From Desulfogranum japonicum DSM 18378 (lineage in GTDB: Bacteria; Desulfobacterota; Desulfobulbia; Desulfobulbales; Desulfobulbaceae): a stretch of DNA of 64,000 bases. Positions 1 through 64,000 of the stretch are shown here, piece after piece. The notes beneath the pieces were generated by a model, which saw nothing but the letters and a program-made list of their open reading frames with translations, made no database searches and was not told where the DNA came from. How positions within the stretch are numbered: the first letter of the stretch is position 1; every line of letters starts with the position of its first letter. The DNA lies in NCBI RefSeq assembly GCF_000429945.1, contig NZ_AUCV01000005.1, positions 62,001 through 126,000 of the forward strand, in the 5' to 3' direction. Position numbers and translations under genes: made by a program.

Positions 1-1311
1 GGGGCTCCTTCATCGGTCCTTGACTCCATCCGTTCGTATCTGACCATAGATAACCCCAAGTATATGGATGCGAAACGATATAGTCGCTGGGTCGGAAAAA
101 CACTGAAACCTACCTTGCATTTTTATTCCGAGCAGAAGGATGCACTCTGTTTTCCACGCGGCTTTGGCAATGGCGCAGTTCGCATGTGTCGTAAGCATGC
201 AGGCTGCACGCCGCAGATAATTGATAATCGACGGAGTCTGGATCCTCTGGCTGTTTCGTTTTCAGGAGACCTGCGGCCCTACCAGGCTTTGGCGGTAGAA
301 GATGTGTGCCGGCATTCTTTTGGCGTATTGGAGGCTGGGACCGGCTCGGGGAAGACAATCATGGCCCTGAATATTATATCCAGGCGTTCACAGCCTACCC
401 TTATTCTTGTTCATTCCAAGGAACTTTTGTTCCAATGGAAAGAACGTATACGTTGTTTTTTGGGAACAGAGGCAGGCCAGGCCGGTGGTGGAAAATTTGA
501 ACTGCAGCCGATAACCGTGGCTATTGTCAATACTGCTAGAAAACATCTCGATACGCTGCCCGGACATTTTGGGCAGCTGATTGTGGATGAGTGCCACAGG
601 GTACCGGCAAGCCTGTTCACAGATGTTGTTTCTGCCTTTGACTGTACCTATATGCTTGGTCTTTCAGCTACAGCGTTTCGACGGGAAGACGGCATGACCA
701 GGTTGATCTATCTCTACATGGGCGACAGGGTGCATCAGGTAAGCAATGAAGTCCTGGCCGCTTCAGGGGCAGTGGTTATTCCTGAATTGATCTGTAAAGA
801 AACCACTTTTCATTACAGGTATCGCGGTGAATACAGTAAACTGATGAAAGCGTTGGCAGAAGACAAAGAAAGAAATACTCAGATCGCCGACGATGTAGAC
901 GGGCTGGTCAAAAATGATCCGGATGGGATAGTGCTGGTTGTGTCCGATCGTGTTCAGCAGTGTGAAGAAATATCCAGCATGCTGCATGAGCGGCAATGCA
1001 TAACTGCCGTTCTGACCGGGCAGATATCGCAGGAGCAACGCAGTACCATTGTGGACCAGGTGCAGCAGGGGGAAATACAGGTGCTGCTGGCGACCATTCA
1101 ACTGATTGGTGAAGGGTTTGATTGTCCTGGTCTGACAAGCCTGGTTCTGGCCACTCCAATTAAATTCCAGGGCAGATTGCTGCAGGTTGTTGGCAGGGTT
1201 ATGCGGCCGTCACCGGGTAAGAAGGCCAGAGTGATAGATTATGTGGATACCGGAATTCCCCTTCTCGTTCGCTCTGCAGAGGCCAGAAAAATGCTTTTTT
1301 CTTCTTTATAA
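1..1311 (+). CDS. SF2 DEAD/DEAH-type helicase, 5' end outside window
   Basis: The reading frame is open from base 1 to the stop at 1309-1311, so the gene almost certainly starts upstream; the first in-window ATG (64) has no convincing ribosome site. Superfamily 2 motifs appear in order: Walker A GTGSGKT, motif II VDECH (DExH type), motif III LGLSATAFRRED, and a C-terminal RecA-like lobe ending in QVVGRVMRP (motif VI). By family this is an ATP-dependent translocase or helicase acting on DNA or RNA. About 436 residues are visible and no nuclease domain is seen. It resembles phage-type and UvsW/RadD-like helicases, but the substrate cannot be told from sequence. Confidence 0.85.
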   Translation, partial: GAPSSVLDSIRSYLTIDNPKYMDAKRYSRWVGKTLKPTLHFYSEQKDALCFPRGFGNGAVRMCRKHAGCTPQIIDNRRSLDPLAVSFSGDLRPYQALAVEDVCRHSFGVLEAGTGSGKTIMALNIISRRSQPTLILVHSKELLFQWKERIRCFLGTEAGQAGGGKFELQPITVAIVNTARKHLDTLPGHFGQLIVDECHRVPASLFTDVVSAFDCTYMLGLSATAFRREDGMTRLIYLYMGDRVHQVSNEVLAASGAVVIPELICKETTFHYRYRGEYSKLMKALAEDKERNTQIADDVDGLVKNDPDGIVLVVSDRVQQCEEISSMLHERQCITAVLTGQISQEQRSTIVDQVQQGEIQVLLATIQLIGEGFDCPGLTSLVLATPIKFQGRLLQVVGRVMRPSPGKKARVIDYVDTGIPLLVRSAEARKMLFSSL

Positions 1312-1794
1312 GCATATGCCAGGTGTATATGGTTATAGTATTTTGATGTGATTTTCAAAAAGACTATCTTTTGAATATTACACATATGTTTGCGGCTAGA
1401 TGCGTATCTGGCTGTACAGTGGAGCGTGGTTATTACCTGCAATCTGGCTGGCAGGGACTGATGCAAGTCAAGAGACCGTGTGCAATCTCCTTGTTTTTTT
1501 GCCTCTCTTGCTGTACAGTCTGCGCTTTTTTTACAAGATGATTATCGAATGTCTGCCATCCATGTTTCATAGAGAGGTGTTTATTCGAAATCATGTGCGT
1601 CAACGCTTTTGCGTAAAAGAGGTAATGCATCCCTTTATCTTTATATCTGGGAACTGTAATTCAACCGATTTCCACCCGCCTTTCTGATAAACAGGATATG
1701 CGAGATGGAACCATCTCAATGGATTTTCCCTCTTCAAGAATAGTGAATTTTTTTAGATACCTTTAAAAAATCCTCCCTCCGGAGGTGAGACCAT
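1312..1794. other. 483-bp gap between helicase and typA
   Basis: No convincing gene: the open frames here lack ribosome sites and have poor composition. It holds an AT-rich hairpin just after the helicase stop (1354-1375, arms TTCAAAA/TTTTGAA), an operator-like inverted repeat (1702-1717) and the typA leader. The middle part (about 1400-1690) shows nothing I can name. Confidence 0.6.
1702..1717. promoter_or_regulatory. Perfect inverted repeat upstream of typA
   Basis: GAGATGG-aa-CCATCTC, two 7-bp arms separated by 2 bp, about 80 bp before the typA start. The spacer is too short for a stable RNA hairpin, so a protein-binding DNA site is the more natural reading. No regulator is identified. 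Confidence 0.4.
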
Positions 1795-1797
1795 ATG
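1771..1797 (+). promoter_or_regulatory. typA Shine-Dalgarno inside a possible hairpin
   Basis: GGAGGTGA at 1781-1788 is a near-perfect Shine-Dalgarno, 6 bases before ATG 1795. It is immediately preceded by CCTCC repeats (1772-1776 and 1776-1780). CCUCC at 1772-1776 can pair with GGAGG at 1781-1785 around a 4-base loop and hide the site. Pairing is seen in sequence; a regulatory effect is inference. Confidence 0.4.
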
Positions 1798-3594
1798 CAG
1801 CAAGAAAATATTCGTAATGTCGCTATAATTGCCCATGTTGATCACGGTAAAACCACTCTGGTGGATCAGCTTTTTCGTCACAGCGGTATGTTCCGCGAAA
1901 ATCAGGATGTGGCTGAACGCCTGATGGACTCCATGGATCTTGAGCGGGAACGCGGTATCACCATTGCCTCTAAAAACGGATCATACATCTACAAAGACTA
2001 TAAAATTAATATTATTGATACCCCCGGCCATGCTGATTTTGGAGGTCAGGTTGAACGGGTGTTGCGTATGGCCGATGGAGCTGTCTTGTTAGTCGATGCT
2101 CAGGAAGGTCCCATGCCTCAGACTTTTTTTGTGGTTAAAAAGGCATTGGCCGTGGGATTGCCTCTGTTGGTAGTGGTCAATAAGATTGATAAACCCGCGG
2201 CTCGCTGTGACTGGGTTGTAGATCAGGTGTTTGGCATGTTGGATCGACTGGAAGCACCCGATGAGATTTTGGATTTTCCCGTGGTATATGCATCTGCCAA
2301 GGCAGGGTTTGCCATTGAAGATCCGGAGGCGGAAGTGGTTCCTGGAACAGGGATGGATCTGATTTCGCAAATGATCGTAGACCATGTACCACCACCTTCC
2401 GGAGACCCAGAAGCTTCGTTGCAGCTGCAGGTTAACACCATCGATTATTCCCCGTACATGGGGCGTCTGGGAATAGGTAAGATTGTAAACGGACGTCTTG
2501 ATCTACGTTCCAACCTGGTTGTATCACGCCGTGATGGTTCACTTGAACCTGTTCGAATCAACAAAATATTTAGCTTTGAAGGTGACCAAAAAGTACCTGT
2601 GGACAAGGCCTCTGCCGGGGACATTATTGCCGTGGCAGGTATGGAAGATGTTACTGTGGGAGTCACTTTTACCAATCCCGAGGATCCACAACCTTTGCCG
2701 TTGATTGAGATTGACCCGCCAACCATTTCCATGAATTTCATACCAAATGATTCTCCGTTTGCCGGCTTGGATGGAAAATATGTAACCTCCAGGCATCTTG
2801 AAGATCGACTTGGCAGAGAAACCCTTGCTGATGTGGCTCTCCAGGTTGAACCATTGCAGGATGCGGTGGGGTACCGTGTTGCAGGCCGTGGTGAATTGCA
2901 CCTTTCCATCCTCATTGAAAAAATGAGGCGAGAAGGCTATGAGTTTCAGGTCACCAGACCCCACGTTATCATGCGGGAGGAAAACGGAAAGACTCTGGAA
3001 CCCTACGAAGAATTGACTGTTGATGTGGATGAGCAGTATCAGGGAATCGTCATCGAAAAGTTGGGCAAGCTTAAAGGCGTGCTGCTGGATATGCAGGTAA
3101 ATAACCAGATGAGCCGTATGATCTTCAAAGTGCCTACACGTGGACTTTTAGGATATCGTTCCCAGTTCCTCACCGATACCAGGGGAATGGGTGTCATGAG
3201 TTATGTGTTTGCAGAATGGGGGCCCTACGCAGGGGATATACAGAATCGTATCAACGGTGTTATGATTGTGAAAGAACCCGCAACCACTGTGGCTTATGCT
3301 CTGTTTAACCTGCAGGACCGTGGCCATTTGTTTGTTGGTCCCGGTGTAGATACGTATCAGGGGCAGATCATAGGTGAGCATTGTCGTCCGGCAGATCTCA
3401 TTGTTAACCCTGCGAAAGGGAAAAAACTCACCAATGTGCGTGCTGCCGGTTCAGATGATGCGGTAATTCTCACTCCCCCAGTTGACATGAGCCTGGAAGA
3501 CTGCATATCATATATTAACGATGACGAACTGGTAGAGATTACCCCTAAAGCAATTCGTCTCCGTAAGCAGAAGGGAGCGAAAATTCGAGGATAA
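1795..3594 (+). CDS. typA: Ribosome-associated GTPase TypA/BipA
   Basis: A 599-residue translational GTPase of the EF-G/LepA superfamily that acts at the ribosome in assembly and stress or cold adaptation. G1 AHVDHGKTT lies at about residue 14, then switch II/G3 DTPGHADFGG and G4 NKID. The C-terminal half has EF-G III/V-like domains and the TypA-specific tail with GLLGYRSQFLTDTRG and NVRAAGSDDA. Length matches the family (about 600). The start is fixed by the strong GGAGGTGA site. The gene stands alone on the plus strand; the small selenoprotein candidate follows 118 bp later. Confidence 0.96.
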   Translation: MQQENIRNVAIIAHVDHGKTTLVDQLFRHSGMFRENQDVAERLMDSMDLERERGITIASKNGSYIYKDYKINIIDTPGHADFGGQVERVLRMADGAVLLVDAQEGPMPQTFFVVKKALAVGLPLLVVVNKIDKPAARCDWVVDQVFGMLDRLEAPDEILDFPVVYASAKAGFAIEDPEAEVVPGTGMDLISQMIVDHVPPPSGDPEASLQLQVNTIDYSPYMGRLGIGKIVNGRLDLRSNLVVSRRDGSLEPVRINKIFSFEGDQKVPVDKASAGDIIAVAGMEDVTVGVTFTNPEDPQPLPLIEIDPPTISMNFIPNDSPFAGLDGKYVTSRHLEDRLGRETLADVALQVEPLQDAVGYRVAGRGELHLSILIEKMRREGYEFQVTRPHVIMREENGKTLEPYEELTVDVDEQYQGIVIEKLGKLKGVLLDMQVNNQMSRMIFKVPTRGLLGYRSQFLTDTRGMGVMSYVFAEWGPYAGDIQNRINGVMIVKEPATTVAYALFNLQDRGHLFVGPGVDTYQGQIIGEHCRPADLIVNPAKGKKLTNVRAAGSDDAVILTPPVDMSLEDCISYINDDELVEITPKAIRLRKQKGAKIRG

Positions 3595-3712
3595 CTGTAG
3601 ACTGAAAAGATAACAGGTTTTCTGCTGTCGTTCCCTGAAATATTGTATGTTAACAGGTGCGTTATCCAGTAAGCGGTGAGTGAGTGCCTGTGTGGGAGAT
3701 TCAGGAGGGGCA

Positions 3713-3874
3713 ATGAAGGAACTTGTTATTTTGTTGATAGCTACTGTCGCAGGCCTGACCACGTTTACCATCGCCCTGCGAAAATATGGAAGTGACTGTA
3801 TCCCCTGACTATTGATGTACAGCTCCATAGGTGTGGGGCTTGCTACCTTTTTTGTGCTTCGGGCTCTTTTCTAG
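3713..3874 (+). CDS. Candidate 53-aa membrane selenoprotein, in-frame TGA
   Basis: ATG 3713 follows a strong AGGAGGGG site (3703-3710). It opens with a hydrophobic helix (residues 3-22), then the loop RKYGSDCIP, then TGA at 3806-3808. Read through, the frame continues for 21 codons as a second hydrophobic segment (LLMYSSIG to FVLRALF) and stops at TAG 3872-3874. If TGA is selenocysteine, the loop carries C29-x-x-U32, the classic thiol/selenol redox motif, at a membrane surface. A bSECIS-like hairpin begins 13 bases after TGA. The alternative is a 31-residue peptide ending at TGA, but that leaves the second membrane segment and the hairpin unexplained. I do not recognise the family. The Sec reading is inference from three agreeing signals. 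Confidence 0.65.
3821..3840 (+). promoter_or_regulatory. bSECIS-like hairpin after in-frame TGA
   Basis: AGCTCCAT (3821-3828) pairs over 8 bp (two G.U) with GTGGGGCT (3833-3840) around the tetraloop AGGT (3829-3832). The loop's first G is 22 bases after the TGA. Bacterial SECIS elements are known to need a small apical loop with a G in its first two positions, roughly 16-37 bases past UGA; this fits, and AGGU also occurs in the E. coli fdhF loop. An outer GTA/TAC pairing (3817-3819 with 3844-3846) may extend the stem. Confidence 0.6.
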
Positions 3875-3899
3875 GAATCTGTCGGAGAAAGCTCTTGTT

Positions 3900-3931
3900 C
3901 CCCATAGCTTAGGGCTGCCTATGCTATGGGG
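3900..3931. terminator. Hairpin between converging genes
   Basis: CCCCATAGC (3900-3908) and GCTATGGGG (3923-3931) form a perfect 9-bp stem with a 14-base loop between the selenoprotein candidate (plus) and the NUDIX gene (minus). No clear T-run follows on either strand, so it is a weak or bidirectional terminator candidate. Confidence 0.45.
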
Positions 3932-3963
3932 ATATATATCCGGCTGATCGTGAGCAATCCAGG

Positions 3964-4407
3964 TCATATGGCCGGACGTTTTCCTGTTTTCTTGAAGCGA
4001 AAGTAATCACTCAGAATCTGCTTGTGATCAAATACCAAGTCGGGCAGATTGTCTTCCTGAAAGATACGCGCCTCGGCAGCATCATCTGCACCAACAGGTT
4101 TACCCTCTGCCTGGCCGATAAAGACAGTTGAGGTGTTGTGTTGCCGTTCATCCCTTTCCGGATTGGAATAGGTATGAAACTGTGTTGACAATGTCACCTG
4201 CAGGCCGGTTTCCTCTTCAGCTTCCCGGCGGGCAGCATTCTCATAGGATTCGCCGTAGTCAACAAAACCACCTGGCAATGCCCAGCCCAGGGGTGGATTT
4301 TTTCGTTCAATGAGTACAATACCTCCATTGATTTCTATGATGATATCAACAGTGGGTACAGGGTTTCTGTATACTGTTATTTCAGCTCCACAGGATGAAC
4401 ATTGCAT
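3964..4407 (-). CDS. NUDIX hydrolase
   Basis: 147 residues with a full Nudix box ([20 protein letters not shown] followed by ETGL), the metal-binding helix that cleaves nucleoside diphosphates linked to another group. The N-terminus has one CxxC pair (MQCSSCG), a partial zinc-ribbon feel seen in ADP-ribose/NADH pyrophosphatase-like members. Substrate cannot be predicted. It is the last gene of the minus-strand run that starts at glgX, 50 bp after the HAD gene; the start is supported by AAGG upstream. Confidence 0.88.
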
Positions 4408-4457
4408 GGGAGTACCTTAGTTGTGCTTTTGGTTGTCGGGTTATCTGGTGAACATAT

Positions 4458-5045
4458 TCACAGTGTCTTGGAATACAGGGAACGTATGTCTTCCCAACTC
4501 TTCATACGCGGCAGGGAGGTGCAACTGCGGTTCCAGGGTTGCGCAAAAAGGTAGGAGGTGATGCCGGCCTCTCTCAACTGCAGGCAGGTTTCTACACGAT
4601 CATCAATGAAACAGGTCAAGCTCAGTTCCTTGATATGTCGTACCTTGTCGTCGTGATCACCCATTGCCACCAGACGTATTTGCTGATGAGTTTCTTCTGA
4701 GAAGTAATTCTGCATCCACCTGGCCACAGGATCACCAATGGGGCGGGCCGTGATGATTGTCACTGGTGCGGTTTGGCTCATTTCCTCAAGTACAGGGACG
4801 GCACCAGGCATTGGAATCAGGCCAGTGGCCAATGAATCTTTGAGGATCTTCAGGAAAATGGTTTCAACAATTTCCTCCGGCATATCCAGGCATTGTTCCA
4901 CATGAAAGCTGGTAATTTGCTCCAGAGCGATACCGCAATGATCATATTCTTCACAGGCAAGGCGAATAAAGGCTTCTCCTATGTCGGCGATTACGCCATC
5001 AAAATCAAATCCTATATCACTGGGGTGAAATCTTTGTGGAACCAT
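4458..5045 (-). CDS. HAD-superfamily phosphatase-like hydrolase
   Basis: 195 residues. The HAD nucleophile motif is near the N-terminus (GFDFDGVIAD), motif II-like TIITARP in the middle, and motif IV-like CFIDDRVETC near the C-terminus. A helical cap lies between motifs I and II. These features suit a small phosphatase or a 5'(3')-nucleotidase-like enzyme; the substrate is unknown. It starts 2 bp after the stop of the OB-fold gene, so the two are probably co-translated. A HAD next to a NUDIX gene hints at nucleotide clean-up, which is inference. Confidence 0.8.
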   Translation of the reverse strand: MVPQRFHPSDIGFDFDGVIADIGEAFIRLACEEYDHCGIALEQITSFHVEQCLDMPEEIVETIFLKILKDSLATGLIPMPGAVPVLEEMSQTAPVTIITARPIGDPVARWMQNYFSEETHQQIRLVAMGDHDDKVRHIKELSLTCFIDDRVETCLQLREAGITSYLFAQPWNRSCTSLPRMKSWEDIRSLYSKTL

Positions 5046-5047
5046 GA

Positions 5048-5908
5048 TTATTGAATAGAGGCGTTTTCGATAATGGCGGCGTATTTGTATCCGGCTCCGA
5101 AATCACGGTTTGCATGCAGGGTGCCGCTGACAGTAATGATACTGTCTTGTTCAGGCATATCCTGGGTGGTTACCACAAGGTCATGACTATTGTTCATGGG
5201 GTTGCCTGTACCATCTTGAATGTGTACCCAGTTGCGGCCCATGATCTTCGGTGAAACCTTCATGACTTTGCCCCGTACAACAATGTTTTTACCATCCAGA
5301 CTGGCTGCTTGCTCAAAGCACTCAGCAACGGTGTAGCTGGCGTCGTCGGCAGCTTTTTCAATCTGTATTTCCGCCATGGGTACTACTGCTCCCATGCTGC
5401 CTCCCGATTGATCTGCAAGCTCAATCCCATGGGGATTCTGTGCCTGTTTCTGTTCAGCTTGTAAAGCCGCTGCAAAACTGTCTTGTTTGGTTTCCTCCCT
5501 GGTGTCACCTGAGGTCGCTTTATTCTCCTGCGGAGAAGATACTACAATGGTTTTTTCGGTATTTTCAGCTAGTCCTGGAGAAAAAATAATAGAGGCAAAA
5601 GTACGTTTCAGTGTTTTTGAGGTAAACTCAATCATTTCCATCCCCGGGAGGCAGATAACCTTCTGCCCGACGCTTACAGTGGTTTCAGGGATTGCTACCC
5701 AGGTATTCTGTGATTCGCTGTTTACCAGGAGGTAGGTATATCCCCCACTGTTCATGGTTTCCGTAACTGTGCCCAAGATTGATTGATCTTCCACCACCGC
5801 ATGGTTGGCTGGTGGTTTTTGGGCGTCATCTGCCAGGGCAAAGGGCAGACTGGAGCACAATAGAAAGGCGCAGCTGAGGGTAATAAATCGAAGGATAATA
5901 GTGTGCAT
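5048..5908 (-). CDS. Secreted protein with C-terminal OB-fold-like domain
   Basis: Start taken at ATG 5908, preceded by GGAG and followed by a signal peptide (MHTIILRFITLSCAFLLCSS, then LPFALA with likely cleavage before DDAQ); a longer frame to 5956 lacks this logic. The mature protein has an N-terminal beta-rich module (about residues 40-110), a Gln/Lys-rich linker and a C-terminal OB-fold-like module (GKNIVVRGKV, NWVHIQDGTG, ITVSGTL) as in exported nucleic-acid/OB proteins. Probably periplasmic. Function unknown. It sits between the SGNH and HAD genes in one minus-strand run. Confidence 0.75.
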   Translation of the reverse strand: MHTIILRFITLSCAFLLCSSLPFALADDAQKPPANHAVVEDQSILGTVTETMNSGGYTYLLVNSESQNTWVAIPETTVSVGQKVICLPGMEMIEFTSKTLKRTFASIIFSPGLAENTEKTIVVSSPQENKATSGDTREETKQDSFAAALQAEQKQAQNPHGIELADQSGGSMGAVVPMAEIQIEKAADDASYTVAECFEQAASLDGKNIVVRGKVMKVSPKIMGRNWVHIQDGTGNPMNNSHDLVVTTQDMPEQDSIITVSGTLHANRDFGAGYKYAAIIENASIQ

Positions 5909-5965
5909 TGGAATACTCCATAAAGTTAAAGCATGTTGAGCAGGTCGTGAATACATGCCGGTATC

Positions 5966-6496
5966 TTACTGGACCCGCAGAATTGTATTCAGGTGTCGTT
6001 CTATTTCTGCTGCCCATACCTGGTAGCCGCGGGTGCTTAAATGCACCTGGTCAGCCAGAAACCCAGGGTGGGTTATGGGCAGGCATTGTTCAAGAAATGG
6101 AGGAACAACATCCATAAAGTAACAATTGTCCGTTGCCTCCGCAACATCCCGCAGCTCCTGGTTGACTTTCTTCAGTACGTGCTCTGCAACCACAGGCATG
6201 GGCATGAGTGAGCTTATCAGAATTGGAGCGCGTGGGTAGAACGAACGAATGGTTGGGACCAGGCTGGAATAGATAGCCGTAAAATGCGGGTTCCCCATGA
6301 GCAGGTTATTGGTCCCGGATTGAAGCAACAGTACATCTGGTTCATCCTGGTCGTTGAGCTCGTCCAGCAGACGACCGGCAAGACCTTCTGTTGTTTCACC
6401 AGCTATGCCACGATTTATCACCATGTATCGAGGAAGCAGCGTATTCCAGTCGCCCCATTCTATGAGTGAATCTCCAAGCATTAGTACTGTGGTCAT
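5966..6496 (-). CDS. SGNH/GDSL hydrolase
   Basis: 176 residues with block I GDSLIEWG (Ser nucleophile), block II Gly in NRGIAGETT, block III GTNN and block V DQVHLS (Asp/His of the triad). This is the esterase/lysophospholipase/acetylhydrolase fold. No signal peptide is seen, so it is probably cytoplasmic. An excellent ribosome site, AAGGAGGTG, precedes the start. It lies 32 bp downstream of glgX, so co-transcription is likely, perhaps in deacylation of carbohydrate or lipid; that link is inference. Confidence 0.88.
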   Translation of the reverse strand: MTTVLMLGDSLIEWGDWNTLLPRYMVINRGIAGETTEGLAGRLLDELNDQDEPDVLLLQSGTNNLLMGNPHFTAIYSSLVPTIRSFYPRAPILISSLMPMPVVAEHVLKKVNQELRDVAEATDNCYFMDVVPPFLEQCLPITHPGFLADQVHLSTRGYQVWAAEIERHLNTILRVQ

Positions 6497-6528
6497 CTAT
6501 TTCACCTCCTTGGCCGGGATACAGGTGT

Positions 6529-8664
6529 TTACCTGCGTTTCCCGGAACAGGTTGTTTTTTTCTGGGCTAACGGGCTGGACTGTAAAACAATACAACCCAT
6601 GGGTAATATCGATATTTTCTTTCCTGCAGTGACAGGTTGTGCCTGGTCTGGAGGGAGAGCGTCATCTGCGCCTGTTTGGCAGGTATCAATAATTTTTTTC
6701 CATATCCGTTGTTGCTGCCGAACAGGTGGTGCCGGGATGAGGAAGGTTTTTTCTTTTTCTCTCTCACCGTTCAGCATGACATAAAAATCGTCGTCTGGCT
6801 CGGGAAAGTGAGAACCTGTAAGGAGAAAAGCCAGGGTCAAACATTCCGGTGACCAATCCTGCTCGCCGGGTACCAGGCTATGCCAACTGATTTCCTGCAT
6901 ATGTAACGGTTCTTCTTCGTGATTTGCCGTGGCAAAGAAATCATCACGCCGAAAGACTTCATGTTGTTTGCGTAGTGTAATAAGGTATTGAACAAAGGTA
7001 AACAGATGAGCGTTTTTAAGCAATAAATTCCAGTTGATCCAGCTGGTTGTGTTGTCTTGACACCAGGCGTTGTTGTTGCCTTTCTGGGTACGGCCGAATT
7101 CATCTCCCGCAACCAGCATGGGTACTCCCTGGGAAATGAACAGGATAGTGAGGAATGAACGTATCCTGCGGGAACGCATTTCTAGAATGGATTTGCTGAT
7201 GGTTTTCCCTTCTTTGCCGCTATTCCAACTGATGTTGTGGTTATCTCCATCGCGGTTGTCTTCGCCGTTTTCCAGGTTATGTTTCTGGTTATAGCTTACC
7301 AGGTCATGCAGGGTGAATCCGTCGTGGCTGGTTATGAAATTGATAGAGTTGCAGGGACGTCTGCCGTTGTGCTGGTACAGGTCTGAACTGCCGGCAATAC
7401 GTGTTGCCAGGGCAGGGATGGAGCCCTGGGTTGAACACATGAACATACGGACATCATCACGGAATCGTCCGTTCCACTCTGCCCATCGATGATGGGTCGA
7501 GAAACTGCCGACCTGGTACAACCCTGCGGCGTCCCAGGCTTCGGCAATGATTTTTGCGTCAGAAAGTACGGGATCCTCAGCTATAGCTTCCACCATTGGC
7601 GGATTGGGCAGCACATGGCCGTTTGAATCCCTGCCAAGAATTGATGCCAGGTCAAAGCGGAATCCATCGACGTGCATTTCCACCACCCACCAGCGCAGAG
7701 CATCTATAATCAGGTTACGTACAATGGGATGATTGCAGTTGCAGGTATTACCGCAGCCGGAAAAATTTAGATAGGCGCGTGTCCAGGGATCAAGTAAATA
7801 GTAGATGGTATTGTCAATGCCACGAAAACTTGTCGTCGGCCCTTCAATACCGCCTTCACCGGTATGGTTGTAAACAATATCAAGAAAAACTTCGATACCC
7901 GCCTTGTGAAGATGTTTTACCATGTCCCGGAATTCATTGAGTGCATCAGTAGGCTCTGAGCAGTATCCCGATTTTGGAGCAAAGAAAGACACGGGGTTAT
8001 ACCCCCAGTAATTTTTAAGGGGGTTACCTGTCTTGGGGTTGACAAAGAGCGATTCATTCTCGTTGAACTCTGTGACAGGCATCAGTTCAATAGCTGTTAT
8101 TCCAAGAGATTGAAGATACTCGGTTTTTTCCATGATCCCGCGAAATGTGCCGGGATGGGAAACTCCAGCCGACTGATGTCGGGTGAAACCGCGGACATGC
8201 ATTTCATAAATAATGCTGTCTTTTAATTCGGTCTTGGGATGCAGGTCACCTTCCCAGTCGTACGGGTCGACGCGGAGGTGGCAGCATGGGCGTTTGCCGA
8301 AACAATCTCTCCTGGTCCCCCATTGAGCCGGGCGCAATTCTTTTGCATAGGGATCAAGGAGTATCCTGGTCTTGTCGTAGGCATGTCCGTTTCCACCCGG
8401 ATCCCAGGGACCGTCGAGAATGTAACCGTAATACAGGGGAAGAGGCACGTCTGGCATACAGACATGCCAGATATCACCGGTTTTATTACGTACCGGGTCC
8501 AATGGAATCTGCTGCAACTCTGTTTTCCCTTTCTCATCGGTTTCGAGAACAAGGGTAACAGATTTGGCATGGCGGGAAAAAAGGGCAAAGTTGACGCCAT
8601 TGGGAGTGATGGAAGATCCAAGAGGCAAGGGGGTGCCTGTGTGTACCACATAGTGCTGTTTCAT
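6529..8664 (-). CDS. glgX: Glycogen debranching enzyme, isoamylase type
   Basis: 711 residues: an N-terminal carbohydrate-binding module of family 48 (about 1-130) followed by a GH13 barrel. Signature regions are DIVYNHTGEGG, GFRFDLAS (nucleophile Asp), IIAEAWDAAG (acid/base Glu) and FITSHDGFTLHDLVSYN (third Asp). It hydrolyses alpha-1,6 branches of glycogen or limit dextrins. The C-terminal part beyond about 650 is low in similarity and basic. The start has a perfect AGGAGGTCAAG site. It heads the run glgX-SGNH-OB-HAD-NUDIX; no other glycogen genes are in the window. Confidence 0.92.
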   Translation of the reverse strand: MKQHYVVHTGTPLPLGSSITPNGVNFALFSRHAKSVTLVLETDEKGKTELQQIPLDPVRNKTGDIWHVCMPDVPLPLYYGYILDGPWDPGGNGHAYDKTRILLDPYAKELRPAQWGTRRDCFGKRPCCHLRVDPYDWEGDLHPKTELKDSIIYEMHVRGFTRHQSAGVSHPGTFRGIMEKTEYLQSLGITAIELMPVTEFNENESLFVNPKTGNPLKNYWGYNPVSFFAPKSGYCSEPTDALNEFRDMVKHLHKAGIEVFLDIVYNHTGEGGIEGPTTSFRGIDNTIYYLLDPWTRAYLNFSGCGNTCNCNHPIVRNLIIDALRWWVVEMHVDGFRFDLASILGRDSNGHVLPNPPMVEAIAEDPVLSDAKIIAEAWDAAGLYQVGSFSTHHRWAEWNGRFRDDVRMFMCSTQGSIPALATRIAGSSDLYQHNGRRPCNSINFITSHDGFTLHDLVSYNQKHNLENGEDNRDGDNHNISWNSGKEGKTISKSILEMRSRRIRSFLTILFISQGVPMLVAGDEFGRTQKGNNNAWCQDNTTSWINWNLLLKNAHLFTFVQYLITLRKQHEVFRRDDFFATANHEEEPLHMQEISWHSLVPGEQDWSPECLTLAFLLTGSHFPEPDDDFYVMLNGEREKEKTFLIPAPPVRQQQRIWKKIIDTCQTGADDALPPDQAQPVTAGKKISILPMGCIVLQSSPLAQKKTTCSGKRR

Positions 8665-8676
8665 CTTGACCTCCTG

Positions 8677-8690
8677 ATAATAATTATTAT
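8677..8690. promoter_or_regulatory. AT palindrome in divergent promoter region
   Basis: ATAATAATTATTAT is a perfect 14-bp palindrome just upstream of the glgX ribosome site, in the divergent space between glgX (minus) and the DUF1566 gene (plus). It may be an operator or simply part of an AT-rich promoter. Confidence 0.3.
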
Positions 8691-8839
8691 AATCAAATTG
8701 AGGGAACGACTTCGCCCGCAGGTATACCGAGGTGTCTGCTTGTACATAATCAGTATTCTGGCCAGCGAAGTGGACTGAACGTCACGTAAATGCATATTGT
8801 ACTCGCTTTGCTGTTTTAGTACATCTAAATGGAGGCTAC

Positions 8840-9775
8840 ATGGGACTTTTTACTAAATTACAAATATCTGGCATTCCAACCATTGATTGGGAGATGACTC
8901 CGGAATATACTTTTGGCACGTTTGAAAGTTGGGGGGGAGTTGAACGTATTCGCAGTAAAAACGAACGAACCTATTATTTTTTCATTGATGGGTGGGAAGA
9001 TGACCCCAAGCTGTGCCTGATGGAGCGAGGTATTAAACATGCCAGAGTTGTTGCGGAGATTTTAGCTCCGGAAGAAATGGTTCGTGAGTGTGTTGCCCAA
9101 CAGGGAAAAGTTGCCATGTTTGAACGTACCCATGCCATTAATGACAAACTGAAACAATGGCTGTTGAAAAACGTGGTGGAGAGTGATGACAGCTCTCTGG
9201 TTATACCCCTGGTTGATGAAAAAGAGGAAACCTTAAAAGCCTCTGGCTTGCCTTCAGCAAAGACCCATAAAGCAGGAATGGACGCTGTGGTTCTGCCATC
9301 TGAGCCTGCAGAGTTAAGCGAAGAAGATATAGTGGCATTGGTAAAACGTTATTCTCTGGTGGATCATGAGCGTAATCCTGATGGAACCTATGAGGCAGAA
9401 CTCGTAGACAATGAAGATGATCTGACAGTGACAGATTTACGCAGCGGACTGATGTGGCAACGCGAAGGTGTGGACATCACCAGTAATCGTGGCCTTCGCA
9501 AGGAGGTTTCCCGGTTGAATAGTGAGCATTTTGCCGGGTATGATGACTGGCGGGTACCGACGCTGGCGGAGGCGTTATCACTGATGCGGAGAGAGAAAAA
9601 CAGCAAGGATCAGTATATACATGCGTGTTTTTCCGCAGCCCAGCCATTTATTTTTGCTGATGCTGTCAGAAGCCCTGGCGGATACTGGTTTGTAGACTTT
9701 AAGCAGGGAAGGGCGTTCTGGGCTTCTGGAACAATTCCAGGGGGCTTTGGTCGTCTATGCCGAAGAAAAAAATAG
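8840..9775 (+). CDS. DUF1566 (Lcl C-terminal-like) domain protein
   Basis: 311 residues, start set by GGAGG before ATG 8840. The C-terminal third carries the DUF1566 pattern: TVTDLRSGLMWQRE, then AGYDDWRVPTLAEALSLM, then GYWFVDF and GFGRLCRRKK. In this family the WRVPT/ALSL segment is typical and function is undefined. The N-terminal 130 residues (acidic, Trp-rich) are unrecognised. No signal peptide, so cytoplasmic, unlike many secreted DUF1566 proteins. The response regulator follows 105 bp later. Confidence 0.8.
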   Translation: MGLFTKLQISGIPTIDWEMTPEYTFGTFESWGGVERIRSKNERTYYFFIDGWEDDPKLCLMERGIKHARVVAEILAPEEMVRECVAQQGKVAMFERTHAINDKLKQWLLKNVVESDDSSLVIPLVDEKEETLKASGLPSAKTHKAGMDAVVLPSEPAELSEEDIVALVKRYSLVDHERNPDGTYEAELVDNEDDLTVTDLRSGLMWQREGVDITSNRGLRKEVSRLNSEHFAGYDDWRVPTLAEALSLMRREKNSKDQYIHACFSAAQPFIFADAVRSPGGYWFVDFKQGRAFWASGTIPGGFGRLCRRKK

Positions 9776-9880
9776 AGAAAAACGAAAAAGCTGTTGATTG
9801 GTGAGAGACCAAAATGTAGTATTGAACATATGGTGAGCGGTATGGGATAATTATCAAAACAACAGTCGGAGAAGTGTCCT

Positions 9881-10252
9881 TTGAAACGAATACTGGTTGT
9901 TGACGACGAAAAGCAAATTCGTACAATGTTGACACAGATGCTGGAACAGGAAGGCTATGAGGTCCATACCGCAGAGAATGGAGAAGACGGTATGGCCCTT
10001 GTCGGCAAGTATTCTTTTGATCTTATCATCACCGACATGATTATGCCCGTCAAGGATGGGCTGAAATTCATCATGGAGTTGGTTCGCGATTATCCTGCTA
10101 TCAAAATTTTAGCCATATCCGGTGGCGGAGCCATTAAAGCTGAACGTTATCTTACAATGGCCGGATACCTTGGGGACATTGCTACCTTGGAGAAGCCGTT
10201 TAAGCGTGAAGCCATGCTCGCTCTGGTCAATCAGCAATTGGAAAAAATCTGA
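9881..10252 (+). CDS. Single-domain response regulator (CheY-like)
   Basis: 123 residues, receiver domain only. D8/D9 bind metal, D52 (IITDMIMP) is the phosphoacceptor, S80 and K105 (LEKPF) complete the switch. No output domain, so it should act by protein contact or in a phosphorelay. Start is TTG 9881 with GGAGAAG upstream; no in-frame ATG precedes it. No kinase is adjacent (the nearest in the window is at 39.7 kb). An intrinsic terminator follows directly. Confidence 0.92.
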   Translation: MKRILVVDDEKQIRTMLTQMLEQEGYEVHTAENGEDGMALVGKYSFDLIITDMIMPVKDGLKFIMELVRDYPAIKILAISGGGAIKAERYLTMAGYLGDIATLEKPFKREAMLALVNQQLEKI

Positions 10253-10277
10253 TCTTATTGTATCGGAAAGATATATC

Positions 10278-10302
10278 AAGGCTGCCTGCGGGCAGCCTTT
10301 TT
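10278..10302 (+). terminator. Intrinsic terminator of response regulator
   Basis: AAGGCTGCC (10278-10286), loop TGCG, GGCAGCCTT (10291-10299), then T-run to 10302. A textbook rho-independent terminator 25 bp after the stop. Confidence 0.9.
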
Positions 10303-10325
10303 GTTTTCAGAGCGACGCTGCTGCC

Positions 10326-11162
10326 TTATTTTTCAACAGAGCTCAGCCATTGGAAGGCTACAGCCCTTTTTCCTAAAATATAATCATCAAAAATTTTAGT
10401 TCCCTGGCAGTTGTATCCAGCCATACCTACGCAGACATGCAATGGCAGCAGATGTTCTTCTCGCGGGTGACAGTAGCGGGCTGAAGGGGCCTGGCTCCAA
10501 TGGAGCAATTGCTCCTCTCGTTGCGCAGGTGATAGAGCGGCTGTGCAGGTCTCCACCAACCAGTCCTGAAACTGATCATTGGCTTCATCTGCAGGATTGG
10601 AGCCATCCCATAGAAATTCCCTCATGTTATGAAATGAAAAACCAGAGCCGATAACCAGAATATTTTGCTGAAGCAAAGGGTGAAGAGCCTTGCCCAGTTT
10701 CAGATGTATTGCCGGATCAAGTCCTTTGACGAGGGACAGCTGGAGTGAAGGGATATCAGCTCGCGGATACATCATTTTCAGGGGGATGAATAACCCGTGA
10801 TCAAATCCTCGTTCTGTGTCTGGACGAGCGGTAAGACCTTGTTCTTCGAGTAGTTCACTGATTTTTTTTGCCAATCCCGGGTTTCCAGGTGCAGGATAGG
10901 TAAGGCTGTAAGCCTCCTCGGGAAAACCATAGTAGTCATAGAGCAGTGGAGGATGGGAACCACTGAGAATGGTTGCTGTTTCTTCTTCCCAGTGAGCACT
11001 GATAACCAGAATTGCCTCAGGTTTCGGTATGTGTTGAGGGAGTTGTTCCATAAATGCAATCATGGCTTGGTGACTTGGTTCACCGAGTATGGGCATGGGA
11101 CCCCCGCCATGGGAAAAATATATGACAGTTCCTTTATACGTACTGGTTGTTTCGGTGTTCAA
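10326..11162 (-). CDS. LigB-type extradiol ring-cleavage dioxygenase (DODA/YgiD-like)
   Basis: 278 residues. Class III extradiol dioxygenase pattern: YFSHGGGPMP near residue 18, ISAHWEE, RGFDHGLFIPL and GSGFSFHN, which place the His metal ligands and the active-site His. Homologues act on catechol-type substrates such as DOPA, though the bacterial physiological substrate is usually unknown. Start is TTG 11162 with GGAGG about 8 bases upstream. Convergent with the response regulator; divergent from nikA across 307 bp. An O2-dependent fold in a probable anaerobe is slightly unexpected. Confidence 0.85.
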   Translation of the reverse strand: MNTETTSTYKGTVIYFSHGGGPMPILGEPSHQAMIAFMEQLPQHIPKPEAILVISAHWEEETATILSGSHPPLLYDYYGFPEEAYSLTYPAPGNPGLAKKISELLEEQGLTARPDTERGFDHGLFIPLKMMYPRADIPSLQLSLVKGLDPAIHLKLGKALHPLLQQNILVIGSGFSFHNMREFLWDGSNPADEANDQFQDWLVETCTAALSPAQREEQLLHWSQAPSARYCHPREEHLLPLHVCVGMAGYNCQGTKIFDDYILGKRAVAFQWLSSVEK

Positions 11163-11323
11163 CGGAAGGCCTCCATCGCAAAAGAGTTTTTGGTTAGTAT
11201 CTGTCCATCGATGAGGAATTGTATTCAGGTTAAGAGATCAGTTATAAATGCAGAAAAGTTCTAAGTTTTAGTCGCTTAAGCCCCCAATGAGTAGTTAGGT
11301 CGTTTTTTTCTTTCCTTTGGTAA

Positions 11324-11342
11324 TACGAATTTATGATTCGTA
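11324..11342. promoter_or_regulatory. Inverted repeat TACGAA-N7-TTCGTA
   Basis: TACGAA (11324-11329) and TTCGTA (11337-11342) flank 7 bp. It is an operator-like symmetric site about 130 bp before nikA; no terminator-type T-run follows. Confidence 0.35.
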
Positions 11343-11387
11343 ACAAAATTGCTTGATGTTTTTTTCTGGACAGGATAATTAGGCCTG

Positions 11388-11422
11388 CCAGGTAACACGA
11401 TTTTTTTTTTCGTGTTACCTGG
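11388..11422. promoter_or_regulatory. Perfect 13-bp inverted repeat, possible nickel-regulator site
   Basis: CCAGGTAACACGA (11388-11400) and its exact complement (11410-11422) flank nine Ts. The arms include GTAACAC and GTGTTAC spaced by 13 bp. From memory, NikR sites in some deltaproteobacteria use these heptamers with N13/14 spacing but in the opposite order (GTGTTAC first). It lies 48 bp before nikA. The T-run sits in the loop, so this is not a normal terminator. Confidence 0.45.
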
Positions 11423-11469
11423 TTGTGAGTTATTCTTTTCAGTGTTCAGATTATCAAAAAGGATAGAAG

Positions 11470-13074
11470 ATGCATACCTGTTTCAATTTTAAGGTAATAG
11501 CTGTGGCTCTTGTGGCTACTCTGTTTTGCTCGTGTATTTCCCCGGCTATGGCGAACGATGACGATACCCTTGTTTATTCGTGGGGAGCGAATGTCGGGGA
11601 ATTAAATCCTCATATGTATTCGCCAAATCAAATGTTTGCACAGGCAATGGTGTATGAGCCGCTGGTGAAATATGGTGAAGGGAATCTGGTCATGCCATGG
11701 CTTGCAAAAGCCTGGACTATTTCAGAGGATGGCAAAGTGTACACCTTTACCCTGCGTGAAGATGTCATTTTCACAGATGGAACACCTTGCAATGCTGAAG
11801 CGGTAAAGAAAAATTTCGAAGCGGTTTTGCTTAACAGAGCACGTCATAAATGGCTGGAACTCGTTGCCCAGATAGACAAAGTGGAAGCCCTGGATGAATT
11901 TACCTTTCGTTTGACCCTGAAACATGCCTACTATCCTACACTCCAGGAACTTTGCCTTATCAGGCCGCTTCGTTTCATGAGTCCGGCAGCTATGCCTGAG
12001 GACGGAAATACCGCTAAAGGTATCATACAACCAGTTGGCACCGGCCCCTGGAAATTGATGGAAACTCGCAAAGGGGAATATGACCTGTTTGAGCGCAATG
12101 ACCGATACTGGGGGCAGAAGCCAGCGTTTTCCAAGCTGCTGGTTAAAGTCATCTCTGATCCTGTTGCACGTGCCATAGCCATGGAAACCGACGAAATAGA
12201 CCTTATCCACGGGACTGCAGGTCATGGTAGTGGACAAATCAGCTTCGATGCCTTTGAGCGTTTCACGAAGATGCCGGATTATGTGACCAAAATTTCACCT
12301 CCCCTGGCAAGCAGGATAATTGCTATAAACTCAAATCGCGGGCCCACTGCCGAGCTGCCTGTACGCCTGGCTATCGAGCATGCCGTTAATAAGGCTGCCC
12401 TGGTTAAAGCCATCTTTTACGGTGTCGAAGAAAAGGCAGATACTTTATATCCGGCCGATACCCCATACTGTGACCTTGGACTTACTCCTTTTACCTATGA
12501 TCCGGCATTGGCAGAAAAACTCCTGGCAGAGGCGGGGTGGAAACAGGATGCCCCTGGTGAAATCAGAACAAAAAATGGGAAGGAATTAGTTATTGATTTT
12601 TGCTTCGTTGGAAACGATGCCCAACAAAAAGCAGTAGCTGAGGCCATTCAGGGTGATCTTTGGAAAGTTGGGATACGAATTCACATGATTGGCGAAGAGC
12701 CTGATTCCAATATCAACCGCCAGAAAACAGGAGAATTTGGAATGGTGTTCAACGAAACCTGGGGTGCTCCCTATGACCCGCATTCCTTTTGCAGCAGTAT
12801 GCGCGCACCTTCCCACGCCGATTACCAGGCGCAGCTCGGTTTGCCCATGAAGGAAAAAATCGACGCCAAAATCAGTGAAGTCCTATTATCAACCGACGAG
12901 GGGCAGCGCCGTGAGTTGTACCGGTATATCCTGACCACTTTGCATGAACAGGCAGTATACCTGCCACTCACCTACATCCGTGGCGTTATTGTCCATAAAA
13001 AGGATCTCAAAGGAGTGAAATACGGGCAGCTTAAAGCGGAAATACCGTTTGAGCTGATAGAAAAGAAACGATGA
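11470..13074 (+). CDS. nikA: ABC transporter substrate-binding protein, NikA-like
   Basis: 534 residues, SBP family 5 (peptide/nickel). Signal peptide at 1-28 (hydrophobic VIAVALVATLF, cleavage near AMA|ND); no lipobox is apparent. Typical blocks: WGANVGELNPHMY, MVYEPLVKYGEGNLVMPWLA, FTLREDVIFTDGTP, VGTGPWKLMETRKGEYDLFE. The E. coli NikA-like opening and the nikBCDE order favour nickel, but dipeptide or opine importers share this layout. Sulfate reducers need Ni for hydrogenases and CODH, which fits. SD AAGGATAGAAG before ATG 11470. Confidence 0.8.
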   Translation: MHTCFNFKVIAVALVATLFCSCISPAMANDDDTLVYSWGANVGELNPHMYSPNQMFAQAMVYEPLVKYGEGNLVMPWLAKAWTISEDGKVYTFTLREDVIFTDGTPCNAEAVKKNFEAVLLNRARHKWLELVAQIDKVEALDEFTFRLTLKHAYYPTLQELCLIRPLRFMSPAAMPEDGNTAKGIIQPVGTGPWKLMETRKGEYDLFERNDRYWGQKPAFSKLLVKVISDPVARAIAMETDEIDLIHGTAGHGSGQISFDAFERFTKMPDYVTKISPPLASRIIAINSNRGPTAELPVRLAIEHAVNKAALVKAIFYGVEEKADTLYPADTPYCDLGLTPFTYDPALAEKLLAEAGWKQDAPGEIRTKNGKELVIDFCFVGNDAQQKAVAEAIQGDLWKVGIRIHMIGEEPDSNINRQKTGEFGMVFNETWGAPYDPHSFCSSMRAPSHADYQAQLGLPMKEKIDAKISEVLLSTDEGQRRELYRYILTTLHEQAVYLPLTYIRGVIVHKKDLKGVKYGQLKAEIPFELIEKKR

Positions 13075-13107
13075 GATTGCATTTGACCTGAAGGAACATA
13101 ACGTACA

Positions 13108-14052
13108 ATGTTGCACTTTATTTTTCGGCGTCTGCTCCTCTTGATACCAATATTGTTTACGGTCTCAGTATTGGTGTTTTTGATACTTCGATTAGGTCCC
13201 AATGATCCAGCTCTTTCCTATCTGCGCCTTTCCCAGATTCCGCCAACGGATGAAGCACTGGCCACAGCAAGGGAATTTTTAGGGCTGAACAAACCTCTGC
13301 TTGTCCAATATCTTGACTGGGCAGGCAGGGCACTCAGGCTTGACTTCGGTCTCTCCTACGTTACACATCGTCCGGTGTTGGCTGAAATCTTGTACTATTT
13401 ACCGGCAACCTTGGAGCTGGCCGGCGTCTCGTTGCTGTTGACGCTCCTGGTCAGCATTCCGCTGGGAATGTGGTCGGCTTTGAACAAAGACTGCTGGCCA
13501 GATCATATGACCCGTGCCTTTGCTTTTTTTGGAGTGTCCATGCCCAACTTCTGGATGGGATTTCTTTTGGTGACCGTTTTTTCAGTGTGGCTCCACTGGC
13601 TGCCTCCCATGGGACGTGGTGGCATATCGCATCTGATAATGCCTGCAGTCAGTCTGGCCCTTATGTCCATAAGCATCAATATTCGGTTGATTCGTGCGAG
13701 CATGCTGGAAAATCTTCATACACGCAGTGTGTTGTATGCACGTGCTCGTGGTTTACGTGAACGGACGGTTATAGGGGTACATGTTTTTAAGAATTCTCTG
13801 ATTCCAGTGATAACAGCCATTGGTATGCACGTCGGAGAACTGCTTGGCGGTGCCGTGGTCGTTGAAAGTATTTTTTCATGGCCAGGGGTCGGCCGATTTG
13901 CCGTGTCTTCCATTTACAACAGGGATTACCCGGTAATGCAGTGTTTTCTCCTTCTTATGGTGGTCATTTTCGTGCTGTGCAATCTGCTGGTCGATATATG
14001 CTATGCTGCTATTGACCCGCGTATTCGTTTGGCCGGGGAGGGAAACAGATGA
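13108..14052 (+). CDS. nikB: ABC transporter permease, NikB-like
   Basis: 314 residues, six predicted membrane helices, with the first at residues 8-30 and the binding-protein-dependent transport EAA-type loop (ARARGLRERTVIGVHVFKNS) before the last two helices. It belongs to the DppB/NikB family. It starts 33 bp after nikA and its stop overlaps nikC by 4 bp, so translation is coupled. Confidence 0.85.
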   Translation: MLHFIFRRLLLLIPILFTVSVLVFLILRLGPNDPALSYLRLSQIPPTDEALATAREFLGLNKPLLVQYLDWAGRALRLDFGLSYVTHRPVLAEILYYLPATLELAGVSLLLTLLVSIPLGMWSALNKDCWPDHMTRAFAFFGVSMPNFWMGFLLVTVFSVWLHWLPPMGRGGISHLIMPAVSLALMSISINIRLIRASMLENLHTRSVLYARARGLRERTVIGVHVFKNSLIPVITAIGMHVGELLGGAVVVESIFSWPGVGRFAVSSIYNRDYPVMQCFLLLMVVIFVLCNLLVDICYAAIDPRIRLAGEGNR

Positions 14053-14885
14053 ACTTTGTTCCTCGGTTATTACAGCGTCCTCTTTCACGATTTGCTGTCT
14101 TGCTTGCCTGCATAATTCTTGTTGCCGCTTTTTTTGCCCCGAAAATTGCCCCGTGTGATCCCAACAATGTCCAATTGGAACTGAAACTCCAGGGACCAAG
14201 TTCAGACCATTGGCTTGGTACGGACCACCTTGGTCGGGATACCTTTTCCAGGCTTATTTATGGAGCACGGGTATCGGTTGGATCAGTAGCTGCAATTATC
14301 GTATGTATTCTGGTCATGGGATTTTGTGTGGGATGCCTTGCCGGGTATGCCGGTGGACGAGTTGACGCCTTTCTCATGCGCATGTGCGATGTTTTCCTTA
14401 CATTTCCCACCTTTATTTTAGCCATGTTTCTGATTGGAATTCTGGGTACGGGATTGACCAATGTGATTATCGCGATTGTTTTGACCCATTGGGCCTGGTA
14501 CGCACGAATGATAAGGGGTTTTGTCCTGTCATTTAAGAATCGTGACTATATTCTGGCCGCCAGGGTCGGAGGGGCATCGCGTATGAAAATTGTTATTCAA
14601 CACATCATCCCGCCGGTGTTTGCCCAATTGGTGATTCTTGCTACTCTGGATATCGGTCACATGATACTGCATGTTTCCGGACTGTCGTTTTTAGGACTTG
14701 GCGTAACGCCACCCACCCCGGAGTGGGGGGTGATGATTAGCGATGCCCGCCAATTTCTTTGGACCGATCCGGGACTCATTGTCTACCCCGGTTGTATGAT
14801 ATTTATTACGGTCATGTCGTTCAATATTCTGGGCGATGCACTTCGTGATGCACTTGACCCGGTTATAAAGGAACAAAACTCATGA
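14049..14885 (+). CDS. nikC: ABC transporter permease, NikC-like
   Basis: 278 residues of the DppC/NikC family: an N-terminal helix (LLACIILVAAFFAPKIAP), the periplasmic segment with HWLGTDHLGRDTFSRLIYGA that is diagnostic of this permease class, then five helices with an EAA loop (AARVGGASRMKIVIQHIIPP). Overlaps nikB and nikD by 4 bp each (ATGA type), as in tightly coupled transport operons. Confidence 0.87.
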   Translation: MNFVPRLLQRPLSRFAVLLACIILVAAFFAPKIAPCDPNNVQLELKLQGPSSDHWLGTDHLGRDTFSRLIYGARVSVGSVAAIIVCILVMGFCVGCLAGYAGGRVDAFLMRMCDVFLTFPTFILAMFLIGILGTGLTNVIIAIVLTHWAWYARMIRGFVLSFKNRDYILAARVGGASRMKIVIQHIIPPVFAQLVILATLDIGHMILHVSGLSFLGLGVTPPTPEWGVMISDARQFLWTDPGLIVYPGCMIFITVMSFNILGDALRDALDPVIKEQNS

Positions 14886-15700
14886 GTTGTGCATCTGTTC
14901 TATCCATACGTGATCTGCAGATTTCTCTCGCAAATCAGAGTCCTTCCAACAGCGCTCTGGTCAGTGACGTCAGCTTGGAGGTGATGCGGGGCAAGGCAAC
15001 AGGGCTGATCGGTGCATCAGGCAGTGGGAAATCTTTAACCTGCCTTGCTGTAATGGATCTGTTGCCCAAAAACCTGCATTGCAGCAAGGGTGAGGTGGAG
15101 TTGATACGAGGAACGGTAGGCGATAAGACTCCACTTTGCTGTATACGGGGCAAGAGGGCTGCTATGATTATGCAGAACCCGGTGAGCTGTTTTGATCCTG
15201 TTTTTACCGTTGGCTATCATCTCAAGGAAACTCTGCGTGCACATAAGCTCGATGTTGCAAAAAATATTAACCGAATACGATCGACCCTTGCTGAACTTGG
15301 TTTCCAACAGCCCGATGAAATTCTGGCTGCATATCCTTTTCAATTGTCGGGGGGAATGCTCCAAAGGATTATGGTGAGTCTTGCGTTGCTCCTTGAGGTG
15401 GAATTACTTATTGCCGATGAGCCGACAACGGACTTGGATGTCATTGTCCAGTCACGTATTCTGGGACTCATTGATCGTCTTAAAAAAGAAAAGAATATGG
15501 GCGTACTCCTGGTCACCCATGATTTAAGCGTAATTGCCCGGTTGGCTGATAATGTACTGGTTATGCACAAGGGCAGGGTAATAGAGTCGGCACCGGTAGC
15601 CAAGCTCTTTGCCCATCCCCGTGAAGAGTATACCAAGGCATTGTTATCAGCCCACTTCAGTCTTTATGGGCAAGACCTTTCAGGGGAGGTACATTCATGA
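14882..15700 (+). CDS. nikD: ABC transporter ATPase, NikD-like
   Basis: 272 residues. Walker A GASGSGKS, Q-loop IMQNPVSCFDP, signature LSGGMLQRI, Walker B LLIADEPTTDLD, H-loop VTHDLSV. The signature LSGGM rather than LSGGQ is common in NikD/DppD. It should pair with NikE as a heterodimeric ATPase under NikBC. Overlaps both neighbours by 4 bp. Confidence 0.85.
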   Translation: MSCASVLSIRDLQISLANQSPSNSALVSDVSLEVMRGKATGLIGASGSGKSLTCLAVMDLLPKNLHCSKGEVELIRGTVGDKTPLCCIRGKRAAMIMQNPVSCFDPVFTVGYHLKETLRAHKLDVAKNINRIRSTLAELGFQQPDEILAAYPFQLSGGMLQRIMVSLALLLEVELLIADEPTTDLDVIVQSRILGLIDRLKKEKNMGVLLVTHDLSVIARLADNVLVMHKGRVIESAPVAKLFAHPREEYTKALLSAHFSLYGQDLSGEVHS

Positions 15701-16491
15701 AGTTGCTTGAATTGACCAACGTGAATAAAACGTATCATCGGGGGGGATGGTTTGTACAAAGAGACAACGTTGAAGCACTCAGCGATGTGTCGTTGACTGT
15801 GGAGGAACAGTGCAGTGTCGGGGTCATTGGACGAAGCGGAGCAGGGAAAAGTACCCTGGGGCGTTTGATTCTGGGATTGGAACGTCCCAATGGGGGGAAT
15901 ATACGATACCGGGACAAGGATATGATGGATTTTTCGCGATCAGACTGGCGCCGGTTTCGAAGGGAAGTGCAGGTCGTCTTTCAAAATGCCCAGGGGTCAG
16001 TAAATCCACGATGGCAGGTTTTTGATATTATAGCTGAACCCATTCGCAACAACCAGCGCCTATCCACTGGGGAGTTAGAGAAGAAAATTGATCAACTGTT
16101 GCAAATGGTTGGGCTTGACCCTCAGGATAAACGGAAATATGCGCATCAGTTCAGTGGAGGACAGTTACAGCGCGTCTGTATTGCCAGGGCATTGAGTATT
16201 GAGCCTAAACTGATTGTCCTTGACGAAGCTGTCAGCAGTCTCGATATGCTGATTCAAGCACAGATACTGGCATTGCTGCGTGAATTGCAACGGCAAACAC
16301 ATGTGTCGTATCTTTTTATTTCCCATGACATTCGAATTGTCGCCGGTTTTTGCGACAAAGTGGTTGTCTTGGATGGGGGGCGTGTTTCTTCTCACCTTCA
16401 AGATATATCCTGTGCCGAGGATTCGGAAAATCCAGTTGTGAGGGAGCTGGCTCATGCCATATTGCCAGCCTGGCCGCAGGCTGCAGGGTGA
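15697..16491 (+). CDS. nikE: ABC transporter ATPase, NikE-like
   Basis: 264 residues. Walker A GRSGAGKSTLG, Q-loop VFQNAQGSVNPRW, signature FSGGQLQRVCIARAL, Walker B LIVLDEAVSSLD, H-loop ISHDIRIV. Second ATPase of the importer. The C-terminal oligopeptide/dipeptide tail found in many DppF proteins is short here, which is closer to NikE. The hldD gene follows after 24 bp. Confidence 0.85.
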   Translation: MKLLELTNVNKTYHRGGWFVQRDNVEALSDVSLTVEEQCSVGVIGRSGAGKSTLGRLILGLERPNGGNIRYRDKDMMDFSRSDWRRFRREVQVVFQNAQGSVNPRWQVFDIIAEPIRNNQRLSTGELEKKIDQLLQMVGLDPQDKRKYAHQFSGGQLQRVCIARALSIEPKLIVLDEAVSSLDMLIQAQILALLRELQRQTHVSYLFISHDIRIVAGFCDKVVVLDGGRVSSHLQDISCAEDSENPVVRELAHAILPAWPQAAG

Positions 16492-16515
16492 CATTATGAA
16501 CCTGGGAGTTACATT

Positions 16516-17469
16516 ATGATTATTATAACCGGTGGATTGGGGTTTATCGGTAGCAATGTGGTACATGCCTTGAATGCAAAAGGGATCACAGACATTGTTG
16601 TTGTCGATGATTTTACCGATGGAACAAAATTCACGAATATTGCGGACGCATCTATCCATGACTATCTGGATAAGGATGTCTTGAAATCTTCTTTGGAAAG
16701 AGGAAGTGTATTTCAGGGGGAAATAGAGGCCATTGTGCATAATGGCGCATGTTCATCCACTACTGAGTGGAATGGTAAATTTGTGATGGATACGAATTAC
16801 GAGTATTCAAAATTCCTGTATCATTATGCGCGTCGGGAAAATATCCCCTTTATTTATGCTTCCAGTGCATCTGTGTATGGAAACGGGACGGTTTTTGTCG
16901 AGCATGAGAGGTATGAAAAGCCAATAAATGTATATGCGTATTCAAAAACCCTTTTTGATCGTTATGTCCGTCAGAATATGAGGCGTGACGACAGCCAGGT
17001 AGTGGGGTTGCGTTATTTCAATGTCTATGGTCCCCGCGAACAACATAAGGGCAGTATGGCCAGTGTTGCTTTGCATTTACGCAATCAGTTGCTGGCAGAC
17101 GGGGTTATGCAATTATTCTCGGGATCGGCCGGGTATTCCGCTGGAGAACAACGGAGGGATTTTATCCATGTGGAGGATGTGGTCAGGGTCATTCTGTGGT
17201 TCCTGGAACATCCGGCAGTTTCTGGTATATTTAATGTCGGTACGGGAAAAAGCTCCAGTTTTAATACCGTCGCCAGTGCAGTGTCGAGCTTTTTCGGCTT
17301 TGGTGAACTCCAATATATTCCTTTTCCGGATCATCTTAAAAAACGGTATCAAAGCTTTACAGAGGCAGACATCACCTGTTTACGAGCTGCCGGGTTTGAT
17401 GGAACTTTTATGCCGGTGGAACAGGGTGTTCAGCGTTACATGGAGTGGCTGAGGAAAACCGAGTCGTAG
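16516..17469 (+). CDS. hldD: ADP-L-glycero-D-manno-heptose 6-epimerase
   Basis: 317 residues, extended SDR fold. GGLGFIGSN is the NADP-binding Gly motif at residues 6-14, the catalytic YxxxK is in VYAYSK, and ACSSTTEWNG plus RYFNVYGPRE and EGEQRRDF-type sequence (GEQRRDFIHVEDV) are typical of HldD. It converts the D,D to the L,D heptose for the LPS inner core, so the cell has a Gram-negative outer membrane. It lies 24 bp after nikE with a start at ATG 16516; co-transcription with nik is likely but functionally odd. Confidence 0.88.
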   Translation: MIIITGGLGFIGSNVVHALNAKGITDIVVVDDFTDGTKFTNIADASIHDYLDKDVLKSSLERGSVFQGEIEAIVHNGACSSTTEWNGKFVMDTNYEYSKFLYHYARRENIPFIYASSASVYGNGTVFVEHERYEKPINVYAYSKTLFDRYVRQNMRRDDSQVVGLRYFNVYGPREQHKGSMASVALHLRNQLLADGVMQLFSGSAGYSAGEQRRDFIHVEDVVRVILWFLEHPAVSGIFNVGTGKSSSFNTVASAVSSFFGFGELQYIPFPDHLKKRYQSFTEADITCLRAAGFDGTFMPVEQGVQRYMEWLRKTES

Positions 17470-17517
17470 AATATATTCAACCCTGTCGGTCTCTTTCTTC
17501 CCGTATCCCTGTCACGG

Positions 17518-18663
17518 TTATTTCATTGTGTAGCCAAGTACTGTCTCAACTATACGAAGAACAACGTTGCGTCCCGGGAGAAGCAACGCATCAGGAAAAT
17601 CGTAGAGCTGGTCATGCAGATCCGGACAATCTTCGCCGGCGCCGATTCCAAAAAAGGCAGCACTACCGGACGCTGCGGCGATTCTTCCAAAATCCTCTGA
17701 CCAGCGAAACGGTTTATCAGAGACAATGAGTTGCTCCTCACCCACTGACCTTTTTATTATCTCCACAGCATCTACAGAATTGACCGTATTTGTGAAGATA
17801 TCACTATATTCAATGTGATATGTGAGGTTGTCTGCCGTTGCGATGTTGTGGATTTTCTCTTCTGTTGCCTGGGTAAGTTGTGTCATGGCAGCGTCGGTTT
17901 CACTGCGCAACGTCAGAAAGACCTCGGCCACCGCCGGAGCCGTACCAAAGGCTTTCTCTCCCAGGCGTGCGCCAACAACAGTACTCAGGCAGGTCTGGCT
18001 GCTCAGGCTTTGCTGCTGGGGTAGGAGGGGTAGCTGTTGAATGCATTGACACATTGCCCGAGCCGGACTGTTGCCGGTTTCCGGTTGTGCTGCGTGGGCG
18101 GAACTGCCTGTCAGTGTTATGCTCATGCCTTGGGAGGCAGAGGTGAAAATTCCCTCTCTCACAATAATACTCCCTTGTGGATATCCTGGAAGATTATGGA
18201 AAGCAAAGGCATAATCAGGGATAATGGCTGAGAATGCAGGATCATTAACCACAGCCAGCGCTCCTTCTCCGGTTTCTTCAGCAGGTTGAAACAGTACAAC
18301 AACCCGTCCCCGTGATAATGGTTTTTCCGCCAGAGCAGTACCCACACCTGCCATGATCGCCATATGACCATCATGCCCGCATTTGTGGGAAACTCCTTGG
18401 GTTATTGATGCATATTCGAGAGGCAACGTTTCCGCAACAGGAACTGCATCCAGTTCACAACGGAGCAATAGCGTGGGGCCAGGTTCTTTTCCGGAAAAGA
18501 TGAGGGCCATGCCTGAGTTGCCAACAGGTATGGTGCGGAAGCATGTGTTGAATGGTTGAAAGAAATCAAGCAACGCATCGCGGGTATTTGCCTCCTGGCC
18601 GGAAATGCATGCCAATGCATGGAGGCGGTGACGAAGATGGATTAATTGTTCCCTTGTACTCAT
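17518..18663 (-). CDS. M20 family metallo-amidohydrolase
   Basis: 381 residues of the aminoacylase/hippurate hydrolase/IAA-amino-acid hydrolase group. Metal-binding and catalytic regions: HKCGHDGHMAIMAGVG, PAEETGEGA, FAFHNLPGYPQGS, and a dimerisation domain around residues 180-290 (SSAHAAQPETGNSPA). The C-terminal EDFG (WSEDFGRIAAA) carries the last ligand region. It should cleave N-acyl or N-aroyl amino acids in the cytoplasm. It converges with hldD across a 48-bp gap; ATG 18663 is used, with only a weak upstream GAGGG. Confidence 0.87.
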   Translation of the reverse strand: MSTREQLIHLRHRLHALACISGQEANTRDALLDFFQPFNTCFRTIPVGNSGMALIFSGKEPGPTLLLRCELDAVPVAETLPLEYASITQGVSHKCGHDGHMAIMAGVGTALAEKPLSRGRVVVLFQPAEETGEGALAVVNDPAFSAIIPDYAFAFHNLPGYPQGSIIVREGIFTSASQGMSITLTGSSAHAAQPETGNSPARAMCQCIQQLPLLPQQQSLSSQTCLSTVVGARLGEKAFGTAPAVAEVFLTLRSETDAAMTQLTQATEEKIHNIATADNLTYHIEYSDIFTNTVNSVDAVEIIKRSVGEEQLIVSDKPFRWSEDFGRIAAASGSAAFFGIGAGEDCPDLHDQLYDFPDALLLPGRNVVLRIVETVLGYTMK

Positions 18664-18711
18664 GTGAGTAGTTACCCTCTGTACTGTGGTATAAGGAGCA
18701 TTCTAATGCTG

Positions 18712-18754
18712 CAGGCACGTGTTGCCGCATGGTGTCTACGGCAACACGTGCCTG
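18712..18754. repeat. Perfect 16-bp inverted repeat
   Basis: CAGGCACGTGTTGCCG (18712-18727) and its exact complement (18739-18754) around an 11-base loop, between the 3' end of the 309-aa membrane protein gene and the M20 gene (both minus). On the plus strand it is followed by TGTTTT; on the minus strand, the direction of transcription, no T-run follows. A strong RNA hairpin, perhaps a terminator or mRNA 3' stabiliser. Confidence 0.6.
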
Positions 18755-18794
18755 TGTTTTCGGGAATACCTTGGCCTGATACAAAAAGTCTTTT

Positions 18795-19724
18795 TCAGAT
18801 ACTTTCCTGGCTTGAAGAATTCTGTGAGGCTGTTATTTTATTGATTTTATAGTTGAAATATAGATGTTGGAAGAAGAAAGTCCAAAAACCATGGAACCAG
18901 TAATCCCCTCCTTTAACAGCAGAAAGAAGAGAATTCATTTTTTTTCTTGCCATGAATGCCCATATTAACAGTAAAATATTCGAGCCTCTACTACATATGT
19001 CACTAGCCAGGTCCAGGCTGTCATTCTGAAGCACAGAAACATATAAGAGGATGAGTATGAGCAAAATATACGAACTCACTAATATGATGTTGTAAAATAC
19101 AGGTGATATTTGCTCATCTTCGCCAAGGTAAGTGTTGATAACCATAGACTGACGTCTTACATAATGGGCGCTGTACACTCCGAGCGTTACAACTGTTAAT
19201 AATAATAATGACCAGGTGCTTCGGTATTTGAGGTCGTGTAAAAGGCTGTCTGTTTCTGAATTCAGATTTTTGTCAATCAGATTGGCTTGTGGTGGGGCGT
19301 AAACATTTTGATTTTCAGTCTTGTTGCTATCTGTATCTGGAGGAGTTGGAGAAGAGTTCTTTCCTGATGCCCGGGAGCTTTGGGTAACATTTTTTTCCAT
19401 CTGAGCGGAAGCTGCGGCAGGAGGATGAAGGGGAGTTGCTGTCTTTTTCTGGTGCGAGTCAGGTTTTGGAGATAAGGGGGGGCTTTTAAGTGTTTCGTCC
19501 CGTATTTCTATCTGCAGACCTGCTTCGGTCAACTTCTTTTTATATTGTAAAGCCATGTCATAGCTGAGATTCTTTTTTAATACTCTTTGCTTTCTGGAAG
19601 AGAGCAAGGCTTTTGCTTTTTCTTCGGTTGTTTTAAAGAGATTTGCTATGTTTTTTATTACTTCGGATGTTTCTGCGTCAGGTTGTATTTCGCAGGTGAA
19701 TACGACGCTATAGCTATCTTCCAT
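18795..19724 (-). CDS. Membrane protein with L7/L12-like N-terminus and DUF4234-like C-terminus
   Basis: 309 residues. The first 75 (VVFTCEIQPDAETSEVIKNI and LSYDMALQYKKKLTEAGLQI) resemble the helix-rich fold of the ribosomal L7/L12 C-terminal domain, seen elsewhere as a sensor-like module. A low-complexity Pro/Ser/Lys linker spans about 80-150. The C-terminal half starts with LKYRSTWSLLLLTVVTLGVY and has three or four membrane segments ending in WFHGFWTFFFQHLYFNYKIN, a DUF4234-like pattern. AAGGAGACC fixes the start. Function unknown. Confidence 0.7.
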   Translation of the reverse strand: MEDSYSVVFTCEIQPDAETSEVIKNIANLFKTTEEKAKALLSSRKQRVLKKNLSYDMALQYKKKLTEAGLQIEIRDETLKSPPLSPKPDSHQKKTATPLHPPAAASAQMEKNVTQSSRASGKNSSPTPPDTDSNKTENQNVYAPPQANLIDKNLNSETDSLLHDLKYRSTWSLLLLTVVTLGVYSAHYVRRQSMVINTYLGEDEQISPVFYNIILVSSYILLILILLYVSVLQNDSLDLASDICSRGSNILLLIWAFMARKKMNSLLSAVKGGDYWFHGFWTFFFQHLYFNYKINKITASQNSSSQESI

Positions 19725-19784
19725 CTGGTCTCCTTTTTTGTACGTTAGACGTGTCCTTTTTTCCCGCCTTTACATTTTGCTGTA

Positions 19785-20741
19785 TTATTGAGCATACTCT
19801 ATGTGCTCAAGTTTGCGAAATCCATAGTCAACCAGCCGTTTCAGGTCACCCCACATGGTTTCACTGCCCATAAGGGCAACAATAATGGTCTGATTGTTCC
19901 TGGTGAACTGCCCCACATACGTTTGGCGCGCTTTAGCTGTATATCCGGTTTTTCCACCGTCCGTACCTTTAATACGCCAGAGCGCCTTGTTGTGGTTGTA
20001 TATGGTTTTGCCAAAGGTTGTCTCCACTTTTCTTTGTTTCATTCTGCTGGCAAAGTCTTCATTCTGCATGATTTTTCTAAAAATAGTGGCAAGATCACGG
20101 GCTGTTGAATATTGTCCTTTGGCTGTCAGGCCTGACGCTGTTTTACATACTGTATTATGCGCTCCCCAGAGTTTTGCATATACAGTCATAAGTTTGCTGA
20201 ATTCCTGTTCGCTTCCCGCTATGTTTTCAGCAAGGACAACACTGGCATCATTTGCCGAGCCGAGCAGAACCGCATTTATCATGTCATCGGCTACGTAGAG
20301 CATGTTGGTATCCAGGTAGACTTTTGAGCTGGGCATATCTGCCGCCCGTTTGCTTACCTGCATCATGTCTATTTTTTCGAGATATGTCAGGGCCAGCATG
20401 CCGGTAATGATTTTGATGGTCGAGGCGGGTTGTCTTTTTTTGTCCGGCGCTTTGCTGAACAGTTCGCGTCCTGTATCTGCTTCCATGATCATAACTGATT
20501 TGCTGCTGATCCACTTGCCGACAGGTGGAAGCGGACGAGGAGGACGTCGTGAACTGGAGGTGTTATCCGGAGAAGGTGAGATGCTTTCCTGCTGGGTAAC
20601 CGCTTGTGTCTGTTCAGGGCTTTTTTTAGCTGTGTCTCGCAGTACAGGAATATTTCCGGCATGGAGCGACGGTGAAAAGCAAAAGATAATAAGACAGAAA
20701 ACAAGTTTTTGTGCAGAGGTGATACACTGTTGCATATACAT
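19785..20741 (-). CDS. D-alanyl-D-alanine carboxypeptidase (PBP5/6-like)
   Basis: 318 residues. Signal peptide (KLVFCLIIFCFSPSLHAG), then a Pro/Ser-rich stretch and an S11 peptidase domain: STIK (nucleophile Ser and Lys), SAN (GSANDAS) and KTG (DGGKTGYTAKA). It trims the terminal D-Ala of peptidoglycan pentapeptides in the periplasm. It stops shortly after the catalytic domain, lacking the C-terminal beta-domain and amphipathic anchor of E. coli DacA, so it may be soluble. Start ATG 20741 or 20735; neither has a strong ribosome site. Confidence 0.85.
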   Translation of the reverse strand: MYMQQCITSAQKLVFCLIIFCFSPSLHAGNIPVLRDTAKKSPEQTQAVTQQESISPSPDNTSSSRRPPRPLPPVGKWISSKSVMIMEADTGRELFSKAPDKKRQPASTIKIITGMLALTYLEKIDMMQVSKRAADMPSSKVYLDTNMLYVADDMINAVLLGSANDASVVLAENIAGSEQEFSKLMTVYAKLWGAHNTVCKTASGLTAKGQYSTARDLATIFRKIMQNEDFASRMKQRKVETTFGKTIYNHNKALWRIKGTDGGKTGYTAKARQTYVGQFTRNNQTIIVALMGSETMWGDLKRLVDYGFRKLEHIEYAQ

Positions 20742-20905
20742 TGAAGAATGTGTTTGTGTTAAGATAAAGAAACGTCGATAAAAAAAAGAGAAACAAACAG
20801 ATGGTGCCGTGCGCCTGTGTATCCCCGTTTTCTTTGAAAGTTCTTGCTGATTATGGTATCAAAACGCGAAATTGTAAAGGAAGAGGTTTGAAGTTGGAGA
20901 ACATC

Positions 20906-22684
20906 ATGGCCGAAGAAGAGATTATACATGTTGAGGCAGCGCCAACCCCTGTGGCTGCCGAAGCTAGAGAGAATGCGGAAAATTTGCCTGTTATTCAGGA
21001 AAATGCCGTTACTCTGAACGATCTGTTGGATATCGCCTGCAGGCGGTACAGGGATCTGCCGGCCATAGGTATGGCTCTGGAGAAACCGCTTACTTTTAAG
21101 GAACTCCATGTCAGGGTATTGAGCCTGGCAGCATATTTCCTTGAGATCGGAATTGAAAAAGGTGGACGTATTGCCCTGTTAGGTGAAAACTCACATAACT
21201 GGGTTATCGCTTATATGGCTATTGTCCGTATAGGAGCCAGTGCTGTACCGATTTTTCCTGATTTGCCCGAATCTGATGTGCATCATATCATTTCGGAAAT
21301 GGAATGTGAAATTGTTTTCATTACCCAAAGACAGATAGATAAAATTTACGATCTGAAAAAGGATCTTGCACATATCGTTACCTTGGATAATTACCAGGAT
21401 GATACCGGATTACTTACCTTGGAACCTTTCAGTGAGTTTCTTGGAAAAGCACTGGATCGCTATAACGAAGATGCTGAGAAAGAAACGCTGGTCTTCCCGC
21501 ATGTTCTAAGAGATGATCTGGCATCGATCCTGTACACCTCTGGTACGTCAGGATTTTCCAAAGCAGTGATGCTCTCCCATGAGAATCTGTGCAGTAACGC
21601 CTATTCTGCAGGTGGAGTTATGGACGTCCAACCCGGATGGGTATTTCTTTCGGTGTTACCCATTTCCCACACGTATGAGTTTACGGTTGGTTTTCTGTTG
21701 CCTCTGCTGAGTGGCAGCCGGGTGGTGTATGCAGGTAAAACCCCCACTCCAGCATTACTGCAACGAATATGTACCAAGGAACGTCCCCATGTTATGCTGG
21801 TCGTGCCTCTGATTATCGAAAAAATATACAAGAAGAGGGTGTTGCCGACAGTTGAGAAAAGCAAGGTGCTCTCTTTTGTGTGCAGGTTTGGTGTGGGGCG
21901 AAAAATAGTCTTTCGAAAGGTCGGGTCAAAACTGAGTGATTTTTTTGGTGGACGCATGGAGGTTATGGGGATTGGGGGGGCAGCACTTAATCCCGAAGTC
22001 GAGCAGTTTTTGCGCGATGCCAATTTCCCCTTTCTTGTAGGCTATGGATTGACAGAAGCTTCGCCATTGCTTGCCGGAGGACCTTTTGGTGACAACAGCA
22101 TCAGACTGGGTTCCACAGGCAAGGCTATTCCCCGCGTAGAGTTACGCATTTGTGATCCCCATCCTGAAACCGGTATCGGTGAAATTGAAGCACAGGGGCC
22201 AAATGTCATGCAGGGTTACCTGAATGATCCTGAGGCTACCCGTGAGGTGTTCAGTGAAGATGGATGGCTGCGAACCGGTGACCTCGGTTTACTGGATGAG
22301 GAAGGAAATCTTCATATTAAGGGACGTTCAAAATCAGTGATCGTGCTTTCCAATGGCGAAAATGTGTATCCGGAAATTATTGAACATCGTGTGAATTCCT
22401 ACCAGTATGTTCTTGAATGTCTGGTGGTGGAGAACAGGGGGATGCTTGAGGCGTGGGTGTATCCTGATTATGAATTTATTGATGGGAAAACTTTGGGAAA
22501 AACACGAACCCAAAGACATCAATATATTGCCACCCTCCTGGAAGAGATGCGCGTGTCTGTGAATGAACAGCTGCCGCCTTCATCACGTGTCTCCAGAGTA
22601 TTGGAGAGAAGAGAGCCATTCATAAAAACACCAACCCATAAGATTAAACGTTATCTGTATTCGGCAGATAATATGAATATGTAG
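20906..22684 (+). CDS. AMP-forming acyl-CoA synthetase
   Basis: Start taken at ATG 20906, with GGAG six bases before it; the 35 codons upstream in frame look non-coding. 592 residues of the ANL superfamily: A3 motif ILYTSGTSGFSKAVMLSH, A5 YGLTEASP, A7 GWLRTGDLG, A8 IKGRSKSVIVLSNGENVYP, with a C-terminal Lys in PTHKIKRYLY. Similar in layout to FadD-like long-chain acyl-CoA ligases. The FadL-like gene follows 173 bp later, so the pair probably imports and activates fatty acids. The N-terminal 30 residues are acidic and not conserved in type. Confidence 0.88.
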   Translation: MAEEEIIHVEAAPTPVAAEARENAENLPVIQENAVTLNDLLDIACRRYRDLPAIGMALEKPLTFKELHVRVLSLAAYFLEIGIEKGGRIALLGENSHNWVIAYMAIVRIGASAVPIFPDLPESDVHHIISEMECEIVFITQRQIDKIYDLKKDLAHIVTLDNYQDDTGLLTLEPFSEFLGKALDRYNEDAEKETLVFPHVLRDDLASILYTSGTSGFSKAVMLSHENLCSNAYSAGGVMDVQPGWVFLSVLPISHTYEFTVGFLLPLLSGSRVVYAGKTPTPALLQRICTKERPHVMLVVPLIIEKIYKKRVLPTVEKSKVLSFVCRFGVGRKIVFRKVGSKLSDFFGGRMEVMGIGGAALNPEVEQFLRDANFPFLVGYGLTEASPLLAGGPFGDNSIRLGSTGKAIPRVELRICDPHPETGIGEIEAQGPNVMQGYLNDPEATREVFSEDGWLRTGDLGLLDEEGNLHIKGRSKSVIVLSNGENVYPEIIEHRVNSYQYVLECLVVENRGMLEAWVYPDYEFIDGKTLGKTRTQRHQYIATLLEEMRVSVNEQLPPSSRVSRVLERREPFIKTPTHKIKRYLYSADNMNM

Positions 22685-22802
22685 CACAGGCTGGGAAAAA
22701 AAGAGGTAACTGCTCACAGTGCACCTGATTTTTCCGTGATCAGCCTGGTTTGCGTATGGCTTAATACGGTGCGCCAGGCAGCCTGTCACCAGTTACAAAT
22801 AC

Positions 22803-22832
22803 AGGGGAGTATTAAGCGTATTAGTCTCCCCT
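22803..22832 (+). promoter_or_regulatory. Leader hairpin upstream of fadL-like gene
   Basis: AGGGGAG (22803-22809) and CTCCCCT (22826-22832) enclose 16 bases, ending 25 bp before the start of the FadL-like gene. No T-run follows, so more likely a leader RNA structure than a terminator. Confidence 0.35.
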
Positions 22833-22857
22833 ATGAGTTGTTATACAAGGAGAAGAA

Positions 22858-24105
22858 ATGCAAAAAAGAGGAGAAATGAACAAAGCGTTGGCTGTTGCCG
22901 GCGTGCTATTCTTGACGGCTGCGGGAACTGCCCATGGTTCTGGTTGGAGGATTCCTGAACAGTCTATTAATTCCACGGCCAGGTCCGGGGCATATGTCGC
23001 CTATACACCTGATGCCGATGCCACATATTATAATCCAGCGAATATGTCCTGGCTGGAGGACACTGGATTTCTTGAGTTCAATGCCACCTGGATTCACCTT
23101 TCTGCCATTGATTACACAGATAGTCGCAGTCCCCTGTATAGCGGAACCTCAGAAGAGGAAGATTTCTTGCTTCCAACCTTTTTTGCTGTGTCTCCATATT
23201 ATGGAAATTTCAGAGTAGGTTTTTCTTTTACAGCGCCTGGAGGTCTTTCAAAAAAATGGAATGATCCTTATCCAAAGACCTATGCCGAAGAATTCACCTT
23301 GAAAATTTTCGAAGCCAACCCGACCGTTTCGTATAAAATCTGCGATTATTTCTCTTTGGGACTCGGCGTACGGGCAGTATATGCTGACGGAAAAGTCAGC
23401 AGTGCCGGCATGCTCTCCGATGGCACTACTTTGAGCAGGTCCATGGAAGGGGATGCCTGGGAAAGCGGTTTTAATGTTGCTATGACCGCCAGGCCACTGG
23501 AAAACTTGAATCTGGCTGTCACTTATCGTTCTGAGGTTGATCTGGATATAGACGGTGACGCTCAGTTGGCGACTTCAATGGGCCCTGGTGCCTACAATGG
23601 AGGTGCTGATGTATCCATTCCTTTGCCAGCCGTTCTTGCTGTAGCGGCCTCCTATACCTTTTTTGATCAACTCACTGTAGAGTTGGAGTATGATCGAACC
23701 TATTGGTCAGATTACGAGAATCTTGACTTCAACTACAGTACAACCCTGACAAATCCTGTATTATACTCTGCTTTTGATACTCCGCAGACCAGGGAATGGT
23801 CCGATACTGATAGTTTCCGTATCAGTGCCGAATATGACTTGCAAAACGGCTTGACCCTGATGGCTGGATTTGCCATTGACGAGAACCCTGCCCCAGATGA
23901 ACATCTCGGGTTTGAGTTACCTGATTCTGATGCCAAGCTGTATTCTCTGGGAGCGCGTTATCAGGTGAATGAAAGTGTGGAAGTTGGTGTGGCCTACCTG
24001 TATGATGACAAAGAAAGTCGCACTGTAAGCAATAGAGCAGCAAACGGGACATTCGAAGATGCAGCGGCACATCTGTTCACAGTGGGTCTTACCTGGAAGT
24101 TGTGA
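22858..24105 (+). CDS. Outer-membrane transport protein, FadL/OmpP1/TodX family
   Basis: 415 residues. Signal peptide at the N-terminus (NKALAVAGVLFLTAAGTAHG), then the FadL plug-like sequence SGWRIPEQSINSTARSGAYV with YYNPANMSWL, then a 14-strand-type beta-barrel sequence of alternating aromatics ending in FTVGLTWKL, with a C-terminal hydrophobic strand for BAM. It imports hydrophobic compounds such as long-chain fatty acids. ATG 22858 and ATG 22876 both have purine-rich sites; the second gives a more normal signal peptide. Terminator at 24181. Confidence 0.88.
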   Translation: MQKRGEMNKALAVAGVLFLTAAGTAHGSGWRIPEQSINSTARSGAYVAYTPDADATYYNPANMSWLEDTGFLEFNATWIHLSAIDYTDSRSPLYSGTSEEEDFLLPTFFAVSPYYGNFRVGFSFTAPGGLSKKWNDPYPKTYAEEFTLKIFEANPTVSYKICDYFSLGLGVRAVYADGKVSSAGMLSDGTTLSRSMEGDAWESGFNVAMTARPLENLNLAVTYRSEVDLDIDGDAQLATSMGPGAYNGGADVSIPLPAVLAVAASYTFFDQLTVELEYDRTYWSDYENLDFNYSTTLTNPVLYSAFDTPQTREWSDTDSFRISAEYDLQNGLTLMAGFAIDENPAPDEHLGFELPDSDAKLYSLGARYQVNESVEVGVAYLYDDKESRTVSNRAANGTFEDAAAHLFTVGLTWKL

Positions 24106-24180
24106 AAAGGATGATTTTCTGAACTCTTCCAAGGAAATGAACTGACCATATCATAAAGCTGGTCGGTAGACAGCGATGAA

Positions 24181-24222
24181 ACAGAAGCCCGGTGTATGTG
24201 ATACACCGGGCTTCTGTTTTTT
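24181..24222. terminator. Bidirectional intrinsic terminator
   Basis: ACAGAAGCCCGGTGTAT (24181-24197) pairs over 17 bp with 24201-24217 around GTG, followed by Ts to 24222. It ends the FadL-like gene and lies between convergent genes. Confidence 0.93.
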
Positions 24223-24259
24223 GGACAACCTGTTGCTTGATTATCGTCTACACTATCTG

Positions 24260-24895
24260 CTAGAGCCGGGAAAGGCTCCACAGGAGATTATTGCTGAAGT
24301 TGATAACCGGCACTATGATATGAGAAAGAACACCTGTGTAAGACAAGAGCAGGATTGCTAAAAAACCGTATGTTTCAAATTTTGAAAAAGCATAGGCCTG
24401 TTGCGGAGGAAGCAGACTCATGAGCACCTTGGAACCGTCAAGTGGTGGAATGGGAAGGCAGTTGAATATGGCCAGTGCAATGTTTATCCAGACACTGGCT
24501 GCTACCATTTGTACAAGTGGTTTGAGTATGGATAATGGCAACATGGACATATGTGTTATGAGCATGAAAACAGGGAGACTGATGATCGCCAGCAGGATGT
24601 TTGCCCCAGGCCCGGCCAGTGATACCCAAAGCATTCCTTTTTGCGGGTCTCTGAAGTTTACCGGGTTGACTGGTACCGGCTTTGCCCACCCTACATGAGC
24701 AAATATAAACACCAGTGCGCCAAGTGGGTCAATGTGTTTTACAGGGTTCATTGTTAAACGACCTGCATTTTTTGCAGTGGGATCACCCAGGCGGTAGGCA
24801 ACATACCCATGGGCCAACTCATGAAAGGTCAAGGCCAGTAGAAAAGGCGGCAGCCATATGGTGAGTTCCTGAAGTTTTTCGTACAGTAGATCCAT
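24260..24895 (-). CDS. M50 site-2 protease-like membrane metallopeptidase
   Basis: Start placed at ATG 24895, giving 211 residues, because the family starts just before the first helix; the frame runs back to 25015 with a non-conserved extension. HExxH is in FHELAHGYVAYRLGDPTA on the first helix, and the third ligand is in NCLPIPPLDG (NxxPxPxxDG). About five membrane segments. Rhomboid-like cleavage of membrane substrates is the family role; this compact class lacks PDZ domains and its substrates are unknown. It lies 60 bp downstream of a gene on the same strand, possibly in one operon. Confidence 0.85.
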   Translation of the reverse strand: MDLLYEKLQELTIWLPPFLLALTFHELAHGYVAYRLGDPTAKNAGRLTMNPVKHIDPLGALVFIFAHVGWAKPVPVNPVNFRDPQKGMLWVSLAGPGANILLAIISLPVFMLITHMSMLPLSILKPLVQMVAASVWINIALAIFNCLPIPPLDGSKVLMSLLPPQQAYAFSKFETYGFLAILLLSYTGVLSHIIVPVINFSNNLLWSLSRL

Positions 24896-25075
24896 TTGTT
24901 TCTTCGTGAAAGATAAGGGTTGTCCTCTTTGCAGAGGGGAGCTGGTTACATCTGTATAAATTAAGACGCAATATAAATAAAGCGACCTGTGGCGTGGAAA
25001 AAATATCTTATCCATCCTTGGTTTTCTTTCAGTCCGGAAACCTTGGTGTTTTCCGAGTCCACTGTTGAGTATTTT

Positions 25076-27763
25076 TTACAAGGGGCGTTCCTCGGAATGT
25101 GGGTAGGTTGAACAGATGAATGCGGTTGCCTGCTCATGGGTTGTCACCTGACCGTCGAGTTGGACTTCAATCAGGTGATTGAGCATGGCTCGAAATAATG
25201 GGCCCGGGCGATATCCCATCTCCATGAGTTCATGTCCGTTGATAAGTGGAGTAACATTTTTCAAGGAAGTGACAAAGAGTGAAACAGCCTGTTGAATATG
25301 CCTTTTGCGGGCAATGGTCATCAGGTATAGCAGGCCCTCATTTTCCAGGTCTATGAGCAGCCAATATATCTCACTGGGTTTCATGAAGGGTCGTTTGAGC
25401 ATGTCGCGTGCTATACGCTCCACATCGGCTTTCTGCTGGACGAGTTTTTTGCGCTGCCTTGCCGGTATATCAAAGCGTTGGCAGAAAGCTACCAGTTCCT
25501 TCACCCCGGACCGACTGTAAATAGCAAGCAGATATACCATCCATGATTCAATTTTTTCTGGGAGGTATAACAGGTTAAACCATGATATGGACCTGTTTGC
25601 CTGGGTTATCAGATGTATGAAGCGCCGGTCAATTTTTAGATTTGGTTTCAGATCAGGCCAAATATACGAAAAAAGTTTAAATGCCGCCAGACGCCGCAAC
25701 GATCCCATGGGGTTGCTTTCTGAAAGGATCAGCTTCAGTTCGTAGAAAAAGCGTGGTTCTGTGAAGCGATCGATCAGGTGCATGTCCACTGCGTTTTTTA
25801 TCAATTTTTCCGAGTGCCTGGTTATCTGAAAGTCCAGGCGTGCCTCAAAACGAACTGCTCGGAAAATGCGTGTGGGATCTTCAACGAAACTTAAATTGTG
25901 CAGTACCTGAATACGTCGTTCCTTGAGATCGTTCTGGCTGTTGAAATAATCAACCAGGGTGCCGAATCGTTCCGGATTCAAGTGGATGGCCATGGCGTTA
26001 ATGGTGAAGTCCCGGCGGTAGAGATCCAGCTTGATGGAACTTAATTCCACTGTGGGCAGAGCTGCCGGATATTCATAGTATTCAAGACGGGCAGTGGCTA
26101 CGTCCACTCTGGTGTCATCTGGAAAAATTACCGTTGCTGTTGCAAATTTGTCGTGAGTCCTGACAGAGGCATTCTTTTGCTTTGCATAATGTTTTGCGAA
26201 GCCAATACCATCTCCTTCGATGACCACATCTATATCCGAGTTAGGTACATGCAGGAGCAGGTCGCGCACAAAACCACCGGCCACATAGCTGTTCACCCCT
26301 AGTTTTTCAGCACTTTCCCCTATATCACGGAGCAGGGTGATTGCTTGCCTGGAGAGTACCTGGGTCATGACACCGCTTAGATTACGTGACCGTTTTACGG
26401 AAGGACTTTCATCTTCCTGAAGAAGGTCCACTGGCATATGTGCAGGGTCGTTGATCAACAGGCCAAGCAGGTCAGTACGGGTTATGACGCCAAGTATTGT
26501 TTCGCCCTGGGTTACAGGAATTAATCGCTGTCGATGTTCGATTATCAGTTTTTGGATATCGGCAAGGGTCCCGGAAGGGGGCAGGGTGGCAATTTCCGTG
26601 GTCATGTACTCGGAAACAGGTAAGGAGCCAAGCTTGTGAAAAATTGCTTTCTCTGTGACCATTCGGGACAGGGTGCCCAGTAATCCCCTGGGACGTTCAC
26701 CTGATTCCGGATTACCGCTTTTTTCCGCCACCGGTAAAACCGTAACATTGTATCTGGTCATGAGGTTGCTGGCCTCATGTATGGTGACCTCTGGGGGGAC
26801 CGCTATGACAGGAGACGACATTATTTCTCCAGCCACAGCTTTGGGACGGATATGGCTGTGGAGCAAATAAATCAGGCGCTCTTCAGCCTCAAACAGGGTC
26901 ATGTCCTTGATGGTTGCGCTGGCAGCCGAGCTATGCCCACCTCCTCCGAAAGCTCTGGCAATGATGCCGACATTTACTTCAGGAATCCGGCTTCGGGCAA
27001 TCAGGTACAACCGTTCTCCCATGCTGATAAGTACAAATACAGCATCGAGATTTTCCATGACCATCAGCCGCTGAACAATGACGGCGAAGTCGTCCATGTA
27101 TTCGGCAAGAACCAGTTTGCTGACCACCACATTTACGGAGCCGATGTAGTACGAGACAGCGTTTTTCAGCAAGCTTCCCAGTGAGTTGACCTGTTCCGCG
27201 TTGAGTTCTCTTGCGCTAAATTGGGTTACCACGTCGAGATTGGCACCCTGTGTAAGCAGCCAGGCTGCTGCCTGCATATCCTCCGGTGTAGTTGTGGAGT
27301 GAAGGAAATTGCCGGTATCCTGATAGATGCCTAGAGCCATCAGGGTTGCTTCATCAGGGGTAAGCGAAATGTTACGCTCTTGAAAGATACGGCAGAAAAT
27401 AGTTGTTGTTGCTCCAACATCGGCAATGTTTATGTATTCACCTGTGAGATCACCTGCGTGATCCGGGTGATGGTCAAACAGGTGAATGGACAGATGTCTG
27501 TTATGAAGGCAGCCGATGAGGTCGCCAAGTCGCTCAGGTTGTCTGGTGTCGACAATGATCAGACGACGAACCGTATCCATATGGATATGTTTGGCCTTTT
27601 TAAAGGCATATATGTTGCGAAATTGCTGGGAAAGATATTCGCGAACAGATTTTTCCTGGGATCCTGGGAAGACCAGTTCCGCTTCCGGGTAGAGGCGCTT
27701 TGCAGCAACCATGGAGGCCAGGCTGTCAAAATCAGCATTGATGTGTGTAGTGATAATTTCCAT
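25076..27763 (-). CDS. DHH - CBS - tRNA nucleotidyltransferase/poly(A) polymerase fusion
   Basis: Start taken at ATG 27763 (MEIITTHINADFDSLAS); the frame upstream would run back into the tRNA gene. About 895 residues in three parts. A DHH/DHHA1 phosphoesterase comes first (HINADFDSLAS, LFDHHPDHAG, GGGGHSSAAS). Two CBS domains follow (EIMSSPVIAVPPE, YMTTEIATLPPSG). The class II nucleotidyltransferase is last (VAGGFVRDLLL, SDIDVVIEGDG, RRDFTINAMA, EDPTRIFRAVRFEAR). This fusion is known from Aquifex and deltaproteobacteria, where the NT part adds A (or CCA) to tRNA 3' ends. The DHH part may act on nanoRNA or cyclic nucleotides. Ligands of the CBS pair are unknown. Confidence 0.88.
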   Translation of the reverse strand: MEIITTHINADFDSLASMVAAKRLYPEAELVFPGSQEKSVREYLSQQFRNIYAFKKAKHIHMDTVRRLIIVDTRQPERLGDLIGCLHNRHLSIHLFDHHPDHAGDLTGEYINIADVGATTTIFCRIFQERNISLTPDEATLMALGIYQDTGNFLHSTTTPEDMQAAAWLLTQGANLDVVTQFSARELNAEQVNSLGSLLKNAVSYYIGSVNVVVSKLVLAEYMDDFAVIVQRLMVMENLDAVFVLISMGERLYLIARSRIPEVNVGIIARAFGGGGHSSAASATIKDMTLFEAEERLIYLLHSHIRPKAVAGEIMSSPVIAVPPEVTIHEASNLMTRYNVTVLPVAEKSGNPESGERPRGLLGTLSRMVTEKAIFHKLGSLPVSEYMTTEIATLPPSGTLADIQKLIIEHRQRLIPVTQGETILGVITRTDLLGLLINDPAHMPVDLLQEDESPSVKRSRNLSGVMTQVLSRQAITLLRDIGESAEKLGVNSYVAGGFVRDLLLHVPNSDIDVVIEGDGIGFAKHYAKQKNASVRTHDKFATATVIFPDDTRVDVATARLEYYEYPAALPTVELSSIKLDLYRRDFTINAMAIHLNPERFGTLVDYFNSQNDLKERRIQVLHNLSFVEDPTRIFRAVRFEARLDFQITRHSEKLIKNAVDMHLIDRFTEPRFFYELKLILSESNPMGSLRRLAAFKLFSYIWPDLKPNLKIDRRFIHLITQANRSISWFNLLYLPEKIESWMVYLLAIYSRSGVKELVAFCQRFDIPARQRKKLVQQKADVERIARDMLKRPFMKPSEIYWLLIDLENEGLLYLMTIARKRHIQQAVSLFVTSLKNVTPLINGHELMEMGYRPGPLFRAMLNHLIEVQLDGQVTTHEQATAFICSTYPHSEERPL

Positions 27764-27892
27764 GATGGCTGTATAATACTGCATAGTGGGGATTTGCGCA
27801 AAAATAGAAAAAAATAGTTTGTCATCGCCTGGATGTTGCTTGACAAATGCTTTGTTATGCGGTAAATTTCTCTGTTCAAGTAAGCTGGATGT

Positions 27893-27968
27893 GCGGGTGT
27901 AGCTCAGTTGGCAGAGCACAAGCTTCCCAAGCTTGGGGTCGCGGGTTCGAGCCCCGTTGCCCGCTCCA
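27893..27968 (+). tRNA. tRNA-Gly (anticodon CCC)
   Basis: A 76-nt cloverleaf. Acceptor GCGGGTG pairs with TGCCCGC (two wobble pairs at the base), the D-arm is GCTC/GAGC, the anticodon stem CAAGC/GCTTG encloses TTCCCAA, and the T-arm is GCGGG-TTCGAGC-CCCGT. Discriminator T is followed by encoded CCA. Anticodon CCC reads GGG, so glycine. It stands just upstream of the rimP-nusA-infB cluster. Confidence 0.93.
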
Positions 27969-27988
27969 AGTTGGCCCGTCGGACTTCT

Positions 27989-28013
27989 GCCAAGAAGTTT
28001 TGGTCTTCTTGGC
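27989..28013 (+). repeat. Hairpin downstream of tRNA-Gly
   Basis: GCCAAGAAG (27989-27997) pairs perfectly over 9 bp with CTTCTTGGC (28005-28013), loop TTTTGGT. It lies 20 bp after the tRNA and before the real terminator. It could be a processing signal or a non-functional relic. Confidence 0.5.
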
Positions 28014-28046
28014 TAAGACATACGCCAAAGTATCAGGTGTACATGA

Positions 28047-28070
28047 AAGTGGGCTTTGCCCGCTTTTTTT
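28047..28070 (+). terminator. Terminator of tRNA-Gly
   Basis: AAGTGGGC (28047-28054), TTT loop, GCCCGCTT (28058-28065), then a T-run to 28070. It separates the tRNA unit from rimP. Confidence 0.85.
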
Positions 28071-28071
28071 A

Positions 28072-28101
28072 TTGCCTTTTTGGCTTGTTGTTACTGATAA
28101 T
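28072..28101 (+). promoter_or_regulatory. Possible sigma-70 promoter of the rimP-nusA-infB operon
   Basis: TTGCCT (28072-28077) and GATAAT (28096-28101) with an 18-bp spacer, directly after the tRNA terminator and 24 bp before the rimP start. The fit is moderate, but a promoter is needed between that terminator and rimP unless there is read-through. Confidence 0.4.
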
Positions 28102-28125
28102 CGTGCGATGGGAGAATGAAATATC

Positions 28126-28587
28126 GTGGAGAGTGTTGGCGCAAAAATAGTCGAAACCATAGAAGCCTTCGCTGGACCGCTGCTTGAAGACATGGGTTTG
28201 GAACTTGTGGAAATTCAGTTCCGACGGGAGAATCATGGCTGGGTGCTACGTTTTTTCATAGATAAACAAGGTGGCGTTACCATTGATGATTGCGCCAATG
28301 TCAGCCGCGAAGTGAGCGCATATCTAGAGGTGGAAGACCTCATAGATCATGCCTATCATCTTGAGGTCTCTTCGCCCGGGGCAGAACGCCCATTGAAAAC
28401 AAAAGACGACTTTAAACGTTTTGTCCAAAGTAAGGCCCGGATCAAAATGCGAGAGCCAATTGGTGAGCAGAAGGTCTTTGTCGGCATCATACAGGAATTT
28501 GATGGAGATGCTGTCCTCCTGGAACAGGATGGTCGTACAATATCATTGGACTTTGAGAAAATATCCAGGGCACGCCTGGCGTTATAG
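28126..28587 (+). CDS. rimP: Ribosome maturation factor RimP
   Basis: 153 residues, the two-domain RimP/YhbC fold that helps assemble the 30S subunit: N-terminal domain (LEDMGLELVEIQFRRE, VTIDDCANVSREVSAYL, YHLEVSSPGAERPL) and a C-terminal SH3-like barrel. Start is GTG 28126 with GGGAG upstream; no in-frame ATG fits. First gene of the translation cluster, 72 bp before nusA, the standard bacterial order. Confidence 0.95.
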   Translation: MESVGAKIVETIEAFAGPLLEDMGLELVEIQFRRENHGWVLRFFIDKQGGVTIDDCANVSREVSAYLEVEDLIDHAYHLEVSSPGAERPLKTKDDFKRFVQSKARIKMREPIGEQKVFVGIIQEFDGDAVLLEQDGRTISLDFEKISRARLAL

Positions 28588-28659
28588 GCGCTGAGGTCGC
28601 GTCCGACTATTACAGGTAGGCAAGTTGGGAGAATATTGCCGACACTGGAGTGAACGACT

Positions 28660-30084
28660 ATGGTAGGAGTGGAAAATCTGAAACGCATTATCGATCAAAT
28701 TTGCCGGGATAAGGGCATTGATAGATCTTTACTTGTTGATGCCATTGAAGAGGCTGTACGTTCGGCTGTGCGTAAAAAATACGGCAGTCGCAGGGATATT
28801 GAAGTGCAGTTCAACGATGAGCTCGGAGAGATCGAAGTGTTTCAGTATCGTACTGTTGTCGACGAGGTCTATGATGAAGAGACCGAAATATGTCTCGAAG
28901 ATGCCAGGCGCCTTGATCCTGAAGTGGAGCTTGATGACGATTTAGGCGAAAAAATGGATAACGTCGGTGATCTGGGAAGGATCGCTGCACAGTCTGCAAA
29001 GCAGGTTATTATCCATCGCATGCGTGATGCGGAACGGGATGTTATTTATGACATGTTCCGTGATAGAGAAGGCAGTATCGTGAATGGAATCGTACAGCGG
29101 TTTGAGCGTGGCAACATGATTATCAACCTCGGGCGTACAGATGCTGTGCTGCCGCGAGATGGCCAGATTCCCAAAAGATCTTATAAGCAGGGAGATCGAA
29201 TTCGTGCATATCTGCAGCAGGTAAAACACGAATCTCGAGATGCTCAGCTTGTTTTGAGTAGAACCTGTAACGAGTTTCTCATCAAATTGTTTGAGATGGA
29301 AGTGCCTGAAATTGCCGAGGGCGTTGTTAAGATCATGGGCGCAAGTCGTGAGCCTGGGTTCCGTGCAAAAATTGCAGTGTCCTCCATTGAGTCCGACGTC
29401 GACCCCGTTGGTGCGTGCGTGGGGCTGAAAGGCTCACGTGTACAGAATGTCGTGCAGGAACTGCAGGGTGAGCGTATTGATATTGTTCCCTGGAGCCCAG
29501 ATCCAGCCAAGTATGTCTATAATGCGCTGGCACCTGCAGAGGTTTCCATGGTCATTGTGTACGAAGAAAATAACCAGTTGTTGGTCGTGGTTCCTGACGA
29601 TCAACTGAGCCTTGCCATCGGTCGTCAGGGGCAAAATGTGCGTCTGGCATCGCGCCTTATGGGGTGGCGGATTGATGTGAAAAGTGAAACTCGTTACGCG
29701 AATCTGTCTCAACCCGGATATAAAAGCCTTGTAGCCGTTGATGGGGTTGATGAGCCTATGGCTGATAAACTTTTTGCCGCAGGGATAAAAAGTTCAGGAG
29801 AGCTGGCAGGTTTGGCTCCAGAGCAGCTCATGAATATTATCCGAATAGGCGAGGAACGAGCTGCCCTTGTTATTAAGATGGCTGGCTTGGTGCCTGCTCC
29901 TGATATTCAGGAACTTGAAGCGGAACCAGAACCAGAAGCTGAAGCTGAGGCTGAAGCAGAGATTTCTGTAGACGAGTCTCCCTTTACGGATGTGGAGGAT
30001 GAGACAGACGCAGATGACGAGGTGCAGGCTGCTTCAACAGATCAGGAAGCGGAAAACACACAGCAACCATACGAAAACGAGTGA
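28660..30084 (+). CDS. nusA: Transcription elongation/termination factor NusA
   Basis: 474 residues: the N-terminal RNAP-binding domain (1-125), an S1 domain (GIVQRFERGNMIINLG), and KH1/KH2 (VGACVGLKGSRVQNVVQELQ; LAIGRQGQNVRLASRL). A HhH-like region follows (VDEPMADKLFAAGIKSSGEL), then a long acidic tail from about residue 425 of Glu/Ala repeats. It modulates pausing, termination and antitermination. Its stop overlaps ylxR by 4 bp. The acidic tail is longer than in many NusA proteins. Confidence 0.97.
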   Translation: MVGVENLKRIIDQICRDKGIDRSLLVDAIEEAVRSAVRKKYGSRRDIEVQFNDELGEIEVFQYRTVVDEVYDEETEICLEDARRLDPEVELDDDLGEKMDNVGDLGRIAAQSAKQVIIHRMRDAERDVIYDMFRDREGSIVNGIVQRFERGNMIINLGRTDAVLPRDGQIPKRSYKQGDRIRAYLQQVKHESRDAQLVLSRTCNEFLIKLFEMEVPEIAEGVVKIMGASREPGFRAKIAVSSIESDVDPVGACVGLKGSRVQNVVQELQGERIDIVPWSPDPAKYVYNALAPAEVSMVIVYEENNQLLVVVPDDQLSLAIGRQGQNVRLASRLMGWRIDVKSETRYANLSQPGYKSLVAVDGVDEPMADKLFAAGIKSSGELAGLAPEQLMNIIRIGEERAALVIKMAGLVPAPDIQELEAEPEPEAEAEAEAEISVDESPFTDVEDETDADDEVQAASTDQEAENTQQPYENE

Positions 30085-30338
30085 AAAATGCACATGTGCC
30101 ACATCGAACCTGTAGGGGATGTGGACTGAAGGTATCGCGGGGCGAATTGCAGCGGTACGTATGGCACAAAGGCGCATTGATAGCCGACGATAAAGGGGAT
30201 ATGCCCGGTCGAGGAGTGTATTGCTGTAAAAACGAACAGTGTTACTGTCGGCTCCGGAAAAAGAAAAAGATGCTAAAACACGTGTTGCGAATTCGAGACG
30301 AGCACGTTAATGGATGGGAAGGAGCATGCAATGAGTAG
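30081..30338 (+). CDS. ylxR: YlxR family RNA-binding protein
   Basis: 85 residues, DUF448: [20 protein letters not shown] and [16 protein letters not shown], the typical GRG(A/V)Y(V/C)C motif. In the usual position between nusA and infB, overlapping nusA by 4 bp and running 8 bp into the infB start. Homologues bind RNA and have been linked to RNase P. Basic C-terminus ([11 protein letters not shown]). Confidence 0.93.
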
Positions 30339-33333
30339 GGTCCGAGTATATGAACTGGCAAAAGACGCCGGGTTGAAAAGTAAAGAACTGGCTGATAAGT
30401 TGATAGCGATGGGATACCCTATTAAGAGTCACAGCTCTACGGTAGATGATGATATGGCTGCAGACATTCGAAAGAAGATATTGGAAGGTGCTGTTACAGC
30501 AGGAGTGGCAGAAGGCCGTATTGACCTGAAAGATCGTCAGGAAACGGTTAAGCCCCGATCTAAAACGGTCGTAAGAAGACGCTCAAAGGCTGAGAAAGAG
30601 GAAGCTCTCAAACGTCTTGAAGAAGAAGAGGCTGCAGCGCTGGAAGCCCAGGAAGCTGAAGCACTGTCCGAAGAGGTTCTTGAACCGGTGGAAGAACCTG
30701 CTGACGTGGAAACAGCTGAGATGGAAACAGCTGAGGCGGAAACAGCCGATGTCGAAACGAATGTGCCGGAGCAACGTGCGGAAGAGGTAACCACTGAAAC
30801 CGCATCACAAGAGCCAGAGCTTGAAATAGAGCCAGCGCCTGAATCACTGCCCGGTCAAGAGCCGGCAGCAGGAGGGGAACCTGAAGTGGAAGCTGTCCAA
30901 TCGTCTGCTGAAGCAGCAGCCGTACATATAGAACCGCCAGCCGAACCAGTCGATGAGGCAGAAGCCGTGGAGCAGCCTGTGGTAAAAGAAAAGAAAGCGC
31001 AGCTCGTCGAACAGCCTGTACAAGCAAAGGAAAGGCGACCTGTCGAGAAGAAAAAGCACGATACTGATGCTCTAGTTGGAAGTGATCAGGCAGCCATGAA
31101 GCAAAAAAAGGCGAACCATAAAAAGGAAGAGTCAAAAGCCGCTCCTGCCGCCAAGAGAGGTAAGGAAATCATTAATGGCGTCCCGAGAACAGGTAAAAAA
31201 CTTGCCAAAGTAGTCGGACGAGTGGAAATCCCCATTCCTGAGAAAAAGGCAAAACCCGCCCCCCCTCGCCGGCCATCGCGTCCAGCCAGACCCAATGCAA
31301 ACCAGGATACTTCTGGTCCAGCTGTGGTTCCCGAGATGGATGCCTCCCGTGCTGGCAAAGGAAAAAAGAAAAGCAAACGGGTCGTTGTCGCCATGGGGAA
31401 CGAAGAGGATGCCCGAAGTAAAAAGACAACGAAAAGTGGCAAAAAGGGTCGCTCTAAACTAGATTATGGCCAGGACGGTGATGTCGAATTCATGCGTCCA
31501 CGCAAAGGAAAGAGAAAAAGAGATACCCGCAGGGAAAAACAGGTTCAACAGATCATTGCCGAGACCAAAGCCATCAAACGTCGTATTAAGGTGGTGGAAA
31601 CCATCAACGTTGGCGACCTTGCAAAACGTATGGGGGTCAAAGCAAATGAAGTGATAGCCGCTCTCATGAAACTCGGTGTTATGGCAACCCTTAACCAGGC
31701 GCTCGATCTGGATACAGCATCTCTTGTGGCCGCAGACTTCGGGTATGAGGTTGAGCAGGCTATGACTGAAGAGCTGGAAGTCGAAGCGTTTCAGGAGCAG
31801 GAAGATGAAAAGGGTGGAGAGGCCATCTCCAGACCTCCGGTTGTTACTGTAATGGGACACGTTGATCATGGTAAAACATCCATCCTTGATGCCATTCGAA
31901 AAACCGATGTGGCAGAAGGTGAAGCTGGCGGTATTACCCAGCATATAGGTGCATACCACGTTCAGGCTCCTTCCGGAGATCTGACTTTTGTCGATACTCC
32001 AGGCCATGCCGCGTTTACCGAGATGCGTTCCCGGGGTGCTAAAGTTACAGATATTGTTGTGCTTGTTGTGGCTGCTGACGATGGTGTTATGGATCAAACC
32101 AAGGAAGCTATATCCCACTCCAAGGCTGCCGAAGTACCAATAGTGGTGGCGATCAACAAGATTGATAAAGATAATGCCGATGCGGAAAGGGTAAAACGTG
32201 AGTTGAGCGATTTTGGTCTCATTCCCGAAGAGTGGGGCGGTGATACCATTTATTGTGAGACTTCTGCCAAACAAGGGCTGGGGATCAATGAGCTTCTTGA
32301 ATCGATTCAGCTACAGGCGGAAATCCTGGAACTTAAGGCTGATCCTGTGCGAAAGGCAAAAGGAACCGTTATAGAGGCCCAGCTACATAAAGGACGTGGA
32401 GCTGTTGCAACTGTACTGGTTCAGGAAGGAACGCTACGGGTTGGCGATAACTTTGTTTCCGGTATGTACAGCGGTAAAGTACGTATGTTGATTAATGATC
32501 GTGGAGAGCAGGTAAGTGAAGCCGGTCCCGCGATACCTGTTGAGGTTCAAGGCATTTCAGGCGTTCCCTCGGCTGGTGATGAATTTCTGGTTCTGTCAGA
32601 CGAAAAGATGGCAAAATCGCTCTCAGAATCCCGTTTGCAGAAAGCCAGAGAGTCGGAACTCGCCTCTGCCTCCAAGGTGTCACTGGACAACCTGTTTGAG
32701 AAAATGGCTGAACAGGATGTGAAAGAGCTCCGTGTTATTCTTCGAGCTGACGTACAGGGAACTCTGCAGGCTTTCGGACAGGCTGCTGAAAAACTCTCGA
32801 CCAGTGAAATTAAGGTCCGTGTCCTTCACGAAGGTACTGGCTCCATTACCGAGAACGATATTCATCTTGCTGCAGCTTCTGATGCTGTTATCATTGGTTT
32901 CAATGTGCGACCAACTGTTAAGGTTAAAGAACTTGGTGAGCACGAACAGGTCGATATCCGATCGTACGACGTAATTTACCATGCCCTTGAAGATATCGAG
33001 AAAGCGATGGTTGGTATGCTTGAACCTACCTTTGAGGAACGTGTGATCGGTACTGCTGAAGTTCGTGACACTTTCCAGGTACCCAAGGTCGGAACCATTG
33101 CCGGTTGCTCTGTTATCGATGGTAAAATTGAACGTCACGCAGGGGTACGTGTACTCAGGGATGGTGTGGTAATCTACACTGCTAAAATTTCATCTTTGAA
33201 ACGCTTCAAAGATGATGTGAAAGAAGTCCTGACCGGGTATGAATGTGGTATTGGCGTGGAAAATTTTAATGACATCAAGTTGGGCGACCACCTTGAGGCC
33301 TTTGTCCTTGATGAGGTTGAGGCCCACCTGTAG
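30331..33333 (+). CDS. infB: Translation initiation factor IF-2
   Basis: 1000 residues from ATG 30331, chosen because GGAAGGAG sits 6 bases before it; ATG 30310 in frame has none. IF2-N domain ([20 protein letters not shown]), then a very long Glu/Ala/Pro and Lys-rich linker (about 80-400), a second IF2-N helix ([20 protein letters not shown]), and the GTPase ([20 protein letters not shown]). Domains II, III and the fMet-tRNA-binding IV follow ([37 protein letters not shown]). The linker carries imperfect [13 protein letters not shown] repeats. Confidence 0.98.
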
Positions 33334-33346
33334 GATCTGTTAGAAG

Positions 33347-33742
33347 ATGGATTTTGATTTTACCCTGCCGGGACTCCGGCGCCCTGAAAGTTCCAGGCCC
33401 AAGCGCGTGGCCGAAGCTATTCAGCATGAATTTGCCGTATTACTGCGGCAGAAGGTCGCTGATCCTCGCCTGGCGAGTGTGGCGGTTTCCCATGTGACCA
33501 TGTCACCAGACTTAAAATTGGCAAAGGTGTTTTTTACCGTTACAGAGAAGTCTTCTGTAACGGATGCCAAAAAAGCACTTATCAAGGCCAAGGGATTTTT
33601 CCGTAGTCACCTTGCCAAGGCGTTGAATCTTCGTTACACTCCCGATATTCATTTTCATTATGACAGTCAGAGTGAAGAAATAGAACGAATAGACGAATTG
33701 TTTCGTCAGCTGGAGCAGGAAAAAAAGGATGAAAACACCTGA
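33347..33742 (+). CDS. rbfA: Ribosome-binding factor A
   Basis: 131 residues, KH-like RbfA: RPKRVAEAIQHEFAVLLRQK, VSHVTMSPDLKLAKVFFTV, LRYTPDIHFHYDSQSEEIER. It helps mature 16S rRNA at the 5' end of the 30S subunit. 13 bp after infB; its 3' end overlaps nrnA by 14 bp. Confidence 0.95.
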   Translation: MDFDFTLPGLRRPESSRPKRVAEAIQHEFAVLLRQKVADPRLASVAVSHVTMSPDLKLAKVFFTVTEKSSVTDAKKALIKAKGFFRSHLAKALNLRYTPDIHFHYDSQSEEIERIDELFRQLEQEKKDENT

Positions 33743-34715
33743 GCAAGTCCTGGTTGCCCTTCAACAGGCCTCCTCTGTGATTCTGGCAACACACATTAAT
33801 CCGGATGGCGACGCCATTGGATCATTGCTTGGGTTAATGCATCTTCTTGAAGGTGCAGGTAAAAAAGTCTTTGCCTTTGCTGAAGAACCTGTTTCTCATA
33901 GCTATCGGTTTCTGCCCGGTTCAGGCCAGGTTAATACGGAATTGGAGCAATTACAGCTCTTTCGGGAACGAGCCGGTAAAGACATCTTGTGTGTGAGCCT
34001 GGACTGTGGCGATGAAAAACGTCTGGGACGATACAGCGCACAACTCCTGTCCATCAGTCCGTTTATGGTAATTGATCATCATAGGGGAAATGATGGGTTT
34101 GGCTCAATGCATTGGATAGAGCCCGATCGATCTTCAACCGGTGAAATGATTTACGATCTTGCCGTTGATCTCGACCTGACCATAACCCCGGAAGTAGCCG
34201 AATGTCTGTATGTTGCAATCTCAACAGATACTGGATCATTCAAGTATGAATCAACCAGCAAGCACACCCATAATATTGCTGGCTATTTGTTGGGGAAAGG
34301 CGTTAAACCTGCTGAAATTGCAACTCATCTTTATGATAACTACACTCTGGGGCGCCTGCGATTGATGCAGGAGGTGCTTGCCACTTTGGAAATGTTCAAC
34401 CGGGATCGTATTGCCATAATACGTGTCAGCCAGAATATGCTCGAACGTACTTTTACTACCCTTGAGGATACGGAATCCTTTATCAACCTTCCCAGGTCGG
34501 TTCGTTCTGTTCGTGTTTCCGTGTTTTTAAAAGAGATCAATAAAGGCTTGATATCTGTCAGTATGCGCGCCAAGGGAAAGTGTGATGTGTCTGTAGTGGC
34601 TGCTGGCTTTGGCGGAGGTGGCCATAAGAATGCCAGCGGTTTCAGAGTCCGGGGAAAGAGTATAGATCAGGTGAGAGATATGCTCGTCCCCATACTTGAA
34701 CAGGCTACGAGCTAG
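33729..34715 (+). CDS. nrnA: DHH phosphoesterase NrnA-like (nanoRNase/pAp phosphatase)
   Basis: 328 residues. DHH domain (THINPDGDAIGSLLGL, SLDCGDEKRLGRY, VIDHHRGNDGFG) and DHHA1 (VVAAGFGGGGHKNASGFRV). Homologues degrade 2-5 nt RNAs and dephosphorylate pAp. In the standard rbfA-nrnA-truB position; overlaps rbfA. The start ATG 33729 follows AAAAAAGG-type purines inside the rbfA 3' end. Confidence 0.92.
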   Translation: MKTPEQVLVALQQASSVILATHINPDGDAIGSLLGLMHLLEGAGKKVFAFAEEPVSHSYRFLPGSGQVNTELEQLQLFRERAGKDILCVSLDCGDEKRLGRYSAQLLSISPFMVIDHHRGNDGFGSMHWIEPDRSSTGEMIYDLAVDLDLTITPEVAECLYVAISTDTGSFKYESTSKHTHNIAGYLLGKGVKPAEIATHLYDNYTLGRLRLMQEVLATLEMFNRDRIAIIRVSQNMLERTFTTLEDTESFINLPRSVRSVRVSVFLKEINKGLISVSMRAKGKCDVSVVAAGFGGGGHKNASGFRVRGKSIDQVRDMLVPILEQATS

Positions 34716-34736
34716 GCTGCATATCATACGTATCCG

Positions 34737-35480
34737 ATGACGGCAGAAGTATATCTTATTGACAAGCCTGTGGGCAAAAGTTCCTTTGCAATGGTCCGGA
34801 TTATCCGCAGAATGCTGGGGATTAAAAAGGTGGGCCATGCAGGCACCTTGGATCCTTTTGCCAGTGGACTGCTCATTATTTGTGCAGGCAGACCCGCAAC
34901 CAAACATATCGAAAAGTTCATGGGAGGTCGGAAAACCTATGTGGCAACAGTGGAACTAGGTGTGACCACTACCACCCACGACCCTGAAGGAGAAGTGACG
35001 GGCCGTTTTACCGTTCCAGATCTGGACAGAGAAACTATCGATTCTACACTAAAACAGTTCGTTGGTAGACAACTTCAGGCCCCGCCTAGTTTTTCTGCAG
35101 CAAAGCATAAAGGAAAACCTCTGTATCATTATGCCCGCCAAGGTATTTTCATCGCCAAAGAACCGAAGGAAATAGAAATATACGCTCTGCATTGTATACA
35201 ATATGTACCTCCTCTGATGGAAATCGAGGTCACCTGTAGCCGCGGGACCTATGTACGGGTATTGGGAGCAGATATCGGAAAAGCTTTAGGGTGTGGTGGC
35301 GCCTATTTAACAGCATTGAGGCGAACCGTCAGTGGACCGTTCCATGTCAATGATGCCCTTTGTGTTGATACACTGGAGGGGGATGCAGGCAAGAAAATAT
35401 TGCAGGAAGCAGGAATGTCTGTTGATAATGCCTTGCAACAATTACCACAAGAACATATTGTCATACCAGACGTGGCATGA
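34737..35480 (+). CDS. truB: tRNA pseudouridine(55) synthase TruB
   Basis: 247 residues. Catalytic motif GHAGTLDPFASGLL with the nucleophilic Asp, and RGTYVRVLGADIGKALGCGGAYL near residue 180. It makes pseudouridine 55 in the T-loop of tRNAs. It is shorter than E. coli TruB (314), ending after the catalytic domain, so it lacks most of the C-terminal PUA module. 21 bp after nrnA. Confidence 0.94.
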   Translation: MTAEVYLIDKPVGKSSFAMVRIIRRMLGIKKVGHAGTLDPFASGLLIICAGRPATKHIEKFMGGRKTYVATVELGVTTTTHDPEGEVTGRFTVPDLDRETIDSTLKQFVGRQLQAPPSFSAAKHKGKPLYHYARQGIFIAKEPKEIEIYALHCIQYVPPLMEIEVTCSRGTYVRVLGADIGKALGCGGAYLTALRRTVSGPFHVNDALCVDTLEGDAGKKILQEAGMSVDNALQQLPQEHIVIPDVA

Positions 35481-35609
35481 CAACCAGGTTGAACCGCCCT
35501 ATCTGTGCCAACCCTCTGGTACAGAACAAGTAGGGCATCTTATCCAGACTTCAGCGGGGCCGAGGGAGTATAGCTTTGCTGATAGCAGAAGGAAACCGGA
35601 GGTGCTTTC

Positions 35610-35879
35610 ATGGCACAGACAGGAGAAAAGAAAAAAGAAATCATTGAACAGTTCAAGACCCATGCCAATGACACTGGGTCCTGTGAGGTACAGATTGCAC
35701 TGCTTACTGATCGTATTCAGTATCTGACAGAGCACTTTAAACAACACGGCAAAGATCATCACAGCCGCAGAGGCCTGTTGAAACTGGTTGGTCAGCGTCG
35801 TAGTTTGCTCAGGTATCTTCAGAAAAAAGATGTTGTTAAATACCGTGAGCTCATCAAAGCACTCGGCATTCGTAAATAG
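35610..35879 (+). CDS. rpsO: 30S ribosomal protein S15
   Basis: 89 residues, full length: [60 protein letters not shown]. Binds 16S rRNA h20-h22. A 129-bp leader precedes it, likely the site of S15 autoregulation by analogy. CCGGAGGTG ribosome site. Terminator at 36058. Confidence 0.98.
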
Positions 35880-36259
35880 TACTGTCCAGGGAAACGATTA
35901 TTTTGCCAGATTTTTGCGATGCACGTTTAGAGATACATCACATATTTATCGCAGGCAACAGTGCCTGCACAGAGGTGTTGTACCTCTTGCAAAGTTTCTC
36001 ATTTTTCGAATCGGGTAGAATGTGTCGTTTTCAGACTGACATTGAGTAGATGGTACAAGGGCGGGAGCAGTATTGGACTGCCTCCCGCCTTTTTGCTGAT
36101 TGGAGTTGAGCACAACCGATGTTGCCGCAGGCGCAAAGACACAAAGGAAACAGAGAAAATGGTAGCACATTGTCGCTGCATCCTTTGTGCCTTTACGATA
36201 ACCACGCAATGCATGCTCGCTCCAATTTCAGTTTAATATGATCCGTATCAGGAGAATTT
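35880..36259. other. 380-bp gap between rpsO and pnp
   Basis: Contains the rpsO terminator (36058-36094) and the pnp leader. No gene is supported. In many bacteria a pnp leader stem-loop is cut by RNase III; I see no single outstanding hairpin here after 36100. Confidence 0.5.
36058..36094 (+). terminator. Intrinsic terminator after rpsO
   Basis: GGCGGGAG (36060-36067) pairs with CTCCCGCC (36082-36089), the inner CAGT with ACTG, then a run of Ts to 36094. Confidence 0.88.
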
Positions 36260-38347
36260 ATGCATACAGTTATTGAAACTGAGATTGGTGGAAGAACTAT
36301 TAACTTTGAAACCGGAAAGATGGCAAAGCAGACCAGTGGGTCTGTGGTTGTTTCCAGTGGAGATACCAAAGTTCTGGTGACGGTAGTCGCTGAAAAAAAG
36401 AATAAGGACATGGGTTTTTTACCCCTGACCATTGAATACCAGGAGCGCATGTACGCTGCAGGACGTATTCCTGGCAGTTATTTTCGTCGTGAGATAGGTC
36501 GTCCCAGTGAAAAGGAAATTTTAACCTGCCGACTCATTGACCGTCCTTTACGTCCTCTTTTTCCGGACGGCTATAGTTGTGAAACTCAACTCATAGCTAC
36601 TGTCTTTTCCGCAGATCAGGATTTTGATCCTGATATTCTTGCCATGAATGGTGCCTCTGCAGCCCTGGCTATCTCAGATATCCCTTTTCAAGGGCCTATA
36701 GCCGCTGCCCGTGTAGCGTATGTGGATGGTGAATATGTGCTTAATCCATCCAAAAGCCAGCTTGCCAAGGCAGAGTTAAATCTGGTTGTTGCAGGAACTA
36801 AAACTGCGGTAGTCATGGTTGAGGGACGTGCTGAAGAACTTGCCGAGGATATCGTACTGGAGGCTATCTTTTTTGCTCATGAAGGCCTGCAGCCCTTAAT
36901 AGACCTGCAACTTGATTTACAGAAACAAGCTGGTAAAGCAAAAAGAGAGGTTACTACCCCTGAGGTAAATGAAGCTCTCCAGGCAGCGGTCGAAGCCGCT
37001 GCAGCTTCCGGAATGGAGGAAGTCGTAACAACAGCTGAAAAGATTGCTCGTGGAGATCGTTACGATCTTTTAAAACAGGAAGTTCTTGAGCAGATCGATC
37101 CTGAGATGTACGAAGATGAAGGCGAGGTTTTCGACCTTCTCAGCGGTTATAAAAAGAAAATTATGCGTGATCGTATCGTCACTAAGGGTGAACGCCTTGA
37201 TGGACGATCCTTTGAAGATGTTCGTCCTATTACATGTGAGGTTGGTATTCTTCCGCGAGCTCACGGATCAGCACTTTTTACCCGTGGAGAGACCCAGGCT
37301 CTGGTCATTGCCACACTGGGTAGCGAAAAAGACGAACAGCATTTGGAAGGCCTTGGTGGCGATGTGTATCGCAGTTTTATGCTGCACTATAATTTCCCTC
37401 CTTTCTGTGTTGGGGAAGTTCGTCCCATGCGAGGACCAAGTCGTCGAGATATCGGACATGGTACCCTGGCCCGCCGTGGTGTGGAAGCGATACTTCCGGA
37501 GAATGGCGAGTTCCCGTATACCATGCGGGTGGTTTCCGAAGTACTTGAGTCCAATGGCTCATCCTCCATGGCCACAGTCTGTGGATCCAGTCTTGCGCTC
37601 ATGGATGCGGGGGTACCTGTAAAGGCACCTGTTTCCGGTGTTGCCATGGGGTTGATCAAGGAAGATGAGAAGCTGGTTATTCTCACAGACATTCTGGGTG
37701 ATGAAGATCATCTCGGTGACATGGATTTTAAAGTTGTGGGCACTGAAGCCGGTATTACGGGGCTGCAGATGGATATCAAGATAGATGGAGTGGACCGTTC
37801 CATCATGGGGCGTGCCCTGGATCAGGCCAAACGTGGTCGTATTCATATCCTTGGGAAAATGAACGATGTAATTCTTACTCCACGTACCGATGTCTCTGAG
37901 CATGCTCCAAAATACTCTACCATGAAAATTCATCCGGATAAAATTCGCGATATTATCGGCCCCGGTGGCAAGGTAATTCGTGAAATGACAAGCGAATACG
38001 ACTCTAAGATTGACGTTGAGGATGACGGTACCATCAAGATCTTCAGTAACACTGCTGAAGATGCCAGAGCATTGGTTGCACGTATTGAAGAGATCACCGC
38101 TGTACCGGAAGTTGGTAAAATCTATGAAGGTGAGGTCCGAACCATCAAGGACTTTGGGGCATTTGTACAGATTCTTCCCGGTGTTGATGGTATGGTTCAC
38201 ATTTCTGAGTTGAAGCACAGCAGGGTAAACAAAGTTACCGATGTGCTCAAGGAAGGAGACATGGTCAAAGTCAAAGTTATTGACATTGACAACCGTGGCC
38301 GGATTCGCCTCAGCCGTAAGGCTGCCCTCCAGGAGGGCGAAGAATAA
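36260..38347 (+). CDS. pnp: Polyribonucleotide nucleotidyltransferase (PNPase)
   Basis: 695 residues. Two RNase PH domains (GRIPGSYFRREIGRPSEKEI; FMLHYNFPPFCVGEV and GDEDHLGDMDFKVVGTEAGI), the helical linker, KH (IRDIIGPGGKVIREMTSEYD) and S1 (GKIYEGEVRTIKDFGAFVQI). Degrades RNA phosphorolytically in the degradosome-like complex. GGAG ribosome site before ATG 36260. Classic rpsO-pnp pair; terminator at 38368. Confidence 0.98.
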   Translation: MHTVIETEIGGRTINFETGKMAKQTSGSVVVSSGDTKVLVTVVAEKKNKDMGFLPLTIEYQERMYAAGRIPGSYFRREIGRPSEKEILTCRLIDRPLRPLFPDGYSCETQLIATVFSADQDFDPDILAMNGASAALAISDIPFQGPIAAARVAYVDGEYVLNPSKSQLAKAELNLVVAGTKTAVVMVEGRAEELAEDIVLEAIFFAHEGLQPLIDLQLDLQKQAGKAKREVTTPEVNEALQAAVEAAAASGMEEVVTTAEKIARGDRYDLLKQEVLEQIDPEMYEDEGEVFDLLSGYKKKIMRDRIVTKGERLDGRSFEDVRPITCEVGILPRAHGSALFTRGETQALVIATLGSEKDEQHLEGLGGDVYRSFMLHYNFPPFCVGEVRPMRGPSRRDIGHGTLARRGVEAILPENGEFPYTMRVVSEVLESNGSSSMATVCGSSLALMDAGVPVKAPVSGVAMGLIKEDEKLVILTDILGDEDHLGDMDFKVVGTEAGITGLQMDIKIDGVDRSIMGRALDQAKRGRIHILGKMNDVILTPRTDVSEHAPKYSTMKIHPDKIRDIIGPGGKVIREMTSEYDSKIDVEDDGTIKIFSNTAEDARALVARIEEITAVPEVGKIYEGEVRTIKDFGAFVQILPGVDGMVHISELKHSRVNKVTDVLKEGDMVKVKVIDIDNRGRIRLSRKAALQEGEE

Positions 38348-38367
38348 GTATTCTTTTTGCAAACCTC

Positions 38368-38404
38368 AGCCGGTTTCCTCGTTCAGGGAGCCGGCTTTTT
38401 TTTT
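38368..38404 (+). terminator. Intrinsic terminator after pnp
   Basis: AGCCGG (38368-38373) pairs with CCGGCT (38391-38396), loop of 17, followed by nine Ts ending at 38404. It lies 20 bp after pnp and 21 bp before dut. Confidence 0.8.
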
Positions 38405-38425
38405 GATTACAAGGATAATGGAACT

Positions 38426-38887
38426 ATGTCAAATCAGGTGACTGTACAATTTAAGTGGCTTGATGAGCAGGCAGCAGCAGATATACCTCTGCCATCATAC
38501 GCTTCGTCTTTAGCTGCCGGTATGGATGTGAGTGCTGCCATTACGGAACCCGTTACGCTTGCGCCTGGCGAGAGGTACCTTGTTCCCAGTGGTTTTGCAG
38601 TGGCAATTCCACCTGGATTTGAAATACAGGTACGGCCTCGTTCCGGTCTTGCCATCAAGCATGGGATAACTGTCATCAATTCACCGGGTACCATTGATGC
38701 TGATTATCGTGGTGAAGTGAAAATAGGTTTGATTAATCTCTCCCAGGCTCCCTTCACAATTCATCGTGGTGACCGAATTGCTCAGATGATTCTTGCGCCG
38801 GTTATTTGTGCACAGATAGAAGCTGTAGATGAGCTCAGCGATACCGAAAGGGGCAGTGGTGGGTTTGGACACACTGGTATCCGATAG
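38426..38887 (+). CDS. dut: dUTP diphosphatase
   Basis: 153 residues from ATG 38426 (AAGGATAATGG upstream). All trimeric dUTPase motifs: AAGMDVSA (I), RSGLAIKHG (II), [11 protein letters not shown] (III), RGDRIAQMI (IV) and [10 protein letters not shown] (V). Hydrolyses dUTP to dUMP and keeps uracil out of DNA, which complements the family-4 UDG at 47.6 kb. Confidence 0.97.
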
Positions 38888-38900
38888 TCAGGGGCTGGGA

Positions 38901-39674
38901 ATGCAATTTTGCGTTTTGGGAAGCGGAAGTAAAGGAAACTGCACTCTTGTTGAGGCCGAAGACACCAGAATTCTTGTAGATGCCGGTTTCTCCGGAAAAG
39001 AAATTGAAAGGCGTTTGTCCATGATTGGACGAGATGCAACCATGCTTTCTGCCGTTGTCGTGACCCATGAACATAATGATCATGTCGCCGGAGTGGGCGT
39101 TCTTGGCAGGAGATACGCGATTCCTGTGTATATGAACCAGGGAACCCACGAAGCGTGTCGTCAAAAAATAAAGGAATTGCCAGAATTACAATATTTCACA
39201 ACTGGGGAGAGCTTTAGTATTCAAGGGGTGAATGTGCATCCTTTTGCTATTTCCCATGACACTGTTGATCCTGTTGGATTTGTTTTTCAACATAAGGGGC
39301 TGCACATGGGATATTGCACGGATACAGGCAAAATCACCAAACTTATACGTCATCATCTGCGCAAGTGCAGGGCGCTGATTCTTGAAGCAAACCACGATCC
39401 GGGTATGCTTCGTAATGGCCCGTACCCTATTTATCTGCAACAACGTATACTTTCTGCCGGCGGTCATCTGGAAAATGAAGACGCGTTACATTTTGCTTCC
39501 GAGTTATGTTCCGAAAATCTGTGTCATCTGGTTTTAGCGCATTTGAGCGAGACTAACAATGCGCCTGAGATTGTAGGTCAGATTATGCAACAATACTTGA
39601 ACGATTATTCCACTGTCACCGTCCATATTGCCGCGCAGGATAAACCGGGCCCTTTTATTCGTGTGGCAGAGTAA
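38901..39674 (+). CDS. Metallo-beta-lactamase fold hydrolase, YycJ-like
   Basis: Start taken at ATG 38901 (GGGG-rich site upstream), giving 257 residues; the longer frame would overlap dut by 59 bp. THEHNDHVAG is the HxHxDH metal site, with later ligands in AISHDTVDP, GYCTDTGK and LAHLSETNN. Similar to YycJ/WalJ single-domain MBL proteins, predicted nucleases or exonucleases. 13 bp after dut, so probably co-transcribed. Confidence 0.87.
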   Translation: MQFCVLGSGSKGNCTLVEAEDTRILVDAGFSGKEIERRLSMIGRDATMLSAVVVTHEHNDHVAGVGVLGRRYAIPVYMNQGTHEACRQKIKELPELQYFTTGESFSIQGVNVHPFAISHDTVDPVGFVFQHKGLHMGYCTDTGKITKLIRHHLRKCRALILEANHDPGMLRNGPYPIYLQQRILSAGGHLENEDALHFASELCSENLCHLVLAHLSETNNAPEIVGQIMQQYLNDYSTVTVHIAAQDKPGPFIRVAE

Positions 39675-39695
39675 GGTTGTTACATGGATTAAAAA

Positions 39696-40835
39696 ATGAA
39701 CAAGAATACATTGAATGTGAATGGTTCTGTGCATGAGGTATCAGCTACAGCACATCGTTTTACATGTGAGAACGAATTGCTTGACAGTATAATAAGGTTT
39801 TCTCCTGCTCCGCTGCTGATCACTGATAGTCATGGCTTCATCAAATACGTGAATTCTCGGTTTGAAGAAATCCTTGAATACAGCCAGGGCGACTTGCTGG
39901 GAAAAAAGGTGCAGTCTCATTTTCAAAAACATGTATCTCCGCAGCTCAGAAAAGAGATTTTTCGTAGGATAGGCAAGCTGCAGAGGTATCAAGAACAAGT
40001 ATCTGTTACTTCGGCTTCCGGTAACAGGCTGACCTTGGAGATCATAGTTACCCCGGTTGCAGATACTCAGGGGCGTCTTTGCAATATTGTTATCCTGGCC
40101 AATGATCTGACCCGGGAGCACGAAATGATGCAGCAACTCCATCATGCACAGAAGATGGAAGCCATAAGTAAACTCGTCTCTTCCATTGCCCACGAGTTCG
40201 GTAACCCGTTGCTTGGCATCCGCTTTGTCCTGCGGGATTTTCAGAAGCGTCTGGAGCTGGCAGATAGCGACCGGCAACTGCTGATAATGGCTGAAAGTGA
40301 GTGTGAGCGAATCCGGCAACTTATAAAAGATCTGCAACAGTTCAACCGACCTGCTTCGGGAAAGAAGGTTCCATTTGACCTTCATGAAATGTTGCTTTCT
40401 GTGATCACGCTGCAACGTAAATATCTTGCTTCCAGAAAGATATCTCTCGATTACCAATTTGGTGAGAACAAAATTATTCTTGTTGGCTTAATGACAGAAC
40501 TGCAACAAGTCTTTATTAACCTCATTCTGCATAGTTGCGATTCGATTTGCGCAAAAGGAACTGGTGGCGCCATCACTTTGAAAACATGGTTGGACGGAGA
40601 CAGGGTGATGGTTATGGTCCGTAATAACGGGCGAGAAATAAGCCAGGAAGACATGGTGCATATCTTTGAACCGTTTTCCAAAACTCAAGATGATGTTCAC
40701 GGAACTGGTCTGGGGTTGTCGGTTTCCTATGGCATTATTCGAGCATACGGTGGGGATATATACGTTCGCTGTCACAACGGAAACACCGATTTTACCGTTG
40801 CACTGCCCTGTGAGCAGCCGGAGGCGGAGAAGTAA
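39696..40835 (+). CDS. PAS-domain histidine kinase with altered ATP site
   Basis: 379 residues, no membrane helix: PAS (about 27-140), HisKA with H166 in SSIAHEFGNPLLGI, and HATPase (about 225-370) with F-box IFEPFSKT and G2 HGTGLGLSVSYGII. Two ATP-binding positions differ from the norm: the N-box reads NLILHSCDSI, with His279 where Asn (NA) is usual, and G1 reads RNNGREI, with Asn310 in place of Asp. It could be a weak kinase or a phosphatase/regulator. No response regulator is adjacent. 21 bp after the MBL gene, probably one operon. Confidence 0.85.
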   Translation: MNKNTLNVNGSVHEVSATAHRFTCENELLDSIIRFSPAPLLITDSHGFIKYVNSRFEEILEYSQGDLLGKKVQSHFQKHVSPQLRKEIFRRIGKLQRYQEQVSVTSASGNRLTLEIIVTPVADTQGRLCNIVILANDLTREHEMMQQLHHAQKMEAISKLVSSIAHEFGNPLLGIRFVLRDFQKRLELADSDRQLLIMAESECERIRQLIKDLQQFNRPASGKKVPFDLHEMLLSVITLQRKYLASRKISLDYQFGENKIILVGLMTELQQVFINLILHSCDSICAKGTGGAITLKTWLDGDRVMVMVRNNGREISQEDMVHIFEPFSKTQDDVHGTGLGLSVSYGIIRAYGGDIYVRCHNGNTDFTVALPCEQPEAEK

Positions 40836-40926
40836 AATTGCGTTTCAGAAAAATATTACCTGAATTTGGGCAAGCATCTTCAATTGAAGTTAAGCTGAGA
40901 AAAAATTACAATTCTCCGACAGATTC

Positions 40927-41856
40927 CTATCCCCGTGGATGAAATTTACGATGAACAGCCTTGAGCCGATCCCCTTCGATTTGCGTGTAAATTTGAGTGG
41001 TGGCTATGTCTGCATGGCCAAGCATCATTTGTACAGAGCGTAGATCCGCTCCTCCGATGAGGAGGTGAGTGGCAAAGGAGTGCCGCAGCATATGGGGACT
41101 GATTTCCTTGTGTATACCGGCAGAGGCTGCTGTATCGCGGAGGATTTGCCAAAACCGGTTGCGGGACATGGCTCGACCCCTGTTGGAGAGAAAAAGCTGT
41201 TCACACTGTGGTGGCTTGATCAGTGCAGGCCTGCTTTTTTGTATATACTCCTGGATAAGTTCCCCTGTTGTTGCTGCAAAGGGAATAATCCTCTCTTTAC
41301 TGCCTTTACCCAATACGCGTAAATGGCAGTTTGTAAAGTTGCAGTTTTTTAAGGGTAAGTGAACCAGCTCGCTTACTCTCAGTCCTGTTGCGTACAGCAT
41401 GTGGATCATGGTGTGGTTGCGAAGGCTTAATGGCGTGATGACCTGCGGCCGCACAAGCAGTTGTTCTACCTCCTGACGGCTCAATGCTTTGGGCAGACTT
41501 TGGCCTGTTTTGGGAGCATCTATATGCTCCAGGGGATTCTGCTGGACAAGATTTTGGGCCAGCAGGTAGTGAAAAAAAGATCGCAACGACGCAAGACGAC
41601 GAGCATTGGAACGATTACTGATGTTTTTTTCGTGGGCCTGAAGCAGGTACTGTCGTATATGCTCTATGTTGATCTGGTTCAGGTTTTGATTTCCCTGCTG
41701 CGCGAGGAAATGAAGAAAAGTTTCCACGTCTGCAGTGTAGGCTGCGGAGGTGTTGTCAGCCAGCCTGCGTTGAAAGAGCAGGTGTTGCCTGAAGTTTTCA
41801 AGAAGTTGACGATGAGAAAAACGTTGTTTCACGCTGCGAGTGGAGAATGGATGCAA
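40927..41856 (-). CDS. xerD: Tyrosine recombinase, XerC/XerD family
   Basis: 309 residues. N-terminal SAM-like core-binding domain (1-115), catalytic residues Arg (YATGLRVSELV), Lys (GKGSKERIIPF), HxxR (HMLRHSFATHLL), His (LGHADIATTQIY) and Tyr in the last. HSFATHLL-GGADLRSVQ is typical of housekeeping Xer proteins that resolve chromosome dimers. No integrase context is seen. Start is TTG 41856, or GTG 41832; the ribosome site is poor for both. XerC cannot be excluded. Confidence 0.85.
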   Translation of the reverse strand: MHPFSTRSVKQRFSHRQLLENFRQHLLFQRRLADNTSAAYTADVETFLHFLAQQGNQNLNQINIEHIRQYLLQAHEKNISNRSNARRLASLRSFFHYLLAQNLVQQNPLEHIDAPKTGQSLPKALSRQEVEQLLVRPQVITPLSLRNHTMIHMLYATGLRVSELVHLPLKNCNFTNCHLRVLGKGSKERIIPFAATTGELIQEYIQKSRPALIKPPQCEQLFLSNRGRAMSRNRFWQILRDTAASAGIHKEISPHMLRHSFATHLLIGGADLRSVQMMLGHADIATTQIYTQIEGDRLKAVHRKFHPRG

Positions 41857-41934
41857 AAAAGTAGCCGTTTACAGGAAATGTAACATCGTTGATGCAGGTT
41901 ACCTGTGGCATAATTTCTAATATGCCTTGCTCTC

Positions 41935-41969
41935 GAATAAAAGTCTTTATTTATGGACAGACACTAGAT
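41935..41969. repeat. Short dispersed repeat, copy 1
   Basis: GAATAAAAGTCTTT, then ATT, then TATGGACAGACACTAGAT. It recurs at 59425-59456 with two transitions and without the ATT. ACAGACACT here (41957-41965) is also the inverted complement of AGTGTCTGT at 42030-42038. It looks like an end of a small transposon-derived element. Confidence 0.5.
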
Positions 41970-42048
41970 TAGCGATCCAAAGCGACTGTGGCGGTTACTT
42001 TGCCGGACAACCATGTTTGCCGCACATGGAGTGTCTGTGAGTAATAAC

Positions 42049-42078
42049 AAAAAAAGCTCTGACAGATGTCAGAGCTTT
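42049..42078 (-). terminator. Intrinsic terminator of rpsU
   Basis: AAAGCTCTGAC (42053-42063) and its complement (42068-42078) form an 11-bp stem with loop AGAT; on the minus strand it is followed by a T-run (A-run 42049-42055 on plus). It starts 5 bp after the rpsU stop. Confidence 0.92.
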
Positions 42079-42082
42079 ATAT

Positions 42083-42277
42083 TCAACCTCTGTTGCGCAT
42101 GCGGTTGAATTTTCGAAGTTTACGCAGTGCCTCAGCAGCTTTGCGACGTTTTTTTACGCTTGGTTTTTCATAAAATTCGCGTCGTTTCAGCTCGCGTTTA
42201 ATTCCGTCAATCTGGAGTTTCTTTTTTAATTGACGGATCGCATATTCAAGGTCACCTTTCACTTCTACTTCAATCAT
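42083..42277 (-). CDS. rpsU: 30S ribosomal protein S21
   Basis: 64 residues: EVEVKGDLEYAIRQLKKKLQ, GIKRELKRREFYEKPSVKKR, and a basic Arg-rich tail. Standard bS21. A monocistronic unit with its own promoter and terminator. In E. coli rpsU precedes dnaG-rpoD; here it is 19 kb away. Confidence 0.97.
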   Translation of the reverse strand: MIEVEVKGDLEYAIRQLKKKLQIDGIKRELKRREFYEKPSVKKRRKAAEALRKLRKFNRMRNRG

Positions 42278-42741
42278 GGAGCATCACATCCTTTTGCGAT
42301 CTGTACAGCTTTGATTAATGGGTTAATTGTAAAAACCAGCTAATATAGCCATACATAATTTGCTTGTCAAGAAAATTACGTTGTAACACCGGGATAATAT
42401 GAAGCACACATGTGTAATGTTTCCCGCTTCAGACTGATCCATGGAAGCCGGAGAAGGGGAATATTGCAATGAAAAAATCCCACTTCCGGGAAGTGTTTGG
42501 TGGATGAATACTGGTTCTGTACTGTATAGTTATGGGAAAAGTGAAAAGGATGCATGGGCCCTGGCGATTTGATACCAGGAGGCTGTCCGAGAATGCCAAT
42601 TTTTCCCGGTTTAGTGTTATTTAAGAAAATAATGCTGGCAATATTGCGTGGTGGCTCTCCTGTTGCAAGATAGAGAGAGTGAATTCACAGGACAGCGTGC
42701 TTACTTAAGGGGGGCAACTCCCCAATATTACGAGGAGGAAC
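42278..42741. other. 464-bp divergent gap between rpsU and ddl
   Basis: Holds the rpsU promoter (42342-42370) and the ddl ribosome site. Around 42482-42496 a near-palindrome CACTTCC-G-GGAAGTG is present. No gene is supported: the two mini-frames here (ATG 42470, ATG 42504) are too short or lack ribosome sites. Confidence 0.5.
42342..42370 (-). promoter_or_regulatory. Sigma-70 promoter of rpsU
   Basis: On the minus strand TTGACA (42370-42365), a 17-bp spacer, then TATATT (42347-42342). A near-consensus promoter 65 bp upstream of the rpsU start. Confidence 0.8.
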
Positions 42742-42744
42742 ATG

Positions 42745-43683
42745 ATGGCCAAAATTCGATTAGCACTTATTGCTGGGGGAAAATCAGATGAACGTGAGGT
42801 TTCTCTGAAAGGTGCAAAAGGTGTTGAAGAGGCACTCGATAAAGACAAGTATGAAGTTATCCGTTATGACCCTGCCACCGATCTCGCAGCTATTGCCCGT
42901 AATGCTGATCGTATAGATGTCGCTTTTGTGCTCTTGCATGGGATCTTTGGAGAAGATGGGACCATCCAGGGGTTTTTAGACCTACTGTCCATTCCCTATC
43001 AGGGGGCAGGCGTGCTTGGAAGTGCTCTTGCCATGAATAAACATCTGGCCAAGGAATTGTATCGTCTGCACGGACTTCCTGTGGCTGATTGGGTTATGGC
43101 TGTGAAAGGGGATATAACTGCGCCAGAACGTATTCTTTCATCGTTACAGATGCCGCTGGTGGTCAAGCCTGTGAAACAGGGGTCTTCTATCGGTATGACT
43201 ATCGTACGTGATGAACAACAGCTTGCGCCGGCCCTCAGATTGGCTTTTCAGCATGATGATGATGTTATGGTGGAAGAGTTTATCCAGGGAAGGGAAATCA
43301 CCGTGGGCGTGCTGGGAAACAGTAACCCACAGGCACTTCCACTCATTGAAATTATTCCAGACAGCAAATACGAGTTTTTTGACTATGAGGCGAAATATAT
43401 TCCTGGAGCAAGCCAGGAGATCTGCCCGGCAGATGTTGACGCCGATATTGCAGCCAAAGCCGGTGCCTACGCAGTGGCTGCTCATAACTGCCTGCAGCTG
43501 CGCGGATACAGTAGAACGGATATGATACTTCAGGGGAGCGAATTGTACTTGCTGGAGACCAATACTATTCCTGGAATGACTCCAACCAGTCTGTTTCCGC
43601 AGGCTGCAGCTGAAGCAGGACTGTCATTCAGCCAGTTGCTGGATCGTTTGATTGAGTTAGCTATGGAAGGTGGAAATAAATAG
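42745..43683 (+). CDS. ddl: D-alanine--D-alanine ligase
   Basis: 312 residues. Tandem ATGs at 42742 and 42745; the second is 6 bases after AGGAGG and preferred. ATP-grasp enzyme: GGKSDEREVSLKGAKGV, LLHGIFGEDGTIQGFLD, VKPVKQGSSIGMTIV, VEEFIQGREITVGV, LLETNTIPGMTPTSLFPQAA. Makes D-Ala-D-Ala for peptidoglycan. It is monocistronic rather than inside a mur cluster. Confidence 0.96.
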   Translation: MAKIRLALIAGGKSDEREVSLKGAKGVEEALDKDKYEVIRYDPATDLAAIARNADRIDVAFVLLHGIFGEDGTIQGFLDLLSIPYQGAGVLGSALAMNKHLAKELYRLHGLPVADWVMAVKGDITAPERILSSLQMPLVVKPVKQGSSIGMTIVRDEQQLAPALRLAFQHDDDVMVEEFIQGREITVGVLGNSNPQALPLIEIIPDSKYEFFDYEAKYIPGASQEICPADVDADIAAKAGAYAVAAHNCLQLRGYSRTDMILQGSELYLLETNTIPGMTPTSLFPQAAAEAGLSFSQLLDRLIELAMEGGNK

Positions 43684-43693
43684 TGTTACCGGG

Positions 43694-43722
43694 CAGGGCG
43701 CAGGAGATACTCCTGCGCCCTG
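43694..43722. terminator. 13-bp hairpin between ddl and serS
   Basis: CAGGGCGCAGGAG (43694-43706), loop ATA, exact complement 43710-43722. It lies between convergent genes. The T-run is weak on both strands (GGTCTT on plus), so it may act as a bidirectional terminator. Confidence 0.65.
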
Positions 43723-43832
43723 GGTCTTACTGCTGCTGAAAAGCTGGTACCTGTCGGATAGTTTTTCTTGCCGTGACCCTTAAACTCGACTTGAGCAACA
43801 ATCCCCATATCTGGGAGCCGGCATGTAAACCA

Positions 43833-45104
43833 TCAGAACCGGGTTTCAAAGTACGGTTCCAGTACCTTGGGTATGGCGATGGTGCCATCTGGCTGCTGGT
43901 AATTTTCCATAATGGCCAGCAGGGTTCTACCCACAGCAAGTCCTGAACCGTTAAGTGTATGTACCAATCTGCTTTTTTTCTGATCAAGGGACTTATAGCG
44001 AATGCCGGCGCGACGGGCCTGAAAGTCCAGGAAATTGGAGCAGGAAGAAATTTCTCTGAACGCCTGTTGCCCTGGCAGCCAGACTTCAATATCGTATGTT
44101 TTGGTGGCGGAAAATCCAAGATCCCCGGTGCAAAGGGTTACCACTCTATAGGGCAGTTCCAGAAGCTGTAGTACTTCTTCAGCATCTGCAAGAAGGGATT
44201 CCAGTTCCTCTTCGGACTTCTCCGGAGTAGTAAATTTAACCAATTCAACTTTTTCAAACTGGTGCTGCCGGATCAGGCCGCGGGTATCTTTGCCGTAGGA
44301 GCCTGCTTCAGACCTGAAACAGGGAGTGTAAGCAGTATATTTTACTGGAAGGTCTGCTTCTGCTATGGTTTCACCCGCGTGTATATTGGTAACAGGTACC
44401 TCTGCGGTGGGTATGAGCCACAGGTCCCAGTCTTTGATACGGAAGAGATCTTCTTCAAATTTAGGTAACTGCCCTGTGCCTGTCATGGTTTTACTGTTCA
44501 CCATATACGGTGGCAGTACCTCGGTATACCCATGTCGCTGTGTATGCAGATCAAGAAAAAAATTCACGAGTGCCCGGGAAAGTTTGGAGCCAAAACCTTT
44601 AAGTAAAGAGAACCTCGCTCCAGCTAACTTTGCCGAAGTTTCGAAATCCAGTATGCCCAGCGCTTCTCCTAATTCCCAGTGGGGTTTAGGCGTGAAGCCG
44701 AACTCGGGTAATGTACCCCAACGTTTTATTTCCAGGTTGTCACTGTCGTCTTTGCCTTGGGGAACAGATTCATGGCATAGGTTGGGAATGGAGAGGACGA
44801 TTTCCTGAAGTTGCTGTTCTATTTCGGCAAGATCAGTGTCCAGGGCTTTGATGGCATCGCTTACCTGCTTCATCTCACGAATAAGTGGTTCAGCTTTCTC
44901 ATGTTCGCCAGCCTGTTTGAGCGGACCGATCTCTTTGGAGACGGTATTACGTTTGTTTTTTAATGCTTCCGCCTCTCCCAATGTGGCCAATCGTTGTTCA
45001 TCAAGTCTGGTGAACTGTTCAAACAGTTGTGGATCGACACCACGGAGTTGACTTTTTTCTCTGACAAGATCAATATTTTCTCGAATAAATCGAAGCTCTA
45101 GCAT
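43833..45104 (-). CDS. serS: Seryl-tRNA synthetase
   Basis: 423 residues. N-terminal tRNA-binding coiled coil (about 30-100, [20 protein letters not shown]). Class II motif 2 is [20 protein letters not shown], with [10 protein letters not shown] and [18 protein letters not shown]. Motif 3 is [20 protein letters not shown]. Charges tRNA-Ser and tRNA-Sec with serine, the first step toward selenocysteine. Ordinary length. Confidence 0.98.
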
Positions 45105-45620
45105 GGTTATTCAGGTGTGTATTTGTTACGGATGGGAAAACGGCCTGGCCTTGGGGGGCAATGCGTGAGACAGCCGCTCATCTTGTAGTATTGCTTTCTC
45201 GTTCAATCTTTATGCTCAGCGTAAATGTCTCTCCAGAAACATTGTGATATGTTCAGGCAGATCACAGAGTGTACCTGTACCGCGGATTCTGAGCGAAAAA
45301 ATCGTTTATAAAATACGTTGTGATTTGTAGCACGTCGTAATATGAAACGCAATGGCTATTAGATTGCTATTCAGGCGATGGTTTGTTATTTTCATCCGTG
45401 ATATAAGAGATTGGTAACTGATCACAGGGCATTCGATCTCTCTGCGATCAGGTTGGTTTACCTCGTATTCAGTTTCCTGCGCCAGCCTGGTTGCAGAGAT
45501 GTCGGACCCCTTGCAACCCGTTGTCAATACAAATGTTAATCGAACTTACCGGGCTTCCCCTGTGAGTAGTTACATAGACAGTTATTTTTTTCCGCAACGC
45601 CCCCATACGGGGAAAGCCGG
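45105..45620. other. 516-bp gap with two hairpins before tatC
   Basis: No gene is supported. Two hairpins lie in a row. The first is CTGATC-a-CAG at 45418-45427 with CTG-c-GATCAG at 45442-45451 (9 pairs, one mismatch). The second is GGTTGCA at 45489-45495 with TGCAACC at 45512-45518. It also contains TGTGAGTAGTTAC (45561-45573), seen again at 18663-18675. A small RNA or decayed element is possible. Confidence 0.4.
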
Positions 45621-46346
45621 TTGTCGATTTATAATATGAACACTGAAACCAGAACACAAATTATCGTTTTTCTTTCTGAGTTACGCAGAACAATTAAATA
45701 TACTGGATTGTCCCTGATTCTGGTAACAGTTGGGTTATTTCTTTATTCCAACAGCTTGATTCCACTGTTGCAGGATCATCTTGGCGAAAAGTTGTATTTT
45801 TTTTCCGTGGCTGGTCCTTTTCTGGCCCACGTGAAGGTTTCTTTTTTTGGTGCGTTGTATATACTTATGCCACTGTTGACGTTGGTTTTATGGAAATCTA
45901 TGGGTAAAGCCTTTGGGGTGGAAGGAAAATCACTGGCAGGCTTTGTCGCTGCGACCTGTGCGCTTTTTTATGCAGGCACGGTTTTTTGTTATCTGGTTAC
46001 ACTGCCTTACGGGGTGCAGTTTCTGCTTGGTTTTCAATCCGAAGATTTAAAGGCTGTGATTTCCATTGGTAAATTTGTGAATTTCGTCACTATTTTTATC
46101 CTGGCTTTTGGGTTGATATTTGAGCTACCTGTTTTTATGGTTTTCAGTGCGAAAGTCGGTTTATTTTCACGGCAAACCTTTGAACGCAACAGACGATTTG
46201 CCGTCTTAGGGATTGCCATTTTAGCTGCTGTTCTCACCCCAACTCCGGATGTTGTGAATATGGCCCTGATGGGATGCCCTCTTTATCTTCTTTATGAAGT
46301 CGGCATTTTTGTTATTCGGCTTATGGGGATTGAAAAAAGGGTATAA
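45621..46346 (+). CDS. tatC: Twin-arginine translocase subunit TatC
   Basis: 241 residues with six membrane helices. FLSELRRTIKYTG matches the conserved N-terminal ELRxR; FSVAGPFLAHVKVSFFGALY is the conserved first periplasmic loop (normally PxEPF). FGLIFELPVFMVFSAKVGL is the FGxxFExP motif and AVLTPTPDVVNMALMGCPLY the TPxPDxxxQ region, with N at the usual Q. Start TTG 45621 (GGGGAAAG upstream) or ATG 45636. No tatA/B in the window. Exports folded cofactor proteins such as hydrogenases. Confidence 0.9.
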   Translation: MSIYNMNTETRTQIIVFLSELRRTIKYTGLSLILVTVGLFLYSNSLIPLLQDHLGEKLYFFSVAGPFLAHVKVSFFGALYILMPLLTLVLWKSMGKAFGVEGKSLAGFVAATCALFYAGTVFCYLVTLPYGVQFLLGFQSEDLKAVISIGKFVNFVTIFILAFGLIFELPVFMVFSAKVGLFSRQTFERNRRFAVLGIAILAAVLTPTPDVVNMALMGCPLYLLYEVGIFVIRLMGIEKRV

Positions 46347-46384
46347 TCTCCTGAAATATTTATGATTCGCTTTTTCTTGGCCCT

Positions 46385-46804
46385 TTAACCGTATTCAATA
46401 ACTGAGATGCCGTGCCTGCGAAGAAGTGCCGCAGTAACCCCGAGAACAGCCCCTGCACCGCAGGATGGACTTTTTGATTTAAGCAAACAGTATTGGATAT
46501 TTTGCTGTTGAGCAATGTTAAGGACCATATTGGCCCCCTGAATGAAGGCTGTGGTGACGTCTTCACCGTCAGATCGTATAACCCGGGCTTTACCTTGCAA
46601 TACGTCGTGGCCGTCTCCACCTGTCAGATTAGCCGGTAACCGAGGGGTGGTGAGTCCACCAAGTTGTTCAGGGCAGACAGGGATCCAGATGTGTTTCTGC
46701 AGATGCTGTTGGCAAAGAGGGTCCGGCTTGCTTTTGCCGTCGTATCGCGTTGGCAGTCCTGTGAGGCAGGCGCTGACAAGGCAGCATGTCGGGTAGGTAT
46801 TCAT
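46385..46804 (-). CDS. DUF523 family protein
   Basis: About 139 residues from ATG 46804. Cys-rich N-terminus CCLVSACLTGLPTRYDGKS, PVCPEQLGGL, and C-terminal LLKSKSPSCG are hallmarks of DUF523, which includes 2-thiouracil desulfurase-like enzymes thought to bind an Fe-S cluster. Full domain length. Convergent with tatC with 38 bp between. Confidence 0.88.
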   Translation of the reverse strand: MNTYPTCCLVSACLTGLPTRYDGKSKPDPLCQQHLQKHIWIPVCPEQLGGLTTPRLPANLTGGDGHDVLQGKARVIRSDGEDVTTAFIQGANMVLNIAQQQNIQYCLLKSKSPSCGAGAVLGVTAALLRRHGISVIEYG

Positions 46805-46835
46805 AGTGATGAAATAGAGCAAAGATGCATTGATT

Positions 46836-47150
46836 ATGATTGATCGAAGTAAAAGACGACAGGCACAACAGCAAAAAAAAATCTTTTTGCGTTGCGCTGT
46901 ATTGTTGGGCCTCTGTTTTATTCTTGCCCTTCTGTTTACTCCTGGCTACGGTTTGTTTTCCTACCGTAAGGCCGTGAAACAGCAAACTATACAGATACAG
47001 GAAAATCAACGCATGCAAAAGGAAAATGAACAACTCGCGCAGGAAATTGATCTCCTGAAGAATGATGAAAAGTATATCGAAAACGTTGCGCGCAAGGAGT
47101 ACGGCCTGTTGAAAAAGAATGAAGAGGTTTATGAGTTTAAACGGAAATAG
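46836..47150 (+). CDS. FtsB/DivIC-like septum formation initiator
   Basis: About 104 residues from ATG 46836 (TTG 46830 is also possible). Basic cytoplasmic tail, one membrane helix (LRCAVLLGLCFILALLF), then a periplasmic coiled coil (QIQENQRMQKENEQLAQEID) and the ENVARKEYGLLKKNEEVY ending typical of FtsB/DivIC. A role in the FtsQBL-type divisome is inferred from the family. Confidence 0.82.
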   Translation: MIDRSKRRQAQQQKKIFLRCAVLLGLCFILALLFTPGYGLFSYRKAVKQQTIQIQENQRMQKENEQLAQEIDLLKNDEKYIENVARKEYGLLKKNEEVYEFKRK

Positions 47151-47175
47151 AAGAAGTGAAGGCATTTAAAGATGC

Positions 47176-47221
47176 CGGTGGCAGCGCACCGTTTAACGCA
47201 TAGTGCCACCGTGGGGGAGAG
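47176..47221. repeat. Hairpin between ftsB-like and FmdB genes
   Basis: CGGTGGCA (47176-47183) pairs perfectly with TGCCACCG (47214-47221). It is flanked by GGCAT/ATGCC (47161-47175) and by GCCTGAA/TTCAGGC (47237-47243 with 47274-47280). No T-run, so a structured 3' region rather than a standard terminator. Confidence 0.45.
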
Positions 47222-47270
47222 GAACTGCCTGAAATAATGGCGGCCCGCACGGGGCCTCTGAAATTCAGGC

Positions 47271-47483
47271 TCAGGAGAAGCCGGAAGGTGCAGAACATGG
47301 AGAACCCGCAACCGGCAGAGAAGTACCTTTTTTGCCTACACGCATAGCCGAAGCAGAAATACGTTTTTGGACATGCCTGCTTGCACATTTAGGACATTTT
47401 GGAGTTTCACTGTCTTGCGAACTCGTGGTTAAATGTTCGAAAAGAGTACTGCAGTCGCGACATTGATATTCATAAATAGGCAT
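47271..47483 (-). CDS. FmdB-type zinc ribbon protein
   Basis: 70 residues: MPIYEYQCRDCSTLFEHL then CPKCASRHVQKRISASAMRV, the CxxC...CxxC zinc ribbon of the FmdB/CxxC regulatory family. C-terminal Ser/Pro/Gly tail. GGAGG before the start. The family was named from formamidase operons, but no target is known. Confidence 0.88.
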   Translation of the reverse strand: MPIYEYQCRDCSTLFEHLTTSSQDSETPKCPKCASRHVQKRISASAMRVGKKGTSLPVAGSPCSAPSGFS

Positions 47484-47635
47484 TGTGCAGTTCCTCCGGG
47501 CTAGTACTGTAAGGTGGTGCGAGTTCCTTTATATGCAACAGGGGGCTCTCTTCTGGTAAGTAGTTTTTGCACAGGTTGTATTTTCGTAACCTTTTTTGGG
47601 TTGTGTGCTATAGAAAATAACCATGGTAGTTCACT

Positions 47636-48493
47636 TTGTCATCGGATAAACAAACAGTCCCATCCGCCGGGAAAAACGTACAGGACTCCGAAGTACGTGC
47701 CCGGTACGCAGCTCTGCTGGCCAACGATCTTCGCAGCTATCTTTGCTTTCATCAACAATTGGGAATCGATACGTATCCTGCAGAAGAAGGTCTGTTGCGG
47801 GTGGAGAAAACTGCTCAGCCAAAGGTTCCTTCCCGTTCGAAGCCGTATCCTCAGAAAACAACTCAGAAAATAAGCCCGCAGCAAAAGACTGTACAGCAGT
47901 CCCCTCCAACTTCTCTCAGCAGAGAGTCTGTAGATGCTGTATTGAAAGATATTGTTGCCTGTTCTCAATGTGAACAGGCTGGCAGGAGAATTCAGCCGGC
48001 ACCGGGCAGGCCAGGTGGTGTAAAGCTCATGATCGTCGGTGATTATTGCCTTGTTTCTTCAGCTGGGCAAAAAATGCTTTTCGGCGAGCAGGAGGATCAG
48101 ATGCTCTGGCGAATGGTGGAGGCCTTAGGGCTTCGGAAGGAAGAGGTCTATGTGACGAATTGTTTGAAGTGCCTCTGTGATGGCCATCCACGGGAAAGTA
48201 AAATTGATATGGATCGTTGCCTGGCTCTTCTCAGTCGCGAAATAGCCGCTGTTCGACCTCCTGTAATTTGTGCAATGGGTACCATGGCCGGTCAGATGCT
48301 TTTGGGTACCAATGACAGCGTTATTCGTTTACGAGGTCGTTTTCTCCCTTATCGCTATGCTGAACATGTCAATGTTCAGGTTATGGTGACTTTTCATCCA
48401 AGATTTCTTCTTGGCCAGCCGGAAATGAAGCGCGCAACCTGGGAAGACCTGCAGCAGATTCAACGGCGTTTTCTCCAGGAGAAGAGGGTATAA
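47636..48493 (+). CDS. Uracil-DNA glycosylase, family 4-like
   Basis: 285 residues; start TTG 47636 (no better in-frame start). The N-terminal 95 residues are Pro/Ser/Gln-rich and not conserved. The core has 4Fe-4S cysteines (ACSQCE, NCLKCLCDGHP, MDRC), with IVGDYC in place of the usual GEAPG motif I, and TFHPRFLL in place of HPS(Y/A). The changed motif I (DYCLVSSAGQ) means activity on uracil should not be assumed. Fits the UDG-4/5 superfamily. Confidence 0.8.
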   Translation: MSSDKQTVPSAGKNVQDSEVRARYAALLANDLRSYLCFHQQLGIDTYPAEEGLLRVEKTAQPKVPSRSKPYPQKTTQKISPQQKTVQQSPPTSLSRESVDAVLKDIVACSQCEQAGRRIQPAPGRPGGVKLMIVGDYCLVSSAGQKMLFGEQEDQMLWRMVEALGLRKEEVYVTNCLKCLCDGHPRESKIDMDRCLALLSREIAAVRPPVICAMGTMAGQMLLGTNDSVIRLRGRFLPYRYAEHVNVQVMVTFHPRFLLGQPEMKRATWEDLQQIQRRFLQEKRV

Positions 48494-48901
48494 TTACTCA
48501 TTTTGCTTCGCCTGGCGCATGGCTATGATGCTGCGTCTTCCCAATTCGCGCAGGAAACTGCCCACAGCGATCTCAGCTTCCCGCGGATTGAGTTGATGTT
48601 CCCTGTGGAGGACTGTAGCAATCTCACGGACTGTGCGTTGCCCATCAATGAGTCTCCAGACCTGACTTCCAAGGACATCAAGTTGTAATTTTTTCATCAT
48701 GTATTTGCGCTCAGGATGGGTACCCGAGATCCTGATGAGTACTTTTTCAAAGAACGGTGCCTGCTCCACAGGATATCGAATCAATAGCCCCTGTTCATTG
48801 TTTTCTTCTTCGATCAATGGATGTTGCACGGGAATACAGGCCAATGCTTCCTGACGGCTGAGTGGATCCTGGCTGGGACTTTTTTTAAGAAATGAAAACA
48901 T
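48494..48901 (-). CDS. PqqD-like protein (RiPP recognition element fold)
   Basis: 135 residues. The C-terminal 75 match the PqqD winged-helix pattern: MKKLQLDVLGSQVWRLIDGQ, RTVREIATVLHREHQL, AEIAVGSFLRELGRRSII. PqqD-like domains bind peptide substrates for radical-SAM and other RiPP enzymes. The N-terminal 60 residues are an unrecognised extension. No radical SAM partner or obvious precursor peptide is nearby. It is the last gene of the ABC exporter islet. Confidence 0.75.
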   Translation of the reverse strand: MFSFLKKSPSQDPLSRQEALACIPVQHPLIEEENNEQGLLIRYPVEQAPFFEKVLIRISGTHPERKYMMKKLQLDVLGSQVWRLIDGQRTVREIATVLHREHQLNPREAEIAVGSFLRELGRRSIIAMRQAKQNE

Positions 48902-48969
48902 AGCTAAGCTGTCGAAATTGCATCTTCTATTAACATGGGTGTATATACCGGGGCTTTAGCATATTCACC

Positions 48970-49833
48970 TCAGCGGGGATGAAAAGATTCTCGTATTGCA
49001 TCAAAGAACGACTCTGGTTGTACAGAACCGTTATATTCCACTCCCAGGATACAATTGTTCTCCCTATGATGGGTTAGTTCCAACCACTTGTGGGCAGGTT
49101 TTTGCTGTAGGAAGGCAAATACTTTTTGTAACCCCAGGCGTTTATCTTCCCATGTCTGCCTATTGGCCTGTTGGTTTTCCAGAGGTTGAAGGGAACCGGC
49201 AAGTTGGTGTCCCCAATTCTGAAGACTATGGTCTTTAAGTAATATTTCCGCTGGCTTGAAACGAGAGAAAAAGAGTCTGCTTTTTTTATAGGAAAAGTTC
49301 AATTCAAATTTTCCTGGCAGGAACCTGTATGTGTGTAGCGTATATCGGGGTGGTGTCTGCAGGGCAATATCAAACAGCGCATAGTCTGTAGGACCGTCTT
49401 TACCGGAGAAGTGTATGCTGGCAAGCAGTGAAATCAGCAGAGATGATTCCAGTAATTCCGGATTGTAGATCTGTAGCAAGACAATCCATCCTTTAAGACG
49501 GTTAATGGCCAATATACCATGTCCCTGGAACCGATTTTCCGACCAGTAAAAACCTGTCAGGTCAAGTTGCGGAAGGGATTCCCGGAACGTATGCGGCAAA
49601 ATCCAGGGAGAGTGCAATGAAAATCTCTTTGATTTTGCCATCTTGTCCAGGATTTTTTCAGGTGCCGGAGGTGTGTTGATTTGCAGCCAGCGCAGCGCGA
49701 CATCGGGGAAACCATCTTTTTCGAGTAAAAGGTAGTCACGAAATACGGTGACAGGCGTCCATTCGTTCGGGGCCTTGAATGAGAGGCTATTCCAGGCCAG
49801 GTTCTGTAGGGTATCGTCAGGATAGGGGCGCAC
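48970..49833 (-). CDS. Uncharacterised 287-aa protein
   Basis: Start GTG 49833; no ATG fits. I do not recognise it. Soluble, no signal peptide, rich in Leu/Phe/Trp, with patterns such as SLSFKAPNEWTPVTVFRDYL, GHGILAINRLKGWIVLLQIY and KKSRLFFSRFKPAEILLKDH. The opening, a beta-rich stretch with Trp, recalls proteins that bind hydrophobic ligands, but that is guesswork. It lies 68 bp before the PqqD-like gene; genomic pairing suggests shared function. Confidence 0.7.
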   Translation of the reverse strand: MRPYPDDTLQNLAWNSLSFKAPNEWTPVTVFRDYLLLEKDGFPDVALRWLQINTPPAPEKILDKMAKSKRFSLHSPWILPHTFRESLPQLDLTGFYWSENRFQGHGILAINRLKGWIVLLQIYNPELLESSLLISLLASIHFSGKDGPTDYALFDIALQTPPRYTLHTYRFLPGKFELNFSYKKSRLFFSRFKPAEILLKDHSLQNWGHQLAGSLQPLENQQANRQTWEDKRLGLQKVFAFLQQKPAHKWLELTHHRENNCILGVEYNGSVQPESFFDAIRESFHPR

Positions 49834-49990
49834 GAGATAAATGATTCCTGTTGAAAAGCAGTGGAGACTCCAGTGATTTTTCAGGGAAATACGACTGTTT
49901 TTCTGAATTGTTTTTGGTCAAGACCAGAGCTGTAAGGCGTAACGCGATAGTAAAGATAGTCCGTATTGATCCTGTTTATGGTCTACGATT

Positions 49991-50620
49991 TTATTCTTGT
50001 TCGTTTGATTGCTCAGGTGCAACAGAATACGGGATGATTTGGTCCCAGTTGCGTCTTTGTTCCGGGGTTGCTTCCTTTGTTTTGGCGTGGCAAATCTCAT
50101 TAAAACAAGCCCGTTCAATTTTAATACGCTCAGGCAGGGACATTTTTACCATACTACCAAAATTTTCATCAGGATCCTTTTTATTATATTGCAGGGTTAT
50201 GGAAACTTTTTCACCCAATTCATCTGTAAAATACCACTTCCATGCTTTCAGGATTCCAAATGCATCCCCGGTATACTTTGTTGGAGGACCAAGCTGTTTT
50301 TTATACCTTCGAAAGAGACGATTAAAATATGCTTCTTCCGTGTTGGCGTATTTCATTTTGATGCGAACGATTTTTCCTGGTTTATCACATACTCCGTATT
50401 CAATGATACCTTTGCGAAATTCCCCTATATCCTCCACGATTACCTGTTTGAGGAAATTGCTGTAACTGAGGTAGTCGTATTCCTCAATAGAGGCTCCCAG
50501 ACTGAAACCGGCAATCTGCTTGGGGGCTTTCTGGTCTGCCGGATATGCAGAAAGAGGAAACAGGAGTGTCAGCCAAATTGTTGCCAATATATGCAAAACA
50601 GTGTGTGTCGTTGTTCTCAT
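49991..50620 (-). CDS. Uncharacterised secreted protein, 209 aa
   Basis: Signal peptide (ILATIWLTLLFPLSAYPAD, cleavage near AYP/AD). The mature part opens with IAGFSLGASIEEYDYLSYS, reminiscent of small periplasmic proteins that start with 'GxxLGxxxEE', and has a central FNRLFRRYKKQLGPPTKYTG and a pair of Cys near the C-terminus (ERACFNEICHAKT). Family not recognised. It is 21 bp downstream of the cNMP-binding gene and 157 bp upstream of the 287-aa gene. Confidence 0.72.
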   Translation of the reverse strand: MRTTTHTVLHILATIWLTLLFPLSAYPADQKAPKQIAGFSLGASIEEYDYLSYSNFLKQVIVEDIGEFRKGIIEYGVCDKPGKIVRIKMKYANTEEAYFNRLFRRYKKQLGPPTKYTGDAFGILKAWKWYFTDELGEKVSITLQYNKKDPDENFGSMVKMSLPERIKIERACFNEICHAKTKEATPEQRRNWDQIIPYSVAPEQSNEQE

Positions 50621-50641
50621 GGCTGGGGCCGGGATGTAAAA

Positions 50642-51193
50642 TTATCTTTCATCTTGTGAGAGAAATGAACCGTCGGGCATGGCCTCGAGTTCTGTTTTTT
50701 CAATGAGCTTTCGATTTTGATCAACAAAACGGTTAATATGTAATTTTATAATTTTTTCAACGGCTTTACCGTAGGCCTGAGGATATTTTTCCATAACTTT
50801 TTGAAAGGCTTCCCGCGATATGGAGAGAAGCGTTGTGTCGGTTTCTGCCCATGCTGAAAAAAAACAGTCAAATTGCGCGAGCTGAGCCAGTTCACCAAAG
50901 TAATTGATCTCGTCTGACGGCAATTGCTGAAGATTATACATTCGACCGTTATATTCATCACAGATTGCCACTGTCCCGGAAACTATCAAGTACATTTTTT
51001 GGCAGGGTTGGCCCTGGATAATAATTGATGATCGTGCAGAAAAATACTCTTTCTCACTTAGGTAGGCAAACAAGCGCAGAATGTCAACCGGAGTATCTTT
51101 AAAAAGAGGCATCTTTCGCAAAAAGGACAGCGCTTCCTGGATTTGACATGTCTGTCCTTGGGCGGTTGTTTTATTGTGCCCGTGTGAGTTCAT
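50642..51193 (-). CDS. Cyclic nucleotide-binding domain protein
   Basis: 183 residues from ATG 51193 (AAGGTG upstream). A single Crp-like cNMP beta-roll (about 20-140): FLRKMPLFKDTPVDILRLFA, SSIIIQGQPCQKMYLIVSGT, ELAQLAQFDCFFSAWAETDT. The phosphate-binding cassette (usually GExxxxRSA) reads FGELAQLAQFDCFFS, lacking the Arg that binds the phosphate. So it may not bind cAMP. No DNA-binding HTH. Overlaps the ABC exporter's 3' end by 23 bp, so translation is coupled. Confidence 0.82.
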   Translation of the reverse strand: MNSHGHNKTTAQGQTCQIQEALSFLRKMPLFKDTPVDILRLFAYLSEKEYFSARSSIIIQGQPCQKMYLIVSGTVAICDEYNGRMYNLQQLPSDEINYFGELAQLAQFDCFFSAWAETDTTLLSISREAFQKVMEKYPQAYGKAVEKIIKLHINRFVDQNRKLIEKTELEAMPDGSFLSQDER

Positions 51194-53735
51194 AAAATGC
51201 ACCTTGTTTCGCCATCAGTTCATCATAGGTTCCCTGTTCAATGACGGAACCTGATTTAAGTACATAAATTTTATCGTATCCAGGGGCAAGATCCAACCTG
51301 TGGATGACAGAGATAACTGTTTTTTTGCCGCGGAATTGTCTTTCCAGTACATTTTGGATGCGTCTTTGGGAACTATTGTCAAGACTTGCTGTAGCTTCGT
51401 CCAGAATCATAATCTGTGTATCTTTAAGGAAGGCCCTTGCTATGGCGACTTTTTGTTTTTGTCCTCCGGACAATCTGTCCCCCTGGCTGCCTACTTCAAA
51501 ATCCAGACCCACATCAAGGATTTCATCAACCAGGCCTTCCTGCTCAAAAAAACGAAGAGAAAGATCAAGGACATCCTGGTGCTCCTGGAGTTCTTTTTTT
51601 ACAGCGCCAAAAAGAATATTATCCTTCAGGCTGTGGCTGTAGAGGTATTGTGAGGGACAATAGGCTATGAAATCGGGGTGATTCTGGTAAATAGGAAGTG
51701 GCTGTAAAGTCGTATCATTGCTTAAATGCTCGCTTGCGCTGCGGCAGGCTTTAAAATCCAGGTGAACAATATCATGTAGGAAGGTATGACGCGCTTGCAC
51801 GATATCAACCTGTAGATCATGGGAAATAGTGGTGATTTTGTGTCTGCCGGGAATGAATCGAAGAGCCAGGCAAAGGAGATCGTTCTGTGCATTTTTACTG
51901 GAGGGAACCTTGCCTTTGGAACTGTTGAGCATATCCTGAAAATATTCAAGCTCACGTGGCTCCATTGGACTTCCCTGGAAAAAGAAATCATCATCTCCAA
52001 CATCCCTGAGCATCGTTACTGTTGCCTGGGCAATGGTTAGGCCAAGATCAATTAATCGTTGGTAGAGTTTGTTGGCCTCTGTCAGGTAACGGAATTCGCT
52101 ATTGGTTGCCAAATTTTCAGTTGTATACTTCCCACTGAGGCTGTCTCCAAAAATAAGATTATCTCTGATGCTGGAATAATATAGAAAGGAATCAAGGGTA
52201 TATGGCTCAATAACCTTGGAGAATTCGTTTTTCAGCTCTCGATTGATGATCTGCCGCATCCGCATGAGATGTGACTTGATTGGCTGAACACGCTCCGGTG
52301 GAAGAACCATGTTGAATCCAAAATGGAGAATGTCGTCCTTGAGGCCTACGTCGTAGATGGTTTGCAGGAGTTTTTTGCGGGAAGGTGTAACATCTTGTTC
52401 GCCGGAAGCATGTACCCCGTAAAGCAGGTTTTCTCGAATTGTCCCTGTGAAAATAAATGGATGCTGGGCAATCATGGTAATGTTGCTGCTTATATCGGAC
52501 TTGGTCAATGTCGTGATATCGACATCATCGAGAAAGATGTACCCTCTGTTGATAGAGTAGAGTTGAGCTAGGAGCAAAGCCAGGGTCGATTTGCCCGATC
52601 CAGAGAAACCCACCAGTGCTATGAGTTCTCCGGGACGTATATCAAGGTTAATATCATTAAGCAGGCTAAGGCCGTCATCCACTGTGAAACCTGCGTTTTT
52701 TGTGCGAATGTTGCCTGCAAGGGAAAGTGGAGGCCGATCTCCCGGAAACATCGGATATTCGAGATCCTGGTCAAAAATTCTCATGATCTGTCTATACCTA
52801 ACCCTGGTGTCCTGCAGAGATTGGTAATATTCAATGAGTTCCTTCCAGGGATCATATACCTTTTCATAGGCAGTGAGGAAGGCAATCAGAGCACCGAGGG
52901 TAAATTCTCCCTGAATAGCCAGGTACCCGCCGATGAGAAAAAGAATGAACGGGCCTATGGATTGAAACAGATTATTGGTAAATTTAATACCATACTTGAC
53001 TAAATTAAGCCGGTTTATAATGCGGTACAGTTTTTGAGTTAATGTACCGAATTTGTTTTCTTCAAGAGGAAAGCTGGCATTGGAATGTATTTCGTGTAAA
53101 CCGTTTATGGCTTCATTGACCACGTTTGACATGGACCTGGTCGTTTTGATTCTTTTACGATTAGAAATGTTGTACTTGTTTTGCAGGATGGGAACCGTAA
53201 TCAGCTCCAGAGGGTATACCACCATAGAGAGCAGAGCAAGCAGAGGGCTTAGTGAAAACATATACCCCAGAAAGACCAGAAAACTGAGCACGCTGGTCAG
53301 AGGGATGGTGATAGCACCGCCAATGAACGTGCCTATGGCATTCAGTTCGGAAGTCATGGCTGAGATGACTGTACCGGGCTGCATTCTACGGTAAAATTGT
53401 AAGGGCAGCTGTAGAACGTGGCGGTAAAGTTCAGTTCGCATTTCGACCAGTATTTTCTGACCGATTGCAGCCTGCATCACGTTGATTATATATTTTGTAA
53501 TCCCTGCCAGCAGGACTGCTCCCATATAGAGTCCGCAGTAAAGGAACAACAAGTCAACCTTTTTCAGGTAAATCGCCTGGTTAATGATACGTTTCTGCAT
53601 CTCCAGGGGAAAAACCCGGCAAAAGAGGCTGACTCCTATAATCAGGAGTAAAAGGAGTTGAAGCCCCCGGTGTCGATAAAGTACCCAGGAAAACAGAGAC
53701 CTTTTGGTAACCTTTCTTTTTTCAGCAGATGACAT
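51171..53735 (-). CDS. ABC exporter with enlarged, internally repeated NBD
   Basis: 854 residues from ATG 53735 (GGGAG five bases upstream); the frame runs back to a TTG at 53798. Type IV exporter membrane domain with six helices (about 20-320), then an NBD. Walker A GFSGSGKST at 376-384, first Q-loop QHPFIFTGTIRENLLYG at 424-440, then about 270 extra residues before the signature LSGGQ at 755-759. Walker B ILDEATASLD and H-loop VIHRLD are intact. The extra part contains a second and third copy of the post-Q-loop motif (SSIRDNLIFG, HSLKDNILFG) and a degenerate H-loop-like ITTISHDLQ. No C39 peptidase domain. Confidence 0.85.
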   Translation of the reverse strand: MSSAEKRKVTKRSLFSWVLYRHRGLQLLLLLIIGVSLFCRVFPLEMQKRIINQAIYLKKVDLLFLYCGLYMGAVLLAGITKYIINVMQAAIGQKILVEMRTELYRHVLQLPLQFYRRMQPGTVISAMTSELNAIGTFIGGAITIPLTSVLSFLVFLGYMFSLSPLLALLSMVVYPLELITVPILQNKYNISNRKRIKTTRSMSNVVNEAINGLHEIHSNASFPLEENKFGTLTQKLYRIINRLNLVKYGIKFTNNLFQSIGPFILFLIGGYLAIQGEFTLGALIAFLTAYEKVYDPWKELIEYYQSLQDTRVRYRQIMRIFDQDLEYPMFPGDRPPLSLAGNIRTKNAGFTVDDGLSLLNDINLDIRPGELIALVGFSGSGKSTLALLLAQLYSINRGYIFLDDVDITTLTKSDISSNITMIAQHPFIFTGTIRENLLYGVHASGEQDVTPSRKKLLQTIYDVGLKDDILHFGFNMVLPPERVQPIKSHLMRMRQIINRELKNEFSKVIEPYTLDSFLYYSSIRDNLIFGDSLSGKYTTENLATNSEFRYLTEANKLYQRLIDLGLTIAQATVTMLRDVGDDDFFFQGSPMEPRELEYFQDMLNSSKGKVPSSKNAQNDLLCLALRFIPGRHKITTISHDLQVDIVQARHTFLHDIVHLDFKACRSASEHLSNDTTLQPLPIYQNHPDFIAYCPSQYLYSHSLKDNILFGAVKKELQEHQDVLDLSLRFFEQEGLVDEILDVGLDFEVGSQGDRLSGGQKQKVAIARAFLKDTQIMILDEATASLDNSSQRRIQNVLERQFRGKKTVISVIHRLDLAPGYDKIYVLKSGSVIEQGTYDELMAKQGAFYELTRAQ

Positions 53736-53924
53736 GGGGCTCCCTGGGTGAGACAAGGTCTGCGGGAAAAACGCCTCTTCTGAGTATGCCTGGAGCAATT
53801 TTAAAAAGAAGTTTTCTTTCTTCAGGCGCCTTATGGCAATACAAGACTCAACAATTGCCCATTATTGTCTAGTCAGCACAAAGAATGCAATGGAAATGTC
53901 GATATTATGCTAAAATTATCCCCA

Positions 53925-53970
53925 GTGGGACGACTTGATCGTTCGACGGTGGGACGACTTGATCGTTCGA
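53925..53970 (+). repeat. 24-bp tandem repeat, two copies
   Basis: GTGGGACGACTTGATCGTTC plus GA, at 53925-53946 and again at 53949-53970, separated by CG. All 22 bases are identical. The period of 24 keeps a reading frame (VGRLDRST). Confidence 0.9.
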
Positions 53971-54094
53971 TGTTTGAGATCTTGGAATGCTTCGTGTTTC
54001 GAAAATATGAATTTGGTGTTTCAGGCAATGTTGATGATTGGCAGAAAAGAGATGGGACATACACCCAAAACGTCGAGGAATATTACCTGTACCC

Positions 54095-54130
54095 GAAACC
54101 TGGAATCATAACGCATCCGGTTTCTTTTTT
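54095..54130 (+). terminator. Leader terminator (attenuator candidate) before upp
   Basis: GAAACC (54095-54100), bulged T, GGA, an 11-base loop, TCC, GGTTTC (54119-54124), then TTTTTT. It has nine base pairs with one bulge. It lies 73 bp upstream of upp with no gene stop just before it except the doubtful leader frame, which suggests attenuation of upp-uraA. Confidence 0.65.
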
Positions 54131-54203
54131 GCTATGGATGGATCTTTCTTTCCATGCTACATACTCAGCACATCAGATTACGTAATATTTAGAGGAGGCC
54201 ACT

Positions 54204-54830
54204 ATGGCAGTATATGAAATAAAGCATCCCCTGGTTCGACATAAGCTTGGATTACTCAGGGAAAAAAATATCTCAACAAAGGATTTTCGTGAACTCGCAT
54301 CAGAGGTCGGGATGTTACTCACCTATGAGGCGACCAGGAGCCTTCCGGCAGAAAAAGTCACCATTGAATGCTGGTCAGGCCCTGTGCAGGTTGAGCAGAT
54401 TAAGGGGAAAAAGATTACCATAGTTCCAATTCTGCGGGCAGGACTTGGCATGATGGACGGTGTTCTCAAAGCCGTACCTTCTGCAAAAGTTTCTGTTGTC
54501 GGCTTATACAGGGATGAGGAAACTCTTCAGCCTGTCGCGTATTTTGAAAAATTGGTTCAGGATATTGATGAGCGCAAGGCCATGATTCTTGATCCCATGC
54601 TGGCGACGGGTGGAACGTTGATAGCCACCATAGATATGCTGAAAAAGGCTGGCTGCAAAGATATCATCGGGTTATTTCTGGTGGCTGCTCCTGAAGGAAT
54701 CGCCCGGTTGCAGGAGAAGCATCCGGATGTTGATGTGTATGTGGCAGGAATAGACGAAAAGCTGAATGAGGATGGGTATATTCTTCCAGGTTTGGGGGAT
54801 GCAGGAGATAAAATTTTTGGCACCAAATAG
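54204..54830 (+). CDS. upp: Uracil phosphoribosyltransferase
   Basis: 208 residues. PRPP-binding [20 protein letters not shown], plus [20 protein letters not shown] and uracil-binding [17 protein letters not shown] at the C-terminus. Makes UMP from uracil and PRPP. AGAGGAGG site before ATG 54204. It shares an operon with uraA (29 bp). Also starts [20 protein letters not shown] as usual. Confidence 0.98.
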
Positions 54831-54859
54831 CTTGGTTAACTGATACAAAGGAGTGACGC

Positions 54860-56101
54860 ATGAGCTCAGAGCACATGGAGATTGGTTTGGGCAAGCAGAT
54901 GCTGGTTGGCATGCAGATGCTTTTTGTAGCTTTTGGGGCTCTTGTGCTGGTTCCCATACTGACTGGTCTGAATCCCAACGTAGCCCTGTTTACTGCCGGG
55001 GCAGGTACACTGTTATTTCAGGTAGTGACCAAGAGGCAGGTTCCCGTTTTTCTCGCATCCAGTTTTGCTTTTATTGCCCCGATTCAGGCAGGGGTAGAGA
55101 ACTGGGGCATTCCGGCAACCCTGAGTGGTCTGCTTGCCGCAGGTCTGGTTTACATTCTGCTTTCAGGAATAATCAAACTGCGGGGAAGAAATATCGTCAA
55201 GAAAATTCTACCCCCGGTGGTTGTTGGTCCTGTTATCATGGTAATAGGTTTGAACCTGGCTCCTGTGGCAGTGAGTATGGCACTTGGAAAAGCCGGTGGA
55301 GGAGATGTCCAGGGAAAAGCCGTCTGTGTTGCTCTGGTTGCTCTCATGGCCACCATTCTTGCAATTCTTCTGGGGCGGGGAATTGTGAAGTTGGTTGCGA
55401 TCCTGATAGGTATTACTGCAGGGTATTTGGTAGCTTTGGCAATGGGATTGGTTGATTTTTCTCCAGTCCTGAAAGCCCCCCTGTTTGCTGTTCCAGCTTT
55501 TCAGTATCCTGAACTGAATTGGCAAGCTGTCTTCTTTATAGTTCCAGTCGCCATAGCACCAGCCATCGAACATATTGGTGATATGCTCGCCATCAGCGGG
55601 GTTACGGGCAATAATTATCTTGATAAGCCCGGATTACATCGTACTCTGCTTGGGGACGGCCTGGCCACGTCTTTGGCAGCAATGCTTGGTGGACCGCCAA
55701 ACACCACGTATTCTGAAGTTACCGGAGCTGTGACTCTTACCAGAGCTTTTAATCCAGGCATCATGACCTGGTCTGCCATCACTGCCATTATTCTCTCTTT
55801 TTCGGGTACGCTGGGTGCCTTACTGGGTACCATACCTACCCCGGTAATGGGTGGGATTATGCTCCTGCTCTTTGGTACCATTGCAACTATTGGCATGAAC
55901 ACACTGGTCCGTGAAAAGGTTGATCTGGTACAACCTCGCAATATGGTTATTGTCAGTCTTATTCTTGTATGCGGCATCGGAGACATGGCCCTTGGAGCCA
56001 AGGGATTCGTTGTCCAGGGCATAGGGTTGTCAGCCATTGTAGGTGTCCTGTTGCACCTTATTTTGCCTGGCAAGGAAATTTCCATAAAAAAATCTGCATA
56101 A
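54860..56101 (+). CDS. uraA: Uracil permease, UraA family
   Basis: 413 residues, about 12-14 membrane segments of the NCS2 family. Signature features are the QMLFVAFGALVLVPILTGLN start, the TM8 helix with AIEHIGDM, and TM10 GGPPNTTYSEVTGAVTLTR. Proton-driven uracil uptake, feeding Upp. GGAG upstream of ATG. DUF1178 gene follows 25 bp later. Confidence 0.93.
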   Translation: MSSEHMEIGLGKQMLVGMQMLFVAFGALVLVPILTGLNPNVALFTAGAGTLLFQVVTKRQVPVFLASSFAFIAPIQAGVENWGIPATLSGLLAAGLVYILLSGIIKLRGRNIVKKILPPVVVGPVIMVIGLNLAPVAVSMALGKAGGGDVQGKAVCVALVALMATILAILLGRGIVKLVAILIGITAGYLVALAMGLVDFSPVLKAPLFAVPAFQYPELNWQAVFFIVPVAIAPAIEHIGDMLAISGVTGNNYLDKPGLHRTLLGDGLATSLAAMLGGPPNTTYSEVTGAVTLTRAFNPGIMTWSAITAIILSFSGTLGALLGTIPTPVMGGIMLLLFGTIATIGMNTLVREKVDLVQPRNMVIVSLILVCGIGDMALGAKGFVVQGIGLSAIVGVLLHLILPGKEISIKKSA

Positions 56102-56126
56102 TATCTCTGAAAGTAAGCATTTTTTT

Positions 56127-56588
56127 ATGATCGTCTATGATCTAGAATGCCCCTGTGGCTATCAGTTTGAAGGTTGGTTTTCCAGTCGTGCCGGTTTTGA
56201 GGAACAGTTGTCTCAACAGTTGGTTTTGTGTCCCAATTGTGGCGGCTGTCAGGTCCATAAGATTCTTTCTCCTGTTGCGTATCACCATAAAGCGTCCAGC
56301 AGTTCGCGGCCATCACAAGCGCAGGTGCCTGTTAAAGAGGATTCAGGTGGCCAGGAGCTAGTTCGTTATCTGGAATCAGTCAGTCGTTTTGTTGAAGATA
56401 ATTTTGAGGATGTTGGTGCAAACCTCGCCACAGAATCGTTGAAAATGCATTATGGCGTGGAGGAAAAACGGAACATTCGAGGAGTTGCCACTGAGCAAGA
56501 GGAAAAAATGCTGGAACAGGAGGGGATTGCGTTGCTCAAAGTCCCGTATATAAAACCTGACTCAGAACCAGGTTCAGAATCAAATTGA
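56127..56588 (+). CDS. DUF1178 family protein
   Basis: 153 residues. N-terminal zinc-ribbon-like YDLECPCGYQFEGWFSSRAG and LCPNCGGCQVHKILSP, central Ser-rich linker, then FVEDNFEDVGANLATESLKM and YGVEEKRNIRGVATEQE, which define DUF1178. Role unknown. Loosely attached to the upp-uraA operon. Confidence 0.88.
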   Translation: MIVYDLECPCGYQFEGWFSSRAGFEEQLSQQLVLCPNCGGCQVHKILSPVAYHHKASSSSRPSQAQVPVKEDSGGQELVRYLESVSRFVEDNFEDVGANLATESLKMHYGVEEKRNIRGVATEQEEKMLEQEGIALLKVPYIKPDSEPGSESN

Positions 56589-56808
56589 GAGAGTTGCCTG
56601 AAGCGAAACAGCAAAAAAGACTCTGAATGTGGGGAAATGAATCGGAGAATACGCCGGAAGTTCAAGTGTGAAAACGGTGTCAAAAGTTCCGATATGCGCT
56701 TTACAGATTGTTGGTTTTTCTACGTCTGAACTCAGTTGCCCTGGTCCCCCTCTGGGCCGGGGCTTTACAACCGTTACAAGATAAAAAACAGACCGGCAAT
56801 CTGTTATA

Positions 56809-57003
56809 TTATCCCTGAATTTCTCCTGTCACAAAAAGTTCAAAGAGTTTTTCAAACACTGTGGGGATGGCCGAGGCCTGTGCATTGGAAGAACTGGCAT
56901 ACGCTTTGGTCAGTTCAAATGCGCGCTCAAAGGCATTTTCATAGTCAGAGATTTCATTTTTTTTCAGAATATTGACCAGTTCTCTGGATATTTGGGCGTC
57001 CAT
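56809..57003 (-). CDS. Small hypothetical protein, 64 aa
   Basis: Soluble, mostly helical, acidic: DAQISRELVNILKKNEISDY and NAFERAFELTKAYASSS. Composition and codon use look coding, but no Shine-Dalgarno precedes ATG 57003 (AT-rich ATTACTTCATATAATACA). No family recognised. Confidence 0.5.
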   Translation of the reverse strand: MDAQISRELVNILKKNEISDYENAFERAFELTKAYASSSNAQASAIPTVFEKLFELFVTGEIQG

Positions 57004-57317
57004 TGTATTATATGAAGTAATATTTTTTACCAGGGGTAAAGGGAGGAAGGAGGCCCTTCTCTCTCGGTGTTTTGTTTAATTGACTGGATAGTATATATCA
57101 TACTTGCGACCGTATACCAAGGCGTGAAACTCCTCATTTATAGACGGAGATGATCAGAGAGGCGGTCTGAGGGTGTTATTTCCGCCCATATTTTTGTTAA
57201 ATATGAAAAATATCCACGGAATGTCATGTGAATGCCAGTGGTATTGTTTCAGATTTACCCCGATCTGAGCGCACAATCCTATTGCCCAGGCAACCTCCTG
57301 ATCTGGATTGACTTTGG
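57004..57317. other. 314-bp gap
   Basis: No gene seen. Contains the AT-rich inverted repeat AGTAT-atatc-ATACT around 57090, which may belong to a promoter of the 64-aa gene. Otherwise nothing I can support. Confidence 0.4.
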
Positions 57318-57542
57318 TTAAGCGTCAATGAAATGTGGGTTACAGAGATGGTCTTTCTCCATAGCAACTCTGCCACAACCGTCACAGACATATTGCATTT
57401 TCCTCAATTTGTCTGCGCATACATTTTCAATATCAATGGTGTGGTGACCACAAAAGGAACTTTTGTTTGTAGTCTTGCTTGGCTTGCAGATGTTTTCTGG
57501 ATTATTTGCGACAGCGCCACAAGTGGTACATGTATGAGCCAT
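57318..57542 (-). CDS. Small Cys-rich, zinc-ribbon-like protein
   Basis: 74 residues with nine Cys and four His: AHTCTTCGAVANNPENIC, then SSFCGHHTIDIENVC, then YVCDGCGRVAMEKDHLC. Two rubredoxin-like CxxC knuckles at the ends, each followed about 11 residues later by another Cys, suggest two metal sites (Zn or Fe). AAAGGAGAG site is strong. No function known; such proteins are, from memory, common in sulfate reducers. Confidence 0.8.
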   Translation of the reverse strand: MAHTCTTCGAVANNPENICKPSKTTNKSSFCGHHTIDIENVCADKLRKMQYVCDGCGRVAMEKDHLCNPHFIDA

Positions 57543-57923
57543 TGTTTCTCTCCTTTACGCAGAAGAAAGAATCAAAGAGTTGCCTGGCCGGCAGGAACGC
57601 AGGTACAGGCTGTTGGAAATATGGAATGCGCTATTGAGCATCCAATTGTACAGGTAATATTTGTCTCTTTGTGCTAAAGTCAATGCAGTAATCGATACCA
57701 TGAATACCTCTGATGGCCGGCAGTCTCTTCTGGATGACAGGGTTTTACGCACCGTTTTACCTTTGTGTTTTTGTTGACACCGGTTTTTTGTTGCAATGGT
57801 TGGGTTGTGACAAATCGTTGCGTCCTGGTTAACGGCTACGGATGGTTTTTTTCCGGAACATCTTCAGGGATGCTGTTCTTCGGAGGAGAAACACTATTGA
57901 GAATATAAGCAAGGAGGAACACC
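57543..57923. other. 381-bp divergent gap
   Basis: Between the Cys-rich gene (minus) and the DisA_N gene (plus). TTGACA at 57773 has no fitting -10 box. AAGGAGG at 57911-57917 is the ribosome site of the DisA_N gene. No gene supported. Confidence 0.5.
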
Positions 57924-59369
57924 TTGAGAATGTGCCGGATTGAGCAGTCTTTTCTTCATCGATGCGTCAGTGATATTTTAAATGGGCTTAGTGAAGGGTT
58001 GACGCATTTTTCCGGCCCAAGTAAGGCTGCCGTACTGTTTTCCCTTGGCCCCAAAGAGCCGTTGATGTTGTGTGATCCGCAAAATCTGCTTCGCGGACAT
58101 GAATTGATATTTAAAGCCATGTTCGTTGATAATGAACAATGGCGATATAAATACAACCTTCCGTATGATAAAACGCAGTTTGCAGTGATTTATCCGGAAA
58201 AGGATTTGGGCCTTGCAGGACTGCTTTCCTATGGAGGGTATTCCGGTTCACTGTTTTATCAGCATTGGTTTACAAATCATCATCCGGATCTGTGTTCCAC
58301 CGGACCCACGGAAAGATGGCTGGAGCATGCTGTGTGGCGCTTTTCCCATGATTTAGCCAACGATAAGGACCTGTATACCGGTATTTCGGGGTACTTTCTC
58401 CGTGAGTATGCTACCCATGCTGTGCGAGACCATATCGTCGATGAAATGAATATGTTGCTGGGATGGGATACGTTGATTCGTGTATACCCTGTCCTGGATG
58501 CCATTCTTCGTATTTCTGAAACAAGGGAGGAAGGGCTATGGCCCGAAGGGCAGTTATTGATCGTGGATCCCACCATGGTCGACTCCCTGGAGTTTCTTGT
58601 AAAATTCAAGGACAGCGCCAGGCCCCAATTGGCAAACAATAAGCATGTCCGTAAGCTCCTTCTTTCCGTGGAGCAGTCAAACCGTCGTTTGGTGAGTGAC
58701 GGACGCTCCATTCTTGGGGTATGTTCAATAAAGTTACCTCCGTTTTCTATCTGTGCTGATTTTAAAGGGCGATATGGCTTTTTAAAGGTTAATAAAAGCA
58801 GAGTCTGCAGCTTTGCAGATGGTCGTTTCGGATCAACAACATATAATGCCAAACTGGTACAGCTGGAAGAACTGCTGCTTGAATCGGATATGGAGGAGGC
58901 AGACAGTTTTTTTCTTTTTAAAATAGCCACCAGTCTTGTCCATCATGCGCAGGGAAGAAAACATGGCTGTACAGTGGTGCTGGATCTGAATAAAAAACCA
59001 ACCCCGATTTCAGGACAGAAATTGTCTCCGTCTCTTGATCTTCGGCGACCCTACACGCTCAACCTGGCAAAGTCCCTGGCAAAAGTGGATGGAGCATTGC
59101 ATATTGGAGCTGACCGGCATCTTCATGGTTTTGCATGTTTGCTGGATGGTCGGGCTTTTTCAGGAGAGGATCTTGCAAGGGGCGCCCGTTATAATTCTGC
59201 ACTTCGATTTACCGCTGAACATGATAATATCATCGTGGTTGTTGTGTCCTCTGATAGGCCTGTTTCAGTTATTTATCAGGGGGTGGACATTCGAGGAACA
59301 TGCGATGTGAATCTCCATGGCACCTGCACATTTCCTCAGGTGGAGTTGCAGCAATGGGTGGATAAATAG
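57924..59369 (+). CDS. DisA_N-domain (diadenylate cyclase-like) protein, divergent motif
   Basis: 481 residues; start TTG 57924 with AAGGAGG six bases upstream (ATG 57930 is in frame). The C-terminal domain (about 370-460) has the DisA_N layout: DGA at 389-391, IGADRHLHGFACLLDG, RGARYNSALRF at 419-429, IVVVVSSDRPVSVIYQG. Active cyclases use DGA and RHR; here RHR is RYN. The N-terminal 350 residues are soluble and unrecognised. Makes or senses c-di-AMP, or neither; the sequence alone cannot say. Single gene with no partner. Confidence 0.75.
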   Translation: MRMCRIEQSFLHRCVSDILNGLSEGLTHFSGPSKAAVLFSLGPKEPLMLCDPQNLLRGHELIFKAMFVDNEQWRYKYNLPYDKTQFAVIYPEKDLGLAGLLSYGGYSGSLFYQHWFTNHHPDLCSTGPTERWLEHAVWRFSHDLANDKDLYTGISGYFLREYATHAVRDHIVDEMNMLLGWDTLIRVYPVLDAILRISETREEGLWPEGQLLIVDPTMVDSLEFLVKFKDSARPQLANNKHVRKLLLSVEQSNRRLVSDGRSILGVCSIKLPPFSICADFKGRYGFLKVNKSRVCSFADGRFGSTTYNAKLVQLEELLLESDMEEADSFFLFKIATSLVHHAQGRKHGCTVVLDLNKKPTPISGQKLSPSLDLRRPYTLNLAKSLAKVDGALHIGADRHLHGFACLLDGRAFSGEDLARGARYNSALRFTAEHDNIIVVVVSSDRPVSVIYQGVDIRGTCDVNLHGTCTFPQVELQQWVDK

Positions 59370-59424
59370 TGCCTTTACATAAAAATTTTTCTCGGAGTCT
59401 TGTTCCTTGCCTACCTAAACTTGA

Positions 59425-59456
59425 GAATAAAAGTCTTTTATGGATAGATACTAGAT
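59425..59456. repeat. Short dispersed repeat, copy 2
   Basis: GAATAAAAGTCTTT then TATGGATAGATACTAGAT. The match to 41935-41969 is 30 of 32 bases, with ATT missing. It lies between the DisA_N gene stop and the cation antiporter stop. Confidence 0.5.
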
Positions 59457-59469
59457 AGAGCCTATCCCT

Positions 59470-60411
59470 TTACAACAGGCTGACACAGTACCCGGTATAC
59501 ATACAGAGCAGGATGATTCCATGCCACTTTCTGGTTGTACCATCCCTGAGCAACATGGGGATCAGGATAAGAGTGAAAAAAAGCATGATCGGTAAGTCCC
59601 GCGTTAACAGGCTGGGATCAATTGTGAATGGTTTTATAACACCTGTTATACCAAGGACCATCAACAGGTTGAACATATTGGAACCAATCACATTACCGAT
59701 GAGCATGCCGGTCTCTCTGTGACGCAGGGCAGCTATTGACGAGGCGAGTTCCGGCAGGGATGTACCCACCGCAGCAAGTGTTAAGCCGATTATCAGTTCA
59801 CTGACCCCTATAATACGTGCCAGGGTGATGGCTCCGTTTATAAACATGTGAGACCCCAGGGCCAGTAGGCCAAGTCCTATGATAATCCTGGCAACAAGTA
59901 AGACGGTATCACCCCGTGTCAGGCTTGGAGTATCCTTACCATCGAGTTTTCTGCCGTTCTTGGCATTCAGGTATGTGAAGGCCGTATGGGAGAGGATGGC
60001 AAGGGTGAAGAAAATTCCGACAATACGAGGGAAAAAACCGTATCCACTACAGAACATCAGGAAAACACTTGCTCCCACCACGATGAGCAGTTCATTCCAG
60101 ACGTCCCTGAGCTGCAACCTCAAAGGGGCAACCAGAGAACAGCACCCGAGTATAAGCCCCACATTGGCAATATTGCTGCCAATAACATTGCCTATCATGA
60201 TATCCGCATGTCCTTGCAACGATGCAGTGAGACTGATAAATAATTCCGGTACGGAAGTCCCGAACGCAACCACGGTCAGGCCCACCACAAAGGCTGATAC
60301 ACCGAAACCTTTTGCCAGGCGGGAAGCTCCTTGTACAAGGAGTTCTCCGCCTCCAATAAGAAGAAACAGGCCCAGGATGACTGAACAGGAAGCAAGAATA
60401 GGGGATGTCAT
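59470..60411 (-). CDS. Ca2+/Na+ exchanger, CaCA (YrbG-like) family
   Basis: 313 residues from ATG 60411 (a TTG at 60441 is also in frame). Two inverted alpha-repeats: GTSVPELFISLTASLQG with GNVIGSNIANVGLILG, and GTSLPELASSIAALRHR with GNVIGSNMFNLLMVLG. About ten membrane helices. Expels Ca2+ or other cations against Na+/H+ at the inner membrane. 26 bp after the 245-aa gene. Confidence 0.9.
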   Translation of the reverse strand: MTSPILASCSVILGLFLLIGGGELLVQGASRLAKGFGVSAFVVGLTVVAFGTSVPELFISLTASLQGHADIMIGNVIGSNIANVGLILGCCSLVAPLRLQLRDVWNELLIVVGASVFLMFCSGYGFFPRIVGIFFTLAILSHTAFTYLNAKNGRKLDGKDTPSLTRGDTVLLVARIIIGLGLLALGSHMFINGAITLARIIGVSELIIGLTLAAVGTSLPELASSIAALRHRETGMLIGNVIGSNMFNLLMVLGITGVIKPFTIDPSLLTRDLPIMLFFTLILIPMLLRDGTTRKWHGIILLCMYTGYCVSLL

Positions 60412-60437
60412 AGAAAAATCAGTAAAGAATGTAGGGG

Positions 60438-61175
60438 TCAACTGTGTTGAAAAAGGAGACCTGTATCGGGATGTCCCTGGAGGTCAAAAGCCCGATGTGC
60501 CAGGTGAGCAAGCTGTTTTTTGATTTCTTTCAAAGGGGGCAGGGCTGGAATAACGGGCAGAACACTGTCAGGCTTCTGAGGGGGCTGAATGTGCATCTTG
60601 TCATCAAGTTTTTTGTCTCTTCCAACCATAATATCACCGGCCATGAAACCGTCATGGGGTGTGTCGCGATCCAGGTGGCGCAGAAATCCCATGATAGTAG
60701 AAAGATCATTGTTCCGATAAAATAATTTGATTTCTTCAGCAATGGTCTCTTCTTCTTCCATAAGCTGCTCCAGAGAGTGACGATATTCATCAATCGCCTG
60801 ATATAATTCTTGATACAGCGCATAAAGAAGGTTTGTGAATTTTTGTTTTTTGGTGAATCCTCTTGCCCATGATTTCTCGGCTTTGTTGAATATGCGTTGC
60901 TTTATCGTGTTGGATTCCAAAAGATAGGGATCAAAGAACAGTGTGCTGCTTAGTCCTGTAAGCTCTTGAAATTTTTTAATTAATTCTGAAAAGTGAAGAA
61001 GGGTGTATATGCGGATGAGATTAAAGCCTATGGTGTTTTCCATGGTATCCAGGGAAGCGTTAAGCTGTTCGTCATAGCGTTGAATGTCATCTTCAATGCT
61101 TTTACGCAGCCCGAAGTAACGGTCGGCGATTTCCTTCCGTAACTCCAGAGAAAGGATATGGTCGATGTCCTGCAT
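60438..61175 (-). CDS. Uncharacterised helical protein, 245 aa
   Basis: Almost entirely helical and charged, coiled-coil-like: SIEDDIQRYDEQLNASLDTM and EYRHSLEQLMEEEETIAEEI. A Pro-rich segment (PPQKPDSVLPVIPALPPLKE) precedes the C-terminus. No membrane or signal segment. Family not recognised. The downstream neighbour on the same strand is the cation antiporter. Confidence 0.65.
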   Translation of the reverse strand: MQDIDHILSLELRKEIADRYFGLRKSIEDDIQRYDEQLNASLDTMENTIGFNLIRIYTLLHFSELIKKFQELTGLSSTLFFDPYLLESNTIKQRIFNKAEKSWARGFTKKQKFTNLLYALYQELYQAIDEYRHSLEQLMEEEETIAEEIKLFYRNNDLSTIMGFLRHLDRDTPHDGFMAGDIMVGRDKKLDDKMHIQPPQKPDSVLPVIPALPPLKEIKKQLAHLAHRAFDLQGHPDTGLLFQHS

Positions 61176-61570
61176 TATTGTGGTCCGTTAAAATGTTTTA
61201 TGGGTGCTTGTTTACATCTGCCTGGGGCTGGGGTGCGGCAGCACATGTACTTTCAGGCGCACGTTGCTCTCTCAGAGAGGATATACGCGTAAAGGAATAT
61301 ATCGGAGTACACATGAACTATTATAAGCCAAGAGCAGTTTTTTTGTGGTATCTTCCAGTGGAGTGTTTCTGTGTCTGATTCCAGCCGGCTGGGGTTCACC
61401 TGGTGTAGAGGTATAGAATTCAGGGCGATGTTGCCCTGTTTATGATCTCTCGATGACAGGGTACTTTTCGGTAGCGGAACATTGCTTCAAGCCATGGATA
61501 ATTCAGATGCTGACAGTTTACCGTAATTGAAGATTTATTACCAACAAAATGACAATATCGTTGAGGCTGA
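61176..61570. other. 395-bp gap upstream of dnaG
   Basis: Contains a small hairpin CAGGGC-gatgtt-GCCCTG (61421-61438) followed by TTTA, a weak terminator-like structure before dnaG. A 21-codon frame from ATG 61313 (GGAG upstream) ends in TGA 61376; I do not consider it a gene. No clear promoter. Confidence 0.45.
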
Positions 61571-63361
61571 ATGGAAGTCGGACCTATAAATGAGCACATT
61601 AAAGACCAGGTAAGAGAGGCTGCAGATATTGTAGAGGTCGTCGGTGAAAATGTTGAACTGCGAAAAGCAGGAAACAGATATGTGGGTCTCTGCCCTTTTC
61701 ATAATGAAAAAACACCCTCATTTTCAGTGAACCCGCAAGCGCAGTTTTTTTACTGTTTCGGTTGCGGCGAGTCAGGTGATGTATTTTCCTTTATGATGAA
61801 ATACCACCACTGTGATTTTCCCGAGGCTTTGAGAAAGCTCGCCCAGAAATATCATATTGATATGCCTAAACGGCAGATGACAGAGCAGGAGAAGAAGCGC
61901 CTCAAAATCAAGGAAAATCTATACGGAGCCTGCGAAGAAGCCACTCGACTGTATGAACAGTGTCTTGTCAGCGGTAAGGAGGCGGCTGTTGCTCAGGCCT
62001 ATCTTGAGCAACGCGGGGTACCCTCTGAATTTATAAAGCGATATCGGCTGGGTTTTGCGCCTTCTCCACAGGCAGTTGGATGGGCCTTTCAAACCCAGGC
62101 TTTACAAAAGAAATCCATTGCAACAGACATACTGGAGCAGGCTGGGCTGTCTGTCAAGAAAGAGCGGGGAGGTTATTATGACAGGTTCCGCTCGAGAATC
62201 ATGTTTCCAATTTTTGACATGACAGGCCAGGTGGTAGCATTTGGTGGAAGGATACTGGGGGATGGAAAACCCAAGTATATGAATTCGCCGGAGAGTCCTG
62301 TTTTTGAAAAAAGCAGACTGCTGTTTGGCCTGTATCAGCATCGTGAAGCGATACGGCAAAAGCGAACAGCTATAGTTGTGGAGGGGAACTTCGACCTTCT
62401 GATGCTGGCTGTCCATGGTGTCGATAATGTGGTGGCACCGTTAGGAACATCGTTGACCCCCCATCATGTTCGGCAGATGCGCAGCTATTGTGATCAGGCG
62501 GTTTTGTTGTTTGACGCCGACACGGCTGGACTGAAGGCTGCGATGCGAAGTGTTCCCTACTTTTTAGCGGAAAGTCTGGAGTGCAGGATTGCACTTCTGC
62601 CCGAAGGACACGATCCCGATAGTTTTGTCAGGGAAGCAGGCCCAGCAGGTATTCAACAGCGAGTTGAGCAGGCAAGACCCTTGGCAGAGTTCGTTTTTGA
62701 TACCTTGGTAAAGGAATATGGATTGACCTTGTCAGGCAAGGCGAAAATCGTGGAGGACTTAAAACCCTTATTGCGAGATGCAAAGGATTCCACACAGCGC
62801 AGCCTGATGAAAGCTCATTTCAGTGAAAAATTAGGAACGGATCTGTCTTTGTTTGAAGACGGTGGAAAAACACTGCCGGCAACAGTACCCATTCCTGAAC
62901 CGAGAGTAATCCCTAACAACCTCCAGAAAAAAGAACGGCAACTCTTCGAGTTTTTGTTGTTACATCCAGAATGTTATCAAGATCTGGCTGAGGCGGGACT
63001 GACAGCTGTAATAGAAGGGGGGGTGGCTGTTCAACTTCTTGAAATACTTGAGAAATTTTGTTTGGAGGACGCCCCTGATCCTGAGCGCATCTTTGAGTTA
63101 ACCACTGACGAATCCGTACGTAGCAGCATAGCTGACTTGCTGACTTCTGTATCTGTATATGCTGATCCGGAAGATGGGGATTCTGTAAAAGCATCCATGC
63201 TCAAAGAGTTGTTGCATTGGATAGAAGAAGTCAATTATCAAAAAAACGGAAATGTCTTGCAGCAGCAGATCAATGAAGCAGAGAGAACTGGCGATCTTTC
63301 TCTGTTGATGGAACTTTTAAACAAAAAGATGCTGTTGGGCAAAAAAAGAAAGGGTTATTAA
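61571..63361 (+). CDS. dnaG: DNA primase
   Basis: 596 residues. CHC2 zinc finger (CPFHNEKTPSFSVNPQAQFF then YCFGCGESGDVFSF), the primase core (IMFPIFDMTGQVVAFGGRIL) and TOPRIM (VVEGNFDLLML, LFDADTAGLKA, LLPEGHDPDSF). The C-terminal helicase-binding region starts about 425. Makes RNA primers for Okazaki fragments. Followed 230 bp later by rpoD, the conserved macromolecular-synthesis order. Confidence 0.98.
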   Translation: MEVGPINEHIKDQVREAADIVEVVGENVELRKAGNRYVGLCPFHNEKTPSFSVNPQAQFFYCFGCGESGDVFSFMMKYHHCDFPEALRKLAQKYHIDMPKRQMTEQEKKRLKIKENLYGACEEATRLYEQCLVSGKEAAVAQAYLEQRGVPSEFIKRYRLGFAPSPQAVGWAFQTQALQKKSIATDILEQAGLSVKKERGGYYDRFRSRIMFPIFDMTGQVVAFGGRILGDGKPKYMNSPESPVFEKSRLLFGLYQHREAIRQKRTAIVVEGNFDLLMLAVHGVDNVVAPLGTSLTPHHVRQMRSYCDQAVLLFDADTAGLKAAMRSVPYFLAESLECRIALLPEGHDPDSFVREAGPAGIQQRVEQARPLAEFVFDTLVKEYGLTLSGKAKIVEDLKPLLRDAKDSTQRSLMKAHFSEKLGTDLSLFEDGGKTLPATVPIPEPRVIPNNLQKKERQLFEFLLLHPECYQDLAEAGLTAVIEGGVAVQLLEILEKFCLEDAPDPERIFELTTDESVRSSIADLLTSVSVYADPEDGDSVKASMLKELLHWIEEVNYQKNGNVLQQQINEAERTGDLSLLMELLNKKMLLGKKRKGY

Positions 63362-63591
63362 GATAACCTATTGAAAAAATGTACAATGCTGGTACTCTTC
63401 GGATGGAGTGAGACCCTAGAGAAGGTGTCAAGGGGGGAGGGCTGGAGAAAAAAGTGTGTGATTTTATGCTGTTAGGAGAGTGTCACAGGCGATTTGTTCG
63501 CAGCTGTTTTTTCCCACATTTCTTGTTTTGTGTCGGGAAAAGGCGACGGTAGCTTTTTTTATGAGTGGAGCTGTTATCCTGGGGAGCGAGA

Positions 63592-64000
63592 ATGCACAAA
63601 ACAGAGCATCAGTTTGATGAAGATTTGAGGTTGGATACTTTGATCGACAACGAGGGTGTAAAAAAAGCCAAGCCTACAAAAGACAATGAGAGAAGTTCGT
63701 TAACAAAGAAAAAAGACACCGTTGAAACGGTCAGCCATGATGGCAAAGATCGCCGTACCCGTATAGACAGACGTTCGGGTAAAGATCGCCGGCGAACTGA
63801 CAGGCGCGGGATGGGGACAACCTTGGACCCAATGAATATTTACTTGCGCGAAATGGGCAACCAGAAGCTGCTGAGTCATGAAGAAGAGATTGAGCTGGCA
63901 AAAATGGTTGAGGATGGTGAATCGCGAATTCAGTATGCTGTACTGCGATTGACCCTTGGTATTACAGCACTGAATGATCTGGCTGAAAATATTCTACGCG
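63592..64000 (+). CDS. rpoD: RNA polymerase sigma-70 factor RpoD, 3' end outside window
   Basis: 136 residues visible from ATG 63592 (GGGGAGCGAGA upstream). Region 1.2 is seen at about residue 82: DPMNIYLREMGNQKLLSHEE, then IELAKMVEDGE. Region 1.1 of about 80 residues seems replaced by a short charged, Arg-rich stretch (RRTRIDRRSGKDRRRTDRRG). Position after dnaG supports the primary sigma. The gene is cut by the window end. Confidence 0.88.
   Translation, partial: MHKTEHQFDEDLRLDTLIDNEGVKKAKPTKDNERSSLTKKKDTVETVSHDGKDRRTRIDRRSGKDRRRTDRRGMGTTLDPMNIYLREMGNQKLLSHEEEIELAKMVEDGESRIQYAVLRLTLGITALNDLAENILR

Follow-up and report, generated by a model that had tools for sequence, protein, structure and literature searches.

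UGA codon 32 of a 53-residue, probably membrane-bound protein of Desulfogranum japonicum almost certainly encodes selenocysteine

The window, that is, the whole stretch of 64,000 nucleotides of Desulfogranum japonicum DNA analysed here, contains a short reading frame which is interrupted by a TGA codon. The question raised by this locus is whether the TGA ends a small peptide or is read as selenocysteine (Sec, U) within a longer protein. A preliminary description of the window had favoured the latter and listed a strong Shine-Dalgarno sequence, 31 codons ending in D-C-I-P, the TGA, 21 further in-frame codons and a TAG, all of which are borne out by the sequence and its translation. The gene and its parts are as follows:

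3703..3708, + strand: Shine-Dalgarno sequence AGGAGG, 4 nt before the ATG, read directly from the sequence
3713..3874, + strand: gene of the very probable 53-residue selenoprotein (residues 1-31, U32, residues 33-53, stop TAG), from sequence, translation and homologues
3806..3808, + strand: TGA, almost certainly read as selenocysteine (U32); a single in-frame TGA is found in the best match of 210 out of the 212 matching genomes of the order
3797..3808, + strand: putative redox motif C-I-P-U, residues 29-32; C at -3 in 119 and P at -1 in 110 out of 120 distinct sequences
3722..3778, + strand: predicted membrane helix 1, residues 4-22; Kyte-Doolittle mean 2.42
3806..3871, + strand: predicted membrane helix 2, residues 32-53, with Y36, G40 and G42; Kyte-Doolittle mean 1.79; Y at +4 and G at +10 in 120/120, G at +8 in 117/120 sequences
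3821..3840, + strand: bSECIS-like hairpin of 8 bp with an AGGU loop at 3829-3832, from its fold, conservation and covariation

The frame opens with ATG at 3713, has TGA as codon 32 and closes with TAG at 3872-3874, and the protein reads MKELVILLIATVAGLTTFTIALRKYGSDCIPULLMYSSIGVGLATFFVLRALF. The genome search showed one convincing copy of the gene in D. japonicum. Judged from sequence comparison, the 53-residue protein is next to certain to be a selenoprotein.

The distribution of the gene was examined at the level of family, order and phylum. In the window's family, a match was obtained in 58 out of 73 genomes, and every one of these matches contains exactly one in-frame TGA. A profile of 42 members found a homologue in 212 of the 257 genomes of the order, and in 210 of these a single in-frame TGA is the only stop codon within the best match. 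The two exceptions are G218, which has Cys and no stop, and G194, which has an additional TAA. The remaining 45 genomes gave no match in the profile search; many genomes of this set are incomplete. Twelve homologous loci of another collection belong to Desulfobulbaceae, Desulfobulbus or Deltaproteobacteria, and at least some of them are the same contigs as in the family set. In a phylum sample of 395 genomes, only G295 matched convincingly outside the order. Searching around G295 revealed the gene in 48 of the 199 genomes of a second order, 47 of them with one TGA; one member (G816) matches Salidesulfovibrio of the Desulfovibrionales. Most of the genomes sampled in one bacterial order, and a part of those in a second, thus carry the gene, and the proposed conservation of the TGA and of the 21 codons behind it, with coding sequence conserved on both sides, holds in 210/212 and 47/48 genomes, respectively.

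Other weak matches of the phylum sample (G609, G323, G584 and G423) are taken as chance, as their translations are without the architecture of the family. The one in G609 is antisense to what by eye is a cluster of flagellar-type genes, and was rejected. A further weak match, in G424, has an E value of 0.009 and contains a TAA. A plasmid search gave no match.

Several loci of the family deviate from the common form. In L167 (G256) the TGA is kept and Gly replaces the Cys (GRPU). L221 (G818) has two in-frame TGA codons and a change of Tyr to Cys, and is either decayed or doubly Sec. Genome G160 carries three copies of the gene, two of which (L164 and L165) have one and the same ORF of 730 residues in their vicinity, by its appearance a mobile or repeated gene. 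In G252 there are two divergent copies (L161 and L162), each before an mtnA-like gene.

The protein itself is strongly conserved around the TGA. The motif C-x-[PAST]-U-x3-Y-x3-[GA]-x-G is found in 119/120 distinct fetched sequences and, in addition to the residues counted above, Y or F occupies position +14 in all 120. These sequences come from fetched loci and are a subset of the 212 + 48 genomes; L168 (extra TAA) and L136 (contig edge), neither with a usable start, and the duplicate contexts L094, L122 and L207 were excluded. Length is nearly constant, with 21-22 residues after U in 112/120 sequences and 31 before U in 100/120, the start codons having been picked nearest to the 31-residue length. 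At 14 of the 18 codons after the UGA, the third position is the most variable one.

A true stop at the TGA would leave a one-helix peptide of 31 to 42 residues, with the likeness downstream being accidental or part of another element. The standard-code annotation does end there, and a 42-aa frame ending in DCIP is listed. On the contrary, protein-level conservation of the downstream codons, in an unchanged frame and at near-constant length, extends over 210 + 47 genomes from the two orders, the interrupting codon is a single TGA at the same place and not TAA or TAG, and the Cys orthologues read straight through. A true stop is scarcely credible in the face of this pattern.

The alternation of TGA with a Cys codon, suggested beforehand as a check on the selenocysteine reading, is seen in two species, G217 and G218, which belong to a single genus outside the window's family but within the order. 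Only these two Cys homologues at the Sec position were found, both with TGC:

G218, locus L159, 3087-3245: Cys form of the gene, motif GCPAC
G217, locus L229, about 1501-1641: Cys form of the gene, motif GCPMC

Both Cys forms sit between a DUF47 gene and mtnA, as does the Sec-form locus L169 of G216. The comF-like, PiT, DUF47 and mtnA genes (names given partly by eye) are common to G218 and L169, and the alternation is syntenic. The Tyr that corresponds to Y36 and the G-x-G are lost in both Cys forms, so that their function may not be kept or may be drifting. Both genomes retain tRNA-Sec.

The D. japonicum genome has genes of the machinery for selenocysteine insertion. Matches above the cut-off were obtained for three of the four genes named in the preliminary description, namely selC (tRNA-Sec, 75 bits), selB (SelB, 359.6 bits) and selA (SelA, 611.7 bits). 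Across the order, tRNA-Sec is present in 186/212 genomes with the gene and in 25/45 without it (Fisher p 3e-6; counts made by hand, G217 being scored as gene-less although its Cys form is present). Restricted to genomes with a completeness of 90% or more, the association is weak (p 0.023), and 10 of the 13 gene-less ones among them still have tRNA-Sec (both again counted by hand). The five genomes of genus g11 have neither tRNA-Sec nor a convincing match to the gene.

The hairpin behind the TGA is formed by positions 3821-3828 with 3833-3840 (eight pairs), the loop AGGT being at 3829-3832. With the first base after the TGA counted as 1, the stem begins at base 13 and the G of the loop is base 22. 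According to the bSECIS rule as worded in the text of PMC13188914, a G is expected in the first two loop positions and the loop at 16-37 nt after the UGA; the window hairpin, with G at +22 and 8 bp, conforms to it, and the geometry proposed earlier stands unchanged. Its energy in the window is unremarkable (z -1.0; 27/200 dinucleotide shuffles fold at least as well). The weight of the hairpin lies in its conservation and covariation among relatives.

These were assessed with 105 one-TGA sequences from 107 loci, which gave 102 distinct regions, one of them from the second order (G295, L160); the Cys form L159 and a chance match, L163, were left out. At least seven of the eight pairs are formed in 73/102 regions, against 24% (maximum 32%, 200 rounds) under a null of random synonymous recoding with the codon usage of the neighboring genes. 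Compared with the same recoding, the minimum free energy is only moderately low (median z -1.09; 54/102 below -1). With the U of the UGA counted as position 0, pair 17:32 consists of two third codon bases, one from codon +5 (Gly, Ser or Ala) and the other from codon +10 (Gly). It is Watson-Crick in 70/102 regions against 46 in shuffles, none of 5000 being as high, with the composition C-G 52, A-T 11 and T-A 6. Pair 20:29, which likewise links two third codon bases, is Watson-Crick in 82/102 against 72.5 in shuffles, again with 0/5000 as high. The covariation at both pairs also holds among 47 representatives of <75% identity, where 17:32 pairs in 32/47 against 19.6 in shuffles. The outer pairs are uninformative because they hardly vary. 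In addition, the Ile codon that supplies the A of the loop is ATA in 36/40 cases, a codon used for 276 of the 2555 Ile residues (11%) in neighboring genes. Such third-base effects, both the covariation and the preference for ATA, are hard to account for by protein constraint, and the hairpin looks to be selected as RNA.

Conservation of the hairpin with compensatory third-base changes is thus a property of most relatives and not of all: 29/102 regions form fewer than seven pairs, and several of these have another hairpin a few bases downstream. In L135, L139, L142, L145 and others the hairpin is shifted downstream, with a stem of the type GGUAUG/CAUAUC. In these loci the SECIS appears to have moved within the coding sequence, and the shifted hairpins are assumed to serve as SECIS.

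Near-cognate tRNAs can in general read through UGA, and the codon could in principle be decoded by an ordinary tRNA (e.g., that of Trp) or by another mechanism without Sec. This is hard to believe here: the replacement at the site is Cys (G217 and G218), the near-invariant neighboring Cys makes a CxxU, a covarying hairpin lies at SECIS distance, and the gene co-occurs with tRNA-Sec. Insertion of selenocysteine at UGA 32 is inferred from the conservation, the covariation and the presence of the Sec genes together; the ribosome would read the codon by means of tRNA-Sec, SelB and the hairpin just behind.

The neighborhood of the gene in the window is the following:

1795..3594, + strand: typA/bipA, directly upstream (Pfam GTP_EFTU and BipA_C)
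3899..3932, + strand: strong hairpin after the gene, between convergent genes (-25.1 kcal/mol, z -3.74)
3964..4407, - strand: NUDIX hydrolase gene, convergent neighbor (Pfam NUDIX, E 5e-22)

Neither a promoter nor a T-run terminator was found near the gene, the hairpin at 3899-3932 being without a T run; this hairpin, between the selenoprotein and NUDIX genes, is possibly the transcript end.

The location after typA, given in the preliminary description, applies to the window and to many relatives; in other lineages the gene lies before mtnA or elsewhere. Neighbors were counted by tblastn in 103 distinct fetched loci of the order, the window and one Cys form included. Directly upstream and on the same strand, typA is found in 65 of the 99 loci with room, and mtnA is directly downstream in 28 of 97. 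One or the other is adjacent in 89/93 loci with room on both sides; the median gap to typA is 42 nt (measured from alignment ends). MtnA was named from its Pfam IF-2B domain and, by eye, from its sequence. In the second order, typA or mtnA is adjacent in 0/20 distinct loci; a MazG-like gene (named by eye) occurs in 9/20 fetched loci, mostly just downstream and on the opposite strand. No partner gene is common to both orders when the typA, mtnA and second-order contexts are compared. It seems that the gene forms a small unit by itself, and no neighbor common to all contexts gives away its role.

The close same-strand linkage to typA or mtnA in 89/93 loci would also suit a selenium-sensing leader, in which UGA and hairpin act on the neighbor and the peptide is unimportant in itself. 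However, the gene comes after typA but before mtnA, so there is no common logic, neither gene is adjacent in the 20 loci of the second order, and amino acids are strongly conserved on both sides of U. A leader is very improbable.

Locus L212 contains a short hydrophobic ORF 256 nt upstream of the selenoprotein gene, ending ...VPYLLVVVIGTLFAVYYILNVLF..., which resembles the selenoprotein without its Cys and Sec. Its cluster is found in 2/20 loci, and it is possibly a partner or paralogue.

As to topology, the two helices assumed at the outset agree with two hydrophobic stretches (mean hydropathy 2.44 and 1.53) and a charged linker (-1.12; 114 sequences), whereas AlphaFold2, with 13 sequences, gave a poor model (pLDDT 69.5, pTM 0.38) of one continuous helix. 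K/R per residue amount to 0.22 in the 11 residues before U, 0.11 in the first five and 0.12 in the last seven (122-123 sequences; these means and those of hydropathy include duplicates). By the positive-inside rule this excess, a modest difference, places the C-x-P-U end in the cytoplasm.

A small inner-membrane selenoprotein with two helices and selenol-thiol redox chemistry is the best explanation of the locus and a very probable one, and the redox function at the membrane is nearly as probable. A short linker rich in K/R would connect the two membrane helices of the chain. Helix 2 would carry C29 and U32 at its end next to the linker, where they could form a selenenylsulfide, and the motif C-x-P-U would face the cytoplasm. 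Most likely the protein would act as a selenol/thiol electron carrier at the membrane surface, in which U32 attacks a partner or passes electrons to it and C29 is the resolving residue. Y36, invariant and one helical turn after U32, and the packing motif G40-x-G42 suggest helices that may pack into an oligomer with a pocket by the Se-S pair. Quinone or a lipid peroxide as the partner is a guess; coupling to quinone, suggested by analogy with DsbB/VKOR, is rather unlikely.

Small membrane proteins are often subunits of larger complexes. In the manner of CydX-like peptides, the protein could serve a larger membrane complex as a structural partner or small subunit dependent on Sec, and its Cys/Sec pair would then be used for assembly or metal binding and not for catalysis. 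Its tiny size, the helix-packing GxG and the soft Cys/Sec pair are in line with this. On the other hand, the typA, mtnA and second-order contexts share no partner gene (a partner could be encoded elsewhere), and P and Y are conserved in the vicinity of CxxU, as suits a redox site. Such a role is considered unlikely compared with that of a membrane redox protein.

The claim that no described family matches holds for NCBIfam, Pfam and the list of PMC13188914. The window protein gave no family match in NCBIfam (best E 0.15). Pfam was searched with 42 members, which touched 14 families at E up to 1 (best E 0.012), none of them convincing; PrgI, touched by 11/42 members with the best E of 0.012, is taken as a chance match between hydrophobic helices. 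A PDB sequence search with the profile matched no chain. Table 1 of the 2026 review PMC13188914 lists 119 selenoprotein families, none of which, going by its name, motif or model, corresponds to a CxPU protein with two helices, the entries given only as cd or PTHR models being compared by name and motif alone. No published description was found in the openly accessible literature searched, including text of PMC13188914, PMC12013277, PMC9312934, PMC1914089 and PMC8318568.

A selenoprotein carried by most sampled genomes of an order therefore seems absent from the inventories checked. One likely reason is that standard gene callers end at UGA. Another is the filter of deep-Sep, which, as outlined in PMC12013277, retains candidates with a known Sec homologue or with Cys homologues among the top hits; the family was likely missed because it nearly lacks Cys homologues. 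In the results given there, Desulfolithobacter dissulfuricans GF1 has 22 known and 0 new selenoproteins, and Salidesulfovibrio onnuriiensis IOR2 has 10 known and 0 new. The two are apparently G051 and G816 of this work, both carriers of the gene. This indicates that very small proteins of families in which nearly all members have Sec may generally be overlooked. The family may also point to selenol chemistry at the membrane of anaerobes.

Among small hydrophobic proteins with Cys residues, the FeoB-associated Cys-rich membrane protein (PF12669) was touched by 2/42 members, with a best E of 0.077 and no real match. The bacterial CxxU selenoproteins (e.g., SelW-like, GrdA and the CC/Se motif family NF041239) are alike in having a UGA with a hairpin just downstream and a Cys two residues apart from the Sec, with Sec second (motifs from PMC13188914). 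In contrast to them, the family presented here has 53 residues and two predicted membrane helices, and the search for Cys homologues gave only two. The deep-Sep families, hypothetical protein DG (NF049953) among them, are likewise new and hypothetical selenoproteins and come from relatives within the class (PMC12013277), but the motif of DG is GUxG and not CxPU, and NF049953 does not match the window protein.

A further comparison is with DsbB and VKOR, in which, according to the text of PMC4555120, a CxxC lies in a two-helix AB module and the second Cys contacts quinone. By analogy, the protein might be a minimal selenium-containing oxidoreductase for quinone (or for a membrane peroxide), in which several 53-residue helix pairs, each equivalent to the AB module, would surround a quinone as a homo-oligomer and connect the cytosolic thiols of sulfur-cycling anaerobes with their menaquinone pool. 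This proposal is unlikely as it stands; if true, the protein would rank among the smallest selenoproteins and its family would use selenocysteine almost exclusively. The DsbB and VKOR Pfam families are absent among the 14 touched by the 42 members at E up to 1, and the likeness is an argument about how the protein may work, as no sequence relation was found. DsbB and VKOR have four helices against the one pair predicted here, and the charge bias here suggests a cytoplasmic site. By hydropathy a chain has at most two helices (the AlphaFold2 model being poor), and an oligomer could make four. In clades 1 and 5 of prokaryotic VKOR, the residue Tyr139 of the human enzyme is not conserved (PMC4555120). 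Human VKOR, with Cys132-x-x-Cys135 and Tyr139, has the same spacing as C29-x-x-U32 and Y36 of the protein from D. japonicum (PMC4555120).
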